Source: Desulfovibrio sp. UCD-KL4C (GTDB lineage Bacteria > Desulfobacterota > Desulfovibrionia > Desulfovibrionales > Desulfovibrionaceae). Taken from it: a stretch of DNA of 64,000 bases. Under the pieces are notes generated by a model, which was not told the origin of the DNA, did no database searches, and worked only from the letters and a program-made list of their open reading frames with translations. The position numbers and the translations under genes are program-made. This document shows positions 1 through 64,000 of this stretch, in pieces (within the stretch, counting starts at the first letter, position 1; every line of letters starts with the position of its first letter). The stretch lies in contig NZ_VCNC01000002.1 of the NCBI RefSeq assembly GCF_006210265.1, positions 496,001-560,000 of the forward strand, in the 5' to 3' direction.

Positions 1-377
1 CCTTTTTCAGCTTTTCGGTATAATCCCTTTGGATCTCTTTTTTTCAAAACATCCAAATGGCAATCGACAAAAACTTCGATATAATCTTCTATCAACTGAC
101 GATTTTGCTCTCTGACTTCTGCATAGGGGGAAATCATAGCAACAATTGAGATAACACCGTGTTTATTAAGTAGCTTTGAAACAAAGCCAACCCTTTTAAC
201 ATTAATATCACGATGTTCTTTTGAAAATGTAAGATCCTGAGCAAAATTATTTCTGATTATATCACCGTCAAGTAATTCAACTGCAAGATTACACTTTACA
301 ATTTCTTCATACACCCGTGACGAAATTGAGGATTTCCCCGCACCTGAAAGACCTGTAAACCAGAGAGTAAAACTCAC
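1..377 (-). CDS. cysC: Adenylylsulfate (APS) kinase, C-terminus cut by window edge
   Basis: Phosphorylates APS to PAPS in the cytoplasm. The reading frame opens at a GTG directly after an in-frame TAA, with a GGTGAGG ribosome site just upstream. The first residues give LWFTGLSGAGKSS, the P-loop of APS kinases. The family's LDGD substrate motif is present (ELLDGDIIRNNF), followed by ISPYAEVR and, at the cut end, DPKGLYRKAEK. These are the canonical APS kinase motifs, unlike the divergent copy near 53.7 kb. About 125 residues are visible; the rest lies beyond base 1. It starts 14 bases after the stop of the sugar transferase gene, so the two are probably cotranscribed. That context suggests PAPS for sulfation of a polysaccharide, which is an inference. 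A bifunctional protein with a further domain cannot be excluded. Confidence 0.88.
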   Translation of the reverse strand, partial: MSFTLWFTGLSGAGKSSISSRVYEEIVKCNLAVELLDGDIIRNNFAQDLTFSKEHRDINVKRVGFVSKLLNKHGVISIVAMISPYAEVREQNRQLIEDYIEVFVDCHLDVLKKRDPKGLYRKAEK

Positions 378-391
378 TTAAGCCTCACCGG

Positions 392-1783
392 CTATTGCCG
401 CCATGCAAAATTAAAAATTGTCTTAGCAATAATTTCCAAATCCAAAAAGACAGACCAATTTTGTAAATATTCTATATCATATGATATTCTTTTATTCATA
501 TCTTCATCAGTATGAATTTCACCTTTGTAACCGTTTATCTGCGCGAGACCTGTAATCCCAGGCTTAGAAATATGACGCAGCATATATCCAGGAACAAATT
601 TTCTGTATTCCTCATTCATTTTTACAGCATGAGGCCTCGGTCCAACTACTGACATAGTTCCTTTCAGCACATTCAAAAACTGCGGCAATTCATCAAGGCT
701 ATTCTTACGTAGAAATGATCCAAAACGTGTAATACGTGCGTCATTTCTCGTTGCTGGAACAAAATCATACCCATCTTCAAGCACTTTCATTGTTCTGAAC
801 TTATAAATTTGAAAAGGCTCCCCTTCAAGGCCATAACGCCATTGCTTAAAAAAGACAGGTCCCTTTGAAGTAAGCTTTAACCCAATGGCAATCAGCAGCA
901 TAACCGGCATGGTTGCAATCAAAATCCCCCCCCCCAGTATCAAGTCTTCACACCTTTTAAGAACTCCGCTGACACCGGCAAAAGGTGAAGATCTCAAAAC
1001 AATTGCGGCTTGACCAGCAACACGAGCAACATCACCACCCATTAAATGCTTAAACAACGACATATCAGGGAAAAAAAAGACTTGTGCAGTAGAGTCTTCA
1101 AGACCGTGCAATAGCTCATTTAAAAGAGGTTCTTCCCCCATTGGTAAAGCCAAATACACAAGCTGAATATTATTGTTTTTAACGTATCTAGGGAGTTCTT
1201 CGATACTTCCAAGGCAAAAAGAAGATCCTTCGTAATGACTGTCATCAGTGTCAAAAAAACCCTCAACGCGTATTCCAGCCCAAGGATTATCTGAAACCCA
1301 ATCTGCCAGTGATGCGCCTATTTTACCTGTTCCGGCAATAACAACACTAGTACTGCCGCCATTATCTAAAAGCCATTTAAAGAAAATTTTTTTTACCAAG
1401 ACACGTTCCAAACACATTACTGTCGGCCATATGAACAGCCAAAGCAGTATGACACGTCGTGAATACAGGCTAGAAACTTTAAATAAATAACCAAGCATAA
1501 GCATGGTTGAAAAAACAAAAAAGACACCGATAATTATTCGGTTGCACTCAGAAATAATATCTGAACTGGCCCAGTCTTTATAGACTCCAACCATCTGGAA
1601 ATTTGATAAAATCAATACAATAGTTGTAACAATAAGCAAAGCCATTTGAGGAGATTTTTCGGCAAAAGGCTCAGGCCAAAAAGAAAAATATAGAACAAGC
1701 AGAACACCGACACCAAACGTGGCATCTAAAATTCTATGAACAGGCTTCAACATCGCAGCAGGAACTCTGAATTTTCTATCCAC
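392..1783 (-). CDS. Polyprenyl glycosylphosphotransferase (undecaprenyl-phosphate sugar transferase)
   Basis: Inner membrane enzyme that starts exopolysaccharide repeat synthesis by moving a sugar-1-phosphate from a nucleotide sugar to undecaprenyl phosphate. The N-terminal third is hydrophobic (about four to five membrane segments), followed by a Rossmann-like CoA-binding_3 region (VIAGTGKIGASLADW) and a further membrane segment. The C-terminal catalytic domain has KFRTMK, LRKNSLDELPQ and VVGPRPH, the hallmark motifs of the bacterial sugar transferase family (WbaP/EpsB type). The GTG at 1783 is preferred because AGGAGG lies just upstream; an upstream TTG at 1801 would translate the ribosome site itself. 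A terminator separates it from the TPR gene upstream, so it is probably its own unit with cysC. The sugar specificity cannot be read. Confidence 0.9.
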   Translation of the reverse strand: MDRKFRVPAAMLKPVHRILDATFGVGVLLVLYFSFWPEPFAEKSPQMALLIVTTIVLILSNFQMVGVYKDWASSDIISECNRIIIGVFFVFSTMLMLGYLFKVSSLYSRRVILLWLFIWPTVMCLERVLVKKIFFKWLLDNGGSTSVVIAGTGKIGASLADWVSDNPWAGIRVEGFFDTDDSHYEGSSFCLGSIEELPRYVKNNNIQLVYLALPMGEEPLLNELLHGLEDSTAQVFFFPDMSLFKHLMGGDVARVAGQAAIVLRSSPFAGVSGVLKRCEDLILGGGILIATMPVMLLIAIGLKLTSKGPVFFKQWRYGLEGEPFQIYKFRTMKVLEDGYDFVPATRNDARITRFGSFLRKNSLDELPQFLNVLKGTMSVVGPRPHAVKMNEEYRKFVPGYMLRHISKPGITGLAQINGYKGEIHTDEDMNKRISYDIEYLQNWSVFLDLEIIAKTIFNFAWRQ

Positions 1784-1882
1784 ATTTCCTCCTGAATACA
1801 AAAATTGACTCGTTAAAAGTTTTAATTGGAATTATTTGACCCGAACATACTGTTTTTTTATGAAAATCATATTATTTTTAAC

Positions 1883-1916
1883 AAAAAAAGGGAAGATCGT
1901 TTGTAACGGTCTTCCC
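1883..1916 (-). terminator. Rho-independent terminator after the TPR lipoprotein gene
   Basis: Arms at 1890-1901 and 1905-1916 (GGGAAGACCGTT paired with AACGATCTTCCC, read on the minus strand) enclose a 3-base loop and are followed by seven T. It sits downstream of the TPR gene and ends the exosortase operon. Confidence 0.85.
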
Positions 1917-1942
1917 CTACATAATACAATTAAGATAATTAG

Positions 1943-4318
1943 CTATAATCTTACAAGAAGACTCTTAACTTGTTGCTTTTCAGGAAAATTATCCTGAGTT
2001 TTGAGTAAATTCGTTAACATTTTTTTAGCTTCATCTTTTTTACCATTCCGAGAAAAGACCAAAGCTTTATGATACACAGCTGCAGAAAAGTCAGGAGCAA
2101 TTTGCAAAGCAGTATTTAATACATGGAGAGACTCTTCATAATCTCCTTTCAGATACAATACATATCCCAAGGTATCGAGAGCCTCAGGATTTTGGCTGCT
2201 TGCTGCTATTTTAGCAAATTTTAATGCCTGTGCAATATCTGCAGCATTATCTGAGAAATGCTCGGCCAATAGATAAGCAAGGTTATTAGCTGCCAGCTTG
2301 AATTCTGGAAATTTAACTAATAAGCGGGAATAAGTATCTTTTGCCTTTTTATAATTATTTTCCTTTTCATAAAGTAAACCAATAATAAACAATGGAGCCG
2401 GATTTGTTTCATCTTTTTTTACAACATTTTCAAATTTTATAATCCCCTTCTTAATTTCATGCTGTGCGGCATAAATATCGCCGATCCTCATGTAGGAGAC
2501 TAACCAGTTTGGAGCAAACTCAATAGCTTTAAAATAACTTTCCTCAGCTTTAGCAAAATGGCCTCTGCGACTATGTACTCCGCCAAGCATCTCATATAAT
2601 CTTGCGTTATCAGGATACTGTTTCAACATTTTGTTACAAAACTTAATAGCAGCAGTATATTTATTCTGATCGACCAGAATATCAATCTTGCCTTGAATTG
2701 CAACCAGTGAATCAGGAGTAATATTTAGAGCATCGTTGTAATATTGTTCAGCTAGATTTTTTTTACCTTCTTTTATCGCAAGTTCGGCTGATTTCAGAAA
2801 ACCAATTGATGACTTAGGAAAACGGGTTACGATATTAGTAAATGTTCTCTTCGCTAAATTGTAATCCCCTTTCATTGTATAAACATCTCCTATCGCAGCG
2901 AGAATATTAATATCATCCGGACGCTTTTCTTTTAAACGTTGAAGTTCCAAAATAGCTTGCTGCCAATCCTTGCGGTCGAGATACGCATTTATCAGAGTTT
3001 CACGGGCCGGAGCATATCCAGCGTCAAGCGAGATAGCATCCTTTAAATTTTCAATTGCTATTCCAACTTCATCATTTGCAAGATGTGCTTTTGCAAGCAA
3101 AACATGTGCAGGAGCACTTTGAGGATTATCCCTTAACACTTGCCTGAACTCTGAAACAGCTTCCCGACCTTCACCTTCGAGAAGATAAATCTGACCTCTT
3201 AAGTAATGAGCTTCTCCATCTTTAGGATTTCGATTAACAACAAGGTTAAGCTGCTCCAACGCCTTTCCGACTTCATTCATATTAAGATATAAAGTCGCAA
3301 GTTTTTTGCGATAAACGACATTATCACCACCTTCAGGATCAATTGCTGCACCATCTTCAAGTACAGATACAGCTTCATTCTGATTTCCCTTATTCAAGTA
3401 AATACTTGATAAAGCCGAACGTAGCGGTAAAGACGCATTGTTCAAATGTAACCCGTCTTTAAGAGTTGCTATAGCCAAATCATACTTTTTACTTGCAGAC
3501 AGCAGTTGTGCATACAATACTCTATAATTATCTTTTTCAGGATACTTACTTACAAGAACTGACATCAACTCTTCAGCACGCTTTGTCATACTTATAGAAG
3601 AATAATACTGGGCTGCGAAAAGAATAAAGCGCGGTTCTTCGTTCCCAGATTTCAACATTTTTTCTACAAATTTTTCAGCCTTTTGCGGTTCTTTACGATC
3701 TCGGTATAAAGCAGAAATATTCATAAGCAACGCAGTGCTGGATGGAATTTGAGAAATACCTTTAATTAAAACTGCTTCAGCCTTATCAAGGCTATTCTGC
3801 CGATAATAAAGTCTACTAAGAGCAAGATATATATCAGCATTTCTCGGATCTTCATTTAAAGCCGCAGTTAACAGATTCTCAGCTTCATCATATTTTTTGC
3901 GCTCTGAAAGAACAGAAGATAAAACTAGGCGTGCCTTAACATTCGAGGAGTCAACATTCAGAACATTTCGAGCCATATCACTGGCATTATCATAATCTTT
4001 AGCCAGTAGATAAAGTTTGCTAAGTTCTACTTTTGCCTCAATCAGACTAGGATCAAATTCTACTGCATATTTGAAATTGGCAAAAGCACTTTGAAAGTTA
4101 CCTTCTTCCAGCGCAAGTTTTCCAAAAAGCAACCTGCATGAGCCGCACTCAGGATCAATAGCTATTGCATTTTTCAATTCCAAGCGTGATTCTGTAAACT
4201 TTTTTTGTTTGTAATATTCTACAGCCTTATTATAAAAATCTTCACGCCTTTGCTCACATCCTGTAAAAACAGAAAAAATTACAGCTACTAAAACCCATAA
4301 AATTATTAACTTACGCAT
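1943..4318 (-). CDS. TPR-repeat lipoprotein of exosortase/PEP-CTERM loci (PrsT-like)
   Basis: 791 residues. The N-terminus is a lipoprotein signal peptide with lipobox FTGC at about residues 17-20, so it should be anchored in a membrane facing the periplasm. The rest is at least 18 tandem tetratricopeptide repeats, for example units built around DPRNADIYLALSRLY and NPQSAPAHVLLAKA. Such long TPR lipoproteins are typical partners of exosortase systems (PEP-CTERM TPR lipoprotein, PrsT), where they are thought to scaffold polysaccharide assembly or sorting. The gene lies 39 bases after the exosortase gene on the same strand and is followed by a terminator, which supports an exosortase-TPR operon. 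No enzymatic motif was seen. Confidence 0.85.
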   Translation of the reverse strand: MRKLIILWVLVAVIFSVFTGCEQRREDFYNKAVEYYKQKKFTESRLELKNAIAIDPECGSCRLLFGKLALEEGNFQSAFANFKYAVEFDPSLIEAKVELSKLYLLAKDYDNASDMARNVLNVDSSNVKARLVLSSVLSERKKYDEAENLLTAALNEDPRNADIYLALSRLYYRQNSLDKAEAVLIKGISQIPSSTALLMNISALYRDRKEPQKAEKFVEKMLKSGNEEPRFILFAAQYYSSISMTKRAEELMSVLVSKYPEKDNYRVLYAQLLSASKKYDLAIATLKDGLHLNNASLPLRSALSSIYLNKGNQNEAVSVLEDGAAIDPEGGDNVVYRKKLATLYLNMNEVGKALEQLNLVVNRNPKDGEAHYLRGQIYLLEGEGREAVSEFRQVLRDNPQSAPAHVLLAKAHLANDEVGIAIENLKDAISLDAGYAPARETLINAYLDRKDWQQAILELQRLKEKRPDDINILAAIGDVYTMKGDYNLAKRTFTNIVTRFPKSSIGFLKSAELAIKEGKKNLAEQYYNDALNITPDSLVAIQGKIDILVDQNKYTAAIKFCNKMLKQYPDNARLYEMLGGVHSRRGHFAKAEESYFKAIEFAPNWLVSYMRIGDIYAAQHEIKKGIIKFENVVKKDETNPAPLFIIGLLYEKENNYKKAKDTYSRLLVKFPEFKLAANNLAYLLAEHFSDNAADIAQALKFAKIAASSQNPEALDTLGYVLYLKGDYEESLHVLNTALQIAPDFSAAVYHKALVFSRNGKKDEAKKMLTNLLKTQDNFPEKQQVKSLLVRL

Positions 4319-4357
4319 TTTACCCTTCTAAATTATCTTTAGTAATTAAAAAACTAA

Positions 4358-5869
4358 TTAATTTGGAATATATTTATTTAAAATTATTGAGAAATTTCCA
4401 ATAAAAGAATTAAGTATCTGTTGCCCATGCTGAACAGTTTCTCCATCTTTTAAAAGCAGTTCAACCCTAATCAAAGCTCCGTCTGTACGATTTTTTTTAA
4501 TAGAATCAAGCGCAAGATATACTTTATTCAAATACTCATTTGTAATAATTCTGCCCCTCTGCTGAAACCAATATAAAGCCAATAAACGTGACCCTGGTTT
4601 TTCAAGTAGCAAGCTTCTTACACGAAACGCTCTTCCATCTTTTAAATCAGCGGGAAGATCTTTTGACGATGATAATCCCCAGCCGTCCCCGCCTAAAAGA
4701 CAACTAATCGGATTATGTGCAGCTCGTTGCGGTTCTTGAAAATTGTAATAAGATATCAAAACAAGAATAGCTCTACCAGAGTTTTTATTGCGATAAACAG
4801 CGGTAAAATAGTCATCCGCCCCCAAAGACTCAATGATTTTATTATCAAAATACTGCCTTTCTCCTGCATATGATCCAATGCTCAGTGGAAAGTTATTAAA
4901 CGACATGCGATCAGGGATAACCCTTGCAGACACTAAACTTTCATTAAACATAAACATTCCAGCAAAAAACACTGCCATTACTATAACATGCACGACTGAA
5001 TTAGATCCATTATTCCTGTTTAATGACGAATATGATTCAACTCGCTTTATAGATTCCTTTGCCCCGAAAAGGTTAAGAATCAAACTGAGCAAAACCAAAA
5101 AGGAAATTGAAAGAAGATAAATAATTATTCCAGAAGCTTCGTGGAAAAAGTTATGAGCTGTCTCAACCGAGATATTACGCGCAATGTATCCAACTATTGC
5201 AATTCGTAAAGCATTAGTAATAATAGCAATAGGAATAGTCGTAACAAAAATAATAAACCGTTGCCATGGCCTCTTATTAAACCAATACCCTATGAGAATA
5301 CCTAACAAAATTGTAGGAAAGACATAACGAAGTCCGCTACAAGCGTCCACGACGTGAAGCTTTATCATTCCTAAATCAATTACGTTACCTTCTCTATATA
5401 CTGGAATATCAATTAGTTGCATAATTCTAACTGAAAGGTCAGATGAAATAAGACGCAATTTAAAAGTAAGCATCCTGTTAATAAAAGGTGGCGGCGGAAT
5501 GAAAAAAGCGAGAATAGCCAGTGGAAAAAAGAATGCTTTCATCGATTTTAAACCAAAAACAAACAGCACTATAACAACAATAGAGAGCCACATTGAAACA
5601 AAAACTAGAGCATCAACTGACCCCGCTTTCCCTATAAAAAAAAGAACTGCAACAACAAGCAAAGCAACATAGCCTGATTTAACTGAAGGAGTTAAAATTT
5701 TAGGAAGCATGTCTCTTCGCTGCCATGCTATGTAAAGAGCAAGCGGAACAACAATCCAACAATAAGAATAATCGTCAGTGTTCCAGCGCCTCAGGAGCGA
5801 AGGAAATGAGTTTAAATAAAGCACAATCCACGCAGCAAAGACACTTATAAAAGAGAAAATAGCAGCCAC
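4358..5869 (-). CDS. Exosortase fused to an EpsI domain (exosortase D-like)
   Basis: 503 residues. The N-terminal 270 residues form a polytopic exosortase with the conserved triad visible: Cys177 in DACSGLR, Arg222 in NALRIA and His243 in FHEASG. It should cleave C-terminal PEP-CTERM-like sorting tags at the inner membrane and transfer the protein onward. After a membrane segment near 291-308, the C-terminal 200 residues form an EpsI domain, with ISYYNFQEPQRAAHNP and CLLGGDGWGL (family pattern HxPxxC..GxGW). The fused layout is that of the VPLPA-CTERM exosortase class (XrtD), as far as I recall; the exact class needs a profile search. GTG start at 5869 with AGGAG upstream. It heads an operon with the TPR lipoprotein. 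Confidence 0.9.
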   Translation of the reverse strand: MAAIFSFISVFAAWIVLYLNSFPSLLRRWNTDDYSYCWIVVPLALYIAWQRRDMLPKILTPSVKSGYVALLVVAVLFFIGKAGSVDALVFVSMWLSIVVIVLFVFGLKSMKAFFFPLAILAFFIPPPPFINRMLTFKLRLISSDLSVRIMQLIDIPVYREGNVIDLGMIKLHVVDACSGLRYVFPTILLGILIGYWFNKRPWQRFIIFVTTIPIAIITNALRIAIVGYIARNISVETAHNFFHEASGIIIYLLSISFLVLLSLILNLFGAKESIKRVESYSSLNRNNGSNSVVHVIVMAVFFAGMFMFNESLVSARVIPDRMSFNNFPLSIGSYAGERQYFDNKIIESLGADDYFTAVYRNKNSGRAILVLISYYNFQEPQRAAHNPISCLLGGDGWGLSSSKDLPADLKDGRAFRVRSLLLEKPGSRLLALYWFQQRGRIITNEYLNKVYLALDSIKKNRTDGALIRVELLLKDGETVQHGQQILNSFIGNFSIILNKYIPN

Positions 5870-6009
5870 TAATACTTTACTCCTCGATTCCGGACCTTGT
5901 TATATAAATATTTTAAAATTTAGAAATAACGTTTCAAATACTTGAATAAGGTATAGCAAAAAAAATATATAATCAAAAACAGTAAATACTTAGAATTTTT
6001 ATCATCATT

Positions 6010-7977
6010 CTAATAAAGTATTTTTGTAATTAAAGATGAATCACCTTCGATTTGCACTTCTGAGACAACTGTTACGCTTGGCACCTTTATTCCAAAACTG
6101 CGCGAAACCCACCCAGAAGGAATTTCAGAGTTTCCGCATACAATTCTGACTAAAGCGGACTCCCCGAATAGCAATTCCAGCTTTACACCATTATTTGAAG
6201 CAATAATTCTATGTGGTCCATCAAATATAACTTCACACTTCTCACTAAAATGCCAAAAAGTTTCCACAAAATGAGCTTCTTTACAATGGATATGATCCTG
6301 AACAACAATTTGCTGTCCAGCTTTATTAAGCGATATTACTCTTTCATGTGTCACAGAATCGTTTAAACGTTCATAACCATTATGCCTACCGCGAAAATTT
6401 TCAATACTTTGATCAAAATGAACTTCTCCTTCTGAACGTGCGTGAGTTTTCCATAGAAAATCTCCCCCCTGTTCACTTTGATCACACCTATCTATCCGCA
6501 CCGTATTATGAGCAGAAGTTCCGCGAAAATATTCGCGCCATGCAGGTTTACTATTATAAACATATGTTCCAGGATCAATTAGAAATTCGCGTTTTTTGTA
6601 GCTCAAATATATAGATAAAGCATCTGCATGGCCGTGTGCAGCAAGTCTTCCATAGCCAAGAGGCCCAGAGTAAACAACAATGAAAAGTTCTAATTCTGAA
6701 GAAAAATTGTCACCTAAAATATAATAACCACCATTTTCAAAACTTCGTTTGAACAGAATATTTTCTGCAGAGATAAGAGGTTTAATGGAATCACGATCTA
6801 TCCCTGTCAAACAAACAGATTTAAGATCATATCCCCCAGCGCGACTTAAAAAATCATCACGCGAAAACAAATATCCAGCAGTTGCAAGGATGGACTTATA
6901 AGGATCAGATTCAGAATATAGTCCAAGGCCAGTCACATTTCCATCATCAGCATCGCCGATCAGGGGTAAGTTTCCAGATCCATTAGTCATCGACGCAATG
7001 AAACTTACCATATTCTCAATAGTATTAATGTAAGACTCAGAAAATGCTTTTTTGTCTGCCAGGTAGGAAATTAGAAAAAAATCAATGACAAATTGCTGAT
7101 ATGAAATTGCCTGTTCCTTATCAACTCCATCAGAAAAGATTTGCCTATCTGCTTCCTGTTCAAGTATTTGCAAAGCTCTGGATTTCCATTTTTTACAATT
7201 CTTCCAAAACGGCCAAGTTGTGCACGCGATGAAAACTCCAGCCGCTTCACCTATAAGATGATTATTAGCGGACGATCCTTTTGAATACCAAGCGTCAATG
7301 AAATGCATGTGCTGAAAAATAGAAGTAAGCCATCTATCACGAAATTTATGCCCTGCAGCTCCTTTAAACAAAGGTGAATTAATCCCTCCTATATACTGCC
7401 ATGCAATGCTCCAATTTATAAGCCTGACACCTATCTCAAGAGAACTATTCCAATTAACTCCCAGCATATACGGGCACTGATCAAGCCATGATTCAATCAT
7501 CAAATGAACTGCTTTAATATATTTCTCATCCCCTGTTACATGCCACGCACGGGCTAAAGGAACTACTTGAAGAAATCGAGAAATCTCCCAAATATATTTA
7601 ATATCTCCGCAAAATGATTGATTTTTAAAATCTAATTTCTTACCAAATTTAAGAGGACAGGTAACTCCAGTGAGAGGGTCAGTATTCCACTCAGGGACAA
7701 TACAGGGGAATTTGTCTTCAAGAGCAAAAAGAACCAGTCCCTCATTTAGAACAGAATCTGCCGAAGAAATGATGAGTTGCTTAACAGACTCCAATCCATT
7801 CATCGAAAGCCATATTTCACCATCACTATTTAAATCAGTGTAAGGAATTTTGGACGCGGTCAAGAAGCCTACAGATTCTAAATATGCTCTACATTTATTG
7901 CGTAGGCGGCATAAATTTTCTATAGGGCCCATAGCCTTAAACCTGTTTACAAACCATACAAATTTATAAGATTTCAT
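6010..7977 (-). CDS. Heparinase II/III-like / alginate lyase family protein
   Basis: 655 residues. The N-terminal half is an alpha-helical barrel-like region (WSIAWQYIGG, GSSANNHLIGEAAG with the conserved NNH pattern, and DADDGN). The C-terminal half is beta-rich, with AHGHADALSIYLSY and IDPGTYVYNSK, the signature of the heparinase II/III-like lyase domain. No signal peptide is evident at the start (MKSYKFVWFVNRFKAMGP), so export is uncertain. Such proteins accompany exosortase and exopolysaccharide loci, where they may trim or modify an acidic polymer. It lies between the exosortase gene and the dead polymerase gene on the same strand. Substrate unknown. Confidence 0.85.
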   Translation of the reverse strand: MKSYKFVWFVNRFKAMGPIENLCRLRNKCRAYLESVGFLTASKIPYTDLNSDGEIWLSMNGLESVKQLIISSADSVLNEGLVLFALEDKFPCIVPEWNTDPLTGVTCPLKFGKKLDFKNQSFCGDIKYIWEISRFLQVVPLARAWHVTGDEKYIKAVHLMIESWLDQCPYMLGVNWNSSLEIGVRLINWSIAWQYIGGINSPLFKGAAGHKFRDRWLTSIFQHMHFIDAWYSKGSSANNHLIGEAAGVFIACTTWPFWKNCKKWKSRALQILEQEADRQIFSDGVDKEQAISYQQFVIDFFLISYLADKKAFSESYINTIENMVSFIASMTNGSGNLPLIGDADDGNVTGLGLYSESDPYKSILATAGYLFSRDDFLSRAGGYDLKSVCLTGIDRDSIKPLISAENILFKRSFENGGYYILGDNFSSELELFIVVYSGPLGYGRLAAHGHADALSIYLSYKKREFLIDPGTYVYNSKPAWREYFRGTSAHNTVRIDRCDQSEQGGDFLWKTHARSEGEVHFDQSIENFRGRHNGYERLNDSVTHERVISLNKAGQQIVVQDHIHCKEAHFVETFWHFSEKCEVIFDGPHRIIASNNGVKLELLFGESALVRIVCGNSEIPSGWVSRSFGIKVPSVTVVSEVQIEGDSSLITKILY

Positions 7978-8003
7978 CAGTACCTACTGTAAAAGAGTAA
8001 AAA

Positions 8004-8899
8004 TTAATAACGAATCCTTTTTGTTGCCTCTTTTTCAGCAATATCCATACTATAATCATAGGTCGGCAATTCTACATATGAAAGGACAGCATAAAAAAGC
8101 TGCCCTAGACCAAACTTCGTAATAGACCTATTACTTGCAAAATTCATAAAAATTAACAGTAATAAAAAAGGCCAAAAAAAGTATCGTTCTTTGTCTTTAA
8201 GCTACCGGATCTTCCTGAAAATACATAGCTACATCCCTAAATAAATCAACAATTCTACTATCCCAGTCTGCATCATCACTTCAAGGAAGTCATTATGACT
8301 ATTCCAAACATTTTCTCAAGGTTGGGCATCCATATGCGAGGACGACCAAATCCAAACGATTCAGCTTTAGCTCTTCCGCTTGCTGAGTCAACCATATCAA
8401 AGAAAATTGTGTACGAAGTCGCTGCAAAAATAACCCATAAGACTGCTAATATTCCAGTAAGAACAAGTAATAATTTTTTATTTCTCTTAAACAAATAATA
8501 ATAAACAAAAACCATCATCCTATAAGAGCTGTTCGCATATAACTCTTATACAAACAATATATAGCAAGTGATCCAAGCACCATAAAGAACAAAAACAATA
8601 TTTTTCTTTGTCGCAAAACCATCAAAAAATTCGGTTACATTCAAACCGAGAATCAGTCAGCCGACATCTATAGACATTATGGGCCGAAACAAAAAAAAGA
8701 GTGGCAATAATAAAGTCATAAATTCCTTCCAAGAATTATCAAAATTACTATAATACCAAATAAGTTGTCTAACTGATCTCAAATGAACAACGCACACCTT
8801 CAACAGAAGCTATTTGCGCCATATAAATACATGAAAAGGCATCAACACTCCAGCCGCTGATTCTAACTTAATTGAAGCATTTCTTAAACCAATTGTAAC
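8004..8899 (-). pseudogene. Degraded O-antigen ligase/Wzy-type polysaccharide polymerase
   Basis: Minus-strand translation gives a series of membrane-protein pieces in changing frames. In order: VTIGLRNASIK and MPFHVFIW (8899-8810); HLRSVRQLIWYYSNFDNSWKEF and LPLFFLFRP (about 8800-8657); ILGLNVTEFFDGF (from 8653); FMVLGSLAIYCLYKSYMRTALIG (to 8517); FVYYYLFKRN through GRPRIW (8518-8276); HNDFLEVMMQTGIVELL (near 8295-8232); and a tail ending EKEATKRIRY at 8004. SRTA-like, GRxxIW and HNDFLE motifs in this order are typical of O-antigen ligase/Wzy proteins. At least five frame changes or stops separate them, and the total is shorter than the usual 400 or more residues, so part is probably also deleted. 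It lies 27 bases upstream of the heparinase-like gene. Confidence 0.82.
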
Positions 8900-9024
8900 C
8901 AGTCGGTAACAATATAATATATTATGGATGTAATGTCCCCTCAACACCAACAAGGGATGGAATTGCAGAGGTACTTAAATTTATATTTGAGATATTGATA
9001 TTATATAATGGAGCTTAAGTTACC

Positions 9025-11295
9025 ATGTTACAACTTATCAAAAAAAGATCTAACTCAACAAATTTCCCATCAAATAAAAAAACAAGCTTTATTGATGGGC
9101 CGGGCATTGGAAGTTTAATTCAAAATGTCTGCAGGCTTAATATTTTATACTTCGCAATTCAAGATTTTCCGATCTTGACTGAAATGTATGGATCGGAATG
9201 GGCTGATAATCTTGAAGTTCAAATCCGAACTGAAATTGAAAACGAAGGCTATAGCCATTTACAACATGATGAATTTCATATTTTTTCCTTTAATGCCGGG
9301 CAATTCTTTTTACTTGATCCTACAGAATGCAAAGTGACGATGTCGCTTGAAGAATTAGCTTATCAACTCAAAGTAAACATCGAAAACAAAGTTAAAAGTG
9401 AACAAATCGGTCAGACTGGAAATACTATTACAATAAACAGTGGTCATTCTTTTTTCAATGCGGCCCATACTGATAATAAGTCGTGGTCCGACTTTTTATC
9501 GGCAATAGGTGAAGCCAGACTTGAAGCACAGAACTGCACTGACATTTCAAGCATGGAATTAAGTAAGGAATTTTGTGAAATTATTTCTCAAGGAAAAGTA
9601 AACAGTCATTATCAACCAATTGTAAACTTGGCTGATAAAAGAATTCACGCATGGGAAGCCCTTGCAAGGGGACCTATAAGTTCTCCCTTCCGCTCTCCTT
9701 TAACCTTATTTGATATGGCTGAAAAACTTGGCAAACTTTTCCAACTGGAAAAAATATGCCGAGAATCCGCTATTAGCTCTTTCGGCACAATAAATCCTCA
9801 ACAAAAACTATTCCTGAACATTCATCCCCGTACAATTGTTGACCCGAATTTTTCATCAGGTGAAACCAGAATTCTACTTGATCGCTGGAATCTTAAGCCT
9901 GAAAATATAGTTTTTGAAATAACAGAACGTCATAGTGTCAAAGATTTTAAAACATTTCGTAAGACACTGGAACACTACAGAAACCAAGGTTACATGGTCG
10001 CAATTGACGATGCAGGAACAGGATATTCCGGTCTGTCATCAATTGCTGAAATCAAGCCTGATTATATCAAACTGGATCAGTCGTTTGTTAATAATATTGA
10101 AACAAACATGGTTAACCGTGCAATTGTTGAAACTTTTAATGATTTTGCTGAAAAAATCGGCGGAAAATTAATTGTTGAAGGAATCGAAACTCAATCTCAA
10201 GCTGTAGCTATAATGGACATGGGTGTCCACATGGGACAAGGATTTTTCTTTGCTAAACCTTCAAAAATAAAACCTGAATTAACGACTGATGCTCTTAACA
10301 TAAAAAAATCTCCAGACTTAAAAGCTGACCATAACATATGCGGAACACCTGTTAAAAATCTCGCCATACCAGTTGATTACGTTGAAATAGATACTCCTGT
10401 ACCAGTCGTTCAAGATTTTTTTGAGCAAGGCAGATCTATCAGCAGCGTCATTGTTGTAAAAAACAATGTCCCATGCGGATTGATCATGGAATATAATCTT
10501 AACAAGCACCTTTCCGGCAAATTCGGAGTTGCGCTCTACTGCAACAAGCCAATTACCTCGGTTATGGATGATTCTCCACTTTCAGTTGATATAGAAACGC
10601 CCGTTGAAAACGTTTCAAAGCAGGCAATGGCGAGAGAAAGGAAGAAGGCATATGATGATATTATCGTAACTAAAAATGACAAATTATACGGCATTGTTTC
10701 CGTCCAGAAACTATTGGATAACCTTGCTCATGCTCAAGTTGAAATGGCAAAAGGAACTAATCCGCTAACAGGTTTACCTGGCAACCTTGGAATTGAAAAA
10801 GAAATTGAACACCGCATGAAAGAAGGCAAACAATACAGTATTATTTATGCTGACCTAGACAATTTCAAAGTCTATAATGATACATACGGCTTTAAAAGCG
10901 GTGACAAAATAATTCTACTCATCAGCAGGGTAATCTCTTGGGCGACTGCAAAGCACGGATCAGACACAGATTTTATCGGTCATATCGGCGGTGACGACTT
11001 TGTTCAGATAATATCACCAGAAAAAGCAGAAAGAATATGTCTTGCTATTACCCGTTGCTTCAAAAGATTAGTTAAAACCAGCTACAATGCAAAAGACAGA
11101 ACCAACGGCTGGATGGAAGGAAAAGGCCGCGACGGAACAACTTCAAAATTTCCTCTAGTTTCCGTCTCACTGGCAATACTAGACTGCACTCCCAAACAAT
11201 CACTTTTTGAGATAGGTGAACAAGCCGCATCACTCAAAAAATGGGCAAAATCCATTGAAGGAAACTGTTGGGTGCGCGAAAGACGTAAAATATAA
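9025..11295 (+). CDS. c-di-GMP signalling protein, EAL-CBS-GGDEF
   Basis: 756 residues, cytoplasmic with no membrane segment. After a 190-residue N-terminal region comes an EAL phosphodiesterase domain (about 185-430) with EAL at 211-213, then NIHPRT, EITERH, IDDAGTGYSG, KLDQSF and EGIETQ; the catalytic set looks complete. A CBS pair follows (about 445-575), a likely nucleotide-binding regulatory module. The C-terminal GGDEF domain (about 590-750) has NPLTGLPGN and YADLDNFKVYND, but its active site reads GGDDF (655-659) instead of GGDEF. It is probably a phosphodiesterase whose cyclase-like domain is sensory or weakly active. Start ATG has GGAG 12 bases upstream. It is transcribed away from the dead polymerase gene and converges with recD2, 29 bases apart. 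Confidence 0.93.
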   Translation: MLQLIKKRSNSTNFPSNKKTSFIDGPGIGSLIQNVCRLNILYFAIQDFPILTEMYGSEWADNLEVQIRTEIENEGYSHLQHDEFHIFSFNAGQFFLLDPTECKVTMSLEELAYQLKVNIENKVKSEQIGQTGNTITINSGHSFFNAAHTDNKSWSDFLSAIGEARLEAQNCTDISSMELSKEFCEIISQGKVNSHYQPIVNLADKRIHAWEALARGPISSPFRSPLTLFDMAEKLGKLFQLEKICRESAISSFGTINPQQKLFLNIHPRTIVDPNFSSGETRILLDRWNLKPENIVFEITERHSVKDFKTFRKTLEHYRNQGYMVAIDDAGTGYSGLSSIAEIKPDYIKLDQSFVNNIETNMVNRAIVETFNDFAEKIGGKLIVEGIETQSQAVAIMDMGVHMGQGFFFAKPSKIKPELTTDALNIKKSPDLKADHNICGTPVKNLAIPVDYVEIDTPVPVVQDFFEQGRSISSVIVVKNNVPCGLIMEYNLNKHLSGKFGVALYCNKPITSVMDDSPLSVDIETPVENVSKQAMARERKKAYDDIIVTKNDKLYGIVSVQKLLDNLAHAQVEMAKGTNPLTGLPGNLGIEKEIEHRMKEGKQYSIIYADLDNFKVYNDTYGFKSGDKIILLISRVISWATAKHGSDTDFIGHIGGDDFVQIISPEKAERICLAITRCFKRLVKTSYNAKDRTNGWMEGKGRDGTTSKFPLVSVSLAILDCTPKQSLFEIGEQAASLKKWAKSIEGNCWVRERRKI

Positions 11296-11324
11296 AAGCT
11301 GAATAAATACCTAAAATCTTGTTA

Positions 11325-13517
11325 CTAGAGTAAATTATCGTCAAAAATTTGCTTGATCCGGTAACGTAGATTGGTGAATCTTTTCCCTGCGGTAATATTA
11401 TTTAAACCGATGTGAAAAGCTCTTTTACTTCCGACCAGAACCGCTAAAGTACGTGCTCGCGTAAGTGCGGTATAAAGAAGATTTCGTTGCAGCAAAAGAT
11501 AATGCTGTGAGACTATTGGCATAACGATGGCAGGATATTCACTGCCCTGCGATTTATGCACACTCACCGCGTAAGCAAGAGACAGCTCATCGAGCTCTGA
11601 CAACTCATAGTGAACAATGTTGCCATCAAATTCAGCTGTTAGCTCATTTGCCTCGAAATCAATATACATAACTCGACCGAGATCACCGTTGAAAACTTCC
11701 TTCTCGTAATTGTTGCGCATTTGCAAAATTCGATCGCCGACTCTATATTCAACAAATCCTCTTTTAAGAGATTTACCTTTTGAAGGATTAAGTCTTTCCT
11801 GCAGCACTGCATTGAGCTTCTGAGTGCCAACATCACCCTTATGCATTGGAGTAAGGACCTGAATATCCGTCATCGGATCAAGATCATATCTTTCTGGAAT
11901 CCGTTCGCAAACTGTTTGAGCTATCATTTCCTGAACTTTAAGAGGAGACTCCTGCGGAATCCAGAAAAAGTCAGCTTCTGGAGCTTCTGCGGGATGCCCC
12001 AAAGGAAATAATCCATCGTTTATTCTATGCGCATTTACAACAATATAGCTTTCTTGTGCCTGCCTAAAAATATGACTGAGAACAGCGCTCGGCACTTCTC
12101 CGCTTTGCAGTAAATCGGAAAGGACATTTCCGGGGCCGACAGAAGGGAGCTGATTAACATCACCTACCATGATAACCCTGCAAGTCAAAGGAACAGCCCT
12201 AAGTACTGAAAGACACAGCTGTGAATCCAGCATAGAAGCTTCATCAACAACTAAAACATCAGCCTTAAGCTTCTGATCTTCATTGTAATAAAAACCACCG
12301 TTATCTGGAGTATATTGCAACATCCTGTGAATAGTGGATGCAGAACGCCCTGTTGCTTCAGAAAGTCTCTTTGCGGCTCTACCAGTTGGTGCAGCAAGCT
12401 TAACTTTTAGCCCCAGTTCACTAAGAGTCAGAACAACAGCACGGGTAATTGTTGTCTTACCTGTTCCCGGGCCACCGGTAATAATAAAAAATTTATTCAC
12501 GCAAGCATCAAATACAGCTTCCCGTTGTTCTGCGGAAAGTGTAAATCCCAGTTCCTTCTCAACTTCCGGCAGAGCTTTTTCTACTTTTTCTTTGCTTACA
12601 GGTGATGGATGACTGACAAGACCATGCAACCGTTTACAGATTTCGCTTTCAAATCTGTAAAAGTGCATAAGAAAAACAGCCTGATCAATATCCTGCTCCG
12701 GAAGATTTTCGACTCTGATCCGCTTCCTCTCTTCAAGAGCACTGATACCGTGCGCAATCAAAGACATATCTACTCCGCCGAGCATTTTGGAAACATCTTC
12801 CTCCAACTTTCCCCGCGGACTGAACATATGTCCGCCACGTTCACTGACAGAAAAAAGAGAATAAATAATTGCGGCTTCGATTCGTTGCGGAGAATCTTCC
12901 GCAAATCCAAGTTTAAGAGCCATGGTATCGGCAGTTTTAAACCCTATACCACGAATGTCATAAGCAAGTTCGTACGGATTTTCGCTGATTCGTTTGACTG
13001 ACTGTGCGCCATAAAGATTAAATATACGCGTAGCATATGTAGGAGGGACTTCATGTGTATGAAGAAAAATAATTAGATTTTTGATTTCACGCTGCGATTG
13101 CCATGATTCGATAATCCCATCAAGTTTCTTTTGGGATATACCCTTTATTTTCAAAAGTTTTTCAGGTTCTTCATCAAGAATATCAAGGACTTCAACCCCA
13201 AACTTACTCACCATTTCAGTTGCAATGGCTTCCCCAATTCCTTTTATTGATGAAGACTTAAGAAATCTTATCACTCCAGCTTCAGTCGCAGGGCGAATAC
13301 GTTCATAAATATCAGCTTCAAATTGACGTCCGAATTTAGGATGCTGCTTCCAGCGCCCTTGAAATTCTGCGGATTCACCGGGGTTAAGTTGCCCTAAGCA
13401 GCCAACAACAGTAATTTGTGAAGGCTCATCTTTAGAAGAAATACGTGCTACAACATAACCGTTCTCTTCATTGTGGTAGACAACTGTTCGAACTTCACCA
13501 ATCAGAGTGTCCGACAT
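11325..13517 (-). CDS. recD2: RecD2 family ATP-dependent DNA helicase
   Basis: 730 residues, an SF1B 5'-3' helicase acting alone in DNA repair or replication restart, not part of RecBCD. An N-terminal OB-like region precedes helix-hairpin-helix repeats (IKGIGEAIATEMV, LLKIKGISQKKLDG, IRGIGFKTAD) that mark RecD2. The ATPase core has Walker A ITGGPGTGKTT, PTGRAAKRL, DEASMLD and VGDVNQLPSVGPG, and ends with the motif SLAYAVSVHKSQGSEYP and LLYTALTRAR. Length fits the family. It follows recR on the same strand with 127 bases between them, so the pair may share a transcript. Confidence 0.96.
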   Translation of the reverse strand: MSDTLIGEVRTVVYHNEENGYVVARISSKDEPSQITVVGCLGQLNPGESAEFQGRWKQHPKFGRQFEADIYERIRPATEAGVIRFLKSSSIKGIGEAIATEMVSKFGVEVLDILDEEPEKLLKIKGISQKKLDGIIESWQSQREIKNLIIFLHTHEVPPTYATRIFNLYGAQSVKRISENPYELAYDIRGIGFKTADTMALKLGFAEDSPQRIEAAIIYSLFSVSERGGHMFSPRGKLEEDVSKMLGGVDMSLIAHGISALEERKRIRVENLPEQDIDQAVFLMHFYRFESEICKRLHGLVSHPSPVSKEKVEKALPEVEKELGFTLSAEQREAVFDACVNKFFIITGGPGTGKTTITRAVVLTLSELGLKVKLAAPTGRAAKRLSEATGRSASTIHRMLQYTPDNGGFYYNEDQKLKADVLVVDEASMLDSQLCLSVLRAVPLTCRVIMVGDVNQLPSVGPGNVLSDLLQSGEVPSAVLSHIFRQAQESYIVVNAHRINDGLFPLGHPAEAPEADFFWIPQESPLKVQEMIAQTVCERIPERYDLDPMTDIQVLTPMHKGDVGTQKLNAVLQERLNPSKGKSLKRGFVEYRVGDRILQMRNNYEKEVFNGDLGRVMYIDFEANELTAEFDGNIVHYELSELDELSLAYAVSVHKSQGSEYPAIVMPIVSQHYLLLQRNLLYTALTRARTLAVLVGSKRAFHIGLNNITAGKRFTNLRYRIKQIFDDNLL

Positions 13518-13644
13518 CAGATTTCCTTATCAAAGTTATTCTTATAAAAATTTTTCATATTAAATTGATGCAGGTCACCTGAAATCATCTCAGGATGAAG
13601 AGTATCGAAACTATAAACTCAGCAGTCGTAGAAAAGTAAAATAT

Positions 13645-14250
13645 CTATAATTTTTGGCGATATTCAAGAGATTGACGCAGAGTCTCTTTATCTGTGTGTT
13701 TAACTTCGCTCCCTATAGGAATTCCTTGAGCAAGACGGCTCAGCTCTACCTGAGGAAAACGATTTTGAACCATATTCTTAATGTATGAAGCAGTTCCTTC
13801 CGCCTCCACAGTTGCACCGAGAGCAAGAATAAGCTCTTTGACTTCACCTTTCGCAAGGCGTGCTTCAAGCTTATTAAACTCTAAGTGCTGGGGAGAAATG
13901 CCATCAAGTGGTGACAGAAGCCCACCAAGTACTAAATAATACCCTCTGTAAAGCCCCATTTCTTCAATCGACAACAGCGAATCCCATTCGGAAACAAGGC
14001 AAAGCTTGTCACTTTCTCGACTTGGATCAGAACAAATATGACAGGGACATGTTTCAGTAATACTTGCACAATGTTCGCAGATGCAAAGCTTATCGCGCAG
14101 TTCAATTATACTCTGCCCGATTACAGTAACCTTTTCCCGCGGCATTTTAAGCATAGTAAGAGCAATACGCAACGCTGATTTTGGACCAAGACCAGGAAGT
14201 TTGGCTAACTCCAGAGCAACAACCCGCAACGGGGCTGGCAAATTATCCAC
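13645..14250 (-). CDS. recR: Recombination mediator RecR
   Basis: 201 residues, the normal RecR length. RecR acts with RecO and RecF to load RecA on gapped DNA. The N-terminal helix-hairpin-helix (LAKLPGLGPKSALRIA), a four-cysteine zinc motif (CEHCASITETCPCHIC) and the Toprim domain (LVSEWDSLLSIE, YYLVLGGLLSPLDG) are all visible. GTG start at 14250 with GAGGTT upstream. It lies downstream of dnaX and ebfC, the classic dnaX-ebfC-recR order, but a very strong hairpin separates ebfC from recR, so recR may be partly uncoupled from dnaX transcription. Confidence 0.97.
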   Translation of the reverse strand: MDNLPAPLRVVALELAKLPGLGPKSALRIALTMLKMPREKVTVIGQSIIELRDKLCICEHCASITETCPCHICSDPSRESDKLCLVSEWDSLLSIEEMGLYRGYYLVLGGLLSPLDGISPQHLEFNKLEARLAKGEVKELILALGATVEAEGTASYIKNMVQNRFPQVELSRLAQGIPIGSEVKHTDKETLRQSLEYRQKL

Positions 14251-14303
14251 AGGAACCTCTATATAACGTTATACATCAGTACGATTAAAAACTTTTTTAA
14301 AAA

Positions 14304-14337
14304 GTCAGAGAGAAACTTTTAAAAGTTTCTCTCTGAC
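14304..14337 (-). terminator. Perfect 17-bp hairpin, terminator between ebfC and recR
   Basis: GTCAGAGAGAAACTTTT at 14304-14320 is followed at once by its exact reverse complement at 14321-14337. On the minus strand TTTTT follows. The four central A/T pairs probably form the loop. It should end or attenuate transcription from dnaX-ebfC before recR. Confidence 0.85.
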
Positions 14338-14356
14338 AAAAAATAACTAAATTTTA

Positions 14357-14668
14357 TTAAAACATACCAGGAATATTCATGCCGCCTGTGATTTTAGACA
14401 TTTCTGTTTCCATCATAGTTTTAGCTTTTTTATTAGCGTCATTGACTGCGGATAAGACAAGATCCTGAATCATTTCTACATCGCCGGATTCAACAACAGC
14501 GGGATCGATAGTAATAGCCAAAACTTCAGAAGAACCATTAACTTTAACGGTTACCATTCCGCCACCGGCAGAACTTTCAACTTCGCGGTCTTTAAGTTCT
14601 TCCTGAAGCTGGGTCATTTTACGCTGCATAACCTGAGCCTGACGCATTAAGTCATTCATACCTTTCAT
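14357..14668 (-). CDS. YbaB/EbfC family nucleoid-associated protein
   Basis: 103 residues. Small dimeric DNA-binding protein that coats or organises the nucleoid. The N-terminus is a charged helix (MNDLMRQAQVMQRKMTQLQEEL), followed by the conserved ESSAGGGMVTVKVNG and the helix LVLSAVNDANKKAKTMMETEMSKITGG. This is the family pattern along its whole length. The gene lies 51 bases downstream of dnaX, the usual position for ebfC/ybaB. AAGGAG lies 7 bases before the ATG. Confidence 0.95.
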   Translation of the reverse strand: MKGMNDLMRQAQVMQRKMTQLQEELKDREVESSAGGGMVTVKVNGSSEVLAITIDPAVVESGDVEMIQDLVLSAVNDANKKAKTMMETEMSKITGGMNIPGMF

Positions 14669-14718
14669 TATATTTCTCCTTTCAAAATGAGATTTTATTA
14701 AAATTATTGCGCAGAGAT

Positions 14719-16650
14719 TTACACATCTCTACGTGGTTCAACTGAAATAATTGAAGCACCAAACGCATCCACCAAGCGCATAACATCTGGATGTTCTTCA
14801 ACTTCAGCACGGAGCTGCTGCCTACTTTTACGAACACCTTTGCTACTTACTTCAATTTCAACGTCCGTAACCTCTCCATAATACTCAGCGGCCAATTTGC
14901 AGACAACAGTCTTACATTCACGGGAACCAACTTGACTCTGATGAAATGGATTAGCGCAGGTAAGCACAAGTTTGCCATTCGCGACCTTCCCTTTACAATT
15001 CGAAAGGCCCGCAACAGTTCCGTTTGCCCCGCTTTCGCTGACGTACTTTAGAAATCCTTCAAAGTCACGCGACTCGTTTACAGTAGAAATAGTTGCAGAT
15101 TCTGTCTCGATATTAAGATTAGAGACTACTTCTGACTGAGCTTTAAATTCAGATTCATCAATATTAGCATTTGGGAGGTGAACATCGTCAGGAATCGAAG
15201 AATCTTCAGATCCAGCTTCACTTGAGCTACTATGCCCTGCAGGATTTCCTGATTCGCTACGTCCCACAGGACGGCCGGAAGCAGAAACACTGTTGCTTTG
15301 CGGCGCAGTTCTTCCCTGCATACCTTTTTGGTTATGAGAAGGTGGCCCACCCTGCAGTGTCCCCTGAGTCTGACCTGACGAAGCTGACTGCTGCGGAGAA
15401 TTCTGCCATGGTGGAGTTTCACCGGAACCAGAAGTGGTACGCGCGGCCTGACCTGAAGCTGAAACTGAATTTGGCGCCTGACTAGGTATAGGGGTTGATG
15501 GTTGATTTGGTGCAGGAGCCGCCGAAAACAACGCTCCAGCTCTTTCAACAGAAATAAGATCAGACAAACTAGCCATATTAAGCAATAAAAGCTCAAGAGC
15601 CATTGCAGGCTCTAAACTATTCATAACCTTACGCTGACCATCAACAGTCATCTGCCAGCAGGCATGGACAAAAGAACGATCAAATGTCGTTGCCCAGTGC
15701 ATAAATTCTTTTGCTTCCTCAGAAGAAAGATCAAGCAACGGAATAGCTCTTTCTCCCGATTGCCCGAGCAAAAACATATTTCGCCAGCAAGAACCGAGTT
15801 CACGAATAAAAAATCCTAAATCAAGTCCACGATCAAGTACCTGCTTAACAACTTCGCCGACTGAAACGAGATCATGTGAATGAATAGCCTGCATAAGCGA
15901 GAAAAACACATCACGTCCGGCAAGTCCAAGGATTGACCGAACATCAGATTCAAGCAATTTTTCACTGCCGAGAGCCAGAACCTGCCCGAGCAGAGACATA
16001 GAGTCACGGACACTACCGGCTCCTCTTTTAGCTATAAGGTCAACCGCTCCGCTTTCAAATTCTATTTTTTCCTGTTGCAGAATATTTGCAAGATGCGCTG
16101 TAAGCTCAGAGCTTGAAAGCATTTTAAAAGCATAATGCTGACAACGGCTTATGATGGTTGCTGGAAACTTATGAGTCTCCGTTGTTGCCATGATAAACGT
16201 CGCGTGAGCAGGAGGTTCTTCTAAAGTTTTAAGCAGCGCATTGAATGCTTGAGTTGTCAGCATATGCGCTTCATCTATTATGAAAACTTTATAACGAAAT
16301 TCAATCGGAGCATAACCGATATCTTCTTTAAGTCGTCTGGCATCATCTACTTTACCGTGCGATGCAGCATCTATTTCAACAACATCAACACCTATACCGG
16401 CTGTAATCTGACGGCAGTTTTCGCATACGTTGCAAGGCTCAGCTGTCGGCCCATTAACACAGTTAAGAGCCTTGGCAAAAATTCTGGCTATAGTCGTCTT
16501 GCCGACCCCACGTGTCCCGCTGAAAAGATAGGCAGGGGCAATCTTATCCTGCGCGGCGGCACGGGAAAGAATAGTTTTGACTGCGTGCTGCCCTGCAACC
16601 TCCGCAAAGGTTTGAGGGCGATATTTTGCTGTCAGATTGGATGTACTCAT
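14719..16650 (-). CDS. dnaX: DNA polymerase III subunit gamma/tau
   Basis: Clamp-loader ATPase of the replisome. The N-terminal AAA+ domain has KYRPQTFAEVAGQ, Walker A GTRGVGKTT, a zinc cluster (CVNGPTAEPCNVCENC), DEAHML and the arginine-finger region ATIISRCQHY. After domain III comes a long Gln/Ser/Pro-rich linker (about residues 380-510), then a tau-like C-terminal domain. The ATG at 16650 (MSTSNLTAKYRP) is preferred because homology begins there; an ATG ten codons upstream at 16680 would add MGTTYGLACI, and neither has a strong ribosome site. Full tau length is about 643 residues. I did not see a clear frameshift element for a short gamma form. Confidence 0.96.
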   Translation of the reverse strand: MSTSNLTAKYRPQTFAEVAGQHAVKTILSRAAAQDKIAPAYLFSGTRGVGKTTIARIFAKALNCVNGPTAEPCNVCENCRQITAGIGVDVVEIDAASHGKVDDARRLKEDIGYAPIEFRYKVFIIDEAHMLTTQAFNALLKTLEEPPAHATFIMATTETHKFPATIISRCQHYAFKMLSSSELTAHLANILQQEKIEFESGAVDLIAKRGAGSVRDSMSLLGQVLALGSEKLLESDVRSILGLAGRDVFFSLMQAIHSHDLVSVGEVVKQVLDRGLDLGFFIRELGSCWRNMFLLGQSGERAIPLLDLSSEEAKEFMHWATTFDRSFVHACWQMTVDGQRKVMNSLEPAMALELLLLNMASLSDLISVERAGALFSAAPAPNQPSTPIPSQAPNSVSASGQAARTTSGSGETPPWQNSPQQSASSGQTQGTLQGGPPSHNQKGMQGRTAPQSNSVSASGRPVGRSESGNPAGHSSSSEAGSEDSSIPDDVHLPNANIDESEFKAQSEVVSNLNIETESATISTVNESRDFEGFLKYVSESGANGTVAGLSNCKGKVANGKLVLTCANPFHQSQVGSRECKTVVCKLAAEYYGEVTDVEIEVSSKGVRKSRQQLRAEVEEHPDVMRLVDAFGASIISVEPRRDV

Positions 16651-16689
16651 TATGCAGGCAAGTCCGTATGTGGTTCCCATAGATTATCA

Positions 16690-16725
16690 GATGTCCGGGA
16701 CTTGGAACCGACAGCCCCGGACATC
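16690..16725. other. Intergenic hairpin between ilvE and dnaX
   Basis: GATGTCCGGG at 16690-16699 pairs perfectly with CCCGGACATC at 16716-16725 around a 16-base loop. It fills most of the 54-base gap between ilvE and dnaX. There is no T-run after it on the minus strand, so it is not a standard terminator. It may be an attenuator, an mRNA-processing hairpin or a weak terminator for ilvE. Confidence 0.6.
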
Positions 16726-16734
16726 AAAAATACC

Positions 16735-17658
16735 TTAAACTTCGTAACAATCAAGCCAGCTGGAATACTTTTCGTTTCCACCTTTAACGGCATTAAAATA
16801 ATCTTTTTGAAGCTTTTTAGTCACAGGACCGCATTTGCCTTCACCGATAATTCTATTATCCACTTCACGAATAGGTGTTACTTCCGCAGCTGTGCCACAG
16901 AAAAAAGCTTCATCAGCAATGTATAACTCGTCACGTGTGAATTGTTGTTCAACCACCTCATAACCGAGATCGCGGGCAACCTTCATCAAACTTGCGCGGG
17001 TTATACCGGGAAGAACAGATGTGAGCGGTGTTGTTTTAATAAGATTATCTTTGACAATAAAAATATTTTCGCCTGTCGCCTCAGAAACAAAGCCCTGAGT
17101 ATCAAGCATAAGAGCTTCATCATACCCGTCATTAACAGCTTCTACCTTGGCTAAAATAGAATTTACGTAGTTACCGCAGGCTTTAGCCTTGGTCATCATT
17201 GCATTTACGTGGTGTCTATTAAATGAAGATGTTTTTACCCTGATTCCCTTTTCAAGAGCTTCTTCCCCAAGATAAGCACCCCACGGCCAAGTTGCAATAG
17301 CAACTCTGATAGGGTTAGAACCGGGGTGTACTCCCATGGCACCTTCGCCAATAAAAACCAAGGGTCTAATATACCCTTCTTTAAGGCCGTTTACTTTCAA
17401 AGTCTCAATAATAGCGTCAACAATTTCATCTATAGTAAAAGGGATCTTAATACCGATAATTTTAGCGGAGTCAAAAAGTCTTACGACATGGTCTTTTAGT
17501 CTGAATACGGCTGATTTTCCATCAACGCAACAATATGCCCTAATGCCTTCAAAAACGCCTGCACCGTAATGCAAGGTATGAGTCAGCACATGAACTTGGG
17601 CATCATCCCAGTTGACAAGTTTACCATCAAACCAGATTTTCTCAGCTTTCTGTACCAT
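16735..17658 (-). CDS. ilvE: Branched-chain amino acid aminotransferase
   Basis: 307 residues, a fold type IV PLP enzyme making leucine, isoleucine and valine from their keto acids with glutamate. Visible family features: [26 protein letters not shown] at the start ([13 protein letters not shown]), [13 protein letters not shown], the PLP-lysine region [13 protein letters not shown], and [20 protein letters not shown], then [12 protein letters not shown]. Length and motifs match IlvE; D-amino acid or ADC lyase relatives are less likely because of the GVFEGIRAY and AEVTPI patterns. The ribosome site is GAGGGGGA. It lies upstream of dnaX on the same strand, separated by a hairpin. Confidence 0.95.
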
Positions 17659-17866
17659 ATATCCCCCTCTTTTTTTACTTTATAATGCTTCCGGCTATGA
17701 ACCTTAACTCCCTAAAGCAATAATTAGTCACTTTATGAGTTCTGAAAGAGAGAAGCTAAAAAAAAGAGGGTCCAAGGTCAAGGAGGATCAATCAATTAGT
17801 TGATTATGCGAACATATATCTTAATTGCATATTCCTTATCTTTAAAAGAAAAGCTGGAGATAAAAT

Positions 17867-18175
17867 TTAAATACTGAGTATTGAATTTTCACCATCTCCG
17901 TAAGGTGTTGATTCAAAAGCATCTGCTTCTGAATCATTAAACCAGATGTTTTCTCCTGCTAAGTATCTAAACTTGTAATCTCGTCCTACTTCTAAGTCGA
18001 CAGTTACTGCATAATTGCCACTTTTAAGTTTTTTCATAGGCATTGAACTTATATCCCAATCATTGAAATCACCTACCAAATAAATAGTTTCTCCGTTTTC
18101 GATCTGAGTTTTAGGAACTTCAAAACGGACCTTACAAACAGGTTTACTTTTCAAAAACTTCTTTGAGATTGCCAC
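17867..18175 (-). CDS. Small stand-alone CBM48/E-set glycogen-binding-like protein
   Basis: 102 residues from a GTG at 18175, chosen because GGAGG lies 5 bases upstream; an ATG at 18187 would translate the ribosome site. Nearly the whole protein is one early-set immunoglobulin-like domain: VRFEVPKTQIENG, YLVGDFNDWD (the glycogen-binding signature), MKKLKSGNYAVTVDL, YKFRYLAGENIWFNDSEAD. This is the domain found at the front of glycogen branching enzymes and in AMPK beta subunits, here without any catalytic domain. No glycogen genes lie nearby. It may regulate or bind an alpha-glucan enzyme, which is only a guess. Confidence 0.85.
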   Translation of the reverse strand: MAISKKFLKSKPVCKVRFEVPKTQIENGETIYLVGDFNDWDISSMPMKKLKSGNYAVTVDLEVGRDYKFRYLAGENIWFNDSEADAFESTPYGDGENSILSI

Positions 18176-18541
18176 TGAAACCTCCATGGAATTGTTTAGC
18201 CACCAATTAATAGTGAAATATTCGCTCTTAAAAAAAGATTAGTTCTAATCTAATTAATCCTGATTTTTTTTCTATGTCAATACTCATTAAATAAAATTCA
18301 TTTAATTCAAAAAAAATTAACTTTTCTCACAGTCAAAAATTCAACAAAAACACAATTATACACATTTTTATTCGCAATTTATTGCTATTTACGAAAAACA
18401 TGCTCTTAAAATCTTGCATAAATCAACATATTACATGTTATCATCCCAATAAACATCAGTACATAATAGCTTTGACAGTAGTAAGTGGCACGGTTACAAA
18501 TACTTTTCTGGTTTTATACATCATTTTTAGGAGTAATGACC
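18176..18541. other. AT-rich intergenic region with a 16-bp palindrome
   Basis: About 365 bases between divergent genes, rich in A and T. No gene or RNA was recognised. A perfect inverted repeat AGATTAG-TT-CTAATCT lies at 18236-18251, about 60 bases upstream of the CBM48 gene start, and may be an operator. AGGAG at 18529-18533 is the ribosome site of the aminotransferase. Confidence 0.5.
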
Positions 18542-19720
18542 ATGGATAAATTTCCAAGAGTTCACAGGCTGCCCCCCTATGTATTTGCCAAAGTGAACGA
18601 ACTGAAGATGCAGCTCCGCCACCAAGGCGAAGATATTATTGATCTGGGTATGGGTAACCCGGACCTTCCTACTCCCCAGCATATTGTCGACAAATTGGTT
18701 GAGGCGGCGCAGAAGCCAGTCAACCATAGATATAGCGCGTCAAAGGGAATTAGGGGTCTTCGCAATGAAATGGGCAAATGGTACAAAAGAAGATACGATG
18801 TTGATCTTGACATCGATCAGGAAATCGTAGTTACCATGGGCGCCAAAGAAGGGCTGGCGCATTTAGCACTGGTCATGCTTTCCCCCGGTGATGTAGTTTT
18901 CGCCCCGGATCCGTCATATCCGATCCATCCTTACGCCAGTATTATTGCAGGCGCCGATGTGAGAACAGTACCTATGGCTCATGACAGGGACTTCTTCGAA
19001 GACCTGGAACTGGCAATGCGCCAGACATGGCCTAAACCTAAAGTTTTAATAATCAACTTCCCGCATAACCCTACAGGTATCACTGCAGAAATTCCTTTCT
19101 TTGAAAAGATTGTAGATTTTGCAAAAGAAAATGACCTGTTGGTTATACACGATCTGGCATATGCAGATTTTACTTTTGACGGATATAAGGCTCCTAGCTT
19201 TCTTCAAGCGCGCGGAGCAAAAGATGTCGGAGTTGAATTCTTCTCATTATCTAAAAGCTATTCAATGCCCGGCTGGCGCGTAGGCTTCTGTTGCGGAAAT
19301 CAGGAAATGGTTCAAGCTTTGACCCGCATCAAAAGTTATCTGGATTACGGTCTTTTTCAACCTATCCAGATTGCAGCATGTGCCGCGCTCAGTGGACCGC
19401 AGGAATGCGTTCGTGAAATGATGGATATCTATCAAGATCGTCGTGATGCTCTTTGTGAAGGTATGCAACGCATCGGCTGGGACGTTACTCCCCCTAAAGC
19501 AACGCAGTTCATTTGGGCTAAAATTCCTGAACAGTTTAAACACCTAGGATCAGTTGAATTCTCAAAACTGCTCCTGCGTGAGTGTAAAGTAGCTGTGGCT
19601 CCCGGACTTGGTTTCGGAAGTTATGGCGATGATCATGTACGTATGGCCTTAGTAGAAAACAGACAGAGAATTAATCAGGCTATTCGCGGCATGAAAGATT
19701 TATTCGGATGTTCTTCATAA
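18542..19720 (+). CDS. Class I/II aminotransferase (AlaC/LL-diaminopimelate type)
   Basis: 392 residues from the ATG at 18542, which has AGGAG 8 bases upstream; earlier GTG (18485) and ATG (18536) codons lack proper spacing. A fold type I PLP enzyme: [12 protein letters not shown] near the start, [26 protein letters not shown], the Asn/Pro motif NFPHNPTG, and the PLP lysine in [15 protein letters not shown], then VRMALVEN. This pattern matches the AlaC/alanine and LL-DAP/Met group common in Deltaproteobacteria. Its position before hom suggests amino acid synthesis from aspartate or alanine, but the substrate is not certain. It is followed by a terminator-like hairpin before hom. Confidence 0.9.
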
Positions 19721-19736
19721 CTAAATAATTATTCAA

Positions 19737-19780
19737 AATATTTCCGGTTATTATACTGAATAGCCGGAAATATTGTTTTA
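19737..19780 (+). terminator. Terminator-like hairpin between aminotransferase and hom
   Basis: AATATTTCCGGTTATT (19737-19752) pairs with AATAGCCGGAAATATT (19759-19774) with one G-U type mismatch and a 6-base loop, followed by GTTTTA. The U-tract is short, so some readthrough into hom is possible. Confidence 0.7.
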
Positions 19781-19808
19781 ATTCCCGTGAACTTTTGATG
19801 AGGTAGTA

Positions 19809-21092
19809 ATGCAAACAGTCAAATTAGCCATTGCCGGTTTCGGTACAGTAGGAACAGGTCTTGCTCGTATTATCGAAGAAAACAAAGATGTTATTCTAGC
19901 ACGCTGCGGAAAAAAATTTCAAATAGTATCCGTTCTAGTTCGGGATATCAAAAAACGCAGAGACTATCTTCCAGGCCCCGGAGTAACACTTACGGATAAC
20001 ATTGAAGAATTCACTTCATGCCCTGATGTAGATATTGTTGTAGAGCTTATGGGCGGAACGACTGTGGCTTTTGATATTGTCAAAAAAGCACTTGAATCCG
20101 GCAAACATGTTGTGACTGCAAACAAACACCTCTTAGCTGAACGCGGAATTGAACTATTTGAGACTGCAAAAGAAAACGGTGTCGGACTTTATTATGAAGC
20201 CAGTGTTGCCGGAGGTATTCCAATAATTCAGGCGATAAAGGAAAGTCTTGCCGCCAACCGTATTAAGTCGATAGTCGGAATTCTGAACGGGACAGCAAAC
20301 TATATTCTTTCCGAAATGAGCACCAACGGGCTTGAATTCGATACGGCTCTCACACAAGCAAAAGAACTTGGATATGCTGAGGCTGATCCTACTTTTGACA
20401 TTGAAGGAATAGACACTGCTCACAAAATGGTCGTACTCATCCGCCTTGCGTACGGGAAAGATTACCCACTTTCAAAGCTTCCTGTAGAAGGAATCAGCAG
20501 TGTCGAAGGACAGGATATTCTTTTTGCCAGAGATTTGGGCTATAGAATCAAGCTGATTGGACAGGTTCGCGATGTGGGCGGCAAGCTTGAAGCAGGAGTC
20601 TTTCCAGCTCTAGTAAAATATACTCTGCTGCTCGCACGGGTCGGCGGAAATTATAACGCCGTAAGAGTTGAAGGAAACGCAGTTGGACCATCCTTTTTTC
20701 ACGGACAGGGAGCAGGCTCTCTTCCAACTGGAAGTGCTGTCATGGCTGATATTATGGCTTTAGCAGGTTCCAGAACTCCTGATAACACCGGATTTAACAA
20801 TACACCGATTACAAAAGCAGATATTCTTGATCCTGAGCTGGCAACATCTGAATACTATTTTAGATTCACTGTTGCAGATAAAGCCGGGGTAATGGCTTCA
20901 CTTTCTAAAATCCTTGCTGAACATAATATTTCAATTGCTCAGGCTGTACAAAAAGGCGCAGCCTCTGAAAAAAATGTTCCCATAGTTTTCACTACCCACA
21001 AGGCCAGCACAAAAGACGTAAATGCAGCCTTGAGAGAAATAGATCGCATGTCTTTTATTACAAGAGAAACAGTCAGCATGAGAATTCTTTAA
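19809..21092 (+). CDS. hom: Homoserine dehydrogenase
   Basis: 427 residues. Reduces aspartate semialdehyde to homoserine on the way to threonine and methionine. The N-terminal NAD(P)-binding motif GFGTVGTGLARI, the catalytic region VVTANKHLLAERG, YEASVAGGIPIIQAIKE, GILNGTANYILSEM and EADPTFDIEGIDTAHK are all present. A C-terminal ACT domain (from about residue 350, FTVADKAGVMASLSKILAEHNISI) suggests feedback control by an amino acid, usually threonine. The next gene begins 3 bases after the stop, so hom and the ApgM-like gene are surely cotranscribed. Confidence 0.97.
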   Translation: MQTVKLAIAGFGTVGTGLARIIEENKDVILARCGKKFQIVSVLVRDIKKRRDYLPGPGVTLTDNIEEFTSCPDVDIVVELMGGTTVAFDIVKKALESGKHVVTANKHLLAERGIELFETAKENGVGLYYEASVAGGIPIIQAIKESLAANRIKSIVGILNGTANYILSEMSTNGLEFDTALTQAKELGYAEADPTFDIEGIDTAHKMVVLIRLAYGKDYPLSKLPVEGISSVEGQDILFARDLGYRIKLIGQVRDVGGKLEAGVFPALVKYTLLLARVGGNYNAVRVEGNAVGPSFFHGQGAGSLPTGSAVMADIMALAGSRTPDNTGFNNTPITKADILDPELATSEYYFRFTVADKAGVMASLSKILAEHNISIAQAVQKGAASEKNVPIVFTTHKASTKDVNAALREIDRMSFITRETVSMRIL

Positions 21093-21095
21093 ATT

Positions 21096-22289
21096 ATGGT
21101 GAAAAAAATGAAACTTGTTTTTTTGATTGCTGACGGCATGGGCGGATGGCCTCTCAAAGAACTCGATAACAAAACAACTTTAGAAGCAGCAAATACTCCG
21201 AATATGGACATGCTTGCAGGCAAAGGAATTGTAGGATGTTGCAGGACGGTTCCACCAAGTATGCCTCCTGGATCCGACGTTGCAAATATGTCTCTGCTAG
21301 GATTTGATCCGTCACAATATCATACTGGAAGAGGCCCGATTGAAGCGGCGGCTCAAGGTCTGAAACTTGATCCTGATGATTTAGTATGGCGCTTAAATCT
21401 GGTTAATCTGTCTGAGTTATCAACTGATGGAATAATGTATGATTATTCGTCAGGGCATATTTCTACTGATAAATCTGTACCTTTGGTTGAATTACTTCAG
21501 AAAGAACTTGGAGATGATGAATTCACCTTCTACCCAGGTATTCAGTACAGGCATCTGCTTGTACACAAAGGCGGCGGAAAAAAATTAGAAAGCAAACTTT
21601 CAATCAGGCCACCGCATGATTTAACGGATCAATCCATTGCTTTGGACATTGAAGAATTCGGCAAAAGTCCTTTGATGGACAAGCTCTTGCGTAACGCAGC
21701 CAAAGTTCTTAAAGACAACGGAACTAAAGCTGTCAGTATATGGCCTTGGGGACAAGGTAGTCCGCTCATTCTGCCTGACTTCAATGAAAAATATTCTATG
21801 AAAGGTGCAGTTGTTTCTGCTGTAGACTTGATCAAAGGTTTAGGCAGAGCCTCCGGACTGGAAGTAATTGATGTTACCGGAGCGACCGGACTTGTAGACA
21901 CAAATTATGCAGGAAAAGTTGATGCGGCACTTAAATTTCTGGAGCATGGCGATTTCGTATTTGTCCATCTGGAAGGTGCTGATGAATCTGGACATATGGG
22001 ATCCGTCAAAGACAAAGTAACCTCAATCGAAAGATTCGATGCGCAGGTTGTTGGCCCTTTGCTGGAAAAATATCCTCTAGGCAGTGCATCCTACTTAGTA
22101 ACATGCGATCATTTTACCCCCATTGAAATAAAGACTCATGACGCTGAACCCGTTCCCTTTATTTTAGCAAATGATACGTGTGAAGGATCAAACTTAACAT
22201 CCTTTTCTGAAAAGAATGCTAAATCAACAGGGTTGATGCTTGATAAAGGATACGAACTGATGCAATGGGTACTTAACCTTACCAAATAA
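21096..22289 (+). CDS. ApgM-family protein, proposed homoserine kinase
   Basis: 397 residues, alkaline phosphatase superfamily, close to archaeal-type cofactor-independent phosphoglycerate mutase. Metal and nucleophile motifs are visible: LIADGMGGWP at the start, SDVANMSLLGFDP (nucleophile Ser), HTGRGPIEAAAQG, HLEGADESGHMG and VTCDHFTPIEIKTHDAEPVP. By sequence it could be a mutase. Its 3-base spacing to hom and the absence of thrB here fit the known proposal that this subfamily serves as a homoserine kinase in Desulfovibrio-like bacteria. That role is inferred from context. ATG at 21096 is used; an ATG at 21108 has GGTGA before it and is also possible. Confidence 0.85.
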   Translation: MVKKMKLVFLIADGMGGWPLKELDNKTTLEAANTPNMDMLAGKGIVGCCRTVPPSMPPGSDVANMSLLGFDPSQYHTGRGPIEAAAQGLKLDPDDLVWRLNLVNLSELSTDGIMYDYSSGHISTDKSVPLVELLQKELGDDEFTFYPGIQYRHLLVHKGGGKKLESKLSIRPPHDLTDQSIALDIEEFGKSPLMDKLLRNAAKVLKDNGTKAVSIWPWGQGSPLILPDFNEKYSMKGAVVSAVDLIKGLGRASGLEVIDVTGATGLVDTNYAGKVDAALKFLEHGDFVFVHLEGADESGHMGSVKDKVTSIERFDAQVVGPLLEKYPLGSASYLVTCDHFTPIEIKTHDAEPVPFILANDTCEGSNLTSFSEKNAKSTGLMLDKGYELMQWVLNLTK

Positions 22290-22298
22290 TTATTTACA

Positions 22299-22715
22299 AT
22301 GACCATAAATAAAATTTTTCCAACTCCTGACGCATGGCTTAATCATAGTGTTTCTTACGGCGAAACGGATGCAATGGGAGTCGTATATTACGCTGAATAT
22401 CTCCATTTTTTTGAAAGATCACGAAGCCATTATATTCGTGAGCGGGGAATGAGTTATTCGGTAGTTGAAGAAAAAGGAATTTTCCTGCCTGTGCGTGAAG
22501 CTTCATGCAGATATCGTACCCCTGCCCGTTATGACGACATGCTTAATATTCACGTAGGTATCAGTGAATGGAAAAAAGCTTCCATCAAGTTCATTTATGA
22601 TATTTACAAAGCAGATCGTACCGTTCATATTGCCAGCGGGTTTACTGTTCACGCCTGCGTAAACACTGATGGTCGACCAGTTAGAATCCCGGAATGGCTT
22701 AAAGAGATTTTCTAA
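22299..22715 (+). CDS. Acyl-CoA thioesterase, YbgC/4HBT family
   Basis: 138 residues, a single hotdog-fold domain. The family's catalytic signature YGETDAMGVVYYAEYLHFFERSR (Asp in ETDAMG, as in 4-hydroxybenzoyl-CoA thioesterase and YbgC) lies near residue 20, followed by GMSYSVVEEKGIFLPVREASCRYRTPARYDD. It hydrolyses acyl-CoA; YbgC relatives act on short-chain acyl-CoA and associate with Tol-Pal, but here the Tol genes are 22 kb away. It starts 9 bases after the ApgM-like gene and is the last gene of that unit, followed by a terminator. The metabolic link to homoserine is unclear. Confidence 0.9.
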   Translation: MTINKIFPTPDAWLNHSVSYGETDAMGVVYYAEYLHFFERSRSHYIRERGMSYSVVEEKGIFLPVREASCRYRTPARYDDMLNIHVGISEWKKASIKFIYDIYKADRTVHIASGFTVHACVNTDGRPVRIPEWLKEIF

Positions 22716-22748
22716 AAAATTAAACAATAAGATAGCCTTTAACTAAGG

Positions 22749-22795
22749 CACTTATTTAGCATGGCAATATTTAAACCATGCTATGAGTGTTTTTT
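22749..22795 (+). terminator. Rho-independent terminator after the thioesterase gene
   Basis: A stem starting CACT..TTTAGCATGG and closing CCATGCTA..AGTG around an 11-base loop is followed by six T (22790-22795). It ends the hom-ApgM-thioesterase unit. Confidence 0.85.
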
Positions 22796-22845
22796 AAAGA
22801 CTTAAACAACAACGTTATAGACATAACAATAAGAAGACTTTAGAA

Positions 22846-23631
22846 ATGTATTACGATGTTCACACTCACGCCTTTCATCCTAAAATATCTGAAAAAGTTC
22901 TATCACAGTTAAATAGCCATTATGGTGTCAAAGCTACTGGTACAGGATTAATTGAAGACCTGCTTGTGCGAGCTGATAAAGCAGGACTGGATAAAGTCAT
23001 CGTTCATACCGCTGCAACAGACCCCGCACAGGTCATCCCTGCAAACAATTGGTCTATCGGCCTGCAAGAAAGTGATCCGCGTATTATAGCATTCGGAACA
23101 ATGCATCCTGATTACAAAGATCCTGAAAAAGAATTTGCACGCCTTGAGCGCAATGGAATAAAAGGACTTAAATTTCATCCTGATTTTCAATCATTTTTTA
23201 TGGATGACCCAAAATTCTATCAAATACTTGAAATGATCGAAGGCAGATTTATCGCGATGTTCCACATCGGTGATAAACTTCCACCTGAGCAAAATCCGTC
23301 ATGTCCTATTAAGCTTAAGAAAATTCTACAGAATTTCCCAAAACTCACAGCCATAGCAGCCCACATGGGCGGATTATATCACTGGAAATGGGTGGTGGAA
23401 TATTTAGCAGGAAGCGATGTATACATGGACACCTCAAGCGCACTCCCGTTCATGGACAGAAACCTGCTTGATGAAATTATGAAAAAACATCCGCGCGAAA
23501 AAATACTCTTCGGCAGCGACTATCCGCTTTATGATCCTGGTGAATCCATGAAAGAACTACAGCATAAACTTAAGCTGACAGACAGTGAGCTTGAAGTTCA
23601 CCTAAGCTCCGCTGATAATTTGTTGAACTGA
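22846..23631 (+). CDS. Metal-dependent amidohydrolase (amidohydrolase 2 family)
   Basis: 261 residues, cytoplasmic TIM-barrel hydrolase. The metal-binding HTHAF motif lies at residues 6-10, followed by GLKFHPDFQSF, MFHIGD, the histidine in AAHMGGLYHWK, and the aspartate in ILFGSDYPLYDPG near the end. This set is the amidohydrolase 2 / TatD-like pattern. Substrate cannot be read. It is a single gene after a terminator and faces the PPOX gene, which ends 23 bases away on the other strand. Confidence 0.88.
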   Translation: MYYDVHTHAFHPKISEKVLSQLNSHYGVKATGTGLIEDLLVRADKAGLDKVIVHTAATDPAQVIPANNWSIGLQESDPRIIAFGTMHPDYKDPEKEFARLERNGIKGLKFHPDFQSFFMDDPKFYQILEMIEGRFIAMFHIGDKLPPEQNPSCPIKLKKILQNFPKLTAIAAHMGGLYHWKWVVEYLAGSDVYMDTSSALPFMDRNLLDEIMKKHPREKILFGSDYPLYDPGESMKELQHKLKLTDSELEVHLSSADNLLN

Positions 23632-23654
23632 TTGATAAAATGTTGAACACAGCC

Positions 23655-24626
23655 TCAACCCTTCACCGCATATTTACCCATGCAGTGCATGACAATATGA
23701 TGGAATGGACGAATTAAATTAAAATATAGCGGTCCTGTCCAATGACAGAAGTTTACTACTGTAAACATATGGTAGCGAATATTACCAGATTTAAGATGTT
23801 CTGAGACAACTCCTATATATCCACATAAATGCTTATCACTTGCTTTACCTATCCAATATTGATCAGATTTATAATCTACGGAGGTGAAGAAATCTACTTT
23901 ACCTCCGGCTTCAAAATCAAAATCCTCTGTTTTAGCATTTTTATGACTAGCTACGTCATGCTTAAGACCCATTATTTTTGCGACCACTCCCCTTACTCTA
24001 TAAAGCAAACCTAACCATGCTGGTTGGTATGTTAACATTCGCACCAAAAAATCATTCATGGAACATTTACTAACAAATGACTTTGAATCAACATAGTCAG
24101 CACCATTAATAAGTTCATGCAGCACAGGGATAGAGCTTAAATTCTCCAGAGAGTTATGATTTACGTTCATCTTCCCTAATTCAACAGATTCAACACGAAT
24201 CACTTTAAATTCGCGCAACATACTCATCTCTTTCCACAACAAACTATGCCCTTTTAAATGGCGAAACGGACGAACTTTGCTAAGCCATGCTTCTAATTCC
24301 TCAGGTGTAGCCTTACGCCTAGCACCAGCCTCACATACAAGGCGAATAGCAGGCTGACTTTTAAACTTCCCACGCCACAAAACTCCAAGCCAAAAAGCAA
24401 AACTAGGAGCCACTCCCATGATAGTCATTCGCGGATCACGATCTAAATTAGACCTCATACTTTTAGGAAATTTTTCAAAGTAATATCCACGCCCTTCTCC
24501 GCTGAAAATAATTGATCCGATCGGAGTAATTCTTGGATATCCATCAGCATCAACTGTCGCAACTGAGGCATGGTGAGCCTGATTAAATAAAGCGGTTACT
24601 TCAGGCCAAGATATTTCAGACTGCAT
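23655..24626 (-). CDS. PPOX-type flavin split-barrel protein fused to a DUF2867 domain
   Basis: 323 residues in two parts. Residues 1-160 look like a pyridoxamine 5'-phosphate oxidase-like (FMN-binding split barrel) domain: ALFNQAHHASVATVDADGYPRITPIG is the typical start. Residues about 195-323 resemble DUF2867, ending in YFNLIRPFHHIVMHCMG. The reaction is unknown. It begins 21 bases after the TetR gene stop with GGAGG before the ATG, so the regulator and this gene form an operon under the TetR operator. A ligand-controlled detoxification or flavin redox role would fit, as inference. Confidence 0.75.
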   Translation of the reverse strand: MQSEISWPEVTALFNQAHHASVATVDADGYPRITPIGSIIFSGEGRGYYFEKFPKSMRSNLDRDPRMTIMGVAPSFAFWLGVLWRGKFKSQPAIRLVCEAGARRKATPEELEAWLSKVRPFRHLKGHSLLWKEMSMLREFKVIRVESVELGKMNVNHNSLENLSSIPVLHELINGADYVDSKSFVSKCSMNDFLVRMLTYQPAWLGLLYRVRGVVAKIMGLKHDVASHKNAKTEDFDFEAGGKVDFFTSVDYKSDQYWIGKASDKHLCGYIGVVSEHLKSGNIRYHMFTVVNFCHWTGPLYFNLIRPFHHIVMHCMGKYAVKG

Positions 24627-24647
24627 AAGGTCCTCCGCTAGTTTATA

Positions 24648-25226
24648 TTATTTCTCCGACATTCCATATACTTCACTTTTCATCAATTTAATTATTGCCT
24701 TATGTCGCTCATCTTCAATCTCCGGTACAATCATTCTTGTACCAATAAAAAGCGAATAACTTATCTGCGATAAAGTCAGAGCACGATTATGACTACCAGA
24801 TATTTCTTTGAATATCTCATACAAGTAATCCATACGAATTAAATCAACTTTTTCGAGATAACGCTGGGCAGTTGAATCAGTCAGAGCCCAAGACCTTATA
24901 CTTGTTTCAGGTCCGAGTGGAAGGTCGTGAGATTTCTCTACAATAGCATCAAACCGCTGTGCAGCACTTTCTCCAGCAAGAGAAGCAGAATTCATACTTT
25001 TAATTGTCCATTCATTCACCCAATGTTCAAGCATGCGTTCAAGATAATCTTCACGACCTTTAAAATGATGATAAAACGACCCTTTCGTAACACACAATTG
25101 CTTGCATAAAGCATCAATAGTCAGCTGTTGAATGCTATGCTCTGCGAGTAAATTAAGCCCTGCATCAAGCAAATCAACTGCGCTACGCCGCACTTTTTTC
25201 TTCCCTTCAACTTTAGACAAAATCAA
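24648..25226 (-). CDS. TetR/AcrR family transcriptional regulator
   Basis: 192 residues. The N-terminal helix-turn-helix is clear: RRSAVDLLDAGLNLLAEHSIQQLTIDALCKQLCVTKGSFYHHFKGREDYLERML. The C-terminal ligand-binding part is not informative. The TTG at 25226 is preferred: AAGGAG lies 7 bases upstream, and the first nine codons from an ATG at 25253 would sit inside the operator palindrome. The regulator very likely represses itself and the PPOX-DUF2867 gene just downstream. Confidence 0.92.
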   Translation of the reverse strand: MILSKVEGKKKVRRSAVDLLDAGLNLLAEHSIQQLTIDALCKQLCVTKGSFYHHFKGREDYLERMLEHWVNEWTIKSMNSASLAGESAAQRFDAIVEKSHDLPLGPETSIRSWALTDSTAQRYLEKVDLIRMDYLYEIFKEISGSHNRALTLSQISYSLFIGTRMIVPEIEDERHKAIIKLMKSEVYGMSEK

Positions 25227-25246
25227 TTTTACACTCCTTATTCTAC

Positions 25247-25269
25247 ATACCATACGGTATGGTATTATA
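25247..25269 (-). promoter_or_regulatory. TetR operator overlapping a TATAAT -10 box
   Basis: ATACCATAC-G-GTATGGTAT at 25247-25265 is a perfect 9-bp inverted repeat with a one-base centre. It overlaps a perfect -10 box (TATAAT, read on the minus strand at 25269-25264) in front of the tetR gene. This position would block transcription when the repressor binds. Confidence 0.8.
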
Positions 25270-25312
25270 AATATCTAAATAAAGTCAAACCAAAAATAAT
25301 TTATATAGAACA

Positions 25313-25352
25313 AAGAAAACGCCTGACGGATTAACCGACAGGCGTTTTCTTT
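25313..25352. terminator. Bidirectional-looking terminator hairpin
   Basis: AGAAAACGCCTGACGG at the left and CCGACAGGCGTTTTCTTT at the right pair almost fully around a short ATTAA loop. A- and T-rich arms at both sides allow function on either strand. On the minus strand it ends cytochrome c3 transcription before the tetR promoter. Confidence 0.8.
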
Positions 25353-25385
25353 ACGAAATCAAATTCACAAAAAAACTACTAAAAC

Positions 25386-25886
25386 TTACTTTAAAGATTT
25401 AGTCCTTGGCACCACAACATGACAACCATTGTTAGCACATGGAGCAAGTCTCAATTCTTTTTTACCAGCCTTATTCATTGCTGAATGGCAACCACGGCAA
25501 CTGCGATCGCTATGTAAAGTATGGAAAGCTCTGAAATAAGATTCTGTTTTACCTTTAGCTCTCAGCTCACTATGACAACCTTCAGTAGCACAGCTCTTTA
25601 TAGGGCTTCTGCCGTCCCAAGTGTGATGACACTTTACGCAGGCAACATCCTGATGTGCAAAGTGAGAGAATTTAACCTGTGAAAATCTGGTCTTGTTCAA
25701 TTTTGCAGGGCGTTTGAACTGAAAATTAATTGGAAAGCTGACAGTCAATGTAGGGTTAGTGACGACAACTTTATCAGTAGCAATGCTGGCGATCTCTTCA
25801 CTAAGGTGATTAGTCGTTGTAGCATAGATAATAACCAGAATGGCAAAAACAGCTGCCACTCCCACATAAAAAAAATTACTCTTCAT
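25386..25886 (-). CDS. Tetraheme class III cytochrome c3 family protein
   Basis: 166 residues. ATG at 25886 is chosen because GAGGAGG lies just upstream; an upstream TTG at 25901 would read through that site. An N-terminal hydrophobic segment (about 4-20) is an uncleaved anchor or signal peptide, placing the protein in the periplasm. Four heme sites occur in the order CVKCH, CATEGCH, CRGCH, CANNGCH, that is CX2CH, CX4CH, CX2CH, CX4CH, the type I cytochrome c3 pattern, with extra histidines (FSHFAHQD, FRAFHTLHSD) for distal ligands. It carries electrons between periplasmic hydrogenases or formate dehydrogenases and membrane complexes. It is monocistronic. Confidence 0.93.
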   Translation of the reverse strand: MKSNFFYVGVAAVFAILVIIYATTTNHLSEEIASIATDKVVVTNPTLTVSFPINFQFKRPAKLNKTRFSQVKFSHFAHQDVACVKCHHTWDGRSPIKSCATEGCHSELRAKGKTESYFRAFHTLHSDRSCRGCHSAMNKAGKKELRLAPCANNGCHVVVPRTKSLK

Positions 25887-26317
25887 TCTATTCCTCCTCA
25901 AGAAAGTCGTAACTTTCTACTTAAAATAAGCAATTATTTCAATTAGAATAAGGAGATAGAGCTCTTATGCAATACCACAACACGGCAAGAAGACATACTA
26001 TATAAAGCTTACTTGAGAAAAAATTCACACAGTTCGATGTATTCCAAATAGATGAGTTGCAAAGCAAAGTTAAAGCAGTAAATATTAAATTGATGATATT
26101 TAGACAATCAACGCTGAAAAGTTATATAAAAGGGCATCATATTTTTTAATTATACAGTAAAAAATATCTAAAATAATTAACATACAACATTATGTCATAT
26201 TATATTAATATTTTATAGATAATATTTTTTCATAAATATATTTTACAAATAACAATCAGCAAAATAATTTTGCACAATTATTTTTTAAAAAAATATATAT
26301 ACAACGAACACAAAACA
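25887..26317. other. AT-rich intergenic region upstream of cytochrome c3
   Basis: About 430 bases with no recognisable gene. It holds the ribosome site (GAGGAGG) of the cytochrome gene and must carry its promoter, but no clear -10/-35 pair stands out in the very AT-rich sequence. No repeat or RNA gene was recognised. Confidence 0.6.
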
Positions 26318-26352
26318 AAAAGCCTCTTTTTACATTGTAAAAAAGAGGCTTT
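26318..26352 (-). terminator. Rho-independent terminator of the BMP transporter operon
   Basis: Read on the minus strand, AAGCCTCTTTTTTAC pairs with GTAAAAAGAGGCTT and is followed by TTTG TTTTG. It lies 22 bases after the stop of the ATPase gene, the last gene of the operon. Confidence 0.85.
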
Positions 26353-26373
26353 GATATCATTCGTATTACGTTT

Positions 26374-27912
26374 TTATTCTCTGACACCAGCCATTAGCAA
26401 GCCTATATTATCAAGCTTATCCGTATCAGATACATGGAATTCATCCATAATCTGCCCACAATACATTACCACTATACGATCAGCCAACTGAACAGCTTCG
26501 CCGAGATCTCCGGTTACAAGCAATATTCCAGCCATTTTACGGGCTTCAAGCAGTTTATTCCAAACTTCTTCAGTAGCAGAAATATCAAGCCCCTGAGTCG
26601 GCTGCTCTGCTACAATCAGGTGAGGCTGCCTATAAAGCTCACGGGCCAAGACCATTTTTTGCAAATTACCGCCAGAAAGCTGCCAAGCTAAAGCCTGAAG
26701 TCTTCCGGGACGCACGTCATAATCCTTAACAAGTTCAGCTGCGACTGCAGCGGCTTTATCACGCTTAAGAATAGAACCTTTTGTGAACCCCTGACGAGTT
26801 GTAAGAAGTAGATTATCAACTAAATCAAGATTTCTGGCTGTTGCAAGATCAAGCCTGTCTTCGGGAATATAAGACATGGAATGATTCCAAGTCATTTCCT
26901 CAAAAAACTCACGCCAAGGCTTATCCATTATAAAAATTGTATCCTTTGGAGGCTTGCGGAGTCCGCTGACTCCTTCTACCAGTTCCTGCTGACCATTCCC
27001 TGCGACACCTACTATAGCAACAATCTCGCCCTTATATACATCCAGATTAATGCCACGAAGCCCCATACCAGTCATGCTCTTTACTTCAAGAACCTTTTCC
27101 CCAATTTCCACTTCTTCTTTATCTACTTCAAGTAAAACTTCTTTACCTACCATCCGGCAAGCTAGATCAGCTTTTGATAAAATTTTATCTCTGGGGACTT
27201 CCGCGTCAATTTTACCGCGACGTAAAATAGCAACTTCATCAGCAATTGCCAGCACTTCTTCTAGTTTATGGCTTATAAAAACAACAGATTTACCAAGTCT
27301 GGTCATAGCCCATAAGGCTTCAAAAAGACGAAATGCTTCACGAGGAGTAAGTACGGCAGTAGGCTCATCAAAAATAAGAACGCGACTTTCACGATAAAGC
27401 AGCTTTAAAATTTCAACACGCTGTTTTTCTCCCATGGAAAGGTCAGAAATACGTGCAGCCGGATCAATTTCAAGTTCATAATCTGAAGCCAGCTTACGGA
27501 CCCTAGCATTCATTTCGCGGCGATTAATAAAAAAAGAACCTTCCTGACCAAGTAGAACATTTTCCGCAACAGTCATGGTCTCAACCAGCATAAAATGCTG
27601 ATAGACCATACCAATCCCAGCTTTAATTGCATCTTTTGATGAATTAAAATCAGCTGGAATACCGTCCACTTCAATATATCCTTCGTCAGGTTTAAAGCGT
27701 CCGGCAAGCATGCTCATCAAAGTACTTTTTCCGGCTCCGTTTTCACCAAGCAAAGCCTTGATGCGCCCCGGATATAGATCAAGAGAAATATTATTATTTG
27801 CTACAACTTTACCGAATCGTTTGGTTATCCCTTTCAAAGAGATTAAAGGAGGAGCATCGGCAAACCCTGTTGCTTTCTGCGATTCAGGACGGGTTAAATC
27901 TTGTTCATTCAT
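26374..27912 (-). CDS. Nucleoside/purine ABC transporter ATPase (double-domain)
   Basis: 512 residues carrying two ATP-binding cassettes, as in sugar and BMP-type importers. First cassette: Walker A LLGENGAGKSTLM, signature LSMGEKQRVEI, Walker B VLIFDEPTAVL. The second cassette has a looser Walker A (IVGVAGNGQQEL), signature LSGGNLQKMVLAREL and Walker B LIVAEQPTQGLD. This matches NupO/YufO-like ATPases of nucleoside transport. It is the third transport gene in the operon order binding protein, permease, permease, ATPase, starting 11 bases after the second permease gene. Cytoplasmic face of the inner membrane. Confidence 0.94.
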   Translation of the reverse strand: MNEQDLTRPESQKATGFADAPPLISLKGITKRFGKVVANNNISLDLYPGRIKALLGENGAGKSTLMSMLAGRFKPDEGYIEVDGIPADFNSSKDAIKAGIGMVYQHFMLVETMTVAENVLLGQEGSFFINRREMNARVRKLASDYELEIDPAARISDLSMGEKQRVEILKLLYRESRVLIFDEPTAVLTPREAFRLFEALWAMTRLGKSVVFISHKLEEVLAIADEVAILRRGKIDAEVPRDKILSKADLACRMVGKEVLLEVDKEEVEIGEKVLEVKSMTGMGLRGINLDVYKGEIVAIVGVAGNGQQELVEGVSGLRKPPKDTIFIMDKPWREFFEEMTWNHSMSYIPEDRLDLATARNLDLVDNLLLTTRQGFTKGSILKRDKAAAVAAELVKDYDVRPGRLQALAWQLSGGNLQKMVLARELYRQPHLIVAEQPTQGLDISATEEVWNKLLEARKMAGILLVTGDLGEAVQLADRIVVMYCGQIMDEFHVSDTDKLDNIGLLMAGVRE

Positions 27913-27923
27913 GTCGATTATAC

Positions 27924-28844
27924 CTATCCTTCAGGCTCTATGTTAACTCCGAGATGGGCCGGAGCACTTCCTCCGCGTCCTCGAACAGCAGAAAAAATCA
28001 ACACTAAAATGGTAAGCGCATACGGCAGCATCAACAGAAGGGAAGAAGGAATATTGGTACCGATGGCTTGAAGTCTAAACTGAAAAGCCATTACTCCTCC
28101 GAAAAGATATGCCCCGAAAACAGCTCTACCCGGTCTCCAGAATGCAAAAATAACCAATGCAACCGCAATCCAGCCACGTCCCCCCGAAAGTCCGTTAGCC
28201 CAAAGATGCGTATATGCGAGTGAAAGATACGCTCCGCCAAGACCAATTAAAAATCCGCCGCCTAGGAGTGCAAGCCAGCGCAGTTTTACGGCCTTAAGTC
28301 CGGCAGCCGCAGCTGCCGCAGGATTTTCTCCTACAGCTGTTATAGCCAGCCCCAGACTTGTTCTATTAATAAAAAACATAAACAAAAATGGGATTAAATA
28401 AGATACATATACTAGAGCATCCTGCTTAAAAAAGATATCCCCGATATACGGAATCGAAGAAAGAAACGGAAAAATAAATTTCTCGAATCCTGATCCGGAC
28501 ATCCCGATATAAGGTGTACCGAGAAAATGACAAAGCCCTGTACCTAGTATGGTTAAAGCAAGACCGGAAACGACTTGATTCCCAAGACAGGTGATACAAA
28601 CAAAACCATGTAGCATTGCCATTACTACTCCGGCAAGACCGCCGCATACAAATCCAAGCCAAGGATTTCCGGTTGAATAACTGGCGACGAATGCAACAAA
28701 CGCAGCCATACTCATCATCCCTTCAACCCCAAGATTTAGCACGCCGCCCTTCTCGGTGAGGATTTCACCCAGAGTTGCGTACAAAATAGGAGTACCGGAC
28801 TGAACTGTCGCAGCCAGCAGCGGAACAATAAAACTTTCCAGCAT
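27924..28844 (-). CDS. Nucleoside/purine ABC transporter permease (NupQ/YufQ-like)
   Basis: 306 residues, about eight to nine membrane segments. Typical features of BPD_transp_2 permeases: LYATLGEILTEKGGVLNLGVEGMMSMAA at the start, and SLGLAITAVGENPAAAAAAG, the cytoplasmic loop that contacts the ATPase. Second permease of a BMP-type nucleoside importer, 45 bases after the first permease gene. Confidence 0.93.
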   Translation of the reverse strand: MLESFIVPLLAATVQSGTPILYATLGEILTEKGGVLNLGVEGMMSMAAFVAFVASYSTGNPWLGFVCGGLAGVVMAMLHGFVCITCLGNQVVSGLALTILGTGLCHFLGTPYIGMSGSGFEKFIFPFLSSIPYIGDIFFKQDALVYVSYLIPFLFMFFINRTSLGLAITAVGENPAAAAAAGLKAVKLRWLALLGGGFLIGLGGAYLSLAYTHLWANGLSGGRGWIAVALVIFAFWRPGRAVFGAYLFGGVMAFQFRLQAIGTNIPSSLLLMLPYALTILVLIFSAVRGRGGSAPAHLGVNIEPEG

Positions 28845-28889
28845 TTATATCACCCGATTAGATTTCAAACTGAATTAATGATCAGCCGT

Positions 28890-29948
28890 CTATTTCTTTC
28901 GTGTTATCTTATATGTAACAAGCATTTGCCCTGCGAGCACAGACATGAGAATTAGTCCTTCCATAATCGAACCGAACGCGGCAGGCACCTGAAGTTCAAG
29001 CTGCAAATTTTCTACTCCGACTCTAAGCGCGGCAAGAAGATATGCAGAAACAGCAATATAGAGAGGCTCCAGTCTGGCAAGCCATGCAACAACAATTGCA
29101 GTATAACCGTACCCAACCATAATACTAGGCTGAAGCCTGTTGACTACAGCAGAAGTTTCAATACAGCCTGCCCATCCGGCCAATCCACCGGAAACAGCCA
29201 TAGCAAGAATAGTAAGTTTACCGTACGGAAGACGTGAATACATTGAAACACGCTCCCCTTCCCCTGCTATCTTTATTTCAAAACCTAATCGGGTAAAACG
29301 CATGAAAGCCCACATGCCGACACCGGCGACAATACACACGACGAATCCCCAATGTAGGCGGGTGTCACCGATCTGCCCGACAATAGCGTTTGAAGTAAAT
29401 TCAGGGGTAACAGGAAAACCAAAACTTTTAGGATCTTTCCATACTCCAAAGACAAGATATTCCAAAAGAAGTATGGCGATATAGTTAAGCATCAATGTTG
29501 AAATAATTTCATTAACCTTTAATCTGAGACGCAAGATTGCGGGGATAAAGGCCCATAAGCCACCACAAACTGCAGCCATTAAAAACATTAAAGGCATAAG
29601 CAGATAACTTGGGAGATTAGGAAATGTCAGAGCCGCCCATGTTGCACCGATGGCACCCAACGCGAATTGTCCCTCTGCTCCGATATTCCAGACTTGCATT
29701 CTGAAAGCAGTTGCAACACCAAGTGCGCAAAGAAAAATTGGAATAGATTTTAAGAGAGCATCTTCCAAAGCCCAAGACGCACCAAAAGACCCCTGCCAAA
29801 GCACGAGAAGTCCTTCCACAGCTGATTTACCCTGCAATTCCAGCAGGAGAGCACTTACCCCTAGAGAAAGAACCAGAGCGCCCACGACAATAAACGGGGC
29901 GCCCCAGCTCCAGGGTTCATCGCGCTTTTGTAACCGATAACCCAACAT
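28890..29948 (-). CDS. Nucleoside/purine ABC transporter permease (NupP/YufP-like)
   Basis: 352 residues, multi-spanning. It has WNIGAEGQFALGAIGATWAAL and LKVNEIISTLMLNYIAILLLEYLVFG, conserved in YufP-type permeases, and the coupling loop MRFTRLGFEIKIAGEGERVSMYS. Partner of the adjacent permease, both read by the double ATPase. It begins 8 bases after the binding-protein gene, which indicates tight cotranscription. Confidence 0.93.
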   Translation of the reverse strand: MLGYRLQKRDEPWSWGAPFIVVGALVLSLGVSALLLELQGKSAVEGLLVLWQGSFGASWALEDALLKSIPIFLCALGVATAFRMQVWNIGAEGQFALGAIGATWAALTFPNLPSYLLMPLMFLMAAVCGGLWAFIPAILRLRLKVNEIISTLMLNYIAILLLEYLVFGVWKDPKSFGFPVTPEFTSNAIVGQIGDTRLHWGFVVCIVAGVGMWAFMRFTRLGFEIKIAGEGERVSMYSRLPYGKLTILAMAVSGGLAGWAGCIETSAVVNRLQPSIMVGYGYTAIVVAWLARLEPLYIAVSAYLLAALRVGVENLQLELQVPAAFGSIMEGLILMSVLAGQMLVTYKITRKK

Positions 29949-29956
29949 AAATTATA

Positions 29957-31030
29957 TTACTCTGTGTTTCCGACTATGCCTTCGACAAACCAAGTCATGC
30001 CGAGAAGCTTAGAATCGTCAATGGACTGTCCGGCAGGAACAACAACTTTACCAGACTGATCTTTAATTGGACCGGTAAAAACCTTCAGTTTTTTGGCAAT
30101 AATCTCAGCTTTAACAGCATTAACTTTGTCCTGAACATTTTTTGGAACAAGAGAAGAGAAAGGTGAGATACCTACTACACCTTTATCTATGCCCCACCAC
30201 AAAGATTCACCGCCTTTCCACTTGCCGTCACGGACCTGCTCAACAACTTGTGTGAAGAGTGGTGTCCAGTTCCAAATTGCAGCAGTAAGGTGAGATTTAG
30301 GAGCAAGTTTAGCCATATCTGAGTTATAGCCAATGGAGTATTTTCCACGTTCCTGTGCAGCTTCCTGAGGACCGGGGGAATCCTGATGCTGAGTAATAAT
30401 GTCAGCACCCATATCAAGAATGCTGATAGCAGCGTCTTTTTCAAGAGCAGGATCATACCATGATTTAGTCCAAACGACACGAACAGTAGCTTTAGGATTA
30501 ACAGAACGTGCACCAAGGGTGAATGCGTTAATACCGCGAATAACTTCAGGAATTGGAAAAGCAGCAACGTAGCCGATGATGTTACTTTTGGTCATCATAC
30601 CGGCAACTACACCTGTCAGGTAACGAGCCTGATACATGCGGCCAAAATAATTACTCATATTAGGAGTAGTCTTGAATCCTGAACAATGCATGAAAGCTAC
30701 TTTAGGAAATTTTTTGGAAACTTTAACCATAGGGTCCATGTAACCGAAACTTGTTCCGAAAATTACATCATAACCTTTGCGGGCAAAGTTAAGAACTACG
30801 CGTTCAGCGTCTGTTCCTTCAGGCACGGACTCAACAAAGGAAGTTTCAACATAAGGAAGTTTATCAATAGCAATACGTCCCTGATCCTGGGCGTATGAAT
30901 AGCCAGCATCAGCAACAGGTGAAATGTAAACAAAACCGACTTTAACTTTTTTCTTGGCATCAGCAAAAGCAACAGTTGCCATCATTACAGACATTGCTGC
31001 AACGATGACCATGATCATTAACTTACGCAT
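29957..31030 (-). CDS. BMP family periplasmic substrate-binding protein
   Basis: 357 residues. A cleavable signal peptide ends around residue 23 (ATVAFADA); there is no lipobox cysteine, so it is probably a soluble periplasmic protein. The mature part has KVKVGFVYISPVADAGYSYAQDQG and VVLNFARKGYDVIFGTSFGY, ITQHQDSPGPQEAAQERG and KGVVGISPF, all typical of the BMP/PnrA/Med family that binds nucleosides or purines. It is the first gene of the importer operon. Upstream at 31119-31142 is an inverted repeat that may control it. The neighbouring gpt gene supports a purine ligand. Confidence 0.92.
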   Translation of the reverse strand: MRKLMIMVIVAAMSVMMATVAFADAKKKVKVGFVYISPVADAGYSYAQDQGRIAIDKLPYVETSFVESVPEGTDAERVVLNFARKGYDVIFGTSFGYMDPMVKVSKKFPKVAFMHCSGFKTTPNMSNYFGRMYQARYLTGVVAGMMTKSNIIGYVAAFPIPEVIRGINAFTLGARSVNPKATVRVVWTKSWYDPALEKDAAISILDMGADIITQHQDSPGPQEAAQERGKYSIGYNSDMAKLAPKSHLTAAIWNWTPLFTQVVEQVRDGKWKGGESLWWGIDKGVVGISPFSSLVPKNVQDKVNAVKAEIIAKKLKVFTGPIKDQSGKVVVPAGQSIDDSKLLGMTWFVEGIVGNTE

Positions 31031-31118
31031 TCTCTACTCCTTAAATAAGACAATACCATTTTTGATCCTGAAAGCCCGTTTTAAACGGCTCCATCCCTCC
31101 AACAACAAAAAAACATGT

Positions 31119-31142
31119 ATGCATTGCTACATAGCAATACAT
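31119..31142. promoter_or_regulatory. Inverted repeat in the leader of the BMP importer operon
   Basis: ATGCATTGCTA (31119-31129) and TAGCAATACAT (31132-31142) form an 11-bp inverted repeat with a 2-base centre and one mismatch. It lies about 90 bases upstream of the binding-protein start and may be an operator for a purine-responsive regulator. No purine riboswitch sequence was recognised in this leader. Confidence 0.45.
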
Positions 31143-31289
31143 AATAAAAACAAAGCCTGAACAAAAAAAAAGAAATACTAAAACAACTTCTAAGCATTTC
31201 ATACCTGGAAGTTGATAAGTATTATTTAATAGGTTTGTTATGACCTTTAAATATAATTAAGACTTGTTAAAAACAAATTTCAATAAAAA

Positions 31290-31775
31290 TTATTCGCCCT
31301 GCACACTCTTCACAATAGGTTGTACAAACTGAGTTTCACTGTCCCAAGGAAACAAAATCCATGTATCCTGACTAACCTCTGATATAAATGTCTCAACAAG
31401 GGGACGTCCTTCAGGCTTTGCGTATAAAGTAGCAAAATGAGCCTTAGGCACCATTTCTCTAACAATTTTAGCTGTCTTTCCAGTATCAACGAGATCGTCA
31501 ACGAGGAGCCAGCCTTCACCGTCTCCCTCAATACCTTTAAGAACTGTAGTTTTCTTTTCCTGTATTTTCCAATCATAGGTGGAAATACAAATTGTGTCGA
31601 TATGTCTTATGTCCAACTCGCGAGCCAAAATTGCAGCAGGAACAAGACCGCCACGGGTAACAGCTATAATACCTTTAAATGGACCAAGCTTAAGAAGTCG
31701 TCTCGATAATTCTCTGGAATCTCTGTGCAACTTGTCCCATGAAATAAGAAATGTTTTTTTATAATTGTCTGCCAT
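31290..31775 (-). CDS. gpt: Xanthine-guanine phosphoribosyltransferase
   Basis: 161 residues. Converts guanine and xanthine with PRPP to GMP and XMP in purine salvage. [20 protein letters not shown] and [22 protein letters not shown] match Gpt, and the PRPP-binding motif reads [13 protein letters not shown] near residue 90. Ends with the Gpt-like FPWD. Length agrees with the family. It lies upstream of the BMP importer on the same strand with a 259-base gap, so it is probably a separate transcript of the same pathway. Confidence 0.95.
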
Positions 31776-31879
31776 GGCAGTTCACCCTTAAATTTACTGT
31801 AAATAAGTACTTGAATTAATACCCGTCAGTAGGCTCAATAGATTTTCCATCAGCCACGCGGCTTTTCCTAGCTCATGGA

Positions 31880-32206
31880 ATGACTCAGGGCAACATAAAA
31901 AAAGACAATTCTTTTTATAAAGTTATTAATAGCAATGATGCAAACCTTAGCAACTTAGCTGAAAAAATTCTGCAAAAATCAACCTCACAAGATACCTACG
32001 CAGAAAATCTTGCTTCAAAAATTAATCAACTGATTAAAAAAGATAAGACAACCAGCTTAATTTATCTTAAAATAAATTCATGAATTGCAACATACGTCAA
32101 AGGTGATTCGTATGAAATGCTTATGAAAAAGGTAACATCCGCATTAAACTCATCTACGAAACAAGGAGCTGGTGAAGTTGCTGTTTACAAAAACTCAGCA
32201 AACTAG
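31880..32206 (+). pseudogene. Small unknown ORF interrupted by an in-frame TGA
   Basis: Reading from an ATG at 31880 gives 67 residues (MTQGNIKKDNSFYKV ... YLKINS), then a TGA at 32081-32083. The same frame then stays open for 40 more codons (IATYVKGDSYEML ... VYKNSAN) to a TAG at 32204. The frame is also open upstream of the ATG, from a TAA near 31829. The product resembles nothing I know. The simplest reading is a gene broken by a Trp-to-stop mutation. A weak hairpin (CATACG ... CGTATG) 7 bases after the TGA leaves a small possibility of selenocysteine. No strong ribosome site. Confidence 0.45.
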
Positions 32207-32223
32207 CCACGAAAAATTCTGCC

Positions 32224-34164
32224 ATGACCAAGTACAAACTATTATACACTTTCATAGCTGTAACGGCTCTGCTTATTTCTTTATCCGCTTGTGCTAAAAC
32301 ACAAGTAGAAGTCCACTCTAAGGGAGAAATCAGCGGTGGGCGCGTCGATAAAACTGAACTTATTCCACTGCGTGATTTCTTCAAAAACCCTGTTGCCAGC
32401 GCGTTCAGTATTTCTCCGGACGGAAGTAAAGTTGCGTGGAAAGCTCCATGGAAAGAACGCATGAATATATTCGTTAAAGACCTTACTTCAGAGAAAGTAA
32501 CTCGTATAACTGCAAGTACTGCCCGTAATATATCCGGATATTACTGGATTGGAAATGAACACATTATTTACAGTCAGGATACCGGAGGAGATGAAAATTT
32601 TCACATCTATTCCGCTCCGATTGACGGAAGCGGTTCTATCGACTTGACTCCTTTTGAAAAAACTAGAACTGGCCTGATAGATGATCTTGAAAATGACAAC
32701 GACCATGTTTTAATCACCATGAATAAACGAGACCCTCATTTTTTTGATGTATTCAAACTCAATGTTATTACCGGGGACCTTGAACTTGTAGCTGAAAACC
32801 CTGGGAACATTATAGCATGGATGACGGATAACATAGGCAAGCTAAGGATAGCCATAGCAAGCCAAGGTGGTAAAAACATAATTCTCTACCGTAAAAATAT
32901 TCAAGATAAGTTTACCCCGCTTAAGACTCTAGATTTCCGTACAACTTTTTCACCACTCTTTTTCGATTTTGATAATAAAAAAATCTATGTCACCACAAAT
33001 ATCGGCCGAGATAAGGACGCTATTTATCTTTATAATCCTGCAAATGATAAACTTGAACATCTAATTTTCGAGCATCCTGATGTAGACGCCGAAACTCTTA
33101 TCAGATCCAAAAAACGTAAAGTTATCACAGGCGCAGGATATTACTCTGATAAACCACACTATGTTTTCTTTGATGATGAAAGAGAAGAAATTCAAAACGA
33201 TCTAGAATCCAAATTGCCCGGATATTCCGTAGTCGTTACCGGAGTAAGTAAAGATGAAACAAAAATGATTGTCAGAACATATTCTGATCGCAGCCTTGGA
33301 GCGGGATATATTTATGACGTTCCAAGTAAAAAACTTGATAAAATAGCAGACGTCAGCCCGTGGTTTAACGAACCTAAAATGGCAAAAACTAAACCTATTA
33401 CGTTCACTTCGCGCGACGGACTTACTCTTCACGGATATATCAGCCTTCCCGTAGGACTACCTCCTGTGAACCTTCCTTTAGTACTTAACCCGCATGGCGG
33501 ACCGTGGGCCAGAAACTATTGGGGATTTAATCCTGAAACACAATTTCTGAACAATAGAGGAATTGCCGTTTTACAGGTTAACTACCGCGGCTCAACGGGG
33601 TACGGCAAAGAATTTTGGAAAAAAGGATTCAAGCAGTGGGGACTTACAATGCAAGACGATCTGACTGACGCTGTAAAATGGGCTATAGATCAAGGCATTG
33701 CCGACCCAAAAAAAGTAGCCATATACGGAGCTTCTTACGGCGGATACGCAACACTTGCAGGTCTGACATTTACCCCGGACCTCTACGCATGCGGCATTGA
33801 TTATGTCGGCCCTTCTAACCTGTTTACCTTGATGAATTCGCTGCCACCATACTGGGAAATGGAAAGAGACCGCTTCTACACTATGGTTGGTGATCCAATC
33901 CGCGATAAAAAAATGCTCACCAAAGTTTCTCCGGTTTTTCATGTAGATAAAATCACTGCACCACTTTTTGTAGCACAGGGCGCAAATGATCCTCGCGTAA
34001 AAAAGGCTGAATCAGACCAGATTGTTGATGCACTTAGAAAGCACGGAGTGTCCGTGGAATATATGGTAAAGGATAATGAAGGGCATGGTTTTGCGAATCA
34101 AGAAAACAAATTTGAATTCTATGAAGCAATGGAAAAGTTTCTGAATAAACATTTGTTGCAGTAA
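32224..34164 (+). CDS. S9 family prolyl oligopeptidase-like lipoprotein
   Basis: 646 residues. Lipoprotein signal with lipobox LSAC (Cys22-23 region), so it is membrane-anchored on the periplasmic side. Residues about 60-370 form a beta-propeller (FSISPDGSKVAWKAPWKERMN, then repeats with DPHFFDVFKLN). The C-terminal alpha/beta hydrolase has NPHGGPWARNYWG and the catalytic triad Ser504 in GASYGGYAT, Asp589 in GANDPRV and His621 in EGHGF. It should cleave short peptides or acylated peptides (acylaminoacyl peptidase group). It converges with the Lpd-like gene, with only two bases between the stops. Confidence 0.93.
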   Translation: MTKYKLLYTFIAVTALLISLSACAKTQVEVHSKGEISGGRVDKTELIPLRDFFKNPVASAFSISPDGSKVAWKAPWKERMNIFVKDLTSEKVTRITASTARNISGYYWIGNEHIIYSQDTGGDENFHIYSAPIDGSGSIDLTPFEKTRTGLIDDLENDNDHVLITMNKRDPHFFDVFKLNVITGDLELVAENPGNIIAWMTDNIGKLRIAIASQGGKNIILYRKNIQDKFTPLKTLDFRTTFSPLFFDFDNKKIYVTTNIGRDKDAIYLYNPANDKLEHLIFEHPDVDAETLIRSKKRKVITGAGYYSDKPHYVFFDDEREEIQNDLESKLPGYSVVVTGVSKDETKMIVRTYSDRSLGAGYIYDVPSKKLDKIADVSPWFNEPKMAKTKPITFTSRDGLTLHGYISLPVGLPPVNLPLVLNPHGGPWARNYWGFNPETQFLNNRGIAVLQVNYRGSTGYGKEFWKKGFKQWGLTMQDDLTDAVKWAIDQGIADPKKVAIYGASYGGYATLAGLTFTPDLYACGIDYVGPSNLFTLMNSLPPYWEMERDRFYTMVGDPIRDKKMLTKVSPVFHVDKITAPLFVAQGANDPRVKKAESDQIVDALRKHGVSVEYMVKDNEGHGFANQENKFEFYEAMEKFLNKHLLQ

Positions 34165-34166
34165 AC

Positions 34167-35612
34167 TTATCCCCGATACGAAAAAAACATCTTAAGTATT
34201 TTCCTGACTCGATCGGAAAATATTTTTTCTCCAAGAAGTTTACCAGCAACTTTCTTGTTCATTTCTATCAGTGTCGGATATGGGTGAATTGCGCCAGCGA
34301 GCGTTGCCAGTCCGACACTGCCATTAACTGCAGCCACCCATTCTCCCATCAGTTCTCCAGCATGTACTGCAACAATTTGAACGCCAAGCGGCTTACCCTT
34401 AACGTCAAGAAGTAATTTTATCCGCCCGCGACCTTCACCTTCAACCAAAGCCCTATCGTTTCCTGAAAATTCTTCTACAACAGTTGTATACCTGATTCCC
34501 AACTTCCTCGCTCTTGATTCGTTGAGTCCCACACTCGCAAGTTCAGGATCAGAATATGTACACCAAGGCAGCCATTTATAATTTGCCTTACGCGGCAAAT
34601 GCAGCACTGCATTGGTGACAATTATCCCGCCTTCGTAACCAGCGGCATGTGTAAAACGATACTTTCCAGTAACATCTCCGGCCGCATAAATATTTTTAAG
34701 CGAAGTACGCATTCTGGCATCGACATCAATACCATTAGAGTTATAAGCTATACCGATTTCATTAAGATTTAGAGTAGTTATATTTGCTTTACGTCCTAAC
34801 GCGACAAGAAGCTTCTGACCGGTAACAATATGTCGAGCAGTCGCCCCCTTCTGATCATTTTCCAAAATAACTTCGATTCCGCCAGAACTCTCGCGAACCT
34901 GTTCAACTTTCGCACCCAATATAAACTTTACGCCATCCTGAACCATACCATCCATCACATATTGCGCCATATCAAGATCTTCTCTGCTCAAAATATGATC
35001 ACTGCGCTGAAGAACAGTAACTTCGCATCCTAACCGCTGAAAGGCCTGCGCCATCTCTATGGCAATAGGTCCTCCTCCTAATATCAAAAGCGAAGAAGGA
35101 AGCTCCTGTAATGAAAAAATATCCTTATTAGTTAGGTAGGGGACATCTTTCAAACCTGGGATAGGCGGAGCTGAAGGAGATGAGCCTGTAGCAATAACCC
35201 ATGAACGTGCAGAAACAGTTTTGCCTTCCATCAGTATGGAATGATCATCTACAAAAGATGGAGAACCGAATTTAACCTCGACACCTAGAGAATTAAAACG
35301 TTCGACGGAATCATGTTTTTGAATCTCAGAAATAACCGATGAAATACGTTCCGAAACCTTGGAATAGTCAACAGGAAGAAGTTTTACAGAAGGCAGGCCG
35401 AAATCTTGAGTTTTCCCCATTAAATGGCGTACTCTGGCTGTTCGAATCAAAGTTTTACTCGGTACACACCCGTAATGAAGACAATCACCGCCTAGGCTAT
35501 TTTCTTTTTCAATCAGTAAAACTTTTACTCCAAGCTGTGCAGCTCCGGCGGCAACAGTCAGGCCAGCAGCTCCTCCACCGATTATACCTAAATCGTAATC
35601 GTAAATCGGCAT
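34167..35612 (-). CDS. Pyridine nucleotide-disulfide oxidoreductase (Lpd/MerA-like)
   Basis: 481 residues. FAD motif GIIGGGAAGLTVAAGAAQLG at the start, redox-active disulfide in GGDCLHYGCVPSKTL (CX4C), central NAD(P) motif LLILGGGPIAIEMAQAFQRLG, FAD motif NIYAAGDVTGKYRFTHAA, and a C-terminal dimerisation domain with IHPYPTLIEMNKKV. The IHPYPT motif and lack of the HxxxxE of true dihydrolipoamide dehydrogenase point to the mercuric reductase-like branch with unknown substrate. No MerA heavy-metal domain or lipoyl enzyme genes are nearby. It follows glucokinase by 28 bases on the same strand and may be cotranscribed. Confidence 0.88.
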   Translation of the reverse strand: MPIYDYDLGIIGGGAAGLTVAAGAAQLGVKVLLIEKENSLGGDCLHYGCVPSKTLIRTARVRHLMGKTQDFGLPSVKLLPVDYSKVSERISSVISEIQKHDSVERFNSLGVEVKFGSPSFVDDHSILMEGKTVSARSWVIATGSSPSAPPIPGLKDVPYLTNKDIFSLQELPSSLLILGGGPIAIEMAQAFQRLGCEVTVLQRSDHILSREDLDMAQYVMDGMVQDGVKFILGAKVEQVRESSGGIEVILENDQKGATARHIVTGQKLLVALGRKANITTLNLNEIGIAYNSNGIDVDARMRTSLKNIYAAGDVTGKYRFTHAAGYEGGIIVTNAVLHLPRKANYKWLPWCTYSDPELASVGLNESRARKLGIRYTTVVEEFSGNDRALVEGEGRGRIKLLLDVKGKPLGVQIVAVHAGELMGEWVAAVNGSVGLATLAGAIHPYPTLIEMNKKVAGKLLGEKIFSDRVRKILKMFFSYRG

Positions 35613-35640
35613 ATCAAAACCATCCTGTTAATATTTTTCA

Positions 35641-36591
35641 TTACATGGCAAGCGCACCCAGCAAGGCTGAACCATATAACCCGCTATCTTGATTATCGTT
35701 CAAAAATACTGGAATACGACTTAGTAGCTCATTCATTGAACTGGACTTTTTAAATTCGGTCATAAAATCCGGATGTTCAACAATAAAAGGATTTTTAGCC
35801 ACAATTCCACCGGAAATATACAATCCGCCCGTGGCCAGAATGCTTAATGCGTAATTCCTGCAACATCTCGCAATAAATTTCCTATACCACTCAAGTGTAA
35901 GTCCTCCTGAAGCCATGCTTTTAGAGACTTCGCGAGGCTCTATATCCTCACCAGTTAAATATAGATGTAAAATCTTAATTCCCCTACCCGTCAAAATTTC
36001 ATCACCATAGCAATACGAAATTCCAATTCGTTCTTTAACAAAAGCACAAAAATCCAATTCTTCTAAACTTTCAAAAGGAAAAGTTATATGCCCCGCTTCC
36101 GAAGGAACAGGGACAAATCCCACTGATGGAACCGGAACCAACGCGCAATGGCCAAATCCAGTTCCCGCGCCGATTACCCCTATAGTTCCATGTGGAGAAA
36201 CGGTACCCTGTTGCAAAACTTTGCAACCTACAACTGCAGGAGTTTTACAGGCATATGCCTGAGCTACAAAATCATTTATGAGAGATGCTTTTTTAAAGCC
36301 GTAGACGCTGGCTCCTTTCTTGATATCAACCGCCCACTTCAAATTAGTAGGTTTACAATAAACTCCTCCCTCAATCGGACCAGCCAGAGCCATTGCAGCT
36401 ACATCAAAATCCTGAGGAGAATATGGAAAGTCACTTTCCTGTAATAACTCTAAAAGATGATCAAAGCTGTCCGCAGAGTTACTTGGGATCCATACTTTCG
36501 CTTTCATAGTTAGACTACCGTCAGGGCCAACCTGAAAAGCAGCAAATCTGCTATTTGTACCGCCAATATCAACAGCAAGAATCAAACTCAT
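35641..36591 (-). CDS. glk: Glucokinase
   Basis: 316 residues. Phosphorylates glucose with ATP. It belongs to the Glk (proteobacterial) family: N-terminal phosphate motif LILAVDIGGTNSRFAAF, MALAGPIEGGVY, NDFVAQAYACKT, GVIGAGTGFGHCAL, PSEAGHITFPFESLEEL and ATGGLYISGGIVAKNPF. Length matches. Upstream of the Lpd-like gene on the same strand, and 218 bases from the motA stop. The separate CBM48 protein at 18 kb hints that the cell handles alpha-glucan, as inference. Confidence 0.92.
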   Translation of the reverse strand: MSLILAVDIGGTNSRFAAFQVGPDGSLTMKAKVWIPSNSADSFDHLLELLQESDFPYSPQDFDVAAMALAGPIEGGVYCKPTNLKWAVDIKKGASVYGFKKASLINDFVAQAYACKTPAVVGCKVLQQGTVSPHGTIGVIGAGTGFGHCALVPVPSVGFVPVPSEAGHITFPFESLEELDFCAFVKERIGISYCYGDEILTGRGIKILHLYLTGEDIEPREVSKSMASGGLTLEWYRKFIARCCRNYALSILATGGLYISGGIVAKNPFIVEHPDFMTEFKKSSSMNELLSRIPVFLNDNQDSGLYGSALLGALAM

Positions 36592-36739
36592 TTTGACACA
36601 CCCTCTTATAATTTTGCGTCTGTAAAAACATCATCTTGTGTAAACCAATGCCTGACTTTAATACAGTCAATAGAAAAAAGTAAATCAAGATAATAACTTT
36701 TTTAAGATTCTAAACAGAATGTGTCCATAATCTGACACC

Positions 36740-36782
36740 AAAAAACCCAGATCGGAACTCAATATGAGCTACGATCCGGGCT
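36740..36782 (-). terminator. Rho-independent terminator of motB-motA
   Basis: On the minus strand CCCGGATCG (36780-36772) pairs with CGATCTGGG (36754-36746), followed by TTTTTTGG. It lies 28 bases after the motA stop and closes the operon. Confidence 0.85.
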
Positions 36783-36809
36783 TAAATTATTCAATAGGAT
36801 ATGAAATAA

Positions 36810-37673
36810 TCAAGAAGCTTTTACTAAAGGAATTTCATGGAGAGTTTTATTTTTACCATCCTTTTCTTCCTTTCGCATCTTAATATACTTTCTAGTTATA
36901 TTTCTAAGGGCTTCGGTCTTCCCTTCTCTATCATCAGGACAAAGGAAAGCGACCAGTTTTCTTTCAAGTTTATAGGGATTCTGTTCATTCTTAATGGCAA
37001 TAATTCCGTCCATAATCATTTTCTGATTAATCAATTCGTTTCTAGTTCTACAGCGAACGGTTTCTGCCATTGGAGCAAAAATCATATTACTGAGCACAAC
37101 TCCGTAAAGAGTTGAAATAAATGCTACCGGAATATGTTTTAGAATAACAGCCGGATTATCAATTCCCATTAAAAGACCGATCAAACCTATTACTGACCCT
37201 GCAACTCCGAATGCTGGGGCAAAACGTGCCATGGATTGAAAAACTCGCTCCGATTCATTTCTACGCATATTAAAGAAGGACATTTCTGTCCTGAGACAAT
37301 CTTTAATTTCTGCTTCGTCAAAATTATCGACAAGAAGCATAAGCCCATTTTTCAAAAAAGACATGGTTGTCTGCTCGCCTGCCTTCTCTAAAGAAAGCAT
37401 ACCATCCATGCGTGAGCGGACGCTTAAATCAAGCAAGGTATCAACAATTTCTTCATGAGTAGTAAGCCTATTTGTGTATGTACTGCGAACAACCCTGAAA
37501 GCTTGAAGTAATTGTTCAACAGGATAACTTAGCATAACAGCTATAGCTAAACCGGAAATGACAATAGCAAAAGCGGCGGCATTCCAGTAAAGAGCTAACC
37601 CGCCACTAAGCCAGAAACTTGCTAAAAAAATTAACCCAGCTAAGAAAACACCCACAAGATTCTTTCTGTTCAT
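36810..37673 (-). CDS. MotA-type flagellar motor stator / MotA-TolQ-ExbB family protein
   Basis: 287 residues from the ATG at 37673, preferred because GGGAGG lies 9 bases upstream (an ATG at 37697 would translate the ribosome site). Four membrane segments: two at the N-terminus (FLAGLIFLASFWLSGGLAL, FAIVISGLAIAVMLSYP), a large cytoplasmic loop with the charged region DLSVRSRMDGMLSLEKAGEQ, and two more at FGVAGSVIGLIGLLMG and ISTLYGVVLSNMIFAPMAE. This is the MotA pattern (proton or sodium channel stator subunit). Gene order is motB then motA, the reverse of the enteric one. Confidence 0.88.
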   Translation of the reverse strand: MNRKNLVGVFLAGLIFLASFWLSGGLALYWNAAAFAIVISGLAIAVMLSYPVEQLLQAFRVVRSTYTNRLTTHEEIVDTLLDLSVRSRMDGMLSLEKAGEQTTMSFLKNGLMLLVDNFDEAEIKDCLRTEMSFFNMRRNESERVFQSMARFAPAFGVAGSVIGLIGLLMGIDNPAVILKHIPVAFISTLYGVVLSNMIFAPMAETVRCRTRNELINQKMIMDGIIAIKNEQNPYKLERKLVAFLCPDDREGKTEALRNITRKYIKMRKEEKDGKNKTLHEIPLVKAS

Positions 37674-37689
37674 GACATGACCTCCCTTA

Positions 37690-38412
37690 CTATCCATTAA
37701 TATCAGTGTTTATGACTATGATTTCAACGCGGCGATTATTTCCTGACACCTTTTGCATAGAATCAGGCAGTTCAGGGACTGTTCCACCGCGTCCGCTGAC
37801 AAGAATACGAGCAGGATCGATAGATTTCTCACTGATAAAATATTGTGCAACTTTTGCTGCGCGATCTGCAGAAAGTTCAAAAGCTGATTTCTTTCCGGCA
37901 TTGACAGCATCACGATGATCGGTATGACCTATAATATGTATGGCGTGATTATTAGTTTTTAAAACTTCTGCGACTTCAGCAAGATACTTTTGCGTTTTCG
38001 GTTCGAAATCACTTTTCCCGACAGGGAAAAAGGCATCTCCGCGCATAACAATTTTTATCTGACCATTATCGTTATTATCCATGCTTATTGCACCGTCATC
38101 ACTACGATAAAGTTCATCTTGAGGACTTAAAACAACTCTGGCATTTCCGCTCATTGCGGCGCGATGAACTGACAGCATATCAATCAACCCATCCACAGGG
38201 CTCAGGTCAACTTGCGACTTGGCATTTCCACTAAAGATAACTTTAATATTCTCTTTGGATTGACTATAAATAAAGAGCACTACGAAAAGAACAAACATTA
38301 CCATCATCAAATCAGACCACGCAACAGACCAACCGTTCATGTCAGATAAATCAGAATCATGAGATCCGTATTCCACAAGATCTAAATCATATTTCAATTC
38401 GTCGTTTCTCAC
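37690..38412 (-). CDS. MotB-type stator protein with OmpA peptidoglycan-binding domain
   Basis: 240 residues. One N-terminal membrane helix begins WSVAWSDLMMVMFVLFVVLF, with the aspartate that carries the ion in MotB. The C-terminal OmpA/MotB domain (about 115-235) has FPVGKSDFEPKTQKYL, IIGHTDHRDAV, ELSADRAAKVAQYF and GRGGTVP.. NNRRVEI, which bind peptidoglycan. GTG start with GGAG upstream. It is the first gene of the pair and sits 57 bases downstream of a sigma-54 promoter. It could also be a non-flagellar stator; no flagellar genes are in the window. Confidence 0.88.
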   Translation of the reverse strand: MRNDELKYDLDLVEYGSHDSDLSDMNGWSVAWSDLMMVMFVLFVVLFIYSQSKENIKVIFSGNAKSQVDLSPVDGLIDMLSVHRAAMSGNARVVLSPQDELYRSDDGAISMDNNDNGQIKIVMRGDAFFPVGKSDFEPKTQKYLAEVAEVLKTNNHAIHIIGHTDHRDAVNAGKKSAFELSADRAAKVAQYFISEKSIDPARILVSGRGGTVPELPDSMQKVSGNNRRVEIIVINTDING

Positions 38413-38469
38413 TTCATTGCTCCATGGTCAAAAGATGCGGGACAACCCCGACGGCTTCATCAACCATAA

Positions 38470-38486
38470 AGCAAAGCTTATGCCAA
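38470..38486 (-). promoter_or_regulatory. Sigma-54 (RpoN) promoter of motB-motA
   Basis: On the minus strand the sequence TTGGCATAAGCTTTGCT gives the -24 GG and -12 GC elements exactly 12 bases apart, close to TGGCAC-N5-TTGCT. It lies about 60 bases upstream of the motB GTG. Flagellar genes are often RpoN-dependent, which fits. Confidence 0.75.
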
Positions 38487-38595
38487 ACATATTAACGTCG
38501 TATTTACAGGTGATTAAGATCTAATAAAATTGGATTAGAAAGGATAAAAGCAAGAAGTGTCAAAAAAAGAACAGATTAGAACTCATCATAAAAAT

Positions 38596-39552
38596 TTAGA
38601 GAGCAATACAAAGACCATCTTGAGCCATTATGATCTTATCAGGTTTACTCTCAACGAGTTTAGCATATGCCTTTGTATCTTCGAGGAATTTTTCCAATTC
38701 AAAATCATCAAGAATAGGCTCCTGATGGAAAAGACACAAAGTCTTAACACCGGCAAGCCCTGACAACTCTACAGCTATAATGTTATTCGAATGTCCCCAA
38801 TCTTCTTTAATTGAATTAGCCTCAGCAAATGAGTACTGAGCATCCATAATCAGCAGATCTGCATTTTTGAAAAATTCTACAAACTTCTCATCTGATAAAG
38901 CGGTCGCACTTTTGTGCTCACAATCAGTAGAATATACTGCTATTTTACCATCTTGTTCAAAACGATAACCAAATGACCCCCCAGGATGATACTGGGCTTT
39001 AACCTTTATTTTTATTCCTGCAATTTCAAATTCCTGCCCGCTGAAAAGGCGCGTAAAATTAAATTCTGCTGACAAGTCATCAAATTTGACAGGGAAAAAC
39101 GGTTTACTCTGCTGCATGCGAAAGACTTTCTCAATGTCAGGATGTCCGCCATAAAAAGAAACTTTATTTCCCTTCAGGTAAGCCGGAATGAAAAAAGGAA
39201 ATCCTTGCAAATGATCCCAATGGAGATGTGAAATAAGAAAATGGAAATGTGCACCTGGCTTTCCGAATCTCTTCGCCATGATGGAATTTCCCAAATCACG
39301 AAGTCCAGTCCCGCAATCACATATTAGATAGTCATCACCGGTTGTTCCGATTTGAATACATGGAGTATTAGTACCGTAAGATCCGCGAACAGAGAAAGGA
39401 AGCTCGTTATCTATAAATACATCTAAATCCGTAGTAGAATCGATTCCACGTGCAACCGCAATTTCCAAAGCAGCCTTAACTTTTGCTCTGGCTCTATCGG
39501 CATTATACGTAGCAGGTAGCGACCCTCTCGCTCCCCATATGCATACTTTCAT
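38596..39552 (-). CDS. Metallo-beta-lactamase fold hydrolase
   Basis: 318 residues. The metal motif SHLHWDHLQGFPFF (HxHxDH) lies near residue 112, followed by a second histidine (KAQYHPGGSFGYRF), an aspartate in VYSTDCEHK and DAQYSFAEANSIKEDWGHSNNI. The pattern resembles ribonuclease Z / cyclic phosphodiesterase-like hydrolases. The start has CIWGARGSLPA, common in a family next to response regulators and GGDEF proteins. Substrate unknown. AGGAG upstream of the ATG. Single gene, tail to tail with none nearby. Confidence 0.85.
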   Translation of the reverse strand: MKVCIWGARGSLPATYNADRARAKVKAALEIAVARGIDSTTDLDVFIDNELPFSVRGSYGTNTPCIQIGTTGDDYLICDCGTGLRDLGNSIMAKRFGKPGAHFHFLISHLHWDHLQGFPFFIPAYLKGNKVSFYGGHPDIEKVFRMQQSKPFFPVKFDDLSAEFNFTRLFSGQEFEIAGIKIKVKAQYHPGGSFGYRFEQDGKIAVYSTDCEHKSATALSDEKFVEFFKNADLLIMDAQYSFAEANSIKEDWGHSNNIIAVELSGLAGVKTLCLFHQEPILDDFELEKFLEDTKAYAKLVESKPDKIIMAQDGLCIAL

Positions 39553-39775
39553 TCAACAACTCCTAATCTAATATTCATTAACCCATTACAGTTAGACTTT
39601 GAAAAGCGCAACATACTTGGCTAGCAAAACGCTCTTCATTTTTAAGTATATCATTCTGCAATATTAAAATTAGTATTTCATTATAACTCAACTAAAAAAA
39701 CATCCACTTGACAGATATCTGTTATTCACTAACAGGTTTGTTTCTATCTTCAATATTATTTTTTAGAATATCCGA

Positions 39776-40396
39776 ATGCAAAAATTAAAATCTATGAAAA
39801 TATATAACACATTAAAATATCTAGTACTAGGCTCAGGTTCACCTAGACGAAAAGAACTTCTATCCTCCGTCGGGCTTCAATTTAAAGTCAAGCCTGCCAC
39901 TTGCGAAGAACCTCCTGCCCGCAAAGGACAATTACCGGAAGATTATGCGATTGAAATGGCTTTAATGAAAGCAAGAAACGTAGCATCTTTAGAATCGCAA
40001 GCAACAGTTATAGGCGCGGATACCATTGTTGCAAGGGATATGGATATTTTAGGCAAACCGCATAGTAAAGCAGACGCCATTGAAACATTAAAAAGCCTCT
40101 GCGGAAGATCGCATAAAGTAATTACAGGCTGTGCAATTATTACCGAGGACAACAAAGAAATAAGCTTTGCGGTTACTACTGAAGTTGAATTTATCGACTG
40201 CGAAGAAGCAGCAATAAAGGCATACGTAGCAACGGGAGAACCGGATGATAAAGCCGGATCCTATGGAATTCAAGGACAAGGAGCTTTTTTAGTTAAAGGG
40301 ATATGCGGGTCATATACCAATGTTGTTGGTCTGCCTTTGGCAAGAGTGATAGAAGTTTTGATTGAGACGGAGGCCGTTGTTGCGGGGAATGAATAA
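39776..40396 (+). CDS. maf: Maf family nucleoside triphosphate pyrophosphatase
   Basis: 206 residues. Hydrolyses modified or canonical nucleoside triphosphates to keep them out of nucleic acids. The Maf signature YLVLGSGSPRRKELLSSVGL is near the N-terminus, followed by KARNVASLESQATVIGADTIVARD and LCGRSHKVITG, then GSYGIQGQGAFLVKGICGSYTNVVGLPL near the end. No strong ribosome site; the ATG at 39776 or one six codons later (39794) could start the protein. Single gene. Confidence 0.95.
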   Translation: MQKLKSMKIYNTLKYLVLGSGSPRRKELLSSVGLQFKVKPATCEEPPARKGQLPEDYAIEMALMKARNVASLESQATVIGADTIVARDMDILGKPHSKADAIETLKSLCGRSHKVITGCAIITEDNKEISFAVTTEVEFIDCEEAAIKAYVATGEPDDKAGSYGIQGQGAFLVKGICGSYTNVVGLPLARVIEVLIETEAVVAGNE

Positions 40397-40709
40397 AGCT
40401 TATCAATGCTTGTTAAATCGTCTTCCGAACAACAAAAGTTCATATGATTTTTCTTTCCGCCCCAAGCACTAAGTACAGGTTCTTGGAATCATTATGTTTA
40501 AACAGTTTATTGATACAAAAGAATTGCCATGCTAAAGTGAGGTAGAAAACTTCAAAAAGGCAAGTATTTTGAAATTACTTATACTTTTTTTATTATCTCG
40601 GGAGACTTGCATTAATTAACTTAGTTTCTCAGGGCTTAAATTAAATAACATCAAGAACTGTTTATCAATTATGCCATGCTTGTTGTGATGCTTGATCGAA
40701 GGGGTAAAA
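40397..40709. other. Intergenic region without recognised genes
   Basis: 313 bases. No tRNA, small RNA or ORF of interest was recognised. The end holds GAAGGGG, the ribosome site of the next gene. GCAAGTA (around 40560) and a nearby ACTTGC form a weak long-range inverted repeat of uncertain meaning. Confidence 0.5.
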
Positions 40710-41465
40710 ATGCGCTGTCAATGGAAGGTAAAATCATTCAAGATTTTAATAATAATCCTATTGCTTGGAATAGTTGGAAATGCCCAAGCTACTGAACTTA
40801 CTATTTTTGTTGATAACTGGCCTCCATATAATTTTAAACAGAATGATAAAATTGTTGGGATCAGCACGGAGTTGATAGAAGTAGCTTTGCAAAAGGCTAA
40901 AATTAAATACAAACTTGTGCTCTACCCTTTTAAAAGAGCCCTAATTACTGTACAAAAAAAACCAAACACGATGCTCTTTACAGTGGCACGTATTCCACAA
41001 CGTGAAGATATGTTTACATGGATTGGCCCACTCCATCCTAGAAGAGTATATCTTTATAAATTAAAAAATAGAACTGAAATACAAATCAATAATGTCGAAG
41101 ATATTAAAAAATATTATACAGTAGCCCTATCGGGAGGATCCATTGAGCAGTTTTTTATCGCCAATGATTTTAATGAGCATACTTATCATTTAGTAAGTAA
41201 ATCGGATCAATTATTGAAAATGCTATTTAAGCAACGAGCCGATCTTATCCCAGGCGATCCCTTGGATTTGGCTTATCAAATGACTAATTTAGGATACAAA
41301 TATTCGGAGCTTGAAATTGCATATTTACTATCTGAGGAAGGCGGTTACTATATGATAGCAAACAAAAATACTCCTAAGAAGATTCTCATAAAGATACAGG
41401 AATCTTTAGATTCAATCTTGGCTACTGGTGCCAGAGATCGAATTATAAAAAAATATGTTAAGTAA
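40710..41465 (+). CDS. Periplasmic amino-acid-type solute-binding protein (SBP_bac_3)
   Basis: 251 residues from the ATG at 40710, preferred for the GAAGGGG site upstream. The signal peptide runs through ILIIILLLGIVGNAQATE. The mature domain starts LTIFVDNWPPYNFKQNDKIVGIST, the typical start of family 3 binding proteins, and continues with ITVQKKPNTMLFTVARIPQREDMFTWIGPL and the hinge region VALSGGSIEQFF. No ABC transporter genes are next to it. It lies 90 bases before the PAS-GGDEF-EAL gene on the same strand. It may feed a sensor rather than a transporter. Confidence 0.88.
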   Translation: MRCQWKVKSFKILIIILLLGIVGNAQATELTIFVDNWPPYNFKQNDKIVGISTELIEVALQKAKIKYKLVLYPFKRALITVQKKPNTMLFTVARIPQREDMFTWIGPLHPRRVYLYKLKNRTEIQINNVEDIKKYYTVALSGGSIEQFFIANDFNEHTYHLVSKSDQLLKMLFKQRADLIPGDPLDLAYQMTNLGYKYSELEIAYLLSEEGGYYMIANKNTPKKILIKIQESLDSILATGARDRIIKKYVK

Positions 41466-41555
41466 ATTTGATGCCATCATGAACAAGGCATAAGTTCTTT
41501 TGAGTAAAGCATTACCAACAAACTTTAAATTTAAACGATTATCATCATAAAAGTA

Positions 41556-43763
41556 ATGAAGAATAAAATTCATAATGCTAACAACAACGCTAAAAGCTCC
41601 ACTGACAAGGGGATAACTAACCCTTTGGAGCATTCCAATCTCGTCCTATTATTTCTGAACAGTGCTGACCATAGTGCAATTATTAAAGACACATCCTTCA
41701 GATACGTCGCTGTAAACAAAGCCTTTTTGGAACAAGTCGGATTGAAAAATGACGACCAAATCATTGGAAAAACTATTTATGAAGTTTTTACAAATACAAC
41801 CCTTAAAGAAGAACTTGATAAGATCAATAAATACGATCAGATTGCCCTTGGCCTTCCAAAAGGTGAAAATATCTCAATTGAATTCAGCATCCCTAATCTG
41901 GATGGAGATGAACGCATATACAGTTCAAAACGATTTGCAATTTATGATGAGCAAGACCAAGTTATAGGCATAGGTAGCCTATCCATAAACATCACTGAAA
42001 GAAAAATCGCTGAACGCGAACTAGCTAAAGTTCGTAAAGAACTTAAAGAACAGATTGCAGTCCAAGAACAGACACTCCATAAAGCCAATAAAACCCTCCA
42101 GTTTATGAGTCACCTTTTTGAAAATACACTGGACGGAGTCATAATCACAGATGCGGATGGAATTGCGCAGCAGATTAATCCCGCTTTCACCGAAATAACA
42201 GGGTACACTTTGGACGATATCGAAGGCCAAAATCCACGAGTATTAAAGTCTGATAATCACAACAAGAAATTTTACGAAGAGATGTGGGCTTCTTTGACTA
42301 AAACAGGGAAATGGAACGGAGAACTTTGGAACCGCCGTAAAAACGGAGAAATATACCCTCAACGGCTCAGTATCACTGCGATCTATGACTCAAACAACAG
42401 AGTCACTCACTACTTAGGTATTAACAACGATATAAGTGAAATTAAGCGTAAAGATGATAAAATCAATTTTTATGCCTATCACGATGCTCTCACAAATTTA
42501 CCTAACCGCAGGTTATTTTCAGACAGATTACGCACTGAAATTAACCGTTGCCAAAGGCGAAACTGTCAGATTGCTCTTCTCTATATTGACTTCGATGATT
42601 TTAAGAAAGTAAATGACTCACTAGGCTATCATGTCGGAGATGAACTCCTGAAAAGATTTTCGGTAAGAATCAAAGAAGTCATTCACGAAACAGACCTTTT
42701 TGCTAGAATTGGAAGTGATGAATTTGCTATTGCGGTGATCGATTTTGGAAACGTTAATTCGCTGATGGTTTTTGCAAGAAAAATTAGAAACATACTCCAA
42801 AAGCCATTTAGAATTGAAGGACATGACATTTTCATAACAATTAGTATCGGAATTGCGACTTATCCGGATGATTCCGAAACGGCAGAAACACTTCTGCAAC
42901 ATGCTGATACAGCCATGCATCAAATGAAAGGAGAAAGCGGAGTCGGAAGCGAAGTCAGATTTTATACTTCTCAAATGTTGGTACGCGCTCAGAATAAAAT
43001 TGACATGGAATCTGCTATCAGAAGGGGTTTGGCTTCCAATGAGTTTATTCCTTTCTATCAGGCTAAAGTAGATTCCGAAACTGGAAAAGTTGTTGGGATG
43101 GAAGCTCTTGCACGTTGGGTAAAACCTAACGGTGACATAGTTCCTCCTGGAGATTTTATTGAATTTGCTGAACTTCTTAACCTTATCGGTGACATTGACA
43201 GCCAAATTATGGAAATTTCTATAAAAGACATGGCCACTTTTAAAAACGCAGGCTATGACGACCTCATTGTTTCAGTCAATGTTTCCTCTAAGGAACTTGA
43301 AGACCCTCTTTTTTCAAACAAAGTGATCAAGACATTAGACAAATACAAACTGAATAATAATCAGCTTGAAATTGAAATTACTGAGTCTTTGATTATGAAA
43401 AATGTTGAAGAAAAAATTAAACTTCTGGAAACATTAAGCGCTACGGGAATTAGAATATCTATTGACGATTTCGGTACAGGATATTCATCACTTAGCTACC
43501 TGAAAAAGCTCCCCATCAATACACTTAAAATTGACAGATCGTTTGTTAATGACATTTTATCAGATCCAAACGATATGGCAATTGTGTCTGCGATAATAAG
43601 TATGGCTGGTAAAATGGGACTTAATGTCATTGCGGAAGGCGTAGAACATGCCGAACAAATCGAATTACTCAAGATTGAGGGATGCACTATAATCCAAGGG
43701 TTTTATTATTCTAAACCGTTGCCAAAAGAAGAATTTCTTACTTTTTTACGAGAGCATAATTAA
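41556..43763 (+). CDS. Sensor protein PAS-PAS-GGDEF-EAL
   Basis: 735 residues, no membrane segment. Two PAS domains (about 30-145 and 180-310, with FENTLDGVIITDADGIAQQINPAF and GQNPRVLKSDNH), joined by a short coiled coil. GGDEF domain (about 320-480) with HDALTNLPNRRLFSD and LYIDFDDFKKVNDSLGYHVGDELL, but the active site is GSDEF at 386-390 instead of GGDEF, so cyclase activity is doubtful. EAL domain from about 500 with EAL at 516-518, NVSSKEL, EITES, IDDFGTGYSSLSYL, KIDRSFV, EGVEHAEQ, all intact. Most likely a c-di-GMP phosphodiesterase. The binding-protein gene just upstream suggests linked sensing, as inference. Confidence 0.93.
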   Translation: MKNKIHNANNNAKSSTDKGITNPLEHSNLVLLFLNSADHSAIIKDTSFRYVAVNKAFLEQVGLKNDDQIIGKTIYEVFTNTTLKEELDKINKYDQIALGLPKGENISIEFSIPNLDGDERIYSSKRFAIYDEQDQVIGIGSLSINITERKIAERELAKVRKELKEQIAVQEQTLHKANKTLQFMSHLFENTLDGVIITDADGIAQQINPAFTEITGYTLDDIEGQNPRVLKSDNHNKKFYEEMWASLTKTGKWNGELWNRRKNGEIYPQRLSITAIYDSNNRVTHYLGINNDISEIKRKDDKINFYAYHDALTNLPNRRLFSDRLRTEINRCQRRNCQIALLYIDFDDFKKVNDSLGYHVGDELLKRFSVRIKEVIHETDLFARIGSDEFAIAVIDFGNVNSLMVFARKIRNILQKPFRIEGHDIFITISIGIATYPDDSETAETLLQHADTAMHQMKGESGVGSEVRFYTSQMLVRAQNKIDMESAIRRGLASNEFIPFYQAKVDSETGKVVGMEALARWVKPNGDIVPPGDFIEFAELLNLIGDIDSQIMEISIKDMATFKNAGYDDLIVSVNVSSKELEDPLFSNKVIKTLDKYKLNNNQLEIEITESLIMKNVEEKIKLLETLSATGIRISIDDFGTGYSSLSYLKKLPINTLKIDRSFVNDILSDPNDMAIVSAIISMAGKMGLNVIAEGVEHAEQIELLKIEGCTIIQGFYYSKPLPKEEFLTFLREHN

Positions 43764-43955
43764 GGCACGATTATTGACCACGTCCCCCCCACTCACCCCC
43801 TACCCAAAACTAAAAAACCCTACCATTAAATACTACCTTATCAATTAAAAATACGTATTTTCACCCGTTTACACTTTTAACCCTTCATACAATAATACTT
43901 TCAACAGCTTAAGTTTTTTTGCTTTTGGATTATTATTTAATGGAGGATAATCTCA

Positions 43956-44210
43956 ATGCTTGAATCTATCACGAAAATGACACAGGAAGTAGTACTTGAT
44001 GGCAACAGTCCTGCTAAAGAAGTAGCAAAGAAAATAGGTAAACCTTACTCTACATTACTTAGAGAAATTAACCCGTTTGACAATAATGCTAAGCTCGGAG
44101 CACGAACATTACTTGATATAATGAAAGTAACAAATGAAGTTAAGCTCCTTGAACAAATAGCAAACAGCATTGGCTATACAGTTAAGCCAAGCAGTGAACA
44201 TATAGCATAA
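43956..44210 (+). CDS. Phage CII-like regulatory protein (CP76 family)
   Basis: 84 residues with GGAGG 9 bases before the ATG. The text EVAKKIGKPYSTLLREINPFDNNAKLGARTLLDIMKVTNEV resembles the phage regulatory protein CII family (Phage_CP76), which has a helix-turn-helix. No integrase, repressor or phage structural genes lie nearby, so it is a stand-alone regulator or prophage remnant. Single gene, followed by a terminator at 44225-44254. Confidence 0.7.
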   Translation: MLESITKMTQEVVLDGNSPAKEVAKKIGKPYSTLLREINPFDNNAKLGARTLLDIMKVTNEVKLLEQIANSIGYTVKPSSEHIA

Positions 44211-44224
44211 TTTAATAATTTTAC

Positions 44225-44254
44225 GAGCCTGACCAGTATTAACTGTTCAGGCTC
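44225..44254 (+). terminator. Terminator after the CII-like gene
   Basis: GAGCCTGA (44225-44232) pairs with TCAGGCTC (44247-44254), followed by TTCTCATT. It sits just after the stop and before pgpA. Confidence 0.7.
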
Positions 44255-44298
44255 TTCTCATTCTGGACTTTTAAGCATTTTAAGCTGATAATTCAGCT

Positions 44299-44763
44299 AT
44301 GAAAAAATTGTACAGCCAAACTCTAGTCAACATTGCCACTCTGGGTCCTATAGGCTTTTTACCAAAAGCCCCGGGGACATGGGGGTCAGCGGCAGCGGCT
44401 ATTGCTGCCCCGTTCCTTTTTTATCCATTTTCTTTCCCAATTAAAATTTTTATCTTGATTCTACTTTTTATATTTGGAGCTATGGCCTGCTCCGAAGCTG
44501 AAATTCAATTAGAAAAAAAAGACCCTGGTTGTGTCGTAATTGATGAAGTACTCGGACAATGGGTCACATTCCTTCCTTTTGGATTAATGACTGGGTGGCA
44601 GCTTATAGCGGGATTCATTTTCTTCAGAATATTTGATATCTTAAAACCTTGGCCCGTCAGACAATCTGAGAATTGGTTAAAATCAGGCTGGGGCGTAATG
44701 ATTGATGATCTTCTCGCTGGCGTATACGCTGCTGCGGCTCTATGGCTTTTCAGAATGATCTAA
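44299..44763 (+). CDS. pgpA: Phosphatidylglycerophosphatase A
   Basis: 154 residues. Dephosphorylates phosphatidylglycerophosphate in the inner membrane. The family pattern is clear: ATLGPIGFLPKAPGTWGSAAAA, CVVIDEVLGQWVTFLPFG, FFRIFDILKPWPVRQSE, GVMIDDLLAGVYAA. Three to four membrane segments. No strong ribosome site. It converges with pal and shares a two-way terminator at 44829-44866. Confidence 0.93.
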   Translation: MKKLYSQTLVNIATLGPIGFLPKAPGTWGSAAAAIAAPFLFYPFSFPIKIFILILLFIFGAMACSEAEIQLEKKDPGCVVIDEVLGQWVTFLPFGLMTGWQLIAGFIFFRIFDILKPWPVRQSENWLKSGWGVMIDDLLAGVYAAAALWLFRMI

Positions 44764-44828
44764 TTAAAAAGCGTACGAAAAACATCATTTGAGCTTTTAA
44801 AACCAAATTTACGCAAAAAACATTAACA

Positions 44829-44866
44829 AAAAACCCTTCACTTTCAAATGAAAGCGAAGGGTTTTT
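44829..44866. terminator. Bidirectional terminator between pgpA and pal
   Basis: AAAAACCCTTCACTTTC (44829-44845) pairs with GAAAGCGAAGGGTTTTT (44850-44866) around AAAT with one mismatch. The A/T ends work on both strands, as expected between converging genes. Confidence 0.9.
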
Positions 44867-44889
44867 CAATAGAATTCTTAAAAATAAAA

Positions 44890-45480
44890 TTAATAAGCAG
44901 TCTTAAACTGAACTCTACGGTTCATCTCCCAAGCAGTTTCATTCTGCGCAGGATCAATTGGATTTTCTTCTCCAAAACTTACAATGCTAAGACGTTCAGG
45001 AGCAACTCCAAGCAAAATCAAAAATTCATAAGCAGCACGGGCACGACGTTCACCAAGTGCAAGGTTATATTCTTCAGTTCCACGGTCATCACAGAATCCT
45101 TCAATAACAATCGTTATGTTAGGATATTTTTTAAGAAGTTCAGCCTTTGTCTGCAAAAGAGGACGATATTCAGGTTTGATCTCGAATGAATCAAAATCAA
45201 AATGAATTATATTTCCCAACTCAGCAACGCTAGCCTCAAATTCTTTATTTGCTTCAGAAGCTCTACGCTCCTCTTCAAGAGCCTGTTCCTGAAGTTCTTG
45301 CTCTCTTTGTTGTCTAGCTAATTCTTCCTGTCTAGCCCTTTCACTTTCCTGCTGATTATTCATTCTTTCTTCAACCGCTGGAGATGCGGTAGAAGATTCT
45401 ACATGTTTTTTAGAACAACCGACACTAAAACTGGCGATCATCATGAACGCCACACATAAAATTATAGCTCTAGCTTTCAT
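44890..45480 (-). CDS. pal: Peptidoglycan-associated lipoprotein Pal
   Basis: 196 residues. Lipoprotein signal with lipobox SVGC near residue 22, anchoring it in the outer membrane. A Glu/Gln/Arg-rich coiled linker (residues about 40-85, RQEELARQQREQELQEQALEEERR) precedes the OmpA-like domain: IHFDFDSFEIKPEYRPLL, IVIEGFCDDRGTEEYNLALGERRARAAYEFL and ERLSIVSFGEENP. It is the last gene of the tolQ-tolR-tolA-tolB-pal set, 197 bases downstream of tolB. The linker is longer than in E. coli Pal. Confidence 0.95.
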   Translation of the reverse strand: MKARAIILCVAFMMIASFSVGCSKKHVESSTASPAVEERMNNQQESERARQEELARQQREQELQEQALEEERRASEANKEFEASVAELGNIIHFDFDSFEIKPEYRPLLQTKAELLKKYPNITIVIEGFCDDRGTEEYNLALGERRARAAYEFLILLGVAPERLSIVSFGEENPIDPAQNETAWEMNRRVQFKTAY

Positions 45481-45677
45481 TTGCCCTCCTGAAAAGGAAT
45501 TTTAAAGGACAGGAGTATTGCCCACGCCAAGTGGAAAACGCTCTATTATTTTAACTTCCAATATTTCCACACTAAAGTGTTTTACAAAAAAATCAAGTCA
45601 CTTAAAAAACAGAACTGTTAAAGTTCTATAGCATTATTGTAATTATTTCATTAAATAAAAGCTCAATATTTTAATAA

Positions 45678-47048
45678 CTAATCATGAGCCTTGCCCCATG
45701 CTGGTGCAGTGGCACTTCCAGCCCCTGTAGGAACAGCCATAGCAGCATCTCCATGCCTAGTTGTTAAGTAAATCTTGTACTCTCCACTTCTGCTTGATGA
45801 AAAAGCAATAAAATACCCATCAGGTCCAAATGCCGGATCTTCATCACTTCCGGGGCCGAAAGTTAATTGCCGCTCTACACCTGAATTCATGTCATGAACA
45901 AAAATTCTGTGCCCTTCGGGAGTTTGACGGGAGAACGCTACAAATCGTCCATCAGGACTTATTGTCGGATTTGTATTATATTTACCATTATACGTTACAC
46001 GCTCAACCTGCCCTGTCGCCATATTAAGCATAAAAATATGCGGATTACCGAATCTTCCGGATGTAAAAACCATCTTACTGGCTGTCCGGTCAAAGTCAGG
46101 AGAGACTTCAATCGCCCAACTTTTTCCTAAAGCTTTTACAGGCTTAAACTTCTTATTAATCAAGAAAATATCTGAATCACCATTCATGGTTAAAGTTACG
46201 GCAATATTTCCGTCAGGTAAAAAAGCTGGTCCGATAACTGTATTCCCAGGAAACGCTTTTTGATCAATTTTACCTGTGTCTTTATCCCATATACAAAGTA
46301 GATGCTGTTTTGTGCCAAGCCTTGTGAATACGAGCTTACTTCCATCAGGAGACCAGTTAGGACTAAGATTTAAACCAGCTAAAGTACTTACCTGATGTAA
46401 ATTCCTACCTTGCGGACTTATAGTAAAAATTTCCTTATTTTTACCATTCTTCCTTACGAAAGCTATTGATGATTCAAAGAATCCATCACGTCCAGCTAAT
46501 ATTTTCATCAAGTAGGAAGAAAATCTGTCAGCAATTAACGGGAGCATCTCAGGAGTCACTCTAGAGTATTGTTTTCCTAAAATTGTACGGCCATTGTATG
46601 TTCCAATTAGACGTAGTTTCAGAGTTTTTTCGCCATTAGGCTGAATTTCCCAGCCCGTTGTTAACGCTAAGTCAACCTTTGAAAGGCGCAATGGTTTCAA
46701 ATCAATATCTTCCGGAGTTACCCCACGCGAAGGATCTCCTCCCAAGATACTAGAAATAGGAACAAAATTTAAAAAAGGCAGATATAAAAGATCCTGCTTA
46801 ATTTCTTTTTCAAATCCATTAGCTTCAGCAGGTAATGGTAAATTCTGATTTTTTGCTCCTTTATATTTCCCGTCAGGCAAAGTCTTAGGAGTTAACAAAA
46901 TAATATTTATTTTGCGCTGTCCGGGGCCATAGATATCAACAGCAAGTGTATCTGAGGCTCTGGAACTACTCGCAGCAAGTGTAAAAAACATAACTGATGC
47001 TGCAAGAACTACAACACATTGCAATAAAGAGTATTTATTTTTGCTCAT
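45678..47048 (-). CDS. tolB: Tol-Pal system protein TolB
   Basis: 456 residues, periplasmic. Signal peptide to about residue 32. The N-terminal domain (VDIYGPGQRKINIILLTPK) is followed by a six-bladed WD40-like propeller with repeats such as NLSPNWSPDGSKLVFTR, NTNPTISPDGRFVAFSRQT and DEDPAFGPDGYFIAFSSSRSGEYKIYL. It links TolA and Pal for outer membrane integrity during division. It lies 15 bases after tolA. Confidence 0.95.
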   Translation of the reverse strand: MSKNKYSLLQCVVVLAASVMFFTLAASSSRASDTLAVDIYGPGQRKINIILLTPKTLPDGKYKGAKNQNLPLPAEANGFEKEIKQDLLYLPFLNFVPISSILGGDPSRGVTPEDIDLKPLRLSKVDLALTTGWEIQPNGEKTLKLRLIGTYNGRTILGKQYSRVTPEMLPLIADRFSSYLMKILAGRDGFFESSIAFVRKNGKNKEIFTISPQGRNLHQVSTLAGLNLSPNWSPDGSKLVFTRLGTKQHLLCIWDKDTGKIDQKAFPGNTVIGPAFLPDGNIAVTLTMNGDSDIFLINKKFKPVKALGKSWAIEVSPDFDRTASKMVFTSGRFGNPHIFMLNMATGQVERVTYNGKYNTNPTISPDGRFVAFSRQTPEGHRIFVHDMNSGVERQLTFGPGSDEDPAFGPDGYFIAFSSSRSGEYKIYLTTRHGDAAMAVPTGAGSATAPAWGKAHD

Positions 47049-47063
47049 AATATAAAACCGAAC

Positions 47064-48005
47064 CTACTGATCAAGGTCACGCAGGTTAAAGTTAACAATA
47101 ATAGTTCGAATTGAACTTCCAGGAGGTTCAGGCAGAACCTCTGTATCTCGCAAAGCTGCCAACACAGAGTCATCAAAGTCAACATTTCCCGAAGAATCAA
47201 GAAGTTTAATGTCAGTAATTTCACCGGAAGATTTAAGAGAAACCTGCACACGCGCAGTCAAGTTATCTTTCTGTCCGAAAACCGGATATCGCCAATGCTT
47301 TTTAACTTCCTGCATTACAATAGATCCATATACCTGGACAAGCCCGGAAGCACCAGAACCTTCAGCAGCCCCTTGTACAGCGGTAGACTCAGCCGCTCCG
47401 GTAAGGGACGCAAGATCATTAGCAACAGCACGCTTTTGAGCTTTCTCTTTCTTTTCAACCAGCTTCCCGATTGAAGCAAGGTCCGCAGCCAAAGCTTCTT
47501 CAGCTGTCATTTTAGGCTTAGCAGGCTTTTTAGGCTTAGTAGCTTTTTTAGAAACTTTTTTCGCCTTTTGTACCTTTTTAGGTTTCGCCTTTTTAACCTT
47601 AGTTTTTTTAGGTTTCTTTTTAGGAGGATGAGTTGTCTTTATTTTTTTTGGAGAAATTTTCTCAACTTTAGGTTCAATTTTAGGCTCAGGCTTAGGTATA
47701 GGTTTAGCAACAGGCTTAACTTCAGGAGCTTTTACCGGATTTTCAGGGGCCTTAGGTATCTTTTTAAGCGCAGCATTTTCAGGAAGAGGAATCGCTTTAG
47801 GCTTTGCAAGATGTGCTGAAGGCTTACGAACAGGTGCAGTTGTTGCTTTAGGAGCCTGTGGAGATGGAGCTAGCGAAACTAAATTCACTTGATATACAGG
47901 CATATCAAGTGAAATTTTCACAGGCGAAGACACAGACCATGTCATAGCCAGTACAATTAAGCCTGTGTGTAGCAATAATGAGATTAAGAGACCGATAATT
48001 CTCAT
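47064..48005 (-). CDS. tolA: TolA-like / TonB C-terminal energy transducer
   Basis: 313 residues from the ATG at 48005 (a TTG four codons upstream is too close to the ribosome site). One N-terminal membrane helix (IIGLLISLLLHTGLIVLAM), then a long periplasmic stretch rich in Lys, Pro and Ala (residues about 50-170) including KPKPKK-like repeats, then a C-terminal TonB/TolA domain with YGSIVMQEVKKHWRYPVFG and SLKSSGEITDIKLLDSSGN. The position between tolR and tolB and this layout support TolA function: passing energy from TolQR to the outer membrane. Confidence 0.9.
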   Translation of the reverse strand: MRIIGLLISLLLHTGLIVLAMTWSVSSPVKISLDMPVYQVNLVSLAPSPQAPKATTAPVRKPSAHLAKPKAIPLPENAALKKIPKAPENPVKAPEVKPVAKPIPKPEPKIEPKVEKISPKKIKTTHPPKKKPKKTKVKKAKPKKVQKAKKVSKKATKPKKPAKPKMTAEEALAADLASIGKLVEKKEKAQKRAVANDLASLTGAAESTAVQGAAEGSGASGLVQVYGSIVMQEVKKHWRYPVFGQKDNLTARVQVSLKSSGEITDIKLLDSSGNVDFDDSVLAALRDTEVLPEPPGSSIRTIIVNFNLRDLDQ

Positions 48006-48073
48006 CAGTAACAACACCCTGCAAAAGAGTTCCCGATCATCTTAAATATATGTGACAAACCTTCATTACCCGT

Positions 48074-48493
48074 CTATTTTATTTTTTTCTGCTCTACAGG
48101 TTCAGCCACAACTCCCATCCTATCAATGCCTGCGGCTTTAATCTCGCCCATAACGCGGACAACATCACCGTACGGAACGCTTTTATCAGCCCTTAAAAAA
48201 AGCATTTTATTCTGCTTTTTAACCAGTTTTTCAAGATGTCCCTGCAGTTCGTTAAATTCTACTTTATACTCATCAAGATAAATCTCACCCTTATCATTAA
48301 TTGATAAAACAAGATGCTCATTATCTTGTGGGAGTGAGCGTACAGTACGGGTTTGCGGCAAATTAACTTCAACGCCCTGAGTCATAAGCGGAGCTGTAAC
48401 CATAAAAATGATCAAAAGCACCAGCATTACGTCAACAAAGGGAGTAACATTTATTTCAGCCAGCATTCCCCGATTGTTAGTGGACATTCCCAT
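48074..48493 (-). CDS. tolR: TolR/ExbD family protein
   Basis: 139 residues. One N-terminal membrane helix containing the conserved Asp in INVTPFVDVMLVLLIIFMVTAP, then a periplasmic domain (VNLPQT.. LVLSINDKGEIYLDEYKV.. LFLRADKSVPYGDVVRVMGEIKAAGIDRMGVVAEP). Partner of TolQ in the proton-driven Tol motor. It starts 3 bases after tolQ and has GAGGTG before the ATG. Confidence 0.94.
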   Translation of the reverse strand: MGMSTNNRGMLAEINVTPFVDVMLVLLIIFMVTAPLMTQGVEVNLPQTRTVRSLPQDNEHLVLSINDKGEIYLDEYKVEFNELQGHLEKLVKKQNKMLFLRADKSVPYGDVVRVMGEIKAAGIDRMGVVAEPVEQKKIK

Positions 48494-48496
48494 GAT

Positions 48497-49237
48497 TTAC
48501 ACCTCTGCGGAAGAATAGTCATCGCTATCGCCGCCATTCTTGGATGCAGATTCCACCCATGAAACTTCACGTTCTATCCTGTTAAGGAACATTCCTGCGA
48601 AATTAACCATTTCAGTTTCAATTCCACCAAGAACGCCTAAGAAAAAGTTGTAGGCAATTGTCGCAGGAATCGCTACGGAAAGACCTATCGCAGTTGCAAC
48701 AAGAGCTTCAGAAATTCCAGGAGCAACAGCAGAGAGAGCCGCAGATTTAGCAGTTCCGATCGCGTGGAAAGAATTCATAATCCCCCACACCGTTCCAAAA
48801 AGCCCTATAAACGGAGCTCCGTTTGCGCAAGTTGCGAGAAAAGAAAGCGAAGATGAAAGCTTTTTCATTTCTGAACTTACTCTCTGCCTTAGAATTCTAC
48901 GCAAAGTATCCTTAATAAGTCTACGCTTATGGCTCGGGCTGACAGCTGATTTTTCGAGTACACGATATTCTTTAACCGCCGCTGAACCGATGCGGTTCAG
49001 CGGAGAACCTTTTGTTCTATTGATTGCAGTCAAACCAGCAGATAATGAATCGGCATCTTCCATAATCTGATTCCCTTTAAGGACAAGAGATCTAGCCTTG
49101 CCTAGCGAAATCAGTTTCCAAAATATAATTGTCCAGCTTCCGATAGACATAGCTGCAAGTAGACACAGCACACCTTTTACCACGATAGTGGCAGACTCGA
49201 GCATGGAGAAAATTCCGCCGTTAGATAAAAAATCCAT
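48497..49237 (-). CDS. tolQ: TolQ/ExbB family inner membrane protein
   Basis: 246 residues with three membrane helices (VVKGVLCLLAAMSIGSWTIIFW; SFLATCANGAPFIGLFGTVWGIMNSF; ALVATAIGLSVAIPATIAYNF). The GAPFIGLFGTVWGIMNSFHAIG motif is the family signature. Forms the proton channel with TolR. First gene of the tol set, reading away from the sirtuin gene by 69 bases. Confidence 0.95.
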   Translation of the reverse strand: MDFLSNGGIFSMLESATIVVKGVLCLLAAMSIGSWTIIFWKLISLGKARSLVLKGNQIMEDADSLSAGLTAINRTKGSPLNRIGSAAVKEYRVLEKSAVSPSHKRRLIKDTLRRILRQRVSSEMKKLSSSLSFLATCANGAPFIGLFGTVWGIMNSFHAIGTAKSAALSAVAPGISEALVATAIGLSVAIPATIAYNFFLGVLGGIETEMVNFAGMFLNRIEREVSWVESASKNGGDSDDYSSAEV

Positions 49238-49306
49238 ATAGCACCGAACCTTTTTTTTAGCGTCACCGTTTAGTTTAAGGAATACGCATTAAAAGAAAAA
49301 ATACAT

Positions 49307-50077
49307 TTATTTAATAATATTTCGCACTAACTCAGGCAAAATATCTTCAACAGCACCTTTAATAGTAATATCACTCATAGAAGAATAAGCCGATGAAACC
49401 TTATTAATTTCAACTATCTTTCCACCGTGATTTTTAACTCGCGGTGGGATTAAGCTTGCAGGAACGACTTCACCAGATGTTCCGATAACAAGCACAAGGT
49501 CAGCCTGATCAACTAGTTCAAACGCATCCTTATAGGCCTGAGATGGAATCTGCTCACCGAAAAAAACAATATCAGGTCGCACAATCCCTGAGCAGTCAGC
49601 ACATCTAATTGGGAGCTTTTTATCATCAAATGTAATTACATCCCTAACTTTGTACTCAGCTAAACACTCTGAACAAAAGAAATGACTTAAATTACCATGA
49701 AATTCTATAACATTATCCGACCCTGCACGCTGATGCAGCCCATCTATATTTTGTGTAATAACGCCCTGAATCATTCCTGCGGCTTCAAGCTCAGATAGGG
49801 CAAAATGTGCTGGGTTAGGTTCACACTTGTGAACCATGCGGACCAATTCCAAAAGAAACTTCCAAACCGTTACAGGATTTGACTTTAAAGCCTTTACAGA
49901 TGCTACTTTTTCAGGATCATGCTTAGACCAAACTCCGCCTGGACTACGAAAATCAGGTATCCCGCTTGCAACAGAAAAGCCTGCTCCTGTCATAACTACA
50001 GCGCATCTGGCATCTTTAATCAGCTTACCAGCCTTATCTAAGGCATCTCTGTCGTATTTATTTCTGTCAAACGCCAT
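49307..50077 (-). CDS. cobB: NAD-dependent protein deacylase, Sir2 family
   Basis: 256 residues. Sirtuin motifs: VVMTGAGFSVASGIPDFRSPGGVWS, ITQNIDGLHQRAGS, the catalytic His in IEFHGNLSHFFC, and the four-cysteine zinc site (CSECLAEY...CADCSG). The RPDIVFFGEQIP and VLVIGTSGEVVPASLIP motifs bind NAD. Removes acetyl or longer acyl groups from lysines. Tight spacing (31 bases) with the PHP gene upstream suggests cotranscription. Confidence 0.95.
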   Translation of the reverse strand: MAFDRNKYDRDALDKAGKLIKDARCAVVMTGAGFSVASGIPDFRSPGGVWSKHDPEKVASVKALKSNPVTVWKFLLELVRMVHKCEPNPAHFALSELEAAGMIQGVITQNIDGLHQRAGSDNVIEFHGNLSHFFCSECLAEYKVRDVITFDDKKLPIRCADCSGIVRPDIVFFGEQIPSQAYKDAFELVDQADLVLVIGTSGEVVPASLIPPRVKNHGGKIVEINKVSSAYSSMSDITIKGAVEDILPELVRNIIK

Positions 50078-50108
50078 ATTAATATATTACTTATTGTAAG
50101 AAATTATC

Positions 50109-50768
50109 TTAACTTAAGCGTTTCATTATCTTCTGTGCAAGCTGGCGAGAATTTTCCTCTGCCTGCTCATATTCCTGAGGACTCATACCTGCGCCAAGAG
50201 CTATCTTGCGGCGCATTTCTTTGCTGACCAAATCACATGGTGCATGAGCATCATTATTAACTACGAGCTTTGCACCGAATTTACGTGCAAGCGAGACAAC
50301 ATGACCATTAGTCAGGCTATGCCCTTTGCGTGTAGTAACCTCAAGATGAACACCATATTCTGCGGCAAGTTTAACTTCAACCTCGGTAATCAGACCGGGG
50401 TGAGCAAGAACGTCAACCTTAGCTTCAATGGCTGAAAGATTAGTTCCTTCTGCAACTGGTTCAACAATCGTTTCACCATGCACAACAACTATCTGCGCTC
50501 CAAGTTCTCTTGCCTGAACAACCATTTCCCCGATTAATCCCGGAGGAACATGAGTAAGTTCCACTCCGCTGAAAATATCAATATCAAAAAAATGACCGTG
50601 CTTCTTGGCGAAACGGTGAATATTTTCAAGAATGATTTCAATATTACTGACATCCGCATGATCAGTCATTGCCATGGCCCGATATCCGGCAATCCTAGCT
50701 CTGCGAGCCAGTTCAGCTGGAATCAACTCCCCGTCACTAAATACTGTATGTGTATGAAAATCTATCAT
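50109..50768 (-). CDS. PHP-domain phosphatase/histidinol phosphatase-like protein
   Basis: 219 residues. The PHP metal motif IDFHTHTVFSDGELIP opens the protein, with AMTDHADVSN, GVELTHVPP, VVHGETIVEPV, DVLAHPGLIT and NNDAHAP following. This is the histidinol-phosphatase/PHP-hydrolase pattern with all metal ligands. Real substrate unknown; the histidine operon is not here. It lies 27 bases after the bifunctional nuclease gene. Confidence 0.9.
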   Translation of the reverse strand: MIDFHTHTVFSDGELIPAELARRARIAGYRAMAMTDHADVSNIEIILENIHRFAKKHGHFFDIDIFSGVELTHVPPGLIGEMVVQARELGAQIVVVHGETIVEPVAEGTNLSAIEAKVDVLAHPGLITEVEVKLAAEYGVHLEVTTRKGHSLTNGHVVSLARKFGAKLVVNNDAHAPCDLVSKEMRRKIALGAGMSPQEYEQAEENSRQLAQKIMKRLS

Positions 50769-50795
50769 TTAGTATACTCGTGTATTATCTGAAAA

Positions 50796-51275
50796 CTACA
50801 TTTTATATTTAAAGTCATCAGGTGAAAGTTCTTCAAATTCATCACTGACACTGTCACTTTCAAGAATTTTTGCTTCGGCATCTTTTGTTGCAGCAGTGTC
50901 GATAACTTTCTGCGCTGCCCGCACAGGACACTTTGCCCTTACAGCCAGAGCTATTGCGTCAGATGGACGGCAATCAATTGCTTTTACATCACCATTGCAA
51001 TCAACAATAATTTCAGCATAAAAAGTGCCATTCTCAATATCTACAATATCAACAGAAATAATATTACCACCAAGTACTGTAATTGCATCCAAAAGCAAAT
51101 CGTGAGTCATAGGCCTTGGGAAAGAAACTTCATCTAACACAAGAGAAATAGCCATAGCTTCAATTGCGCCTATCCAAATAGGTAGAACGATTTCCAGTTC
51201 TTCATTCTTAAGAACCAGCACCGGAGCGTCGGAGTCATTATCAACCGCCAATCCGTAAATCTTCATTTCTACCAT
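50796..51275 (-). CDS. Bifunctional nuclease family protein (DUF151)
   Basis: 159 residues. The DUF151/bifunctional nuclease domain covers residues 1-130: VLVLKNEELEIVLPIWIGAIEAMAISLVLDEVSFPRPMTHDLLLDAI, YAEIIVDCNG and IDCRPSDAIALAVRAKCP. Members of this family cleave RNA or DNA in some organisms. It overlaps the end of miaB by 7 bases, so translation is coupled. A second ATG at 51266 is also possible as start. Confidence 0.9.
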   Translation of the reverse strand: MVEMKIYGLAVDNDSDAPVLVLKNEELEIVLPIWIGAIEAMAISLVLDEVSFPRPMTHDLLLDAITVLGGNIISVDIVDIENGTFYAEIIVDCNGDVKAIDCRPSDAIALAVRAKCPVRAAQKVIDTAATKDAEAKILESDSVSDEFEELSPDDFKYKM

Positions 51276-52645
51276 GGATCCCCCACCTTAGTACCTATAA
51301 GAGAATGATTTTTCGATTCTATGATCTTTACTTTAATCAGCTTGCCGCCAAGCTGAAAACTTTCATCCTTTCCTTCAAAAAAGATATTTACTACTCGCCC
51401 TCCGGCATCTTTGCCTCGCCATGAGACTCCGCCTGCTTCCTGCCTTTTGCTCGGTCTTTCCAGCAAAACGACCATATCTTTCCCAGTCAACTCTTCTAGA
51501 CATTCTCTAGTAATATGCTTTTGCCTTTCCTGCAAGTGAGTCAGTCTTTTTTGAGCAACTTCATCAGAAACTTTAGGATTCATCTTAACCGCGGCTACGC
51601 CGGGACGGTCAGAGTACTTGAAGGAAAAACTGCTTTCATATCTGACACGTTCCATAATATCCATTGTCTGCTCAAAGTCTTCATCCGTTTCACCGGGAAA
51701 ACCGACAATGATATCTGTAGTTAAAACAATATCAGGACATGCTTCTTTCAGACTTTCAACGATTCCTAAATAACGGGCGCGATCATATTTACGCCCCATT
51801 CTCTTTAACATGTTATCGGAACCGGACTGTACAGGTAGATGCAGTTGCGGGCAAAGATTAGGCAACTCTCCAAAAGCCTTAACCACTTCAGGGGCGATAT
51901 CTTTAGGATGAGAAGTAGTAAATCTGATCCGCTCCATTCCTTCAATTTCAGAAATCTTATATAACAGCTGCGAAAAGCTTAAATCGCTACCGTTCTTATC
52001 CATACCAAAACTATTTACATTCTGCCCCAGCAAAGTGATTTCGCGAATTCCTGCTTTAACTAAAGCACGGCATTCATCAATAATTACCGATGACAAACGA
52101 GATTTCTGACGTCCTCGAGTGTAAGGAACAATGCAGTAAGCACAAAAATTATCACACCCCTGCATAATGTTAACAAAAGCCTGTCCCGGAATAGTACCTA
52201 TTCCGGGAGGCAGAAGTTCTTCATTTGGATTTGCAAGCCCGCCTTCCCGTTCAGGATACTGTGCTAAGAAATCGTTTACGACTAACCTTTTTTCATGATC
52301 AGCAGCCAATTCCTCCAAATACTGTGGGGCCTTGGCAATGCCGTCACTTCCAAAAACAAGTCTAACATAGGGAAACCTTTCTAAAAAGCCTTCTCCTACC
52401 TGCTGAGCAACGCACCCACCAACTGCGACAAAATCACCGGGGGATGTACATAAATGCCCTAGCCGCCTTAGAATATTGTACACTTTCTGTTCAGGTTTAT
52501 CCCTGACAGAACAAGTATTCACAATAAATATATTTGCTTCCGATTCCTCCACAGCCTTCCAACCTCGGCTTTCCATAGCACGGATAAGCCAATCGGAATC
52601 GTGGACGTTCATCTGACAACCGAATGTTAATACGTTAAACTTCAT
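51269..52645 (-). CDS. miaB: tRNA-2-methylthio-N6-isopentenyladenosine synthase
   Basis: 458 residues, a radical SAM methylthiotransferase for A37 of tRNA. N-terminal UPF0004 domain (TFGCQMNVHDSDWL, NTCSVRDKPEQKV, GCVAQQ) carries three cysteines of the auxiliary cluster. The radical SAM site is CDNFCAYC in MQGCDNFCAYCIVPYTRGRQKSR. The C-terminal TRAM domain follows. Length and motifs match MiaB. It leads a run of minus-strand genes down to the sirtuin. Confidence 0.97.
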   Translation of the reverse strand: MKFNVLTFGCQMNVHDSDWLIRAMESRGWKAVEESEANIFIVNTCSVRDKPEQKVYNILRRLGHLCTSPGDFVAVGGCVAQQVGEGFLERFPYVRLVFGSDGIAKAPQYLEELAADHEKRLVVNDFLAQYPEREGGLANPNEELLPPGIGTIPGQAFVNIMQGCDNFCAYCIVPYTRGRQKSRLSSVIIDECRALVKAGIREITLLGQNVNSFGMDKNGSDLSFSQLLYKISEIEGMERIRFTTSHPKDIAPEVVKAFGELPNLCPQLHLPVQSGSDNMLKRMGRKYDRARYLGIVESLKEACPDIVLTTDIIVGFPGETDEDFEQTMDIMERVRYESSFSFKYSDRPGVAAVKMNPKVSDEVAQKRLTHLQERQKHITRECLEELTGKDMVVLLERPSKRQEAGGVSWRGKDAGGRVVNIFFEGKDESFQLGGKLIKVKIIESKNHSLIGTKVGDPW

Positions 52646-52783
52646 GAGCCGGACATACTCTATATGCGAACGAGGGTAAACATGTTAAAAGATCAAACAA
52701 AACAACTGGATAGCTATCTCATTAAAAACAAGATTAATACTAAATATTATCAAATCAAAAAAAACCAATATTTACAAAGATAT

Positions 52784-52822
52784 AAAGCCGGAAAGTTTTA
52801 AAGAAAACTGTTCCGGCTTAAA
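52784..52822 (-). terminator. Rho-independent terminator after the NTF2-like gene
   Basis: On the minus strand AAGCCGGAA (52819-52811) pairs with TTCCGGCTT (52793-52785), with the inner AGTTTT/AAAACT also pairing. It sits just after the stop of the secreted protein gene. Confidence 0.75.
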
Positions 52823-52843
52823 CTCAAAATTTTCTAAAAAAAT

Positions 52844-53308
52844 TTAAGAAGGATTGCGTCCGTAGACTTCTTTGGCAATTTTCCACTGACTCCCCTCAAG
52901 TACAAATTCGAAAGTAGGAGTAAATTTGCCACGTTCACTGGTGTCGCCATAATCCCATAAAACTCTGGCTGTGCATTTTTTAGCAGAAGATTCAAAAGAA
53001 GTAATTTTAAATAATCTTAGCTTAAATGCTTTCTCAATCCAATATGACGAGCAGCGTGGAAGACTATCGTAAAATTTATCAAGAGACATATCTTCTTTAT
53101 AATCACAAGGAAAAGACATTATGATAGCATCTTTGGTATAAAGAGCTTTAATTGCGGCAAAATCTCTAAGATTATATGAGTCTTTATATGCAAAAAGAAC
53201 ATCTTTAATTTCATCACGCACAGATTCACTTTGCTCTGCGGCAAAGGCTGAACCAGCAATGGACAATATCAATAATACTGAAATTAATAAAAATGAAAGT
53301 TTCTTCAC
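52844..53308 (-). CDS. Secreted NTF2/SnoaL-like protein
   Basis: 154 residues. Signal peptide with cleavage near SAFAAEQ (about residue 24), so periplasmic. The mature part resembles an NTF2-fold domain: VRDEIKDVLFAYKDSYNLRDFAAIKALYTKDAIIMSFPCD and CTARVLWDYGDTSERGKFTPTFEFVLEGSQWKIAKEVYGRN. The fold commonly binds small ligands or acts as an enzyme; no active site could be assigned. Alone, with its own terminator. Confidence 0.78.
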   Translation of the reverse strand: MKKLSFLLISVLLILSIAGSAFAAEQSESVRDEIKDVLFAYKDSYNLRDFAAIKALYTKDAIIMSFPCDYKEDMSLDKFYDSLPRCSSYWIEKAFKLRLFKITSFESSAKKCTARVLWDYGDTSERGKFTPTFEFVLEGSQWKIAKEVYGRNPS

Positions 53309-53372
53309 GTGATCACCTATTTCTAATGTTTAATTAAAATTTCAATATCAATAAAACATATTAAATAAAAAA

Positions 53373-53981
53373 TCAGCATATGCCGTTAAGATTTCGCCAT
53401 TTCTTTATGCAAACAATAACTTCCTGTAGAATCTGCTCCGGATTTTTTTCTGCGGTATCAACGCTGCACTGCGCATCAGGATCAATTTCAAACCTCACAT
53501 CAACGCCGATAACTTCTCCTAAATCTTTGAAGACTTTTCCTGTTTTTTGACGTTCCAAAGCTTTTGCATAAAGACCTGCCATAACAAGTCCCTGCTGCCT
53601 ACCTGCTTCCCGCTTCATAGCCATGTTAACTGGACATTCCAGATGGACCTCGGCAAAAAATTCTATTTTATCTCTGGCTTCCTTGCGAAAACACAGCTCA
53701 TGCCCAGTGCCATCCATAATAACGCTTCGGCCGGATTGCATGATAGCAACAGCATCCTGCACAAACAGATGGTATACCAGTCTCCGTTCATCATGTGTAT
53801 ATTCAGGGTTAGGAACATACAATTTACGCCTTTCATCGAGTCTTAACAGAACAGGGTCAAGGCCATTCTTGCGCATTTCTTTTAATAAACCGTCAGCTAT
53901 GGTACTTTTTCCGCACCCAGGAAGCCCAGTAAACCAGACCGCCCAATTTTTATTAACGCATATACCTTTCGAATCCGGCAT
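53373..53981 (-). CDS. Divergent CysC-like P-loop kinase
   Basis: 202 residues from the ATG at 53981, chosen for the GAGGAGG site 9 bases upstream. Walker A is WFTGLPGCGKST, close to APS kinase, and the C-terminal AGLYAKALERQ resembles the APS kinase lid GLYKKA. However, the APS-binding LDGD is replaced by LLRLDERRKLY, followed by YTHDERRLVYHLFVQ and VIMDGTGHELCFRKEAR. The substrate is therefore probably not APS. It overlaps the APH-like gene by 29 bases, so they are translated together. A kinase for a sugar or nucleoside derivative fits the neighbours. Confidence 0.78.
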   Translation of the reverse strand: MPDSKGICVNKNWAVWFTGLPGCGKSTIADGLLKEMRKNGLDPVLLRLDERRKLYVPNPEYTHDERRLVYHLFVQDAVAIMQSGRSVIMDGTGHELCFRKEARDKIEFFAEVHLECPVNMAMKREAGRQQGLVMAGLYAKALERQKTGKVFKDLGEVIGVDVRFEIDPDAQCSVDTAEKNPEQILQEVIVCIKKWRNLNGIC

Positions 53982-55035
53982 AATCAAAAACCTCCTCCTC
54001 AAGCACATTTTCAATAAACCTTAAAAGTGAAGAGCGTACTGTTTCTGGATGATCTGGATACCACACAGGAGAAGCTATAACGAGTCCTCTGAAAACAAAG
54101 AACGGAGCAATAACCTGTAATATTTCAATATCTCCGGTTTTTTCGAGATATCGCTCAAAGTAAGTCATATACATCTTTCTAAACTGTTCGGAGAAAGATC
54201 CGCCTTTGTATAAACCGAAAAGAATATAATTTGCGGCCATACAACTTAAGTCTCCAGCAGCTTCGCCCCATTCCCCGCGGCTTCTATCTAAAACGCTGAA
54301 ACCATCTGAACCGTCGACAAGCACATTCCACGGATGAAAATCTCCATGAACAGCGCAAAGTCTGTGCGTATAATGTGCAAGCTTCCATCTCCAATCAATA
54401 AGGCGCTTTTCAAGTTTTATAAATCTACCCTGCGAAAAATGCTCACATGGATGACTGTATGCTTCATCTACCAATCCCATAATACACTCACTGCTTCCGA
54501 TAAGTTCTCTTACTCTGCGCATATAAAGCGATGGATCATCTTTTTTAAGTGAGTGAATATCCACGAGCCAGTCTGATAATTCTCCGGCACGGTCATTATC
54601 AGAATCTAAAAATTTTCCCTTACGAATGCGATCAAGATCATTAAAGTAATCGTACCCTTCAAGCTTTTCATTTAAAATAAAAAACTCTTCCGGCTCGCTG
54701 AGCGGAATCATTTTACCGGATTTATTAACGTATCCTAATCCCATTGGTCTCACATGACGCTTAAGACTGCCGGAAGTTTCGTACTGAAACATTAAAACAG
54801 CCGCGCGGTCCCAATAAAACTGATGCCCGTAATTATCACCTTTCATAACGGAAATTACAGTTTCCTGCACTTTTCCTTTAACCTTAAAACGAACAAGAAG
54901 AGGCTTCCCGTAACCGAACTTTTTCATCCCCTGTTTATCTAGTGATCCGATGTCACCGTAATCAACAAGGGCCGTTTCAGTACCGAAAGCCTCTTTCAGA
55001 TATTTTTCAATCATGTCGGAAGTTAATTCAACCAC
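53953..55035 (-). CDS. Aminoglycoside phosphotransferase-like (APH) family kinase
   Basis: 360 residues. GTG start with GGGAGG 8 bases upstream. The kinase-like fold has the catalytic Brenner motif LCAVHGDFHPWNVLVDG (residues about 225-240). The metal-binding Asp lies in SVLDRSRGEWGEAAGDLSCMAANY, where DRSRG replaces the usual DxD pattern. An N-terminal lobe (YGDIGSLDKQG.. VRFKVKGKVQETVISVMKGDNYGHQF) precedes it. Small-molecule phosphotransferase of unknown substrate. It lies between the PfkB gene (93 bases upstream) and the overlapping CysC-like gene. Confidence 0.85.
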   Translation of the reverse strand: MVELTSDMIEKYLKEAFGTETALVDYGDIGSLDKQGMKKFGYGKPLLVRFKVKGKVQETVISVMKGDNYGHQFYWDRAAVLMFQYETSGSLKRHVRPMGLGYVNKSGKMIPLSEPEEFFILNEKLEGYDYFNDLDRIRKGKFLDSDNDRAGELSDWLVDIHSLKKDDPSLYMRRVRELIGSSECIMGLVDEAYSHPCEHFSQGRFIKLEKRLIDWRWKLAHYTHRLCAVHGDFHPWNVLVDGSDGFSVLDRSRGEWGEAAGDLSCMAANYILFGLYKGGSFSEQFRKMYMTYFERYLEKTGDIEILQVIAPFFVFRGLVIASPVWYPDHPETVRSSLLRFIENVLEEEVFDYAGFERYMR

Positions 55036-55128
55036 TTCAATATCCTCCCACTTAATGAAAATTAAGTAAGCCAGACGAAGAAAGTTAATAGCCGACAGAT
55101 TATTTACAATAAAAGTTATCCGTTTGCG

Positions 55129-56061
55129 CTATAATTCTCCGAAACTGGATTTGTAGCGGGCCCAGAATTCATCTTCAGTATAAGAATGTTCCTGAGTACC
55201 GAGCTTTTCAACACAATAAACAGCACTGACAGCTCCAATATGTGCAGACTCAACCAAATTTTTTCCAAGAGAGAGACCTTTAATAAGGCCGGCTCTGAAA
55301 GCATCTCCTGCTCCGGTGGGATCTTTAACTTCGCTTGCTTTGGCGGCAGGCACAGCAGTTTCACCGTTTTTTTCTACAACAAGGCAACCATTTTCACCTA
55401 GAGTAACGATAATGGAGTCACAAATCTCCATTAATTCGTCTCTGGTTTTCTCAGTAGATTTCATGATCATTTCAAGTTCATAATCATTCGCTACAAGAAT
55501 TTTACAACCTTTAATCATACCAAGAAGCTGTTCGCCGTTGAATGCTGGAATATTCTGACCCGGATCAAAAATATAAGAAATACCCTTTTGTCTATATATT
55601 TCAGGGAAATTCTGCATATCATCAAGGTTACCTGGAGAAACGATTGCCAGAGTCTTTTTAGAATCAACTGCGGAAAAGTCGTAATCGCAGGAGTATTTCA
55701 TGGCTCCAAGGTTAAACCAAGTGATCTGGTTATTGGACTTATCTGTAGTAATATAAGCACTTGCAGTAAAATCTGAGTCAACAACCTTAATACCGTCAAT
55801 AGCTATTTCATGTTTAGTCAGCCACTTATTATAAGCGTCAAAATCTTTACCCACAGTTCCAAGGATCACAGGTTTTTCACTGAATAAAGACAGTGCATAA
55901 GCTATATTACCAGCTGTTCCTCCGAATCTTTCATCAAGTCCGTCTACGAGCAGGCTTATATTCAACATGTGAATTTTATCAGGAATAATGTGATCAGAAA
56001 AACTACCTGGAAAGCTCATAATTCTATCATAAGCCATGGATCCTGAAACTAAAATCTGCAT
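55129..56061 (-). CDS. PfkB family carbohydrate/nucleoside kinase
   Basis: 310 residues. N-terminal GSMAYDRIMSFPG and LLVDGLDERFGGTAGNIAYALSLF, then the C-terminal anion-hole motif DPTGAGDAFRAGLIKGLSLG, both PfkB signatures. The N-terminal pattern is close to adenosine kinase-like proteins. ATP-dependent phosphorylation of a sugar or nucleoside; the exact substrate is not clear. AAGGAG lies before the ATG. First of three successive kinase genes. Confidence 0.9.
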   Translation of the reverse strand: MQILVSGSMAYDRIMSFPGSFSDHIIPDKIHMLNISLLVDGLDERFGGTAGNIAYALSLFSEKPVILGTVGKDFDAYNKWLTKHEIAIDGIKVVDSDFTASAYITTDKSNNQITWFNLGAMKYSCDYDFSAVDSKKTLAIVSPGNLDDMQNFPEIYRQKGISYIFDPGQNIPAFNGEQLLGMIKGCKILVANDYELEMIMKSTEKTRDELMEICDSIIVTLGENGCLVVEKNGETAVPAAKASEVKDPTGAGDAFRAGLIKGLSLGKNLVESAHIGAVSAVYCVEKLGTQEHSYTEDEFWARYKSSFGEL

Positions 56062-56251
56062 TAATAAATCTCCTTAACTGTTTTAAAAGAGGATAAGTTC
56101 ATAAGTAGAACTGAGTTCTATATTTTTACAATCGGATTTACGCTATCACGCAAGCCGTTCCAAAAGCATCAGATGACATAAGCAAAAACAATTTAAACAT
56201 TATGCAAAGCCGAACATTATGCTTTCTCATCCGATAAAGTCAATAAACAGC

Positions 56252-56578
56252 TTATGCAGTCTGACTTTCCACCCATTTAAAGAACTCTGAATTACCTTCT
56301 TTTGATTCAACAGCGACAATGCAGGGACAATCATAACTATGCAGACTTTTAACCGTCTCAGTTACTTTGCCCACAAGAGACGGAACAGTTTTAACAAGCA
56401 ATATTGCTTCTGCGGAACTCTCAATCCGCCCTTCCCACCAGTACATAGATTCCATTTTATCAATAATATTCACACACGCTACGAGGTGACGCATAAGAAG
56501 CTCGCTGCCAATTTTGCGAGCTTCCGCTACGTCACTTATTGTAATATATATCAGTGTTATACGCAGATCCTGATCCAC
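56252..56578 (-). CDS. cutA: Divalent-cation tolerance protein CutA
   Basis: 108 residues, GTG start. A small trimeric ferredoxin-like protein with LITYITISDVAEARKIGSELLMRHLVACVNIIDKMESMYWWEGRIE, the CutA signature, and VVAVESKEGNSEFFKWV. Role in copper tolerance is only known in some bacteria. It is followed upstream by the small cytochrome with a 9-base gap, so the two may share a transcript. Confidence 0.93.
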   Translation of the reverse strand: MDQDLRITLIYITISDVAEARKIGSELLMRHLVACVNIIDKMESMYWWEGRIESSAEAILLVKTVPSLVGKVTETVKSLHSYDCPCIVAVESKEGNSEFFKWVESQTA

Positions 56579-56587
56579 GGAATCTTC

Positions 56588-56875
56588 CTACTGGCAAAGA
56601 ATATCATTTCCGGGTTTTGCATCTACCAAATACTTATTAATTGTAGCTAACTGTGCATCAGTTACGGTCATACCTTTTTTAACCATTCTTTCATTCGTTT
56701 TTTGCCAAGCAGCAAGATCTTTCTTGCCAAGAGAACGGCATACTCTTTTGAGAGTGTGACATGATGAACACTTTGTAACAGTCAAGCCGGAACCATCTTT
56801 AGGCTGTGCTGAAACCATTAAAACTCCGGATATCAAAAAAGTTCCTGCTACAAGTAAACTGACTAACAATTTCAT
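56588..56875 (-). CDS. Small monoheme cytochrome c
   Basis: 95 residues from the ATG at 56875, chosen because GGAGGAG lies just upstream. Signal peptide through about residue 22 (VSAQPKD). One heme site CSSCH at about 35-39 in VTKCSSCHTLKRVCRSLG, with a methionine (MVKKGM) as likely sixth ligand. Periplasmic electron carrier. Its partner is unknown. Confidence 0.85.
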   Translation of the reverse strand: MKLLVSLLVAGTFLISGVLMVSAQPKDGSGLTVTKCSSCHTLKRVCRSLGKKDLAAWQKTNERMVKKGMTVTDAQLATINKYLVDAKPGNDILCQ

Positions 56876-56983
56876 ATTTTCTCCTCCTAAAATTTTATGA
56901 TTTAATAATACATGATTTACCATACGCTGCAACAGTTATAACTTTTACATGCCTTCTATGGCGATTGTAAGTTACACAAAGAA

Positions 56984-58803
<1,820 letters not shown>

Positions 58804-58818
58804 AGACGGAAGAGATTG

Positions 58819-58875
58819 GCCTCCGGCGGCTTAAACCCTTTTGGAAAAAGGGTTTAAGAATCCCAAAACTTGTTA
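58819..58875 (+). repeat. Repeat-like hairpin element after tgt
   Basis: GGCCTCCGGCGGC is followed by the perfect hairpin CTTAAACCCTTTT-GGA-AAAAGGGTTTAAG (58830-58858) and AATCCCAAAAC. The combination of a GC-rich box with a stem and CCC tail resembles dispersed elements I recall from Desulfovibrio genomes. Its copy number cannot be seen in one window. It may also act as terminator for tgt. Confidence 0.5.
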
Positions 58876-58916
58876 TTAGCTGCGAATAATTAAACTTTTA
58901 AGCAACGGTTTGTATT

Positions 58917-59567
58917 TTGAAACTTATACGCAACTTGTTTACTCTGCTTGGGGCAATCACCTTCTTAGGAATTGTTATTTCAGCAATTCTTTTTTTCTAT
59001 GCCCCGGAAATTTTACACCGAGTTGATAAACTGAAAAAAGCGGATGCAATAGTTGTTCTGGGCGGACAATATTTCCGCCCTATTTATGCAGCAGAGCTTT
59101 ATAATAAAGGGTACGGACCTTTAGTTTTAGTAAGTAAACCTGTAGTATATGAAGAAATAAAAGCTACCCGAAGTTTAGGAGTAAACCTAAAATTTCAATG
59201 GGAAATTTATCGTGAAATTTTAATTAAAAAAGGCGTACCTGAAAAGAGCATTAAATATTTCGGTGACAAGAATATGAGCACAGTTGATGAAGCTGAGCAG
59301 CTAAAAAAAGAATTCACTGAAAACAAATTACCAACTGGTATTAAAAAAATTATTATTGTTACATCTCCGCTTCATACAGGACGAGCAGGTAGAATATTTC
59401 GTGACGCTCTTCCAGACAAAGATTTTATTGTAGTAGGCGATCCATATGAACCAATTCTAAAAAAATGGTGGACCAACTTTCGCACAGCTCCATATATAGT
59501 TTTAGAATCGACCAAAAATATTTTTTACTATTTAGGTGGAGCTTTCAAAAGTTCTTCACAGAATTAA
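58917..59567 (+). CDS. YdcF/SanA-like (DUF218) protein
   Basis: 216 residues, TTG start without a strong ribosome site. One N-terminal membrane helix, then the DUF218 domain: KADAIVVLGGQYFRPIYAAELYNKGYGPLVLVSKP, STVDEAEQLKKEF, IIIVTSPLHTGRAGRIFRDALP. Family members sit in the envelope and are linked to cell wall or membrane barrier functions. Isolated, converging with cooC through a terminator. Confidence 0.88.
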   Translation: MKLIRNLFTLLGAITFLGIVISAILFFYAPEILHRVDKLKKADAIVVLGGQYFRPIYAAELYNKGYGPLVLVSKPVVYEEIKATRSLGVNLKFQWEIYREILIKKGVPEKSIKYFGDKNMSTVDEAEQLKKEFTENKLPTGIKKIIIVTSPLHTGRAGRIFRDALPDKDFIVVGDPYEPILKKWWTNFRTAPYIVLESTKNIFYYLGGAFKSSSQN

Positions 59568-59569
59568 AA

Positions 59570-59612
59570 AGCGACCTCCCCGACATGTATATCACTGTTC
59601 AGGAAGGTCGCT
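59570..59612. terminator. Terminator hairpin between YdcF-like gene and cooC
   Basis: AGCGACCT (59570-59577) pairs with AGGTCGCT (59605-59612), with further partial pairing inside. It lies in the 71-base gap between converging genes. No long T-run, so strength is unknown. Confidence 0.65.
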
Positions 59613-59638
59613 AACGATAACAAGCTATAACTTTTCTT

Positions 59639-60415
59639 TTATAAACCCAACTGCTTCACAACCTGCTTAAGAATTACATCAATCTCATCTGATTCAGGAA
59701 TATTTAACACGTTACCATCCGCCATCTGTCGCTCAATCAGCCCTTGAAACGGCGGAATTGTTATATACCACTTGGGAAGACACGGTAGGTCAGGAGGATT
59801 TCCACCCTGATAACGGTTTACAACCATAACCTGATTATCAAGTCCCAATTCTATTCCCATGCGGGCAACATCTGATGCGGTCTGAAAACTGCGCATACTC
59901 GGTTCAGACACAATAACAAGACCGTCAACATGCGTCACTGTCCCCCGCCCCAAATGTTCCACTCCTGCTTCCAGATCAACAAGGACACAATCCTTACTAT
60001 CCATCACAACGTGTGCCAAAAGCGCCTTAAGTAAGGCATTAGCATCGCATGCACATCCACCGCCTGCATTGGTAAGTCCGCCCATAACAAGCAGCCGCTT
60101 ACGTCCGGGGGGTATACCGTGCAAAGGGGGCGAAGACAGCGGGATATCCACAGCAAGTTCATCCGGCAAATCCCCTACATCAGGATTAAGGTTAAGAAAA
60201 CCTCCCTCATGAATACGATCATGCACGAGATCTTTTCTGCTAATTATAGGCTGTGGCAATGAATCATGATCAAGCCCTGACGCCTGCCCCAGTGACAAAG
60301 CAGTATCTGCGTCAATCATCCAGACATTATGTCCATTTCTAGCCAGCCAATCCGCCATCCATGCGGTAACCGAAGTCTTTCCTACTCCGCCTTTTCCTGC
60401 AAATGCCAGTTTCAT
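59639..60415 (-). CDS. cooC: CO dehydrogenase maturation ATPase CooC
   Basis: 258 residues. Nickel-insertion ATPase of the MinD/SIMIBI type. P-loop FAGKGGVGKTSVTAWMAD at the start, WMIDADTALSLGQ, the cysteine pair region GGCACDANALLKALL that can bind metal, LVDLEAGVEHLGRG and VSEPSMRSFQTASDVARM. It follows cooS by 18 bases and is in the same operon. Confidence 0.96.
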   Translation of the reverse strand: MKLAFAGKGGVGKTSVTAWMADWLARNGHNVWMIDADTALSLGQASGLDHDSLPQPIISRKDLVHDRIHEGGFLNLNPDVGDLPDELAVDIPLSSPPLHGIPPGRKRLLVMGGLTNAGGGCACDANALLKALLAHVVMDSKDCVLVDLEAGVEHLGRGTVTHVDGLVIVSEPSMRSFQTASDVARMGIELGLDNQVMVVNRYQGGNPPDLPCLPKWYITIPPFQGLIERQMADGNVLNIPESDEIDVILKQVVKQLGL

Positions 60416-60433
60416 AAGCTACTCCGTCAACTT

Positions 60434-62311
60434 CTATTCGCTAAGTCCCAGTCCTTTACGCTTAGCTTTGATGCGTATATCAAAAAGCTCTGCAGCCTTA
60501 ACCGGATCAGGCTCAATAACAAACGAAGCTCCGACAAGATCTTCAAGGCCGGAAACGGCAAGGTTGGTAACAGTTTCAGAGCCGAGAATATGCGGAGGAT
60601 GACCGAGATGAGTATAAATTCCGCTGGCAACAGCATAAAGACCGATGGCTGCTGCTTTTTCAGAATACCACTCTGGAGAAGAAGCTCCGACAGGCAGATC
60701 ACTGATATCAACATTTAAAGCGTTTGCCAGTGCTGCACAAAGCTGAAGGATACGTGCATTATCAACGCATGACCCGTAATGCAAAACAGGAGGAATTCCA
60801 AGCGCACCGCAAACTTTTTTAAGACCGGGACCTGCCATTTCAATGGCTTCCGGCACAAGAAGTCCGGCTTTACCTGCAGCGGTTGTTACGCACCCTGTGA
60901 CCAGAACAAGAATATCTTTCTTGATGAGCTCCTTTGCAAGACCGACATTCATAGAATCCTGTTTGAACTTAGGATTATTACAGCCGACAATTCCAACGGC
61001 ACCACGAACATCTCCGGCAACAATCGCTTGAACCAATGGATCAAGAGTACCACCGAGCGCAGAAATTACTGCTTCGTTTGAAAAACCTGTCATAATTTTT
61101 ACTGGTTCACAGGGAATATCAACACGCGATGCATCACGTTCAGCGTAAGCTTTAACTGCAAGCTGGACTATCTCACGAGCCTGCTCAAGTGCGTTGCTTG
61201 GGTGAATATCAAAATGAATAGCACCGGAAAATCTGGCTTTTTGTGCAGTATCAATAAATCTAGTGTGATAGCAGCCGGAGACCTGCACAAGGCTCGGCAT
61301 AATACACTGATAATCGACAACAACAGCTTCAACGGCTCCGGTGATGATGGCCAGTTCAGTCATCAAATGGTTACCAGCCATAGGAATTCCCTGACGCATA
61401 AGCAATTCGTTACCTGTGCAACAAAGTCCTGCGACATTAATCCCGGTAGCACCTAGTGCTTTTGCTTCAGCTATAATCTTTGGATCACGAGCCGCGGCAA
61501 GAATCATTTCTGAAACAACCGGATTATGTCCGTGAACAAGAATATTTACTTTGTCTTCTTTGATAACGCCTAAATTGGCCTCAGACATAGAAGGTGAAGG
61601 AGTTCCGAAAATAACATCTGAAAGTTCGGTTCCGATCATAGAACCGCCCCACCCGTCAGACAGGGATGTTCTTGCCGCATGAAGCATCGTATTCGGCGCA
61701 TCATTATCACAGCCCATATGGGTACGATGCATCATTTCAGCGATTTCACGGTCAACACCGCGAGGAGTCATACCAAGCTTATTCCAAATATCTTTACGTT
61801 TTTGAGGAACACGTGAAAGAAATGAAATTTCTTTTTTGCGACTTCCAAAGTCACCGAAAAAGACTTCTAAAATATCAGTAGCAACTGCTTTAACATCCCG
61901 GTCTGCAACGGCAATTCCAACCTCTTCTGCTATTCGTCTGAGCTTGGATTCGTCAGTTATTTTATAGTCAGTTGTTTCACCCTCTACAATAGCTTCAAGA
62001 ACTTCAATCAAGTCTCGTCCATGGTCAGAATGCCCAGCGGAACCACCTGCGACAAAACGGCCGAAATTGCGGGCAACAATAACATCAGCATCCGCCCCGC
62101 AAACTCCACGAGGAGCTTTAGGAGTAATTTTACATGGTCCCATGGTACAGTTACGACAACTGACCCCAAGTTCACAGAATTTACAATGAGGCGTTTGTTG
62201 CTGTAGCCTTTCGTGAACAGTCTCTATCCCCTCAGCTCTAGCCTTGGTTATCATAGCCTGTGCATCATCCCAAATAGACAACTCTTCTACCGGAAGCGGT
62301 TGCTTTGCCAT
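60434..62311 (-). CDS. cooS: Anaerobic carbon monoxide dehydrogenase, catalytic subunit
   Basis: 625 residues from the ATG at 62311 (GGGAGAG 7 bases upstream; an upstream ATG at 62368 has no ribosome site). Oxidises CO to CO2 with a Ni-Fe-S C-cluster. N-terminal iron-sulfur cysteines CKFCELGVSCRNCTMGPC (B and D clusters), then C-cluster ligands in HGHNPVVSE (His), GLCCTGNE, VDYQCIMPS, VGCNNPK, VTGCVTTAAG and YGSCVDNAR. All ligands are present. Monofunctional type; no acetyl-CoA synthase or CO-induced hydrogenase genes are in this window. Controlled by the CooA site at 62418. Confidence 0.97.
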   Translation of the reverse strand: MAKQPLPVEELSIWDDAQAMITKARAEGIETVHERLQQQTPHCKFCELGVSCRNCTMGPCKITPKAPRGVCGADADVIVARNFGRFVAGGSAGHSDHGRDLIEVLEAIVEGETTDYKITDESKLRRIAEEVGIAVADRDVKAVATDILEVFFGDFGSRKKEISFLSRVPQKRKDIWNKLGMTPRGVDREIAEMMHRTHMGCDNDAPNTMLHAARTSLSDGWGGSMIGTELSDVIFGTPSPSMSEANLGVIKEDKVNILVHGHNPVVSEMILAAARDPKIIAEAKALGATGINVAGLCCTGNELLMRQGIPMAGNHLMTELAIITGAVEAVVVDYQCIMPSLVQVSGCYHTRFIDTAQKARFSGAIHFDIHPSNALEQAREIVQLAVKAYAERDASRVDIPCEPVKIMTGFSNEAVISALGGTLDPLVQAIVAGDVRGAVGIVGCNNPKFKQDSMNVGLAKELIKKDILVLVTGCVTTAAGKAGLLVPEAIEMAGPGLKKVCGALGIPPVLHYGSCVDNARILQLCAALANALNVDISDLPVGASSPEWYSEKAAAIGLYAVASGIYTHLGHPPHILGSETVTNLAVSGLEDLVGASFVIEPDPVKAAELFDIRIKAKRKGLGLSE

Positions 62312-62392
62312 ACTCGTACTCTCCCTGTTTTTAAAAGAACAAAAATAAACTGCTTGTCTTGAAAACACCCCTGTATTCAGGACCTCAACAAC

Positions 62393-62437
62393 AAGATAAA
62401 CAATTCATAATTATTTGTTTGTCGGATATCCGACAAA
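62393..62437 (-). promoter_or_regulatory. CooA-binding site and -10 box of the cooS-cooC promoter
   Basis: TTTGTCGGATATCCGACAAA at 62418-62437 is a perfect 20-bp palindrome with the TGTCG-N6-CGACA core of CooA sites. On the minus strand TATCTT at 62398-62393 lies about 32 bases downstream of its centre, the distance expected for a class II activator site centred near -41.5 to -43.5. Confidence 0.85.
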
Positions 62438-62502
62438 ACAGGTATAAAATTCAAATAAAAATCAATAAGTAATAATTACAGAAGGGATATAGGAATTTAA
62501 GG

Positions 62503-63153
62503 CTAGGGATTAACAGCAGCTTCAAGAGATTTTAAATCAGGAATAAACCACTTTGAACGGCCGCGTTTTACAACAAGACCTTCACGAACCATGTTATTGA
62601 GTAATGTTGAGACAGTTTGACGAGTAGCACCGAGAATTTGGGAAAGTTGTTCAATCGTTAAATCAAGCTCAAGTTCAATTCCACCATCAACAGGAATACC
62701 TGAGCTCAGTGCTTCCTTATAAAGGTATCCGGTCAGACGAGCGTAGATGTCTTTAAAAGCAAGCCCACCGATAACTGAAAATGAATTCTGAAGAATTTTT
62801 CCAAGTACACGGACCATTGTCCGATTAAACAGAGGAACTTCAGTCATACAACGCTTCACAGACTGAACATCAGTTGTCAAAAGAGAACTTTCTTCAAGAG
62901 CCTGCACAAAGCATCCTGCATGAGTTGAATAAAGATCTCCCGGTTGTAAAAGACCAAGAGTGAATTCTTTATCCTCATATCCAAGATAAATCCGGACCTT
63001 TCCACGTTCAACAATAAAAACTAAATCATCTTCCTGATCCGGACTGAAAACAATCGCCCCTTTCTTAACTTGGCGCGAATTAAACACATTTCTAAGCTCA
63101 GCAAATTCAGTACGCTGCAATTCATCAAGAAGATTAATACCGGAAAATTTCAT
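62503..63153 (-). CDS. CooA-like heme CO sensor, CRP/FNR family
   Basis: 216 residues. CRP/FNR sensor domain followed by a HTH (LSQILGATRQTVSTLLNNMVREG). It aligns with Rhodospirillum CooA around PGDLYSTHAGCFVQA, where the heme ligand His77 matches His78 here. The Cys75 ligand of the ferric form is replaced by Ser76. FNR iron-sulfur cysteines are absent. It should activate cooS-cooC when CO binds. It lies upstream of cooS on the same strand with 134 bases for the operator. Confidence 0.92.
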   Translation of the reverse strand: MKFSGINLLDELQRTEFAELRNVFNSRQVKKGAIVFSPDQEDDLVFIVERGKVRIYLGYEDKEFTLGLLQPGDLYSTHAGCFVQALEESSLLTTDVQSVKRCMTEVPLFNRTMVRVLGKILQNSFSVIGGLAFKDIYARLTGYLYKEALSSGIPVDGGIELELDLTIEQLSQILGATRQTVSTLLNNMVREGLVVKRGRSKWFIPDLKSLEAAVNP

Positions 63154-63246
63154 AAAGACCCTATTGGATTACTAAAACAAATTAAAAACTTTTATGGCAA
63201 ATTAAAAAGATTGCGAATCTAAAAGACTAAGAACAATTTTATAAAA

Positions 63247-64000
63247 TTAAAATTTCTCAGTAGGATCTAGCAAATCAATTTTTTCATCCGAGCTTGAAGT
63301 TTCCCGCTCCATTTGACTGGCACACAAAGCAAGAGAAATATCTTTACCACTATCTACAAGAGCCTTACGCATATCATCAATAAGTTCTGAAACGTAAACC
63401 ATACATGAGTTGTTAACCCGCTCAGTAACGCAATCACCATGACCGGAAAGAATTGAGAGGATTCGTAGTAATGTAATTTTTTCAGGAGAAACTGCAAAAG
63501 TATAAATATCTTTTTCAGCGTCCTCGTCGCTTCCTTTGACCAAAAGACCACCAGCTACAAAATTATCAAGTAACGTGGTTAAAAAATTGACAGGAACGCC
63601 CATTTCCTCTGCAAGATCTTCAACATAATAGGCTTGCTCTGCACGATTAAATCTCACACTCATTAAGCTCAGAGCCAGCAAAGATATTTTTTGTAAATCT
63701 TCCATACTGGCATTGGGCATAAAACGTTGCTGACGATATAGCATTACATTTTGAACAGCATAACTAATCTCGGAACCCAGCAGGACAATAATCCAACTAA
63801 GATAGAGCCACAGCAAAAATATAGGTAACTGTGCAAAGCTTCCATAAATTGCGTTGTACTTACTAACGCCGATCTGCCAATTAATGTATGCCCACTGTGC
63901 TAGTTGCCAAACTGTTCCGGCAACAACTCCGCCAACACCGGCACTAAAAAGTCGAACACGCGTGTTCGGCATAAATGCATAAATAAATGTAAATGCAACC
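63247..64000 (-). CDS. YihY/BrkB family membrane protein, N-terminus beyond window
   Basis: At least 251 residues visible; the frame stays open to base 64000. The C-terminal part of the membrane domain is clear: PNTRVRLFSAGVGGVVAGTVWQLAQWAYINW and YNAIYGSFAQLPIFLLWLYLSWIIVLLGSEISYAV, a YihY signature. A soluble tail (about 110 residues) resembles a winged helix, with LALSLMSVRFNRAEQAYYVEDLAEEMGVPVNFLTTLLDNFVAGGLLV. It ends 93 bases before cooA. The tail may regulate the membrane part. Function unknown. Confidence 0.85.
   Translation of the reverse strand, partial: VAFTFIYAFMPNTRVRLFSAGVGGVVAGTVWQLAQWAYINWQIGVSKYNAIYGSFAQLPIFLLWLYLSWIIVLLGSEISYAVQNVMLYRQQRFMPNASMEDLQKISLLALSLMSVRFNRAEQAYYVEDLAEEMGVPVNFLTTLLDNFVAGGLLVKGSDEDAEKDIYTFAVSPEKITLLRILSILSGHGDCVTERVNNSCMVYVSELIDDMRKALVDSGKDISLALCASQMERETSSSDEKIDLLDPTEKF

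Follow-up and report, generated by a model that had tools for sequence, protein, structure and literature searches.

Genes encoding an APH-like kinase (an APH-fold small-molecule kinase) and a CysC-like P-loop kinase form a conserved two-kinase module with a looser PfkB neighbour. The two genes are present together with few exceptions; they are usually adjacent in Desulfovibrionales, and both are retained also where they are unlinked. In some genomes the pair is neighboured by genes for recycling the methyl carrier S-adenosylmethionine, a hint that it serves a salvage step not yet recognised and not sulfate activation. The pair was found in widely important anaerobes: about half of the sampled Desulfovibrionales, Methanocella, and archaea labelled Methanophagales/ANME-1. 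Methanothrix is probably also a carrier. The current labels of the pair suggest sulfate assimilation and antibiotic resistance.

Gene layout and co-occurrence

All positions refer to the window, that is, the whole analysed stretch of 64,000 nucleotides from Desulfovibrio sp. UCD-KL4C. Three kinase genes form a run on its minus strand, and both the coordinates and the Pfam matches agree with the preliminary description of this run and its overlap. The PfkB-family kinase gene (55129-56061, minus strand) encodes 310 amino acids (Pfam PfkB, 137 bits). The APH-like gene (53953-55035, minus strand) starts with GTG and encodes 360 amino acids with the signature HGDFHPWN and LDRSRG (Pfam APH, 38 bits against a cut-off of 23.2). 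The CysC-like gene (53373-53981, minus strand) encodes 202 amino acids (Pfam APS_kinase, 43 bits against a cut-off of 21.1), counted from the ATG that follows the purine-rich stretch GAGGAGGAGG; this ORF also has a TTG at 54014, but only as its mechanical start. The end of the APH-like gene and the start of the CysC-like gene share 29 bases (53953-53981, minus strand), which suggests translational coupling. No RNA family was matched at threshold in the window, the matches at the locus being at chance level, and only the tRNAs of L072 were matched in ten loci. No SAM/SAH riboswitch was found in the window or in the ten loci.

Gene order was counted from tblastn matches, since the APH-like gene is otherwise missed in many GC-rich loci; hits under 75% query coverage were dropped in one search. 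The phylum labels Desulfobacterota, Chloroflexota and Halobacteriota were assigned in the analysis. Among 150 genomes of Desulfovibrionales, 76 have the APH-like gene, 77 have the CysC-like gene, and 76 have both; the sole exception is a 66% complete genome. The order APH-CysC was observed in 68 of the 76 genomes with both genes located, a recurrence beyond chance, and the genes are unlinked in the other 8. The gaps between the matches in the 68 adjacent pairs range from -26 to 459 bases, with overlap in 9. Among 148 genomes of the archaeal phylum of locus L097, 45 contain the APH-like gene, 43 the CysC-like gene, and 42 both, unlinked in 27. In two genomes, G328 and G440, the neighbourhood of 11-13 kb around the APH-like gene contains no CysC-like gene. 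With such near-strict co-occurrence, the pair offers genetics and enzyme assays a clean target of just two genes.

The PfkB protein of the window is, by similarity, a nucleoside-kinase relative and a facultative neighbour of the pair. Its nearest relatives of solved structure, which it resembles over its full length, are 3b1n/3b1r (residues 2-308, E about 1e-61) and an adenosine kinase (residues 1-309, E about 3e-51). We take 3b1n-3b1r to be the Burkholderia thailandensis nucleoside kinase, the entry itself saying putative ribokinase, and the adenosine kinase to be that of M. tuberculosis. Among NCBIfam models, the nucleoside kinase NF041164 scored best (131.9 bits; its cut-off is 450), and none of the listed models scored above its own cut-off.

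The CysC-like gene follows the APH-like gene in 41 of 45 loci, and PfkB is directly upstream in 26 of the 40 loci with enough flank. Unrelated genes are found beside the pair as well, cutA in 27 of 37 loci and miaB downstream in 25 of 32. An obligate PfkB-APH-CysC unit was thus rejected, as PfkB adjacency is no tighter than that of cutA or miaB. Of the three-kinase pathway proposed earlier, a conserved APH-CysC unit is supported and a fixed three-gene set is not; likewise, the suggested check of gene order across Desulfovibrionales found APH-CysC kept and PfkB facultative. One possibility is that PfkB is a positional neighbour within an inherited cutA-pfkB-aph-cysC-miaB synteny, and that this nucleoside kinase works elsewhere in metabolism. 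We give this explanation somewhat less than even weight. It is consistent with the comparable frequencies of cutA and miaB and with several Solidesulfovibrio-type loci where APH-CysC has no adjoining PfkB (L066, L069, L071, L074). However, beyond Desulfovibrionales, L089 and L128 each have a window-type PfkB next to the APH-like gene, on the same strand in L089 and divergent in L128. Moreover, PfkB-APH is kept in five of six APH loci of the f2/g33 Desulfovibrionales, although CysC has moved there; the sixth locus is short. Finally, four archaeal operons encode another PfkB-family kinase, with 22-24% identity to that of the window, in the position separating ahcY from the APH-like gene, and so PfkB may still be linked to the pair. 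This second kinase is closest to 3kd6 (311 bits), presumably a nucleoside kinase.

The CysC-like protein and APS kinases

The CysC-like protein of the window contains the motifs GLPGCGKST, GLYAKA and LLRLDERRKL. It had been described as keeping the P-loop and GLYAKA and having LLRLDERRKL instead of LDGD. The motifs are there, but LDGD is not lost as a whole: only its first Asp and the Gly are missing (the window has LRLD), and its second Asp is retained as Asp49. The equivalent residue of M. tuberculosis CysC, Asp480, is the proposed catalytic base, and Arg483 and Arg497 bind phosphosulfate, according to PMC4373884.

The alignments of the APH-like (38 rows) and CysC-like (42 rows) proteins were hand-picked from source sets of 36 and 49 sequences thinned at 75% identity, with some members left out or added; the incomplete APH row of L099 was left out. 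Nine hand-picked archaeal rows are included in the 51-row CysC-like alignment. Another 41 loci gave 37 further rows, in which some genes occur twice and a few are already in the 51-row set; the four loci without a row are L124/L132 and L143/L179, from two genomes. Asp49 is conserved in all 51 and all 37 rows. The same is true of R52 and R66, which are spaced like Arg483 and Arg497, and of Y61 and Y70. The eight comparison APS kinases, which were selected for containing LDGD (L232, taken as a further one, has no LDGD and was dropped), mostly have Phe at the position of Y61 and never Tyr at that of Y61 or Y70. D90 and R128, the latter within a lid insertion, occur in 51 of 51 rows. At the Lys562 column, 38 of the 42 bacterial rows have Ala, and three of the nine archaeal rows have Lys. 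The first Asp of LDGD occurs in none of the 51 rows; five of the 37 further rows, corresponding to four genes of distant members (L120, L142/L178, L241, L242), have it as LDSD and are without D90. A short lid of the RDPKG type with Lys was observed in nine of these 37 rows (8 genes). Judging by these residues, the two families grade into each other, distant APH-coupled CysC-like members retaining more features of APS kinases.

The protein shares with the APS kinases of A. fulgidus (7yq1) and M. tuberculosis the P-loop fold, the catalytic Asp, the two Arg residues and the GLYxKA lid core. Compared with APS kinases (PF01583), the window subfamily has lost the first Asp of LDGD and the SPYR loop, has gained D90, Y70, R128 and the lid insertion, and forms a separate clade. 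In the tree, from which the intermediate distant members were left out, the 51 CysC-like members split from the eight LDGD-type APS kinases with support 100/99 and a branch of 1.28.

One alternative is that the CysC-like protein is an APS kinase whose motif is worn and whose neighbours are accidental. The Pfam match is above the cut-off, structural comparison places APS kinases nearest (7yq1 with Z 22.8 and an rmsd of 1.8 over 172 residues), the catalytic Asp and both Arg residues are retained, and the distant APH-adjacent members with LDSD or the RDPKG-type lid are closer still. On the other hand, the NCBIfam apsK score of the window protein is 51.6 bits, under the curated cut-off of 138.7 (a member from L072 reaches 79.5 bits), and the separate clade and the family-wide D90, R128, Y61 and Y70 also stand against it. 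The distribution of ATP sulfurylase may point the same way. In a search limited to the PF01747 type of this enzyme, PF01747 is present in nine of the 43 archaeal genomes with the CysC-like family and absent from 34, whereas it is present in 17 of the 18 archaeal genomes with a weaker CysC-like match. Strong matches had E below 1e-32 and the 18 weaker ones 1e-31 to 1e-24, a cut chosen after the gap was visible; 14 other weaker archaeal genomes were placed in neither class, and one of them has PF01747. Furthermore, separate APS kinases are encoded beside the CysC-like protein in G663 and G692 (225.1 and 223.5 bits), and the window's own genome has a separate CysC with LDGD, at positions 1-374 of the window. 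Sulfate reducers such as the host of the window make APS anyway. A worn APS kinase is therefore improbable, and for the window's protein a plain APS kinase was rejected on the apsK score, the clade, the residues and the PF01747 distribution. By score, tree and residues, APS kinase activity is unlikely for this protein, in agreement with its first characterisation as a CysC look-alike.

In favour of the APS kinase label there is also a published assignment: in the Methanocella paludicola genome paper, MCP_1347 is counted as an APS kinase in assimilatory sulfate reduction (PMC3146512). This gene is probably the CysC-like gene of the pair, and one pathway reconstruction in print thus probably already includes a member of the pair. 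No other paper on the pair was found in a literature search by title and start of abstract, whose sources did not cover most subscription journals and preprints.

The APH-like protein

The sequence DRSRG of the APH-like protein had been noted as replacing the usual APH site. This does not hold. The protein has both the HGDxxxxN catalytic loop and the metal-binding Asp (Asp250) of APH-fold kinases (PF01636). Asp250, S252, R253 and G254 are invariant in all 38 APH-like rows, and R251 is nearly so; HGD and HPWN are invariant in the same rows, and F233 is present in 90% or more. DRSRG is thus, by the alignment, the family's own signature and not an absent metal site, and a degenerate APH metal site was excluded.

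The predicted fold is closest to 5-methylthioribose kinase (MtnK; 2pun, 2pul, 2pyw), with Z 22.3-22.9 (about 22.7 over 301-318 residues), tied with PsiK (22.5). Choline kinase and LxmK are likewise close; homoserine kinase (19.2) and APH(3') (near 18) are lower. The identity to MtnK is 10-13%, and the common fold shows no substrate. Unlike MtnK, the APH-like protein has the invariant DRSRG, which together with other motifs marks another family.

The Pfam APH match might indicate an antibiotic-resistance or anti-phage cassette, as might several faint matches of CysC-like proteins: in PADLOC to mad8 (window, E 0.0014) and VakA (member from L164, E 5e-6), and in PHROG to a polynucleotide kinase (29 bits). 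However, the APH-like protein has no PADLOC or PHROG match, and the distribution is chromosomal and clade-wide. Plasmid matches, from Haladaptatus, cover only 37% of the APH-like query in unrelated context, and there are none for the CysC-like protein at 1e-10. A resistance, mobile or defence cassette is hardly credible on this evidence and was rejected.

Genomic context and candidate function

Some context of the pair points toward the S-adenosylmethionine cycle or purine salvage. Neighbourhoods were read in 35 of the 45 archaeal genomes that carry the APH-like gene, 18 of them with just 1.5 kb flanks. The ahcY gene adjoins the APH-like gene in 12. Seven of these loci go on as APH-CysC-IMPase, four have a PfkB-family kinase between, and three have a divergent metK (ahcY 648 bits, metK 544 bits, both above cut-off). 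In the f2/g33 Desulfovibrionales, one genus of sulfate reducers, the CysC-like gene no longer belongs to the APH(-PfkB) locus; six of seven genomes have it at a distance of 1.3-1.6 kb from ahcY, and in the seventh it is at a contig end. In G093, the pair comes immediately after the four genes of a nucleoside-type ABC transporter (PnrA/Bmp type) and xanthine phosphoribosyltransferase. However, 143 of the 150 Desulfovibrionales have ahcY, so its presence does not explain why only about half have the pair, and the genome from which the window comes has ahcY on a different contig, without the pair.

These observations bear out in part the earlier suggestion of nucleoside or sugar salvage, as some of the context of the conserved APH-CysC unit points to nucleoside or ribose salvage. 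The stepwise phosphorylation of a single metabolite, also suggested earlier, would fit the data. The reading that we favour, though at somewhat less than even odds, is that the APH-like and then the CysC-like enzyme phosphorylate a metabolite derived from a nucleoside or from ribose. The pair would salvage the nucleoside (ribose) part from the S-adenosylmethionine cycle. S-adenosylhomocysteine hydrolase would release adenosine; in some methanogens, inosine is formed at this step instead. The PfkB enzyme would phosphorylate the nucleoside. The APH-like enzyme, with its MtnK-like predicted fold, would transfer phosphate onto a sugar hydroxyl of a nucleoside or a 5-modified ribose. The CysC-like enzyme would then phosphorylate this already phosphorylated product a second time; the product would be held by the two Arg residues that bind phosphosulfate in APS kinases, and the retained Asp would deprotonate.

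More tentatively, the two enzymes may form an unrecognised relay in which an APH-fold kinase acts first and a kinase with an APS-kinase-derived fold second. In sulfate reducers and in archaea of the methane cycle, this relay may complete the salvage of the nucleoside or ribose part of S-adenosylmethionine by-products. It would end in a sugar or nucleotide with two phosphorylations, e.g. a PRPP-like compound. The intermediate CysC-like members would mark the transition by which the new enzyme arose from APS kinase, and the names 'APS kinase' and 'aminoglycoside phosphotransferase' would have concealed the pair. If true, this would fill a gap in nucleoside recycling in anaerobes rich in radical-SAM and methyltransferase reactions.

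Other contexts differ. Possible targets of the pair other than nucleoside-derived metabolites, which we regard as fairly unlikely, are the head group of a lipid, a peptide or tRNA, and a stress signal linked to universal stress proteins (Usp). In 23 of the 35 archaeal genomes read, the neighbour of the APH-like gene is other than ahcY, and in 13 it is HMG-CoA synthase (identity checked for one). Usp genes are found no more than three genes away, from the pair in L064/L070, L072 and L126, and from the APH-like gene in L178/L179. The closeness in fold of choline kinase, PsiK and LxmK, and the weak relation of L-seryl-tRNA kinase to the CysC-like protein (30 bits), would also fit such targets. 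However, ahcY is linked separately to the APH-like gene in archaea and to the CysC-like gene in sulfate reducers, and no comparable double link was seen for the other contexts. A Usp gene is also located beside M. tuberculosis Rv2004c, a bifunctional APH/ATP-binding protein. Rv2004c likewise combines an APH-type kinase with a P-loop kinase, fused there whereas the window has separate genes. FeoB is encoded near the pair in Desulfobacterales.

Order and co-occurrence of the kinase genes

The minus strand of the window carries three consecutive kinase genes: a PfkB gene (55129-56061), an APH-like gene (53953-55035) and a CysC-like gene (53373-53981, counted from its ATG). Pfam confirmed all three folds, the coordinates agree with the preliminary description, and the 29-base overlap it gave for the last two genes is present in the window sequence. 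The region directly downstream of the CysC-like gene (52844-53308) encodes a secreted-looking, weakly lumazine-binding-like protein; among the loci searched, tblastn matched it only in L004-L011, L035 and L036.

Co-occurrence of the APH-like and CysC-like genes is nearly strict. Among 150 Desulfovibrionales genomes, 76 carry the former, 77 the latter and 76 both; the lone genome with only the CysC-like gene is 66% complete. The CysC-like gene lies directly behind its partner on the same strand in 68 of these 76 genomes and apart from it in 8. In the archaeal phylum sampled (148 genomes), the counts are 45, 43 and 42. Three genomes are APH-only, one of them with a fragment where a contig ends, and a single genome is CysC-only; the genes are adjacent in 15 of the 42 and apart in 27. 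Beyond these samples the APH-like gene is patchy. In the phylum of the window, it was found in 10 of 198 genomes, two of them Desulfovibrionaceae, and the CysC-like gene adjoins it in 9; genome G328 has no CysC-like gene in the 13 kb around it. In the phylum of locus L072, 3 of 201 genomes contain the APH-like gene; a CysC-like gene adjoins in two, once on the opposite strand, and none is present within 11.5 kb in G440. In a small phylum labelled Myxococcota via L064, the gene is present in four of five genomes, always with a CysC-like gene beside it. In L241 and L242 the two genes share 4 bases. These counts are inflated by relatedness. Still, both genes are kept after separation, for which synteny alone is a poor explanation, and the pair very probably works as a unit of some sort. 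Two copies of the pair face each other on a single contig of a Solidesulfovibrio magneticus MAG (L068 1314-2962 and 6812-8373; 44-59% identity to the genes of the window), either by real duplication or by an assembly artefact.

Of the proposed three-gene order, the pair is well conserved and the link to PfkB looser. Across 50 loci selected by name, most of which carry the label Desulfovibrionales, and counting only those with sufficient flank, the CysC-like gene follows the APH-like one in 41 of 45, the four misses being Desulfonatronospira MAGs. PfkB is upstream in 26 of 40 loci, cutA in 27 of 37, and miaB is downstream in 25 of 32; thus PfkB is bound no tighter than an unrelated block. In favour of a true link, another PfkB-family kinase (22-24% identical to that of the window, closest to 3kd6) directly precedes the APH-like gene in four archaeal operons, and the window-type PfkB adjoins it in L089 and L128, outside Desulfovibrionales. 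The PfkB of the window is below the cut-off of every NCBIfam model matched. Its best solved structures are 3b1r/3b1n (E about 1e-61), deposited as a putative ribokinase and which we take to be a Burkholderia thailandensis nucleoside kinase, followed by an adenosine kinase, presumably that of M. tuberculosis (E about 3e-51).

The CysC-like family and APS kinases

In a study of M. tuberculosis CysC (PMC4373884), Asp480 is the proposed base, Arg483 and Arg497 bind the phosphosulfate, Phe492 and Phe576 lie at the adenine, and Lys562 is also given a role. We paired these residues, by equal spacing and alignment, with 42 bacterial rows, a well-conserved family, and 9 archaeal ones. Catalytic residues are retained: Asp49, Arg52 and Arg66 are present in 51 of 51 rows, and Tyr occupies the Phe492 position in all of them. 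The AlphaFold2 model is good (pLDDT 94.1) and closest to APS kinase (7yq1, Z 22.8, rmsd 1.8, 172 aligned). The first Asp of LDGD, which the window protein lacks, is absent from every row. Ala fills the Lys562 column in 38 of 42 bacterial rows; of the 9 archaeal rows, 3 have Lys there. Asp90 and an Arg within a lid insertion are present in 51 of 51; the insertion is absent from eight APS kinases picked for LDGD, and a second insertion is only bacterial. In the tree, the 51 members form a clade apart from these eight LDGD-picked kinases (branch support 100/99).

An ordinary APS kinase function is unlikely for the window protein, which scores 51.6 bits against NCBIfam apsK (cut-off 138.7). In the archaeal phylum, ATP sulfurylase, counted by PF01747 alone, occurs in 9 of the 43 genomes with a strong match to the bacterial CysC-like alignment (of 148) versus 17 of 18 with a weaker match; of five weaker matches read, four have LDGD. 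Genomes G663 and G692 encode a separate APS kinase (225.1 and 223.5 bits) in addition to the CysC-like protein, and the genome of the window likewise has an LDGD CysC of its own. The only full-length PF01583 match of G565, taken as Methanocella paludicola, is the CysC-like gene at 1,342,916, two others being partial (about 22 bits). By its position this gene is probably MCP_1347, named 'adenylylsulfate kinase' in the genome paper (PMC3146512).

Asp49, Arg52, Tyr61, Arg66 and Tyr70 were kept in all 37 further rows aligned. In five rows (four genes: L120, L142/L178, L241, L242) the first Asp survives as LDSD and Asp90 is missing; nine (eight genes, including L118, L119, L122 and L123, which belong to a single Desulfobacterota family) carry the short RDPKG-type lid seen in APS kinases. 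Each of these genes adjoins an APH-like partner, which thus accompanies a series of forms from APS-kinase-like to that of the window. Motif loss is a trait of the Desulfovibrionales subfamily and of the archaeal rows inspected; not every APH partner shares it. The proteins of L118-L120, L122, L123, L142, L241 and L242, all with an APS-kinase-type lid and some with LDSD, are possible intermediates between APS kinase and the enzyme of the window.

Other CysC homologues in the genome of the window are of the LDGD type. One (window 1-374; G000:C2:495934-496374; PF01583, 189 bits), an APS kinase gene cut by the window start, adjoins a WcaJ-type sugar transferase gene (392-1801, 462 bits). Another (L248 5937-6149, contig C1 about 183,900), truncated and abutting an opposite-strand IS3-family transposase gene (188 bits), is probably broken. 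A third (L249 5348-5893, C1 about 203,400) has a very long tree branch and neighbours resembling, by eye, a nucleotidyltransferase and a methyltransferase; it may be another non-APS kinase.

The APH-like family and candidate substrates

The APH-like family is well conserved. HGD, HPWN, Asp250, Ser252, Arg253 and Gly254 are invariant in 38 rows, and Arg251 nearly so. DRSRG, noted in the preliminary description as standing in place of the usual DxD site, is the family's own form of the metal-binding segment and no lost site. No relative was found in PDB sequences (E up to 0.1), nor any NCBIfam match (up to 0.01). The AlphaFold2 model, also good (pLDDT 86.9, weak near residues 103-109), is closest to 5-methylthioribose kinase, at Z 22.3-22.9 and rmsd 4.1-4.4 over 301-318 aligned residues. 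PsiK ties with it (Z 22.5), and Rv3168 (21.3), homoserine kinase (19.2) and APH(3') (about 18) come next. Both enzymes of the pair belong to known folds and superfamilies, and fold likeness fixes the substrate of neither.

Three contexts point to the S-adenosylmethionine cycle or purine salvage. Of the 45 archaeal genomes with the APH-like gene, 35 were read around it; in 12 it adjoins ahcY, the S-adenosylhomocysteine hydrolase gene. Seven of these loci continue with the CysC-like gene and an IMPase-family phosphatase, four have PfkB in between, and three a divergent metK. In the Desulfovibrionales group f2/g33, apparently the genus Desulfonatronospira, the CysC-like gene is no longer at the APH locus; in 6 of 7 genomes its distance from ahcY is 1.3-1.6 kb. 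In G093, a PnrA/Bmp-type ABC transporter and xanthine phosphoribosyltransferase precede the pair. Against salvage, ahcY is near-universal in Desulfovibrionales (143 of 150) and lies on a different contig in the genome of the window; Usp or Feo genes are near the pair in other lineages; and divergent HMG-CoA synthase genes adjoin the APH-like gene in 13 of the 35 archaeal genomes (L144-L151, L154, L157, L159-L161; weak partial match in L147). The synthase family was confirmed on L183 (550 bits, thiolase beyond).

A literature search covering few subscription journals or preprints did not find the pair described as a system. The two enzymes may act in series. The CysC-like protein would fit as the second kinase, acting on the APH-like (or PfkB) product, since the pocket for a phosphorylated acceptor is kept; the fold of the APH-like enzyme, together with the ahcY link, suggests a first substrate derived from a nucleoside or ribose. 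We regard this scheme as tentative.

Elsewhere on the minus strand of the window (59639-62368) are genes for the catalytic subunit of an anaerobic carbon-monoxide dehydrogenase (693 bits) and for a MinD/ParA-type ATPase, CooC-like by position.
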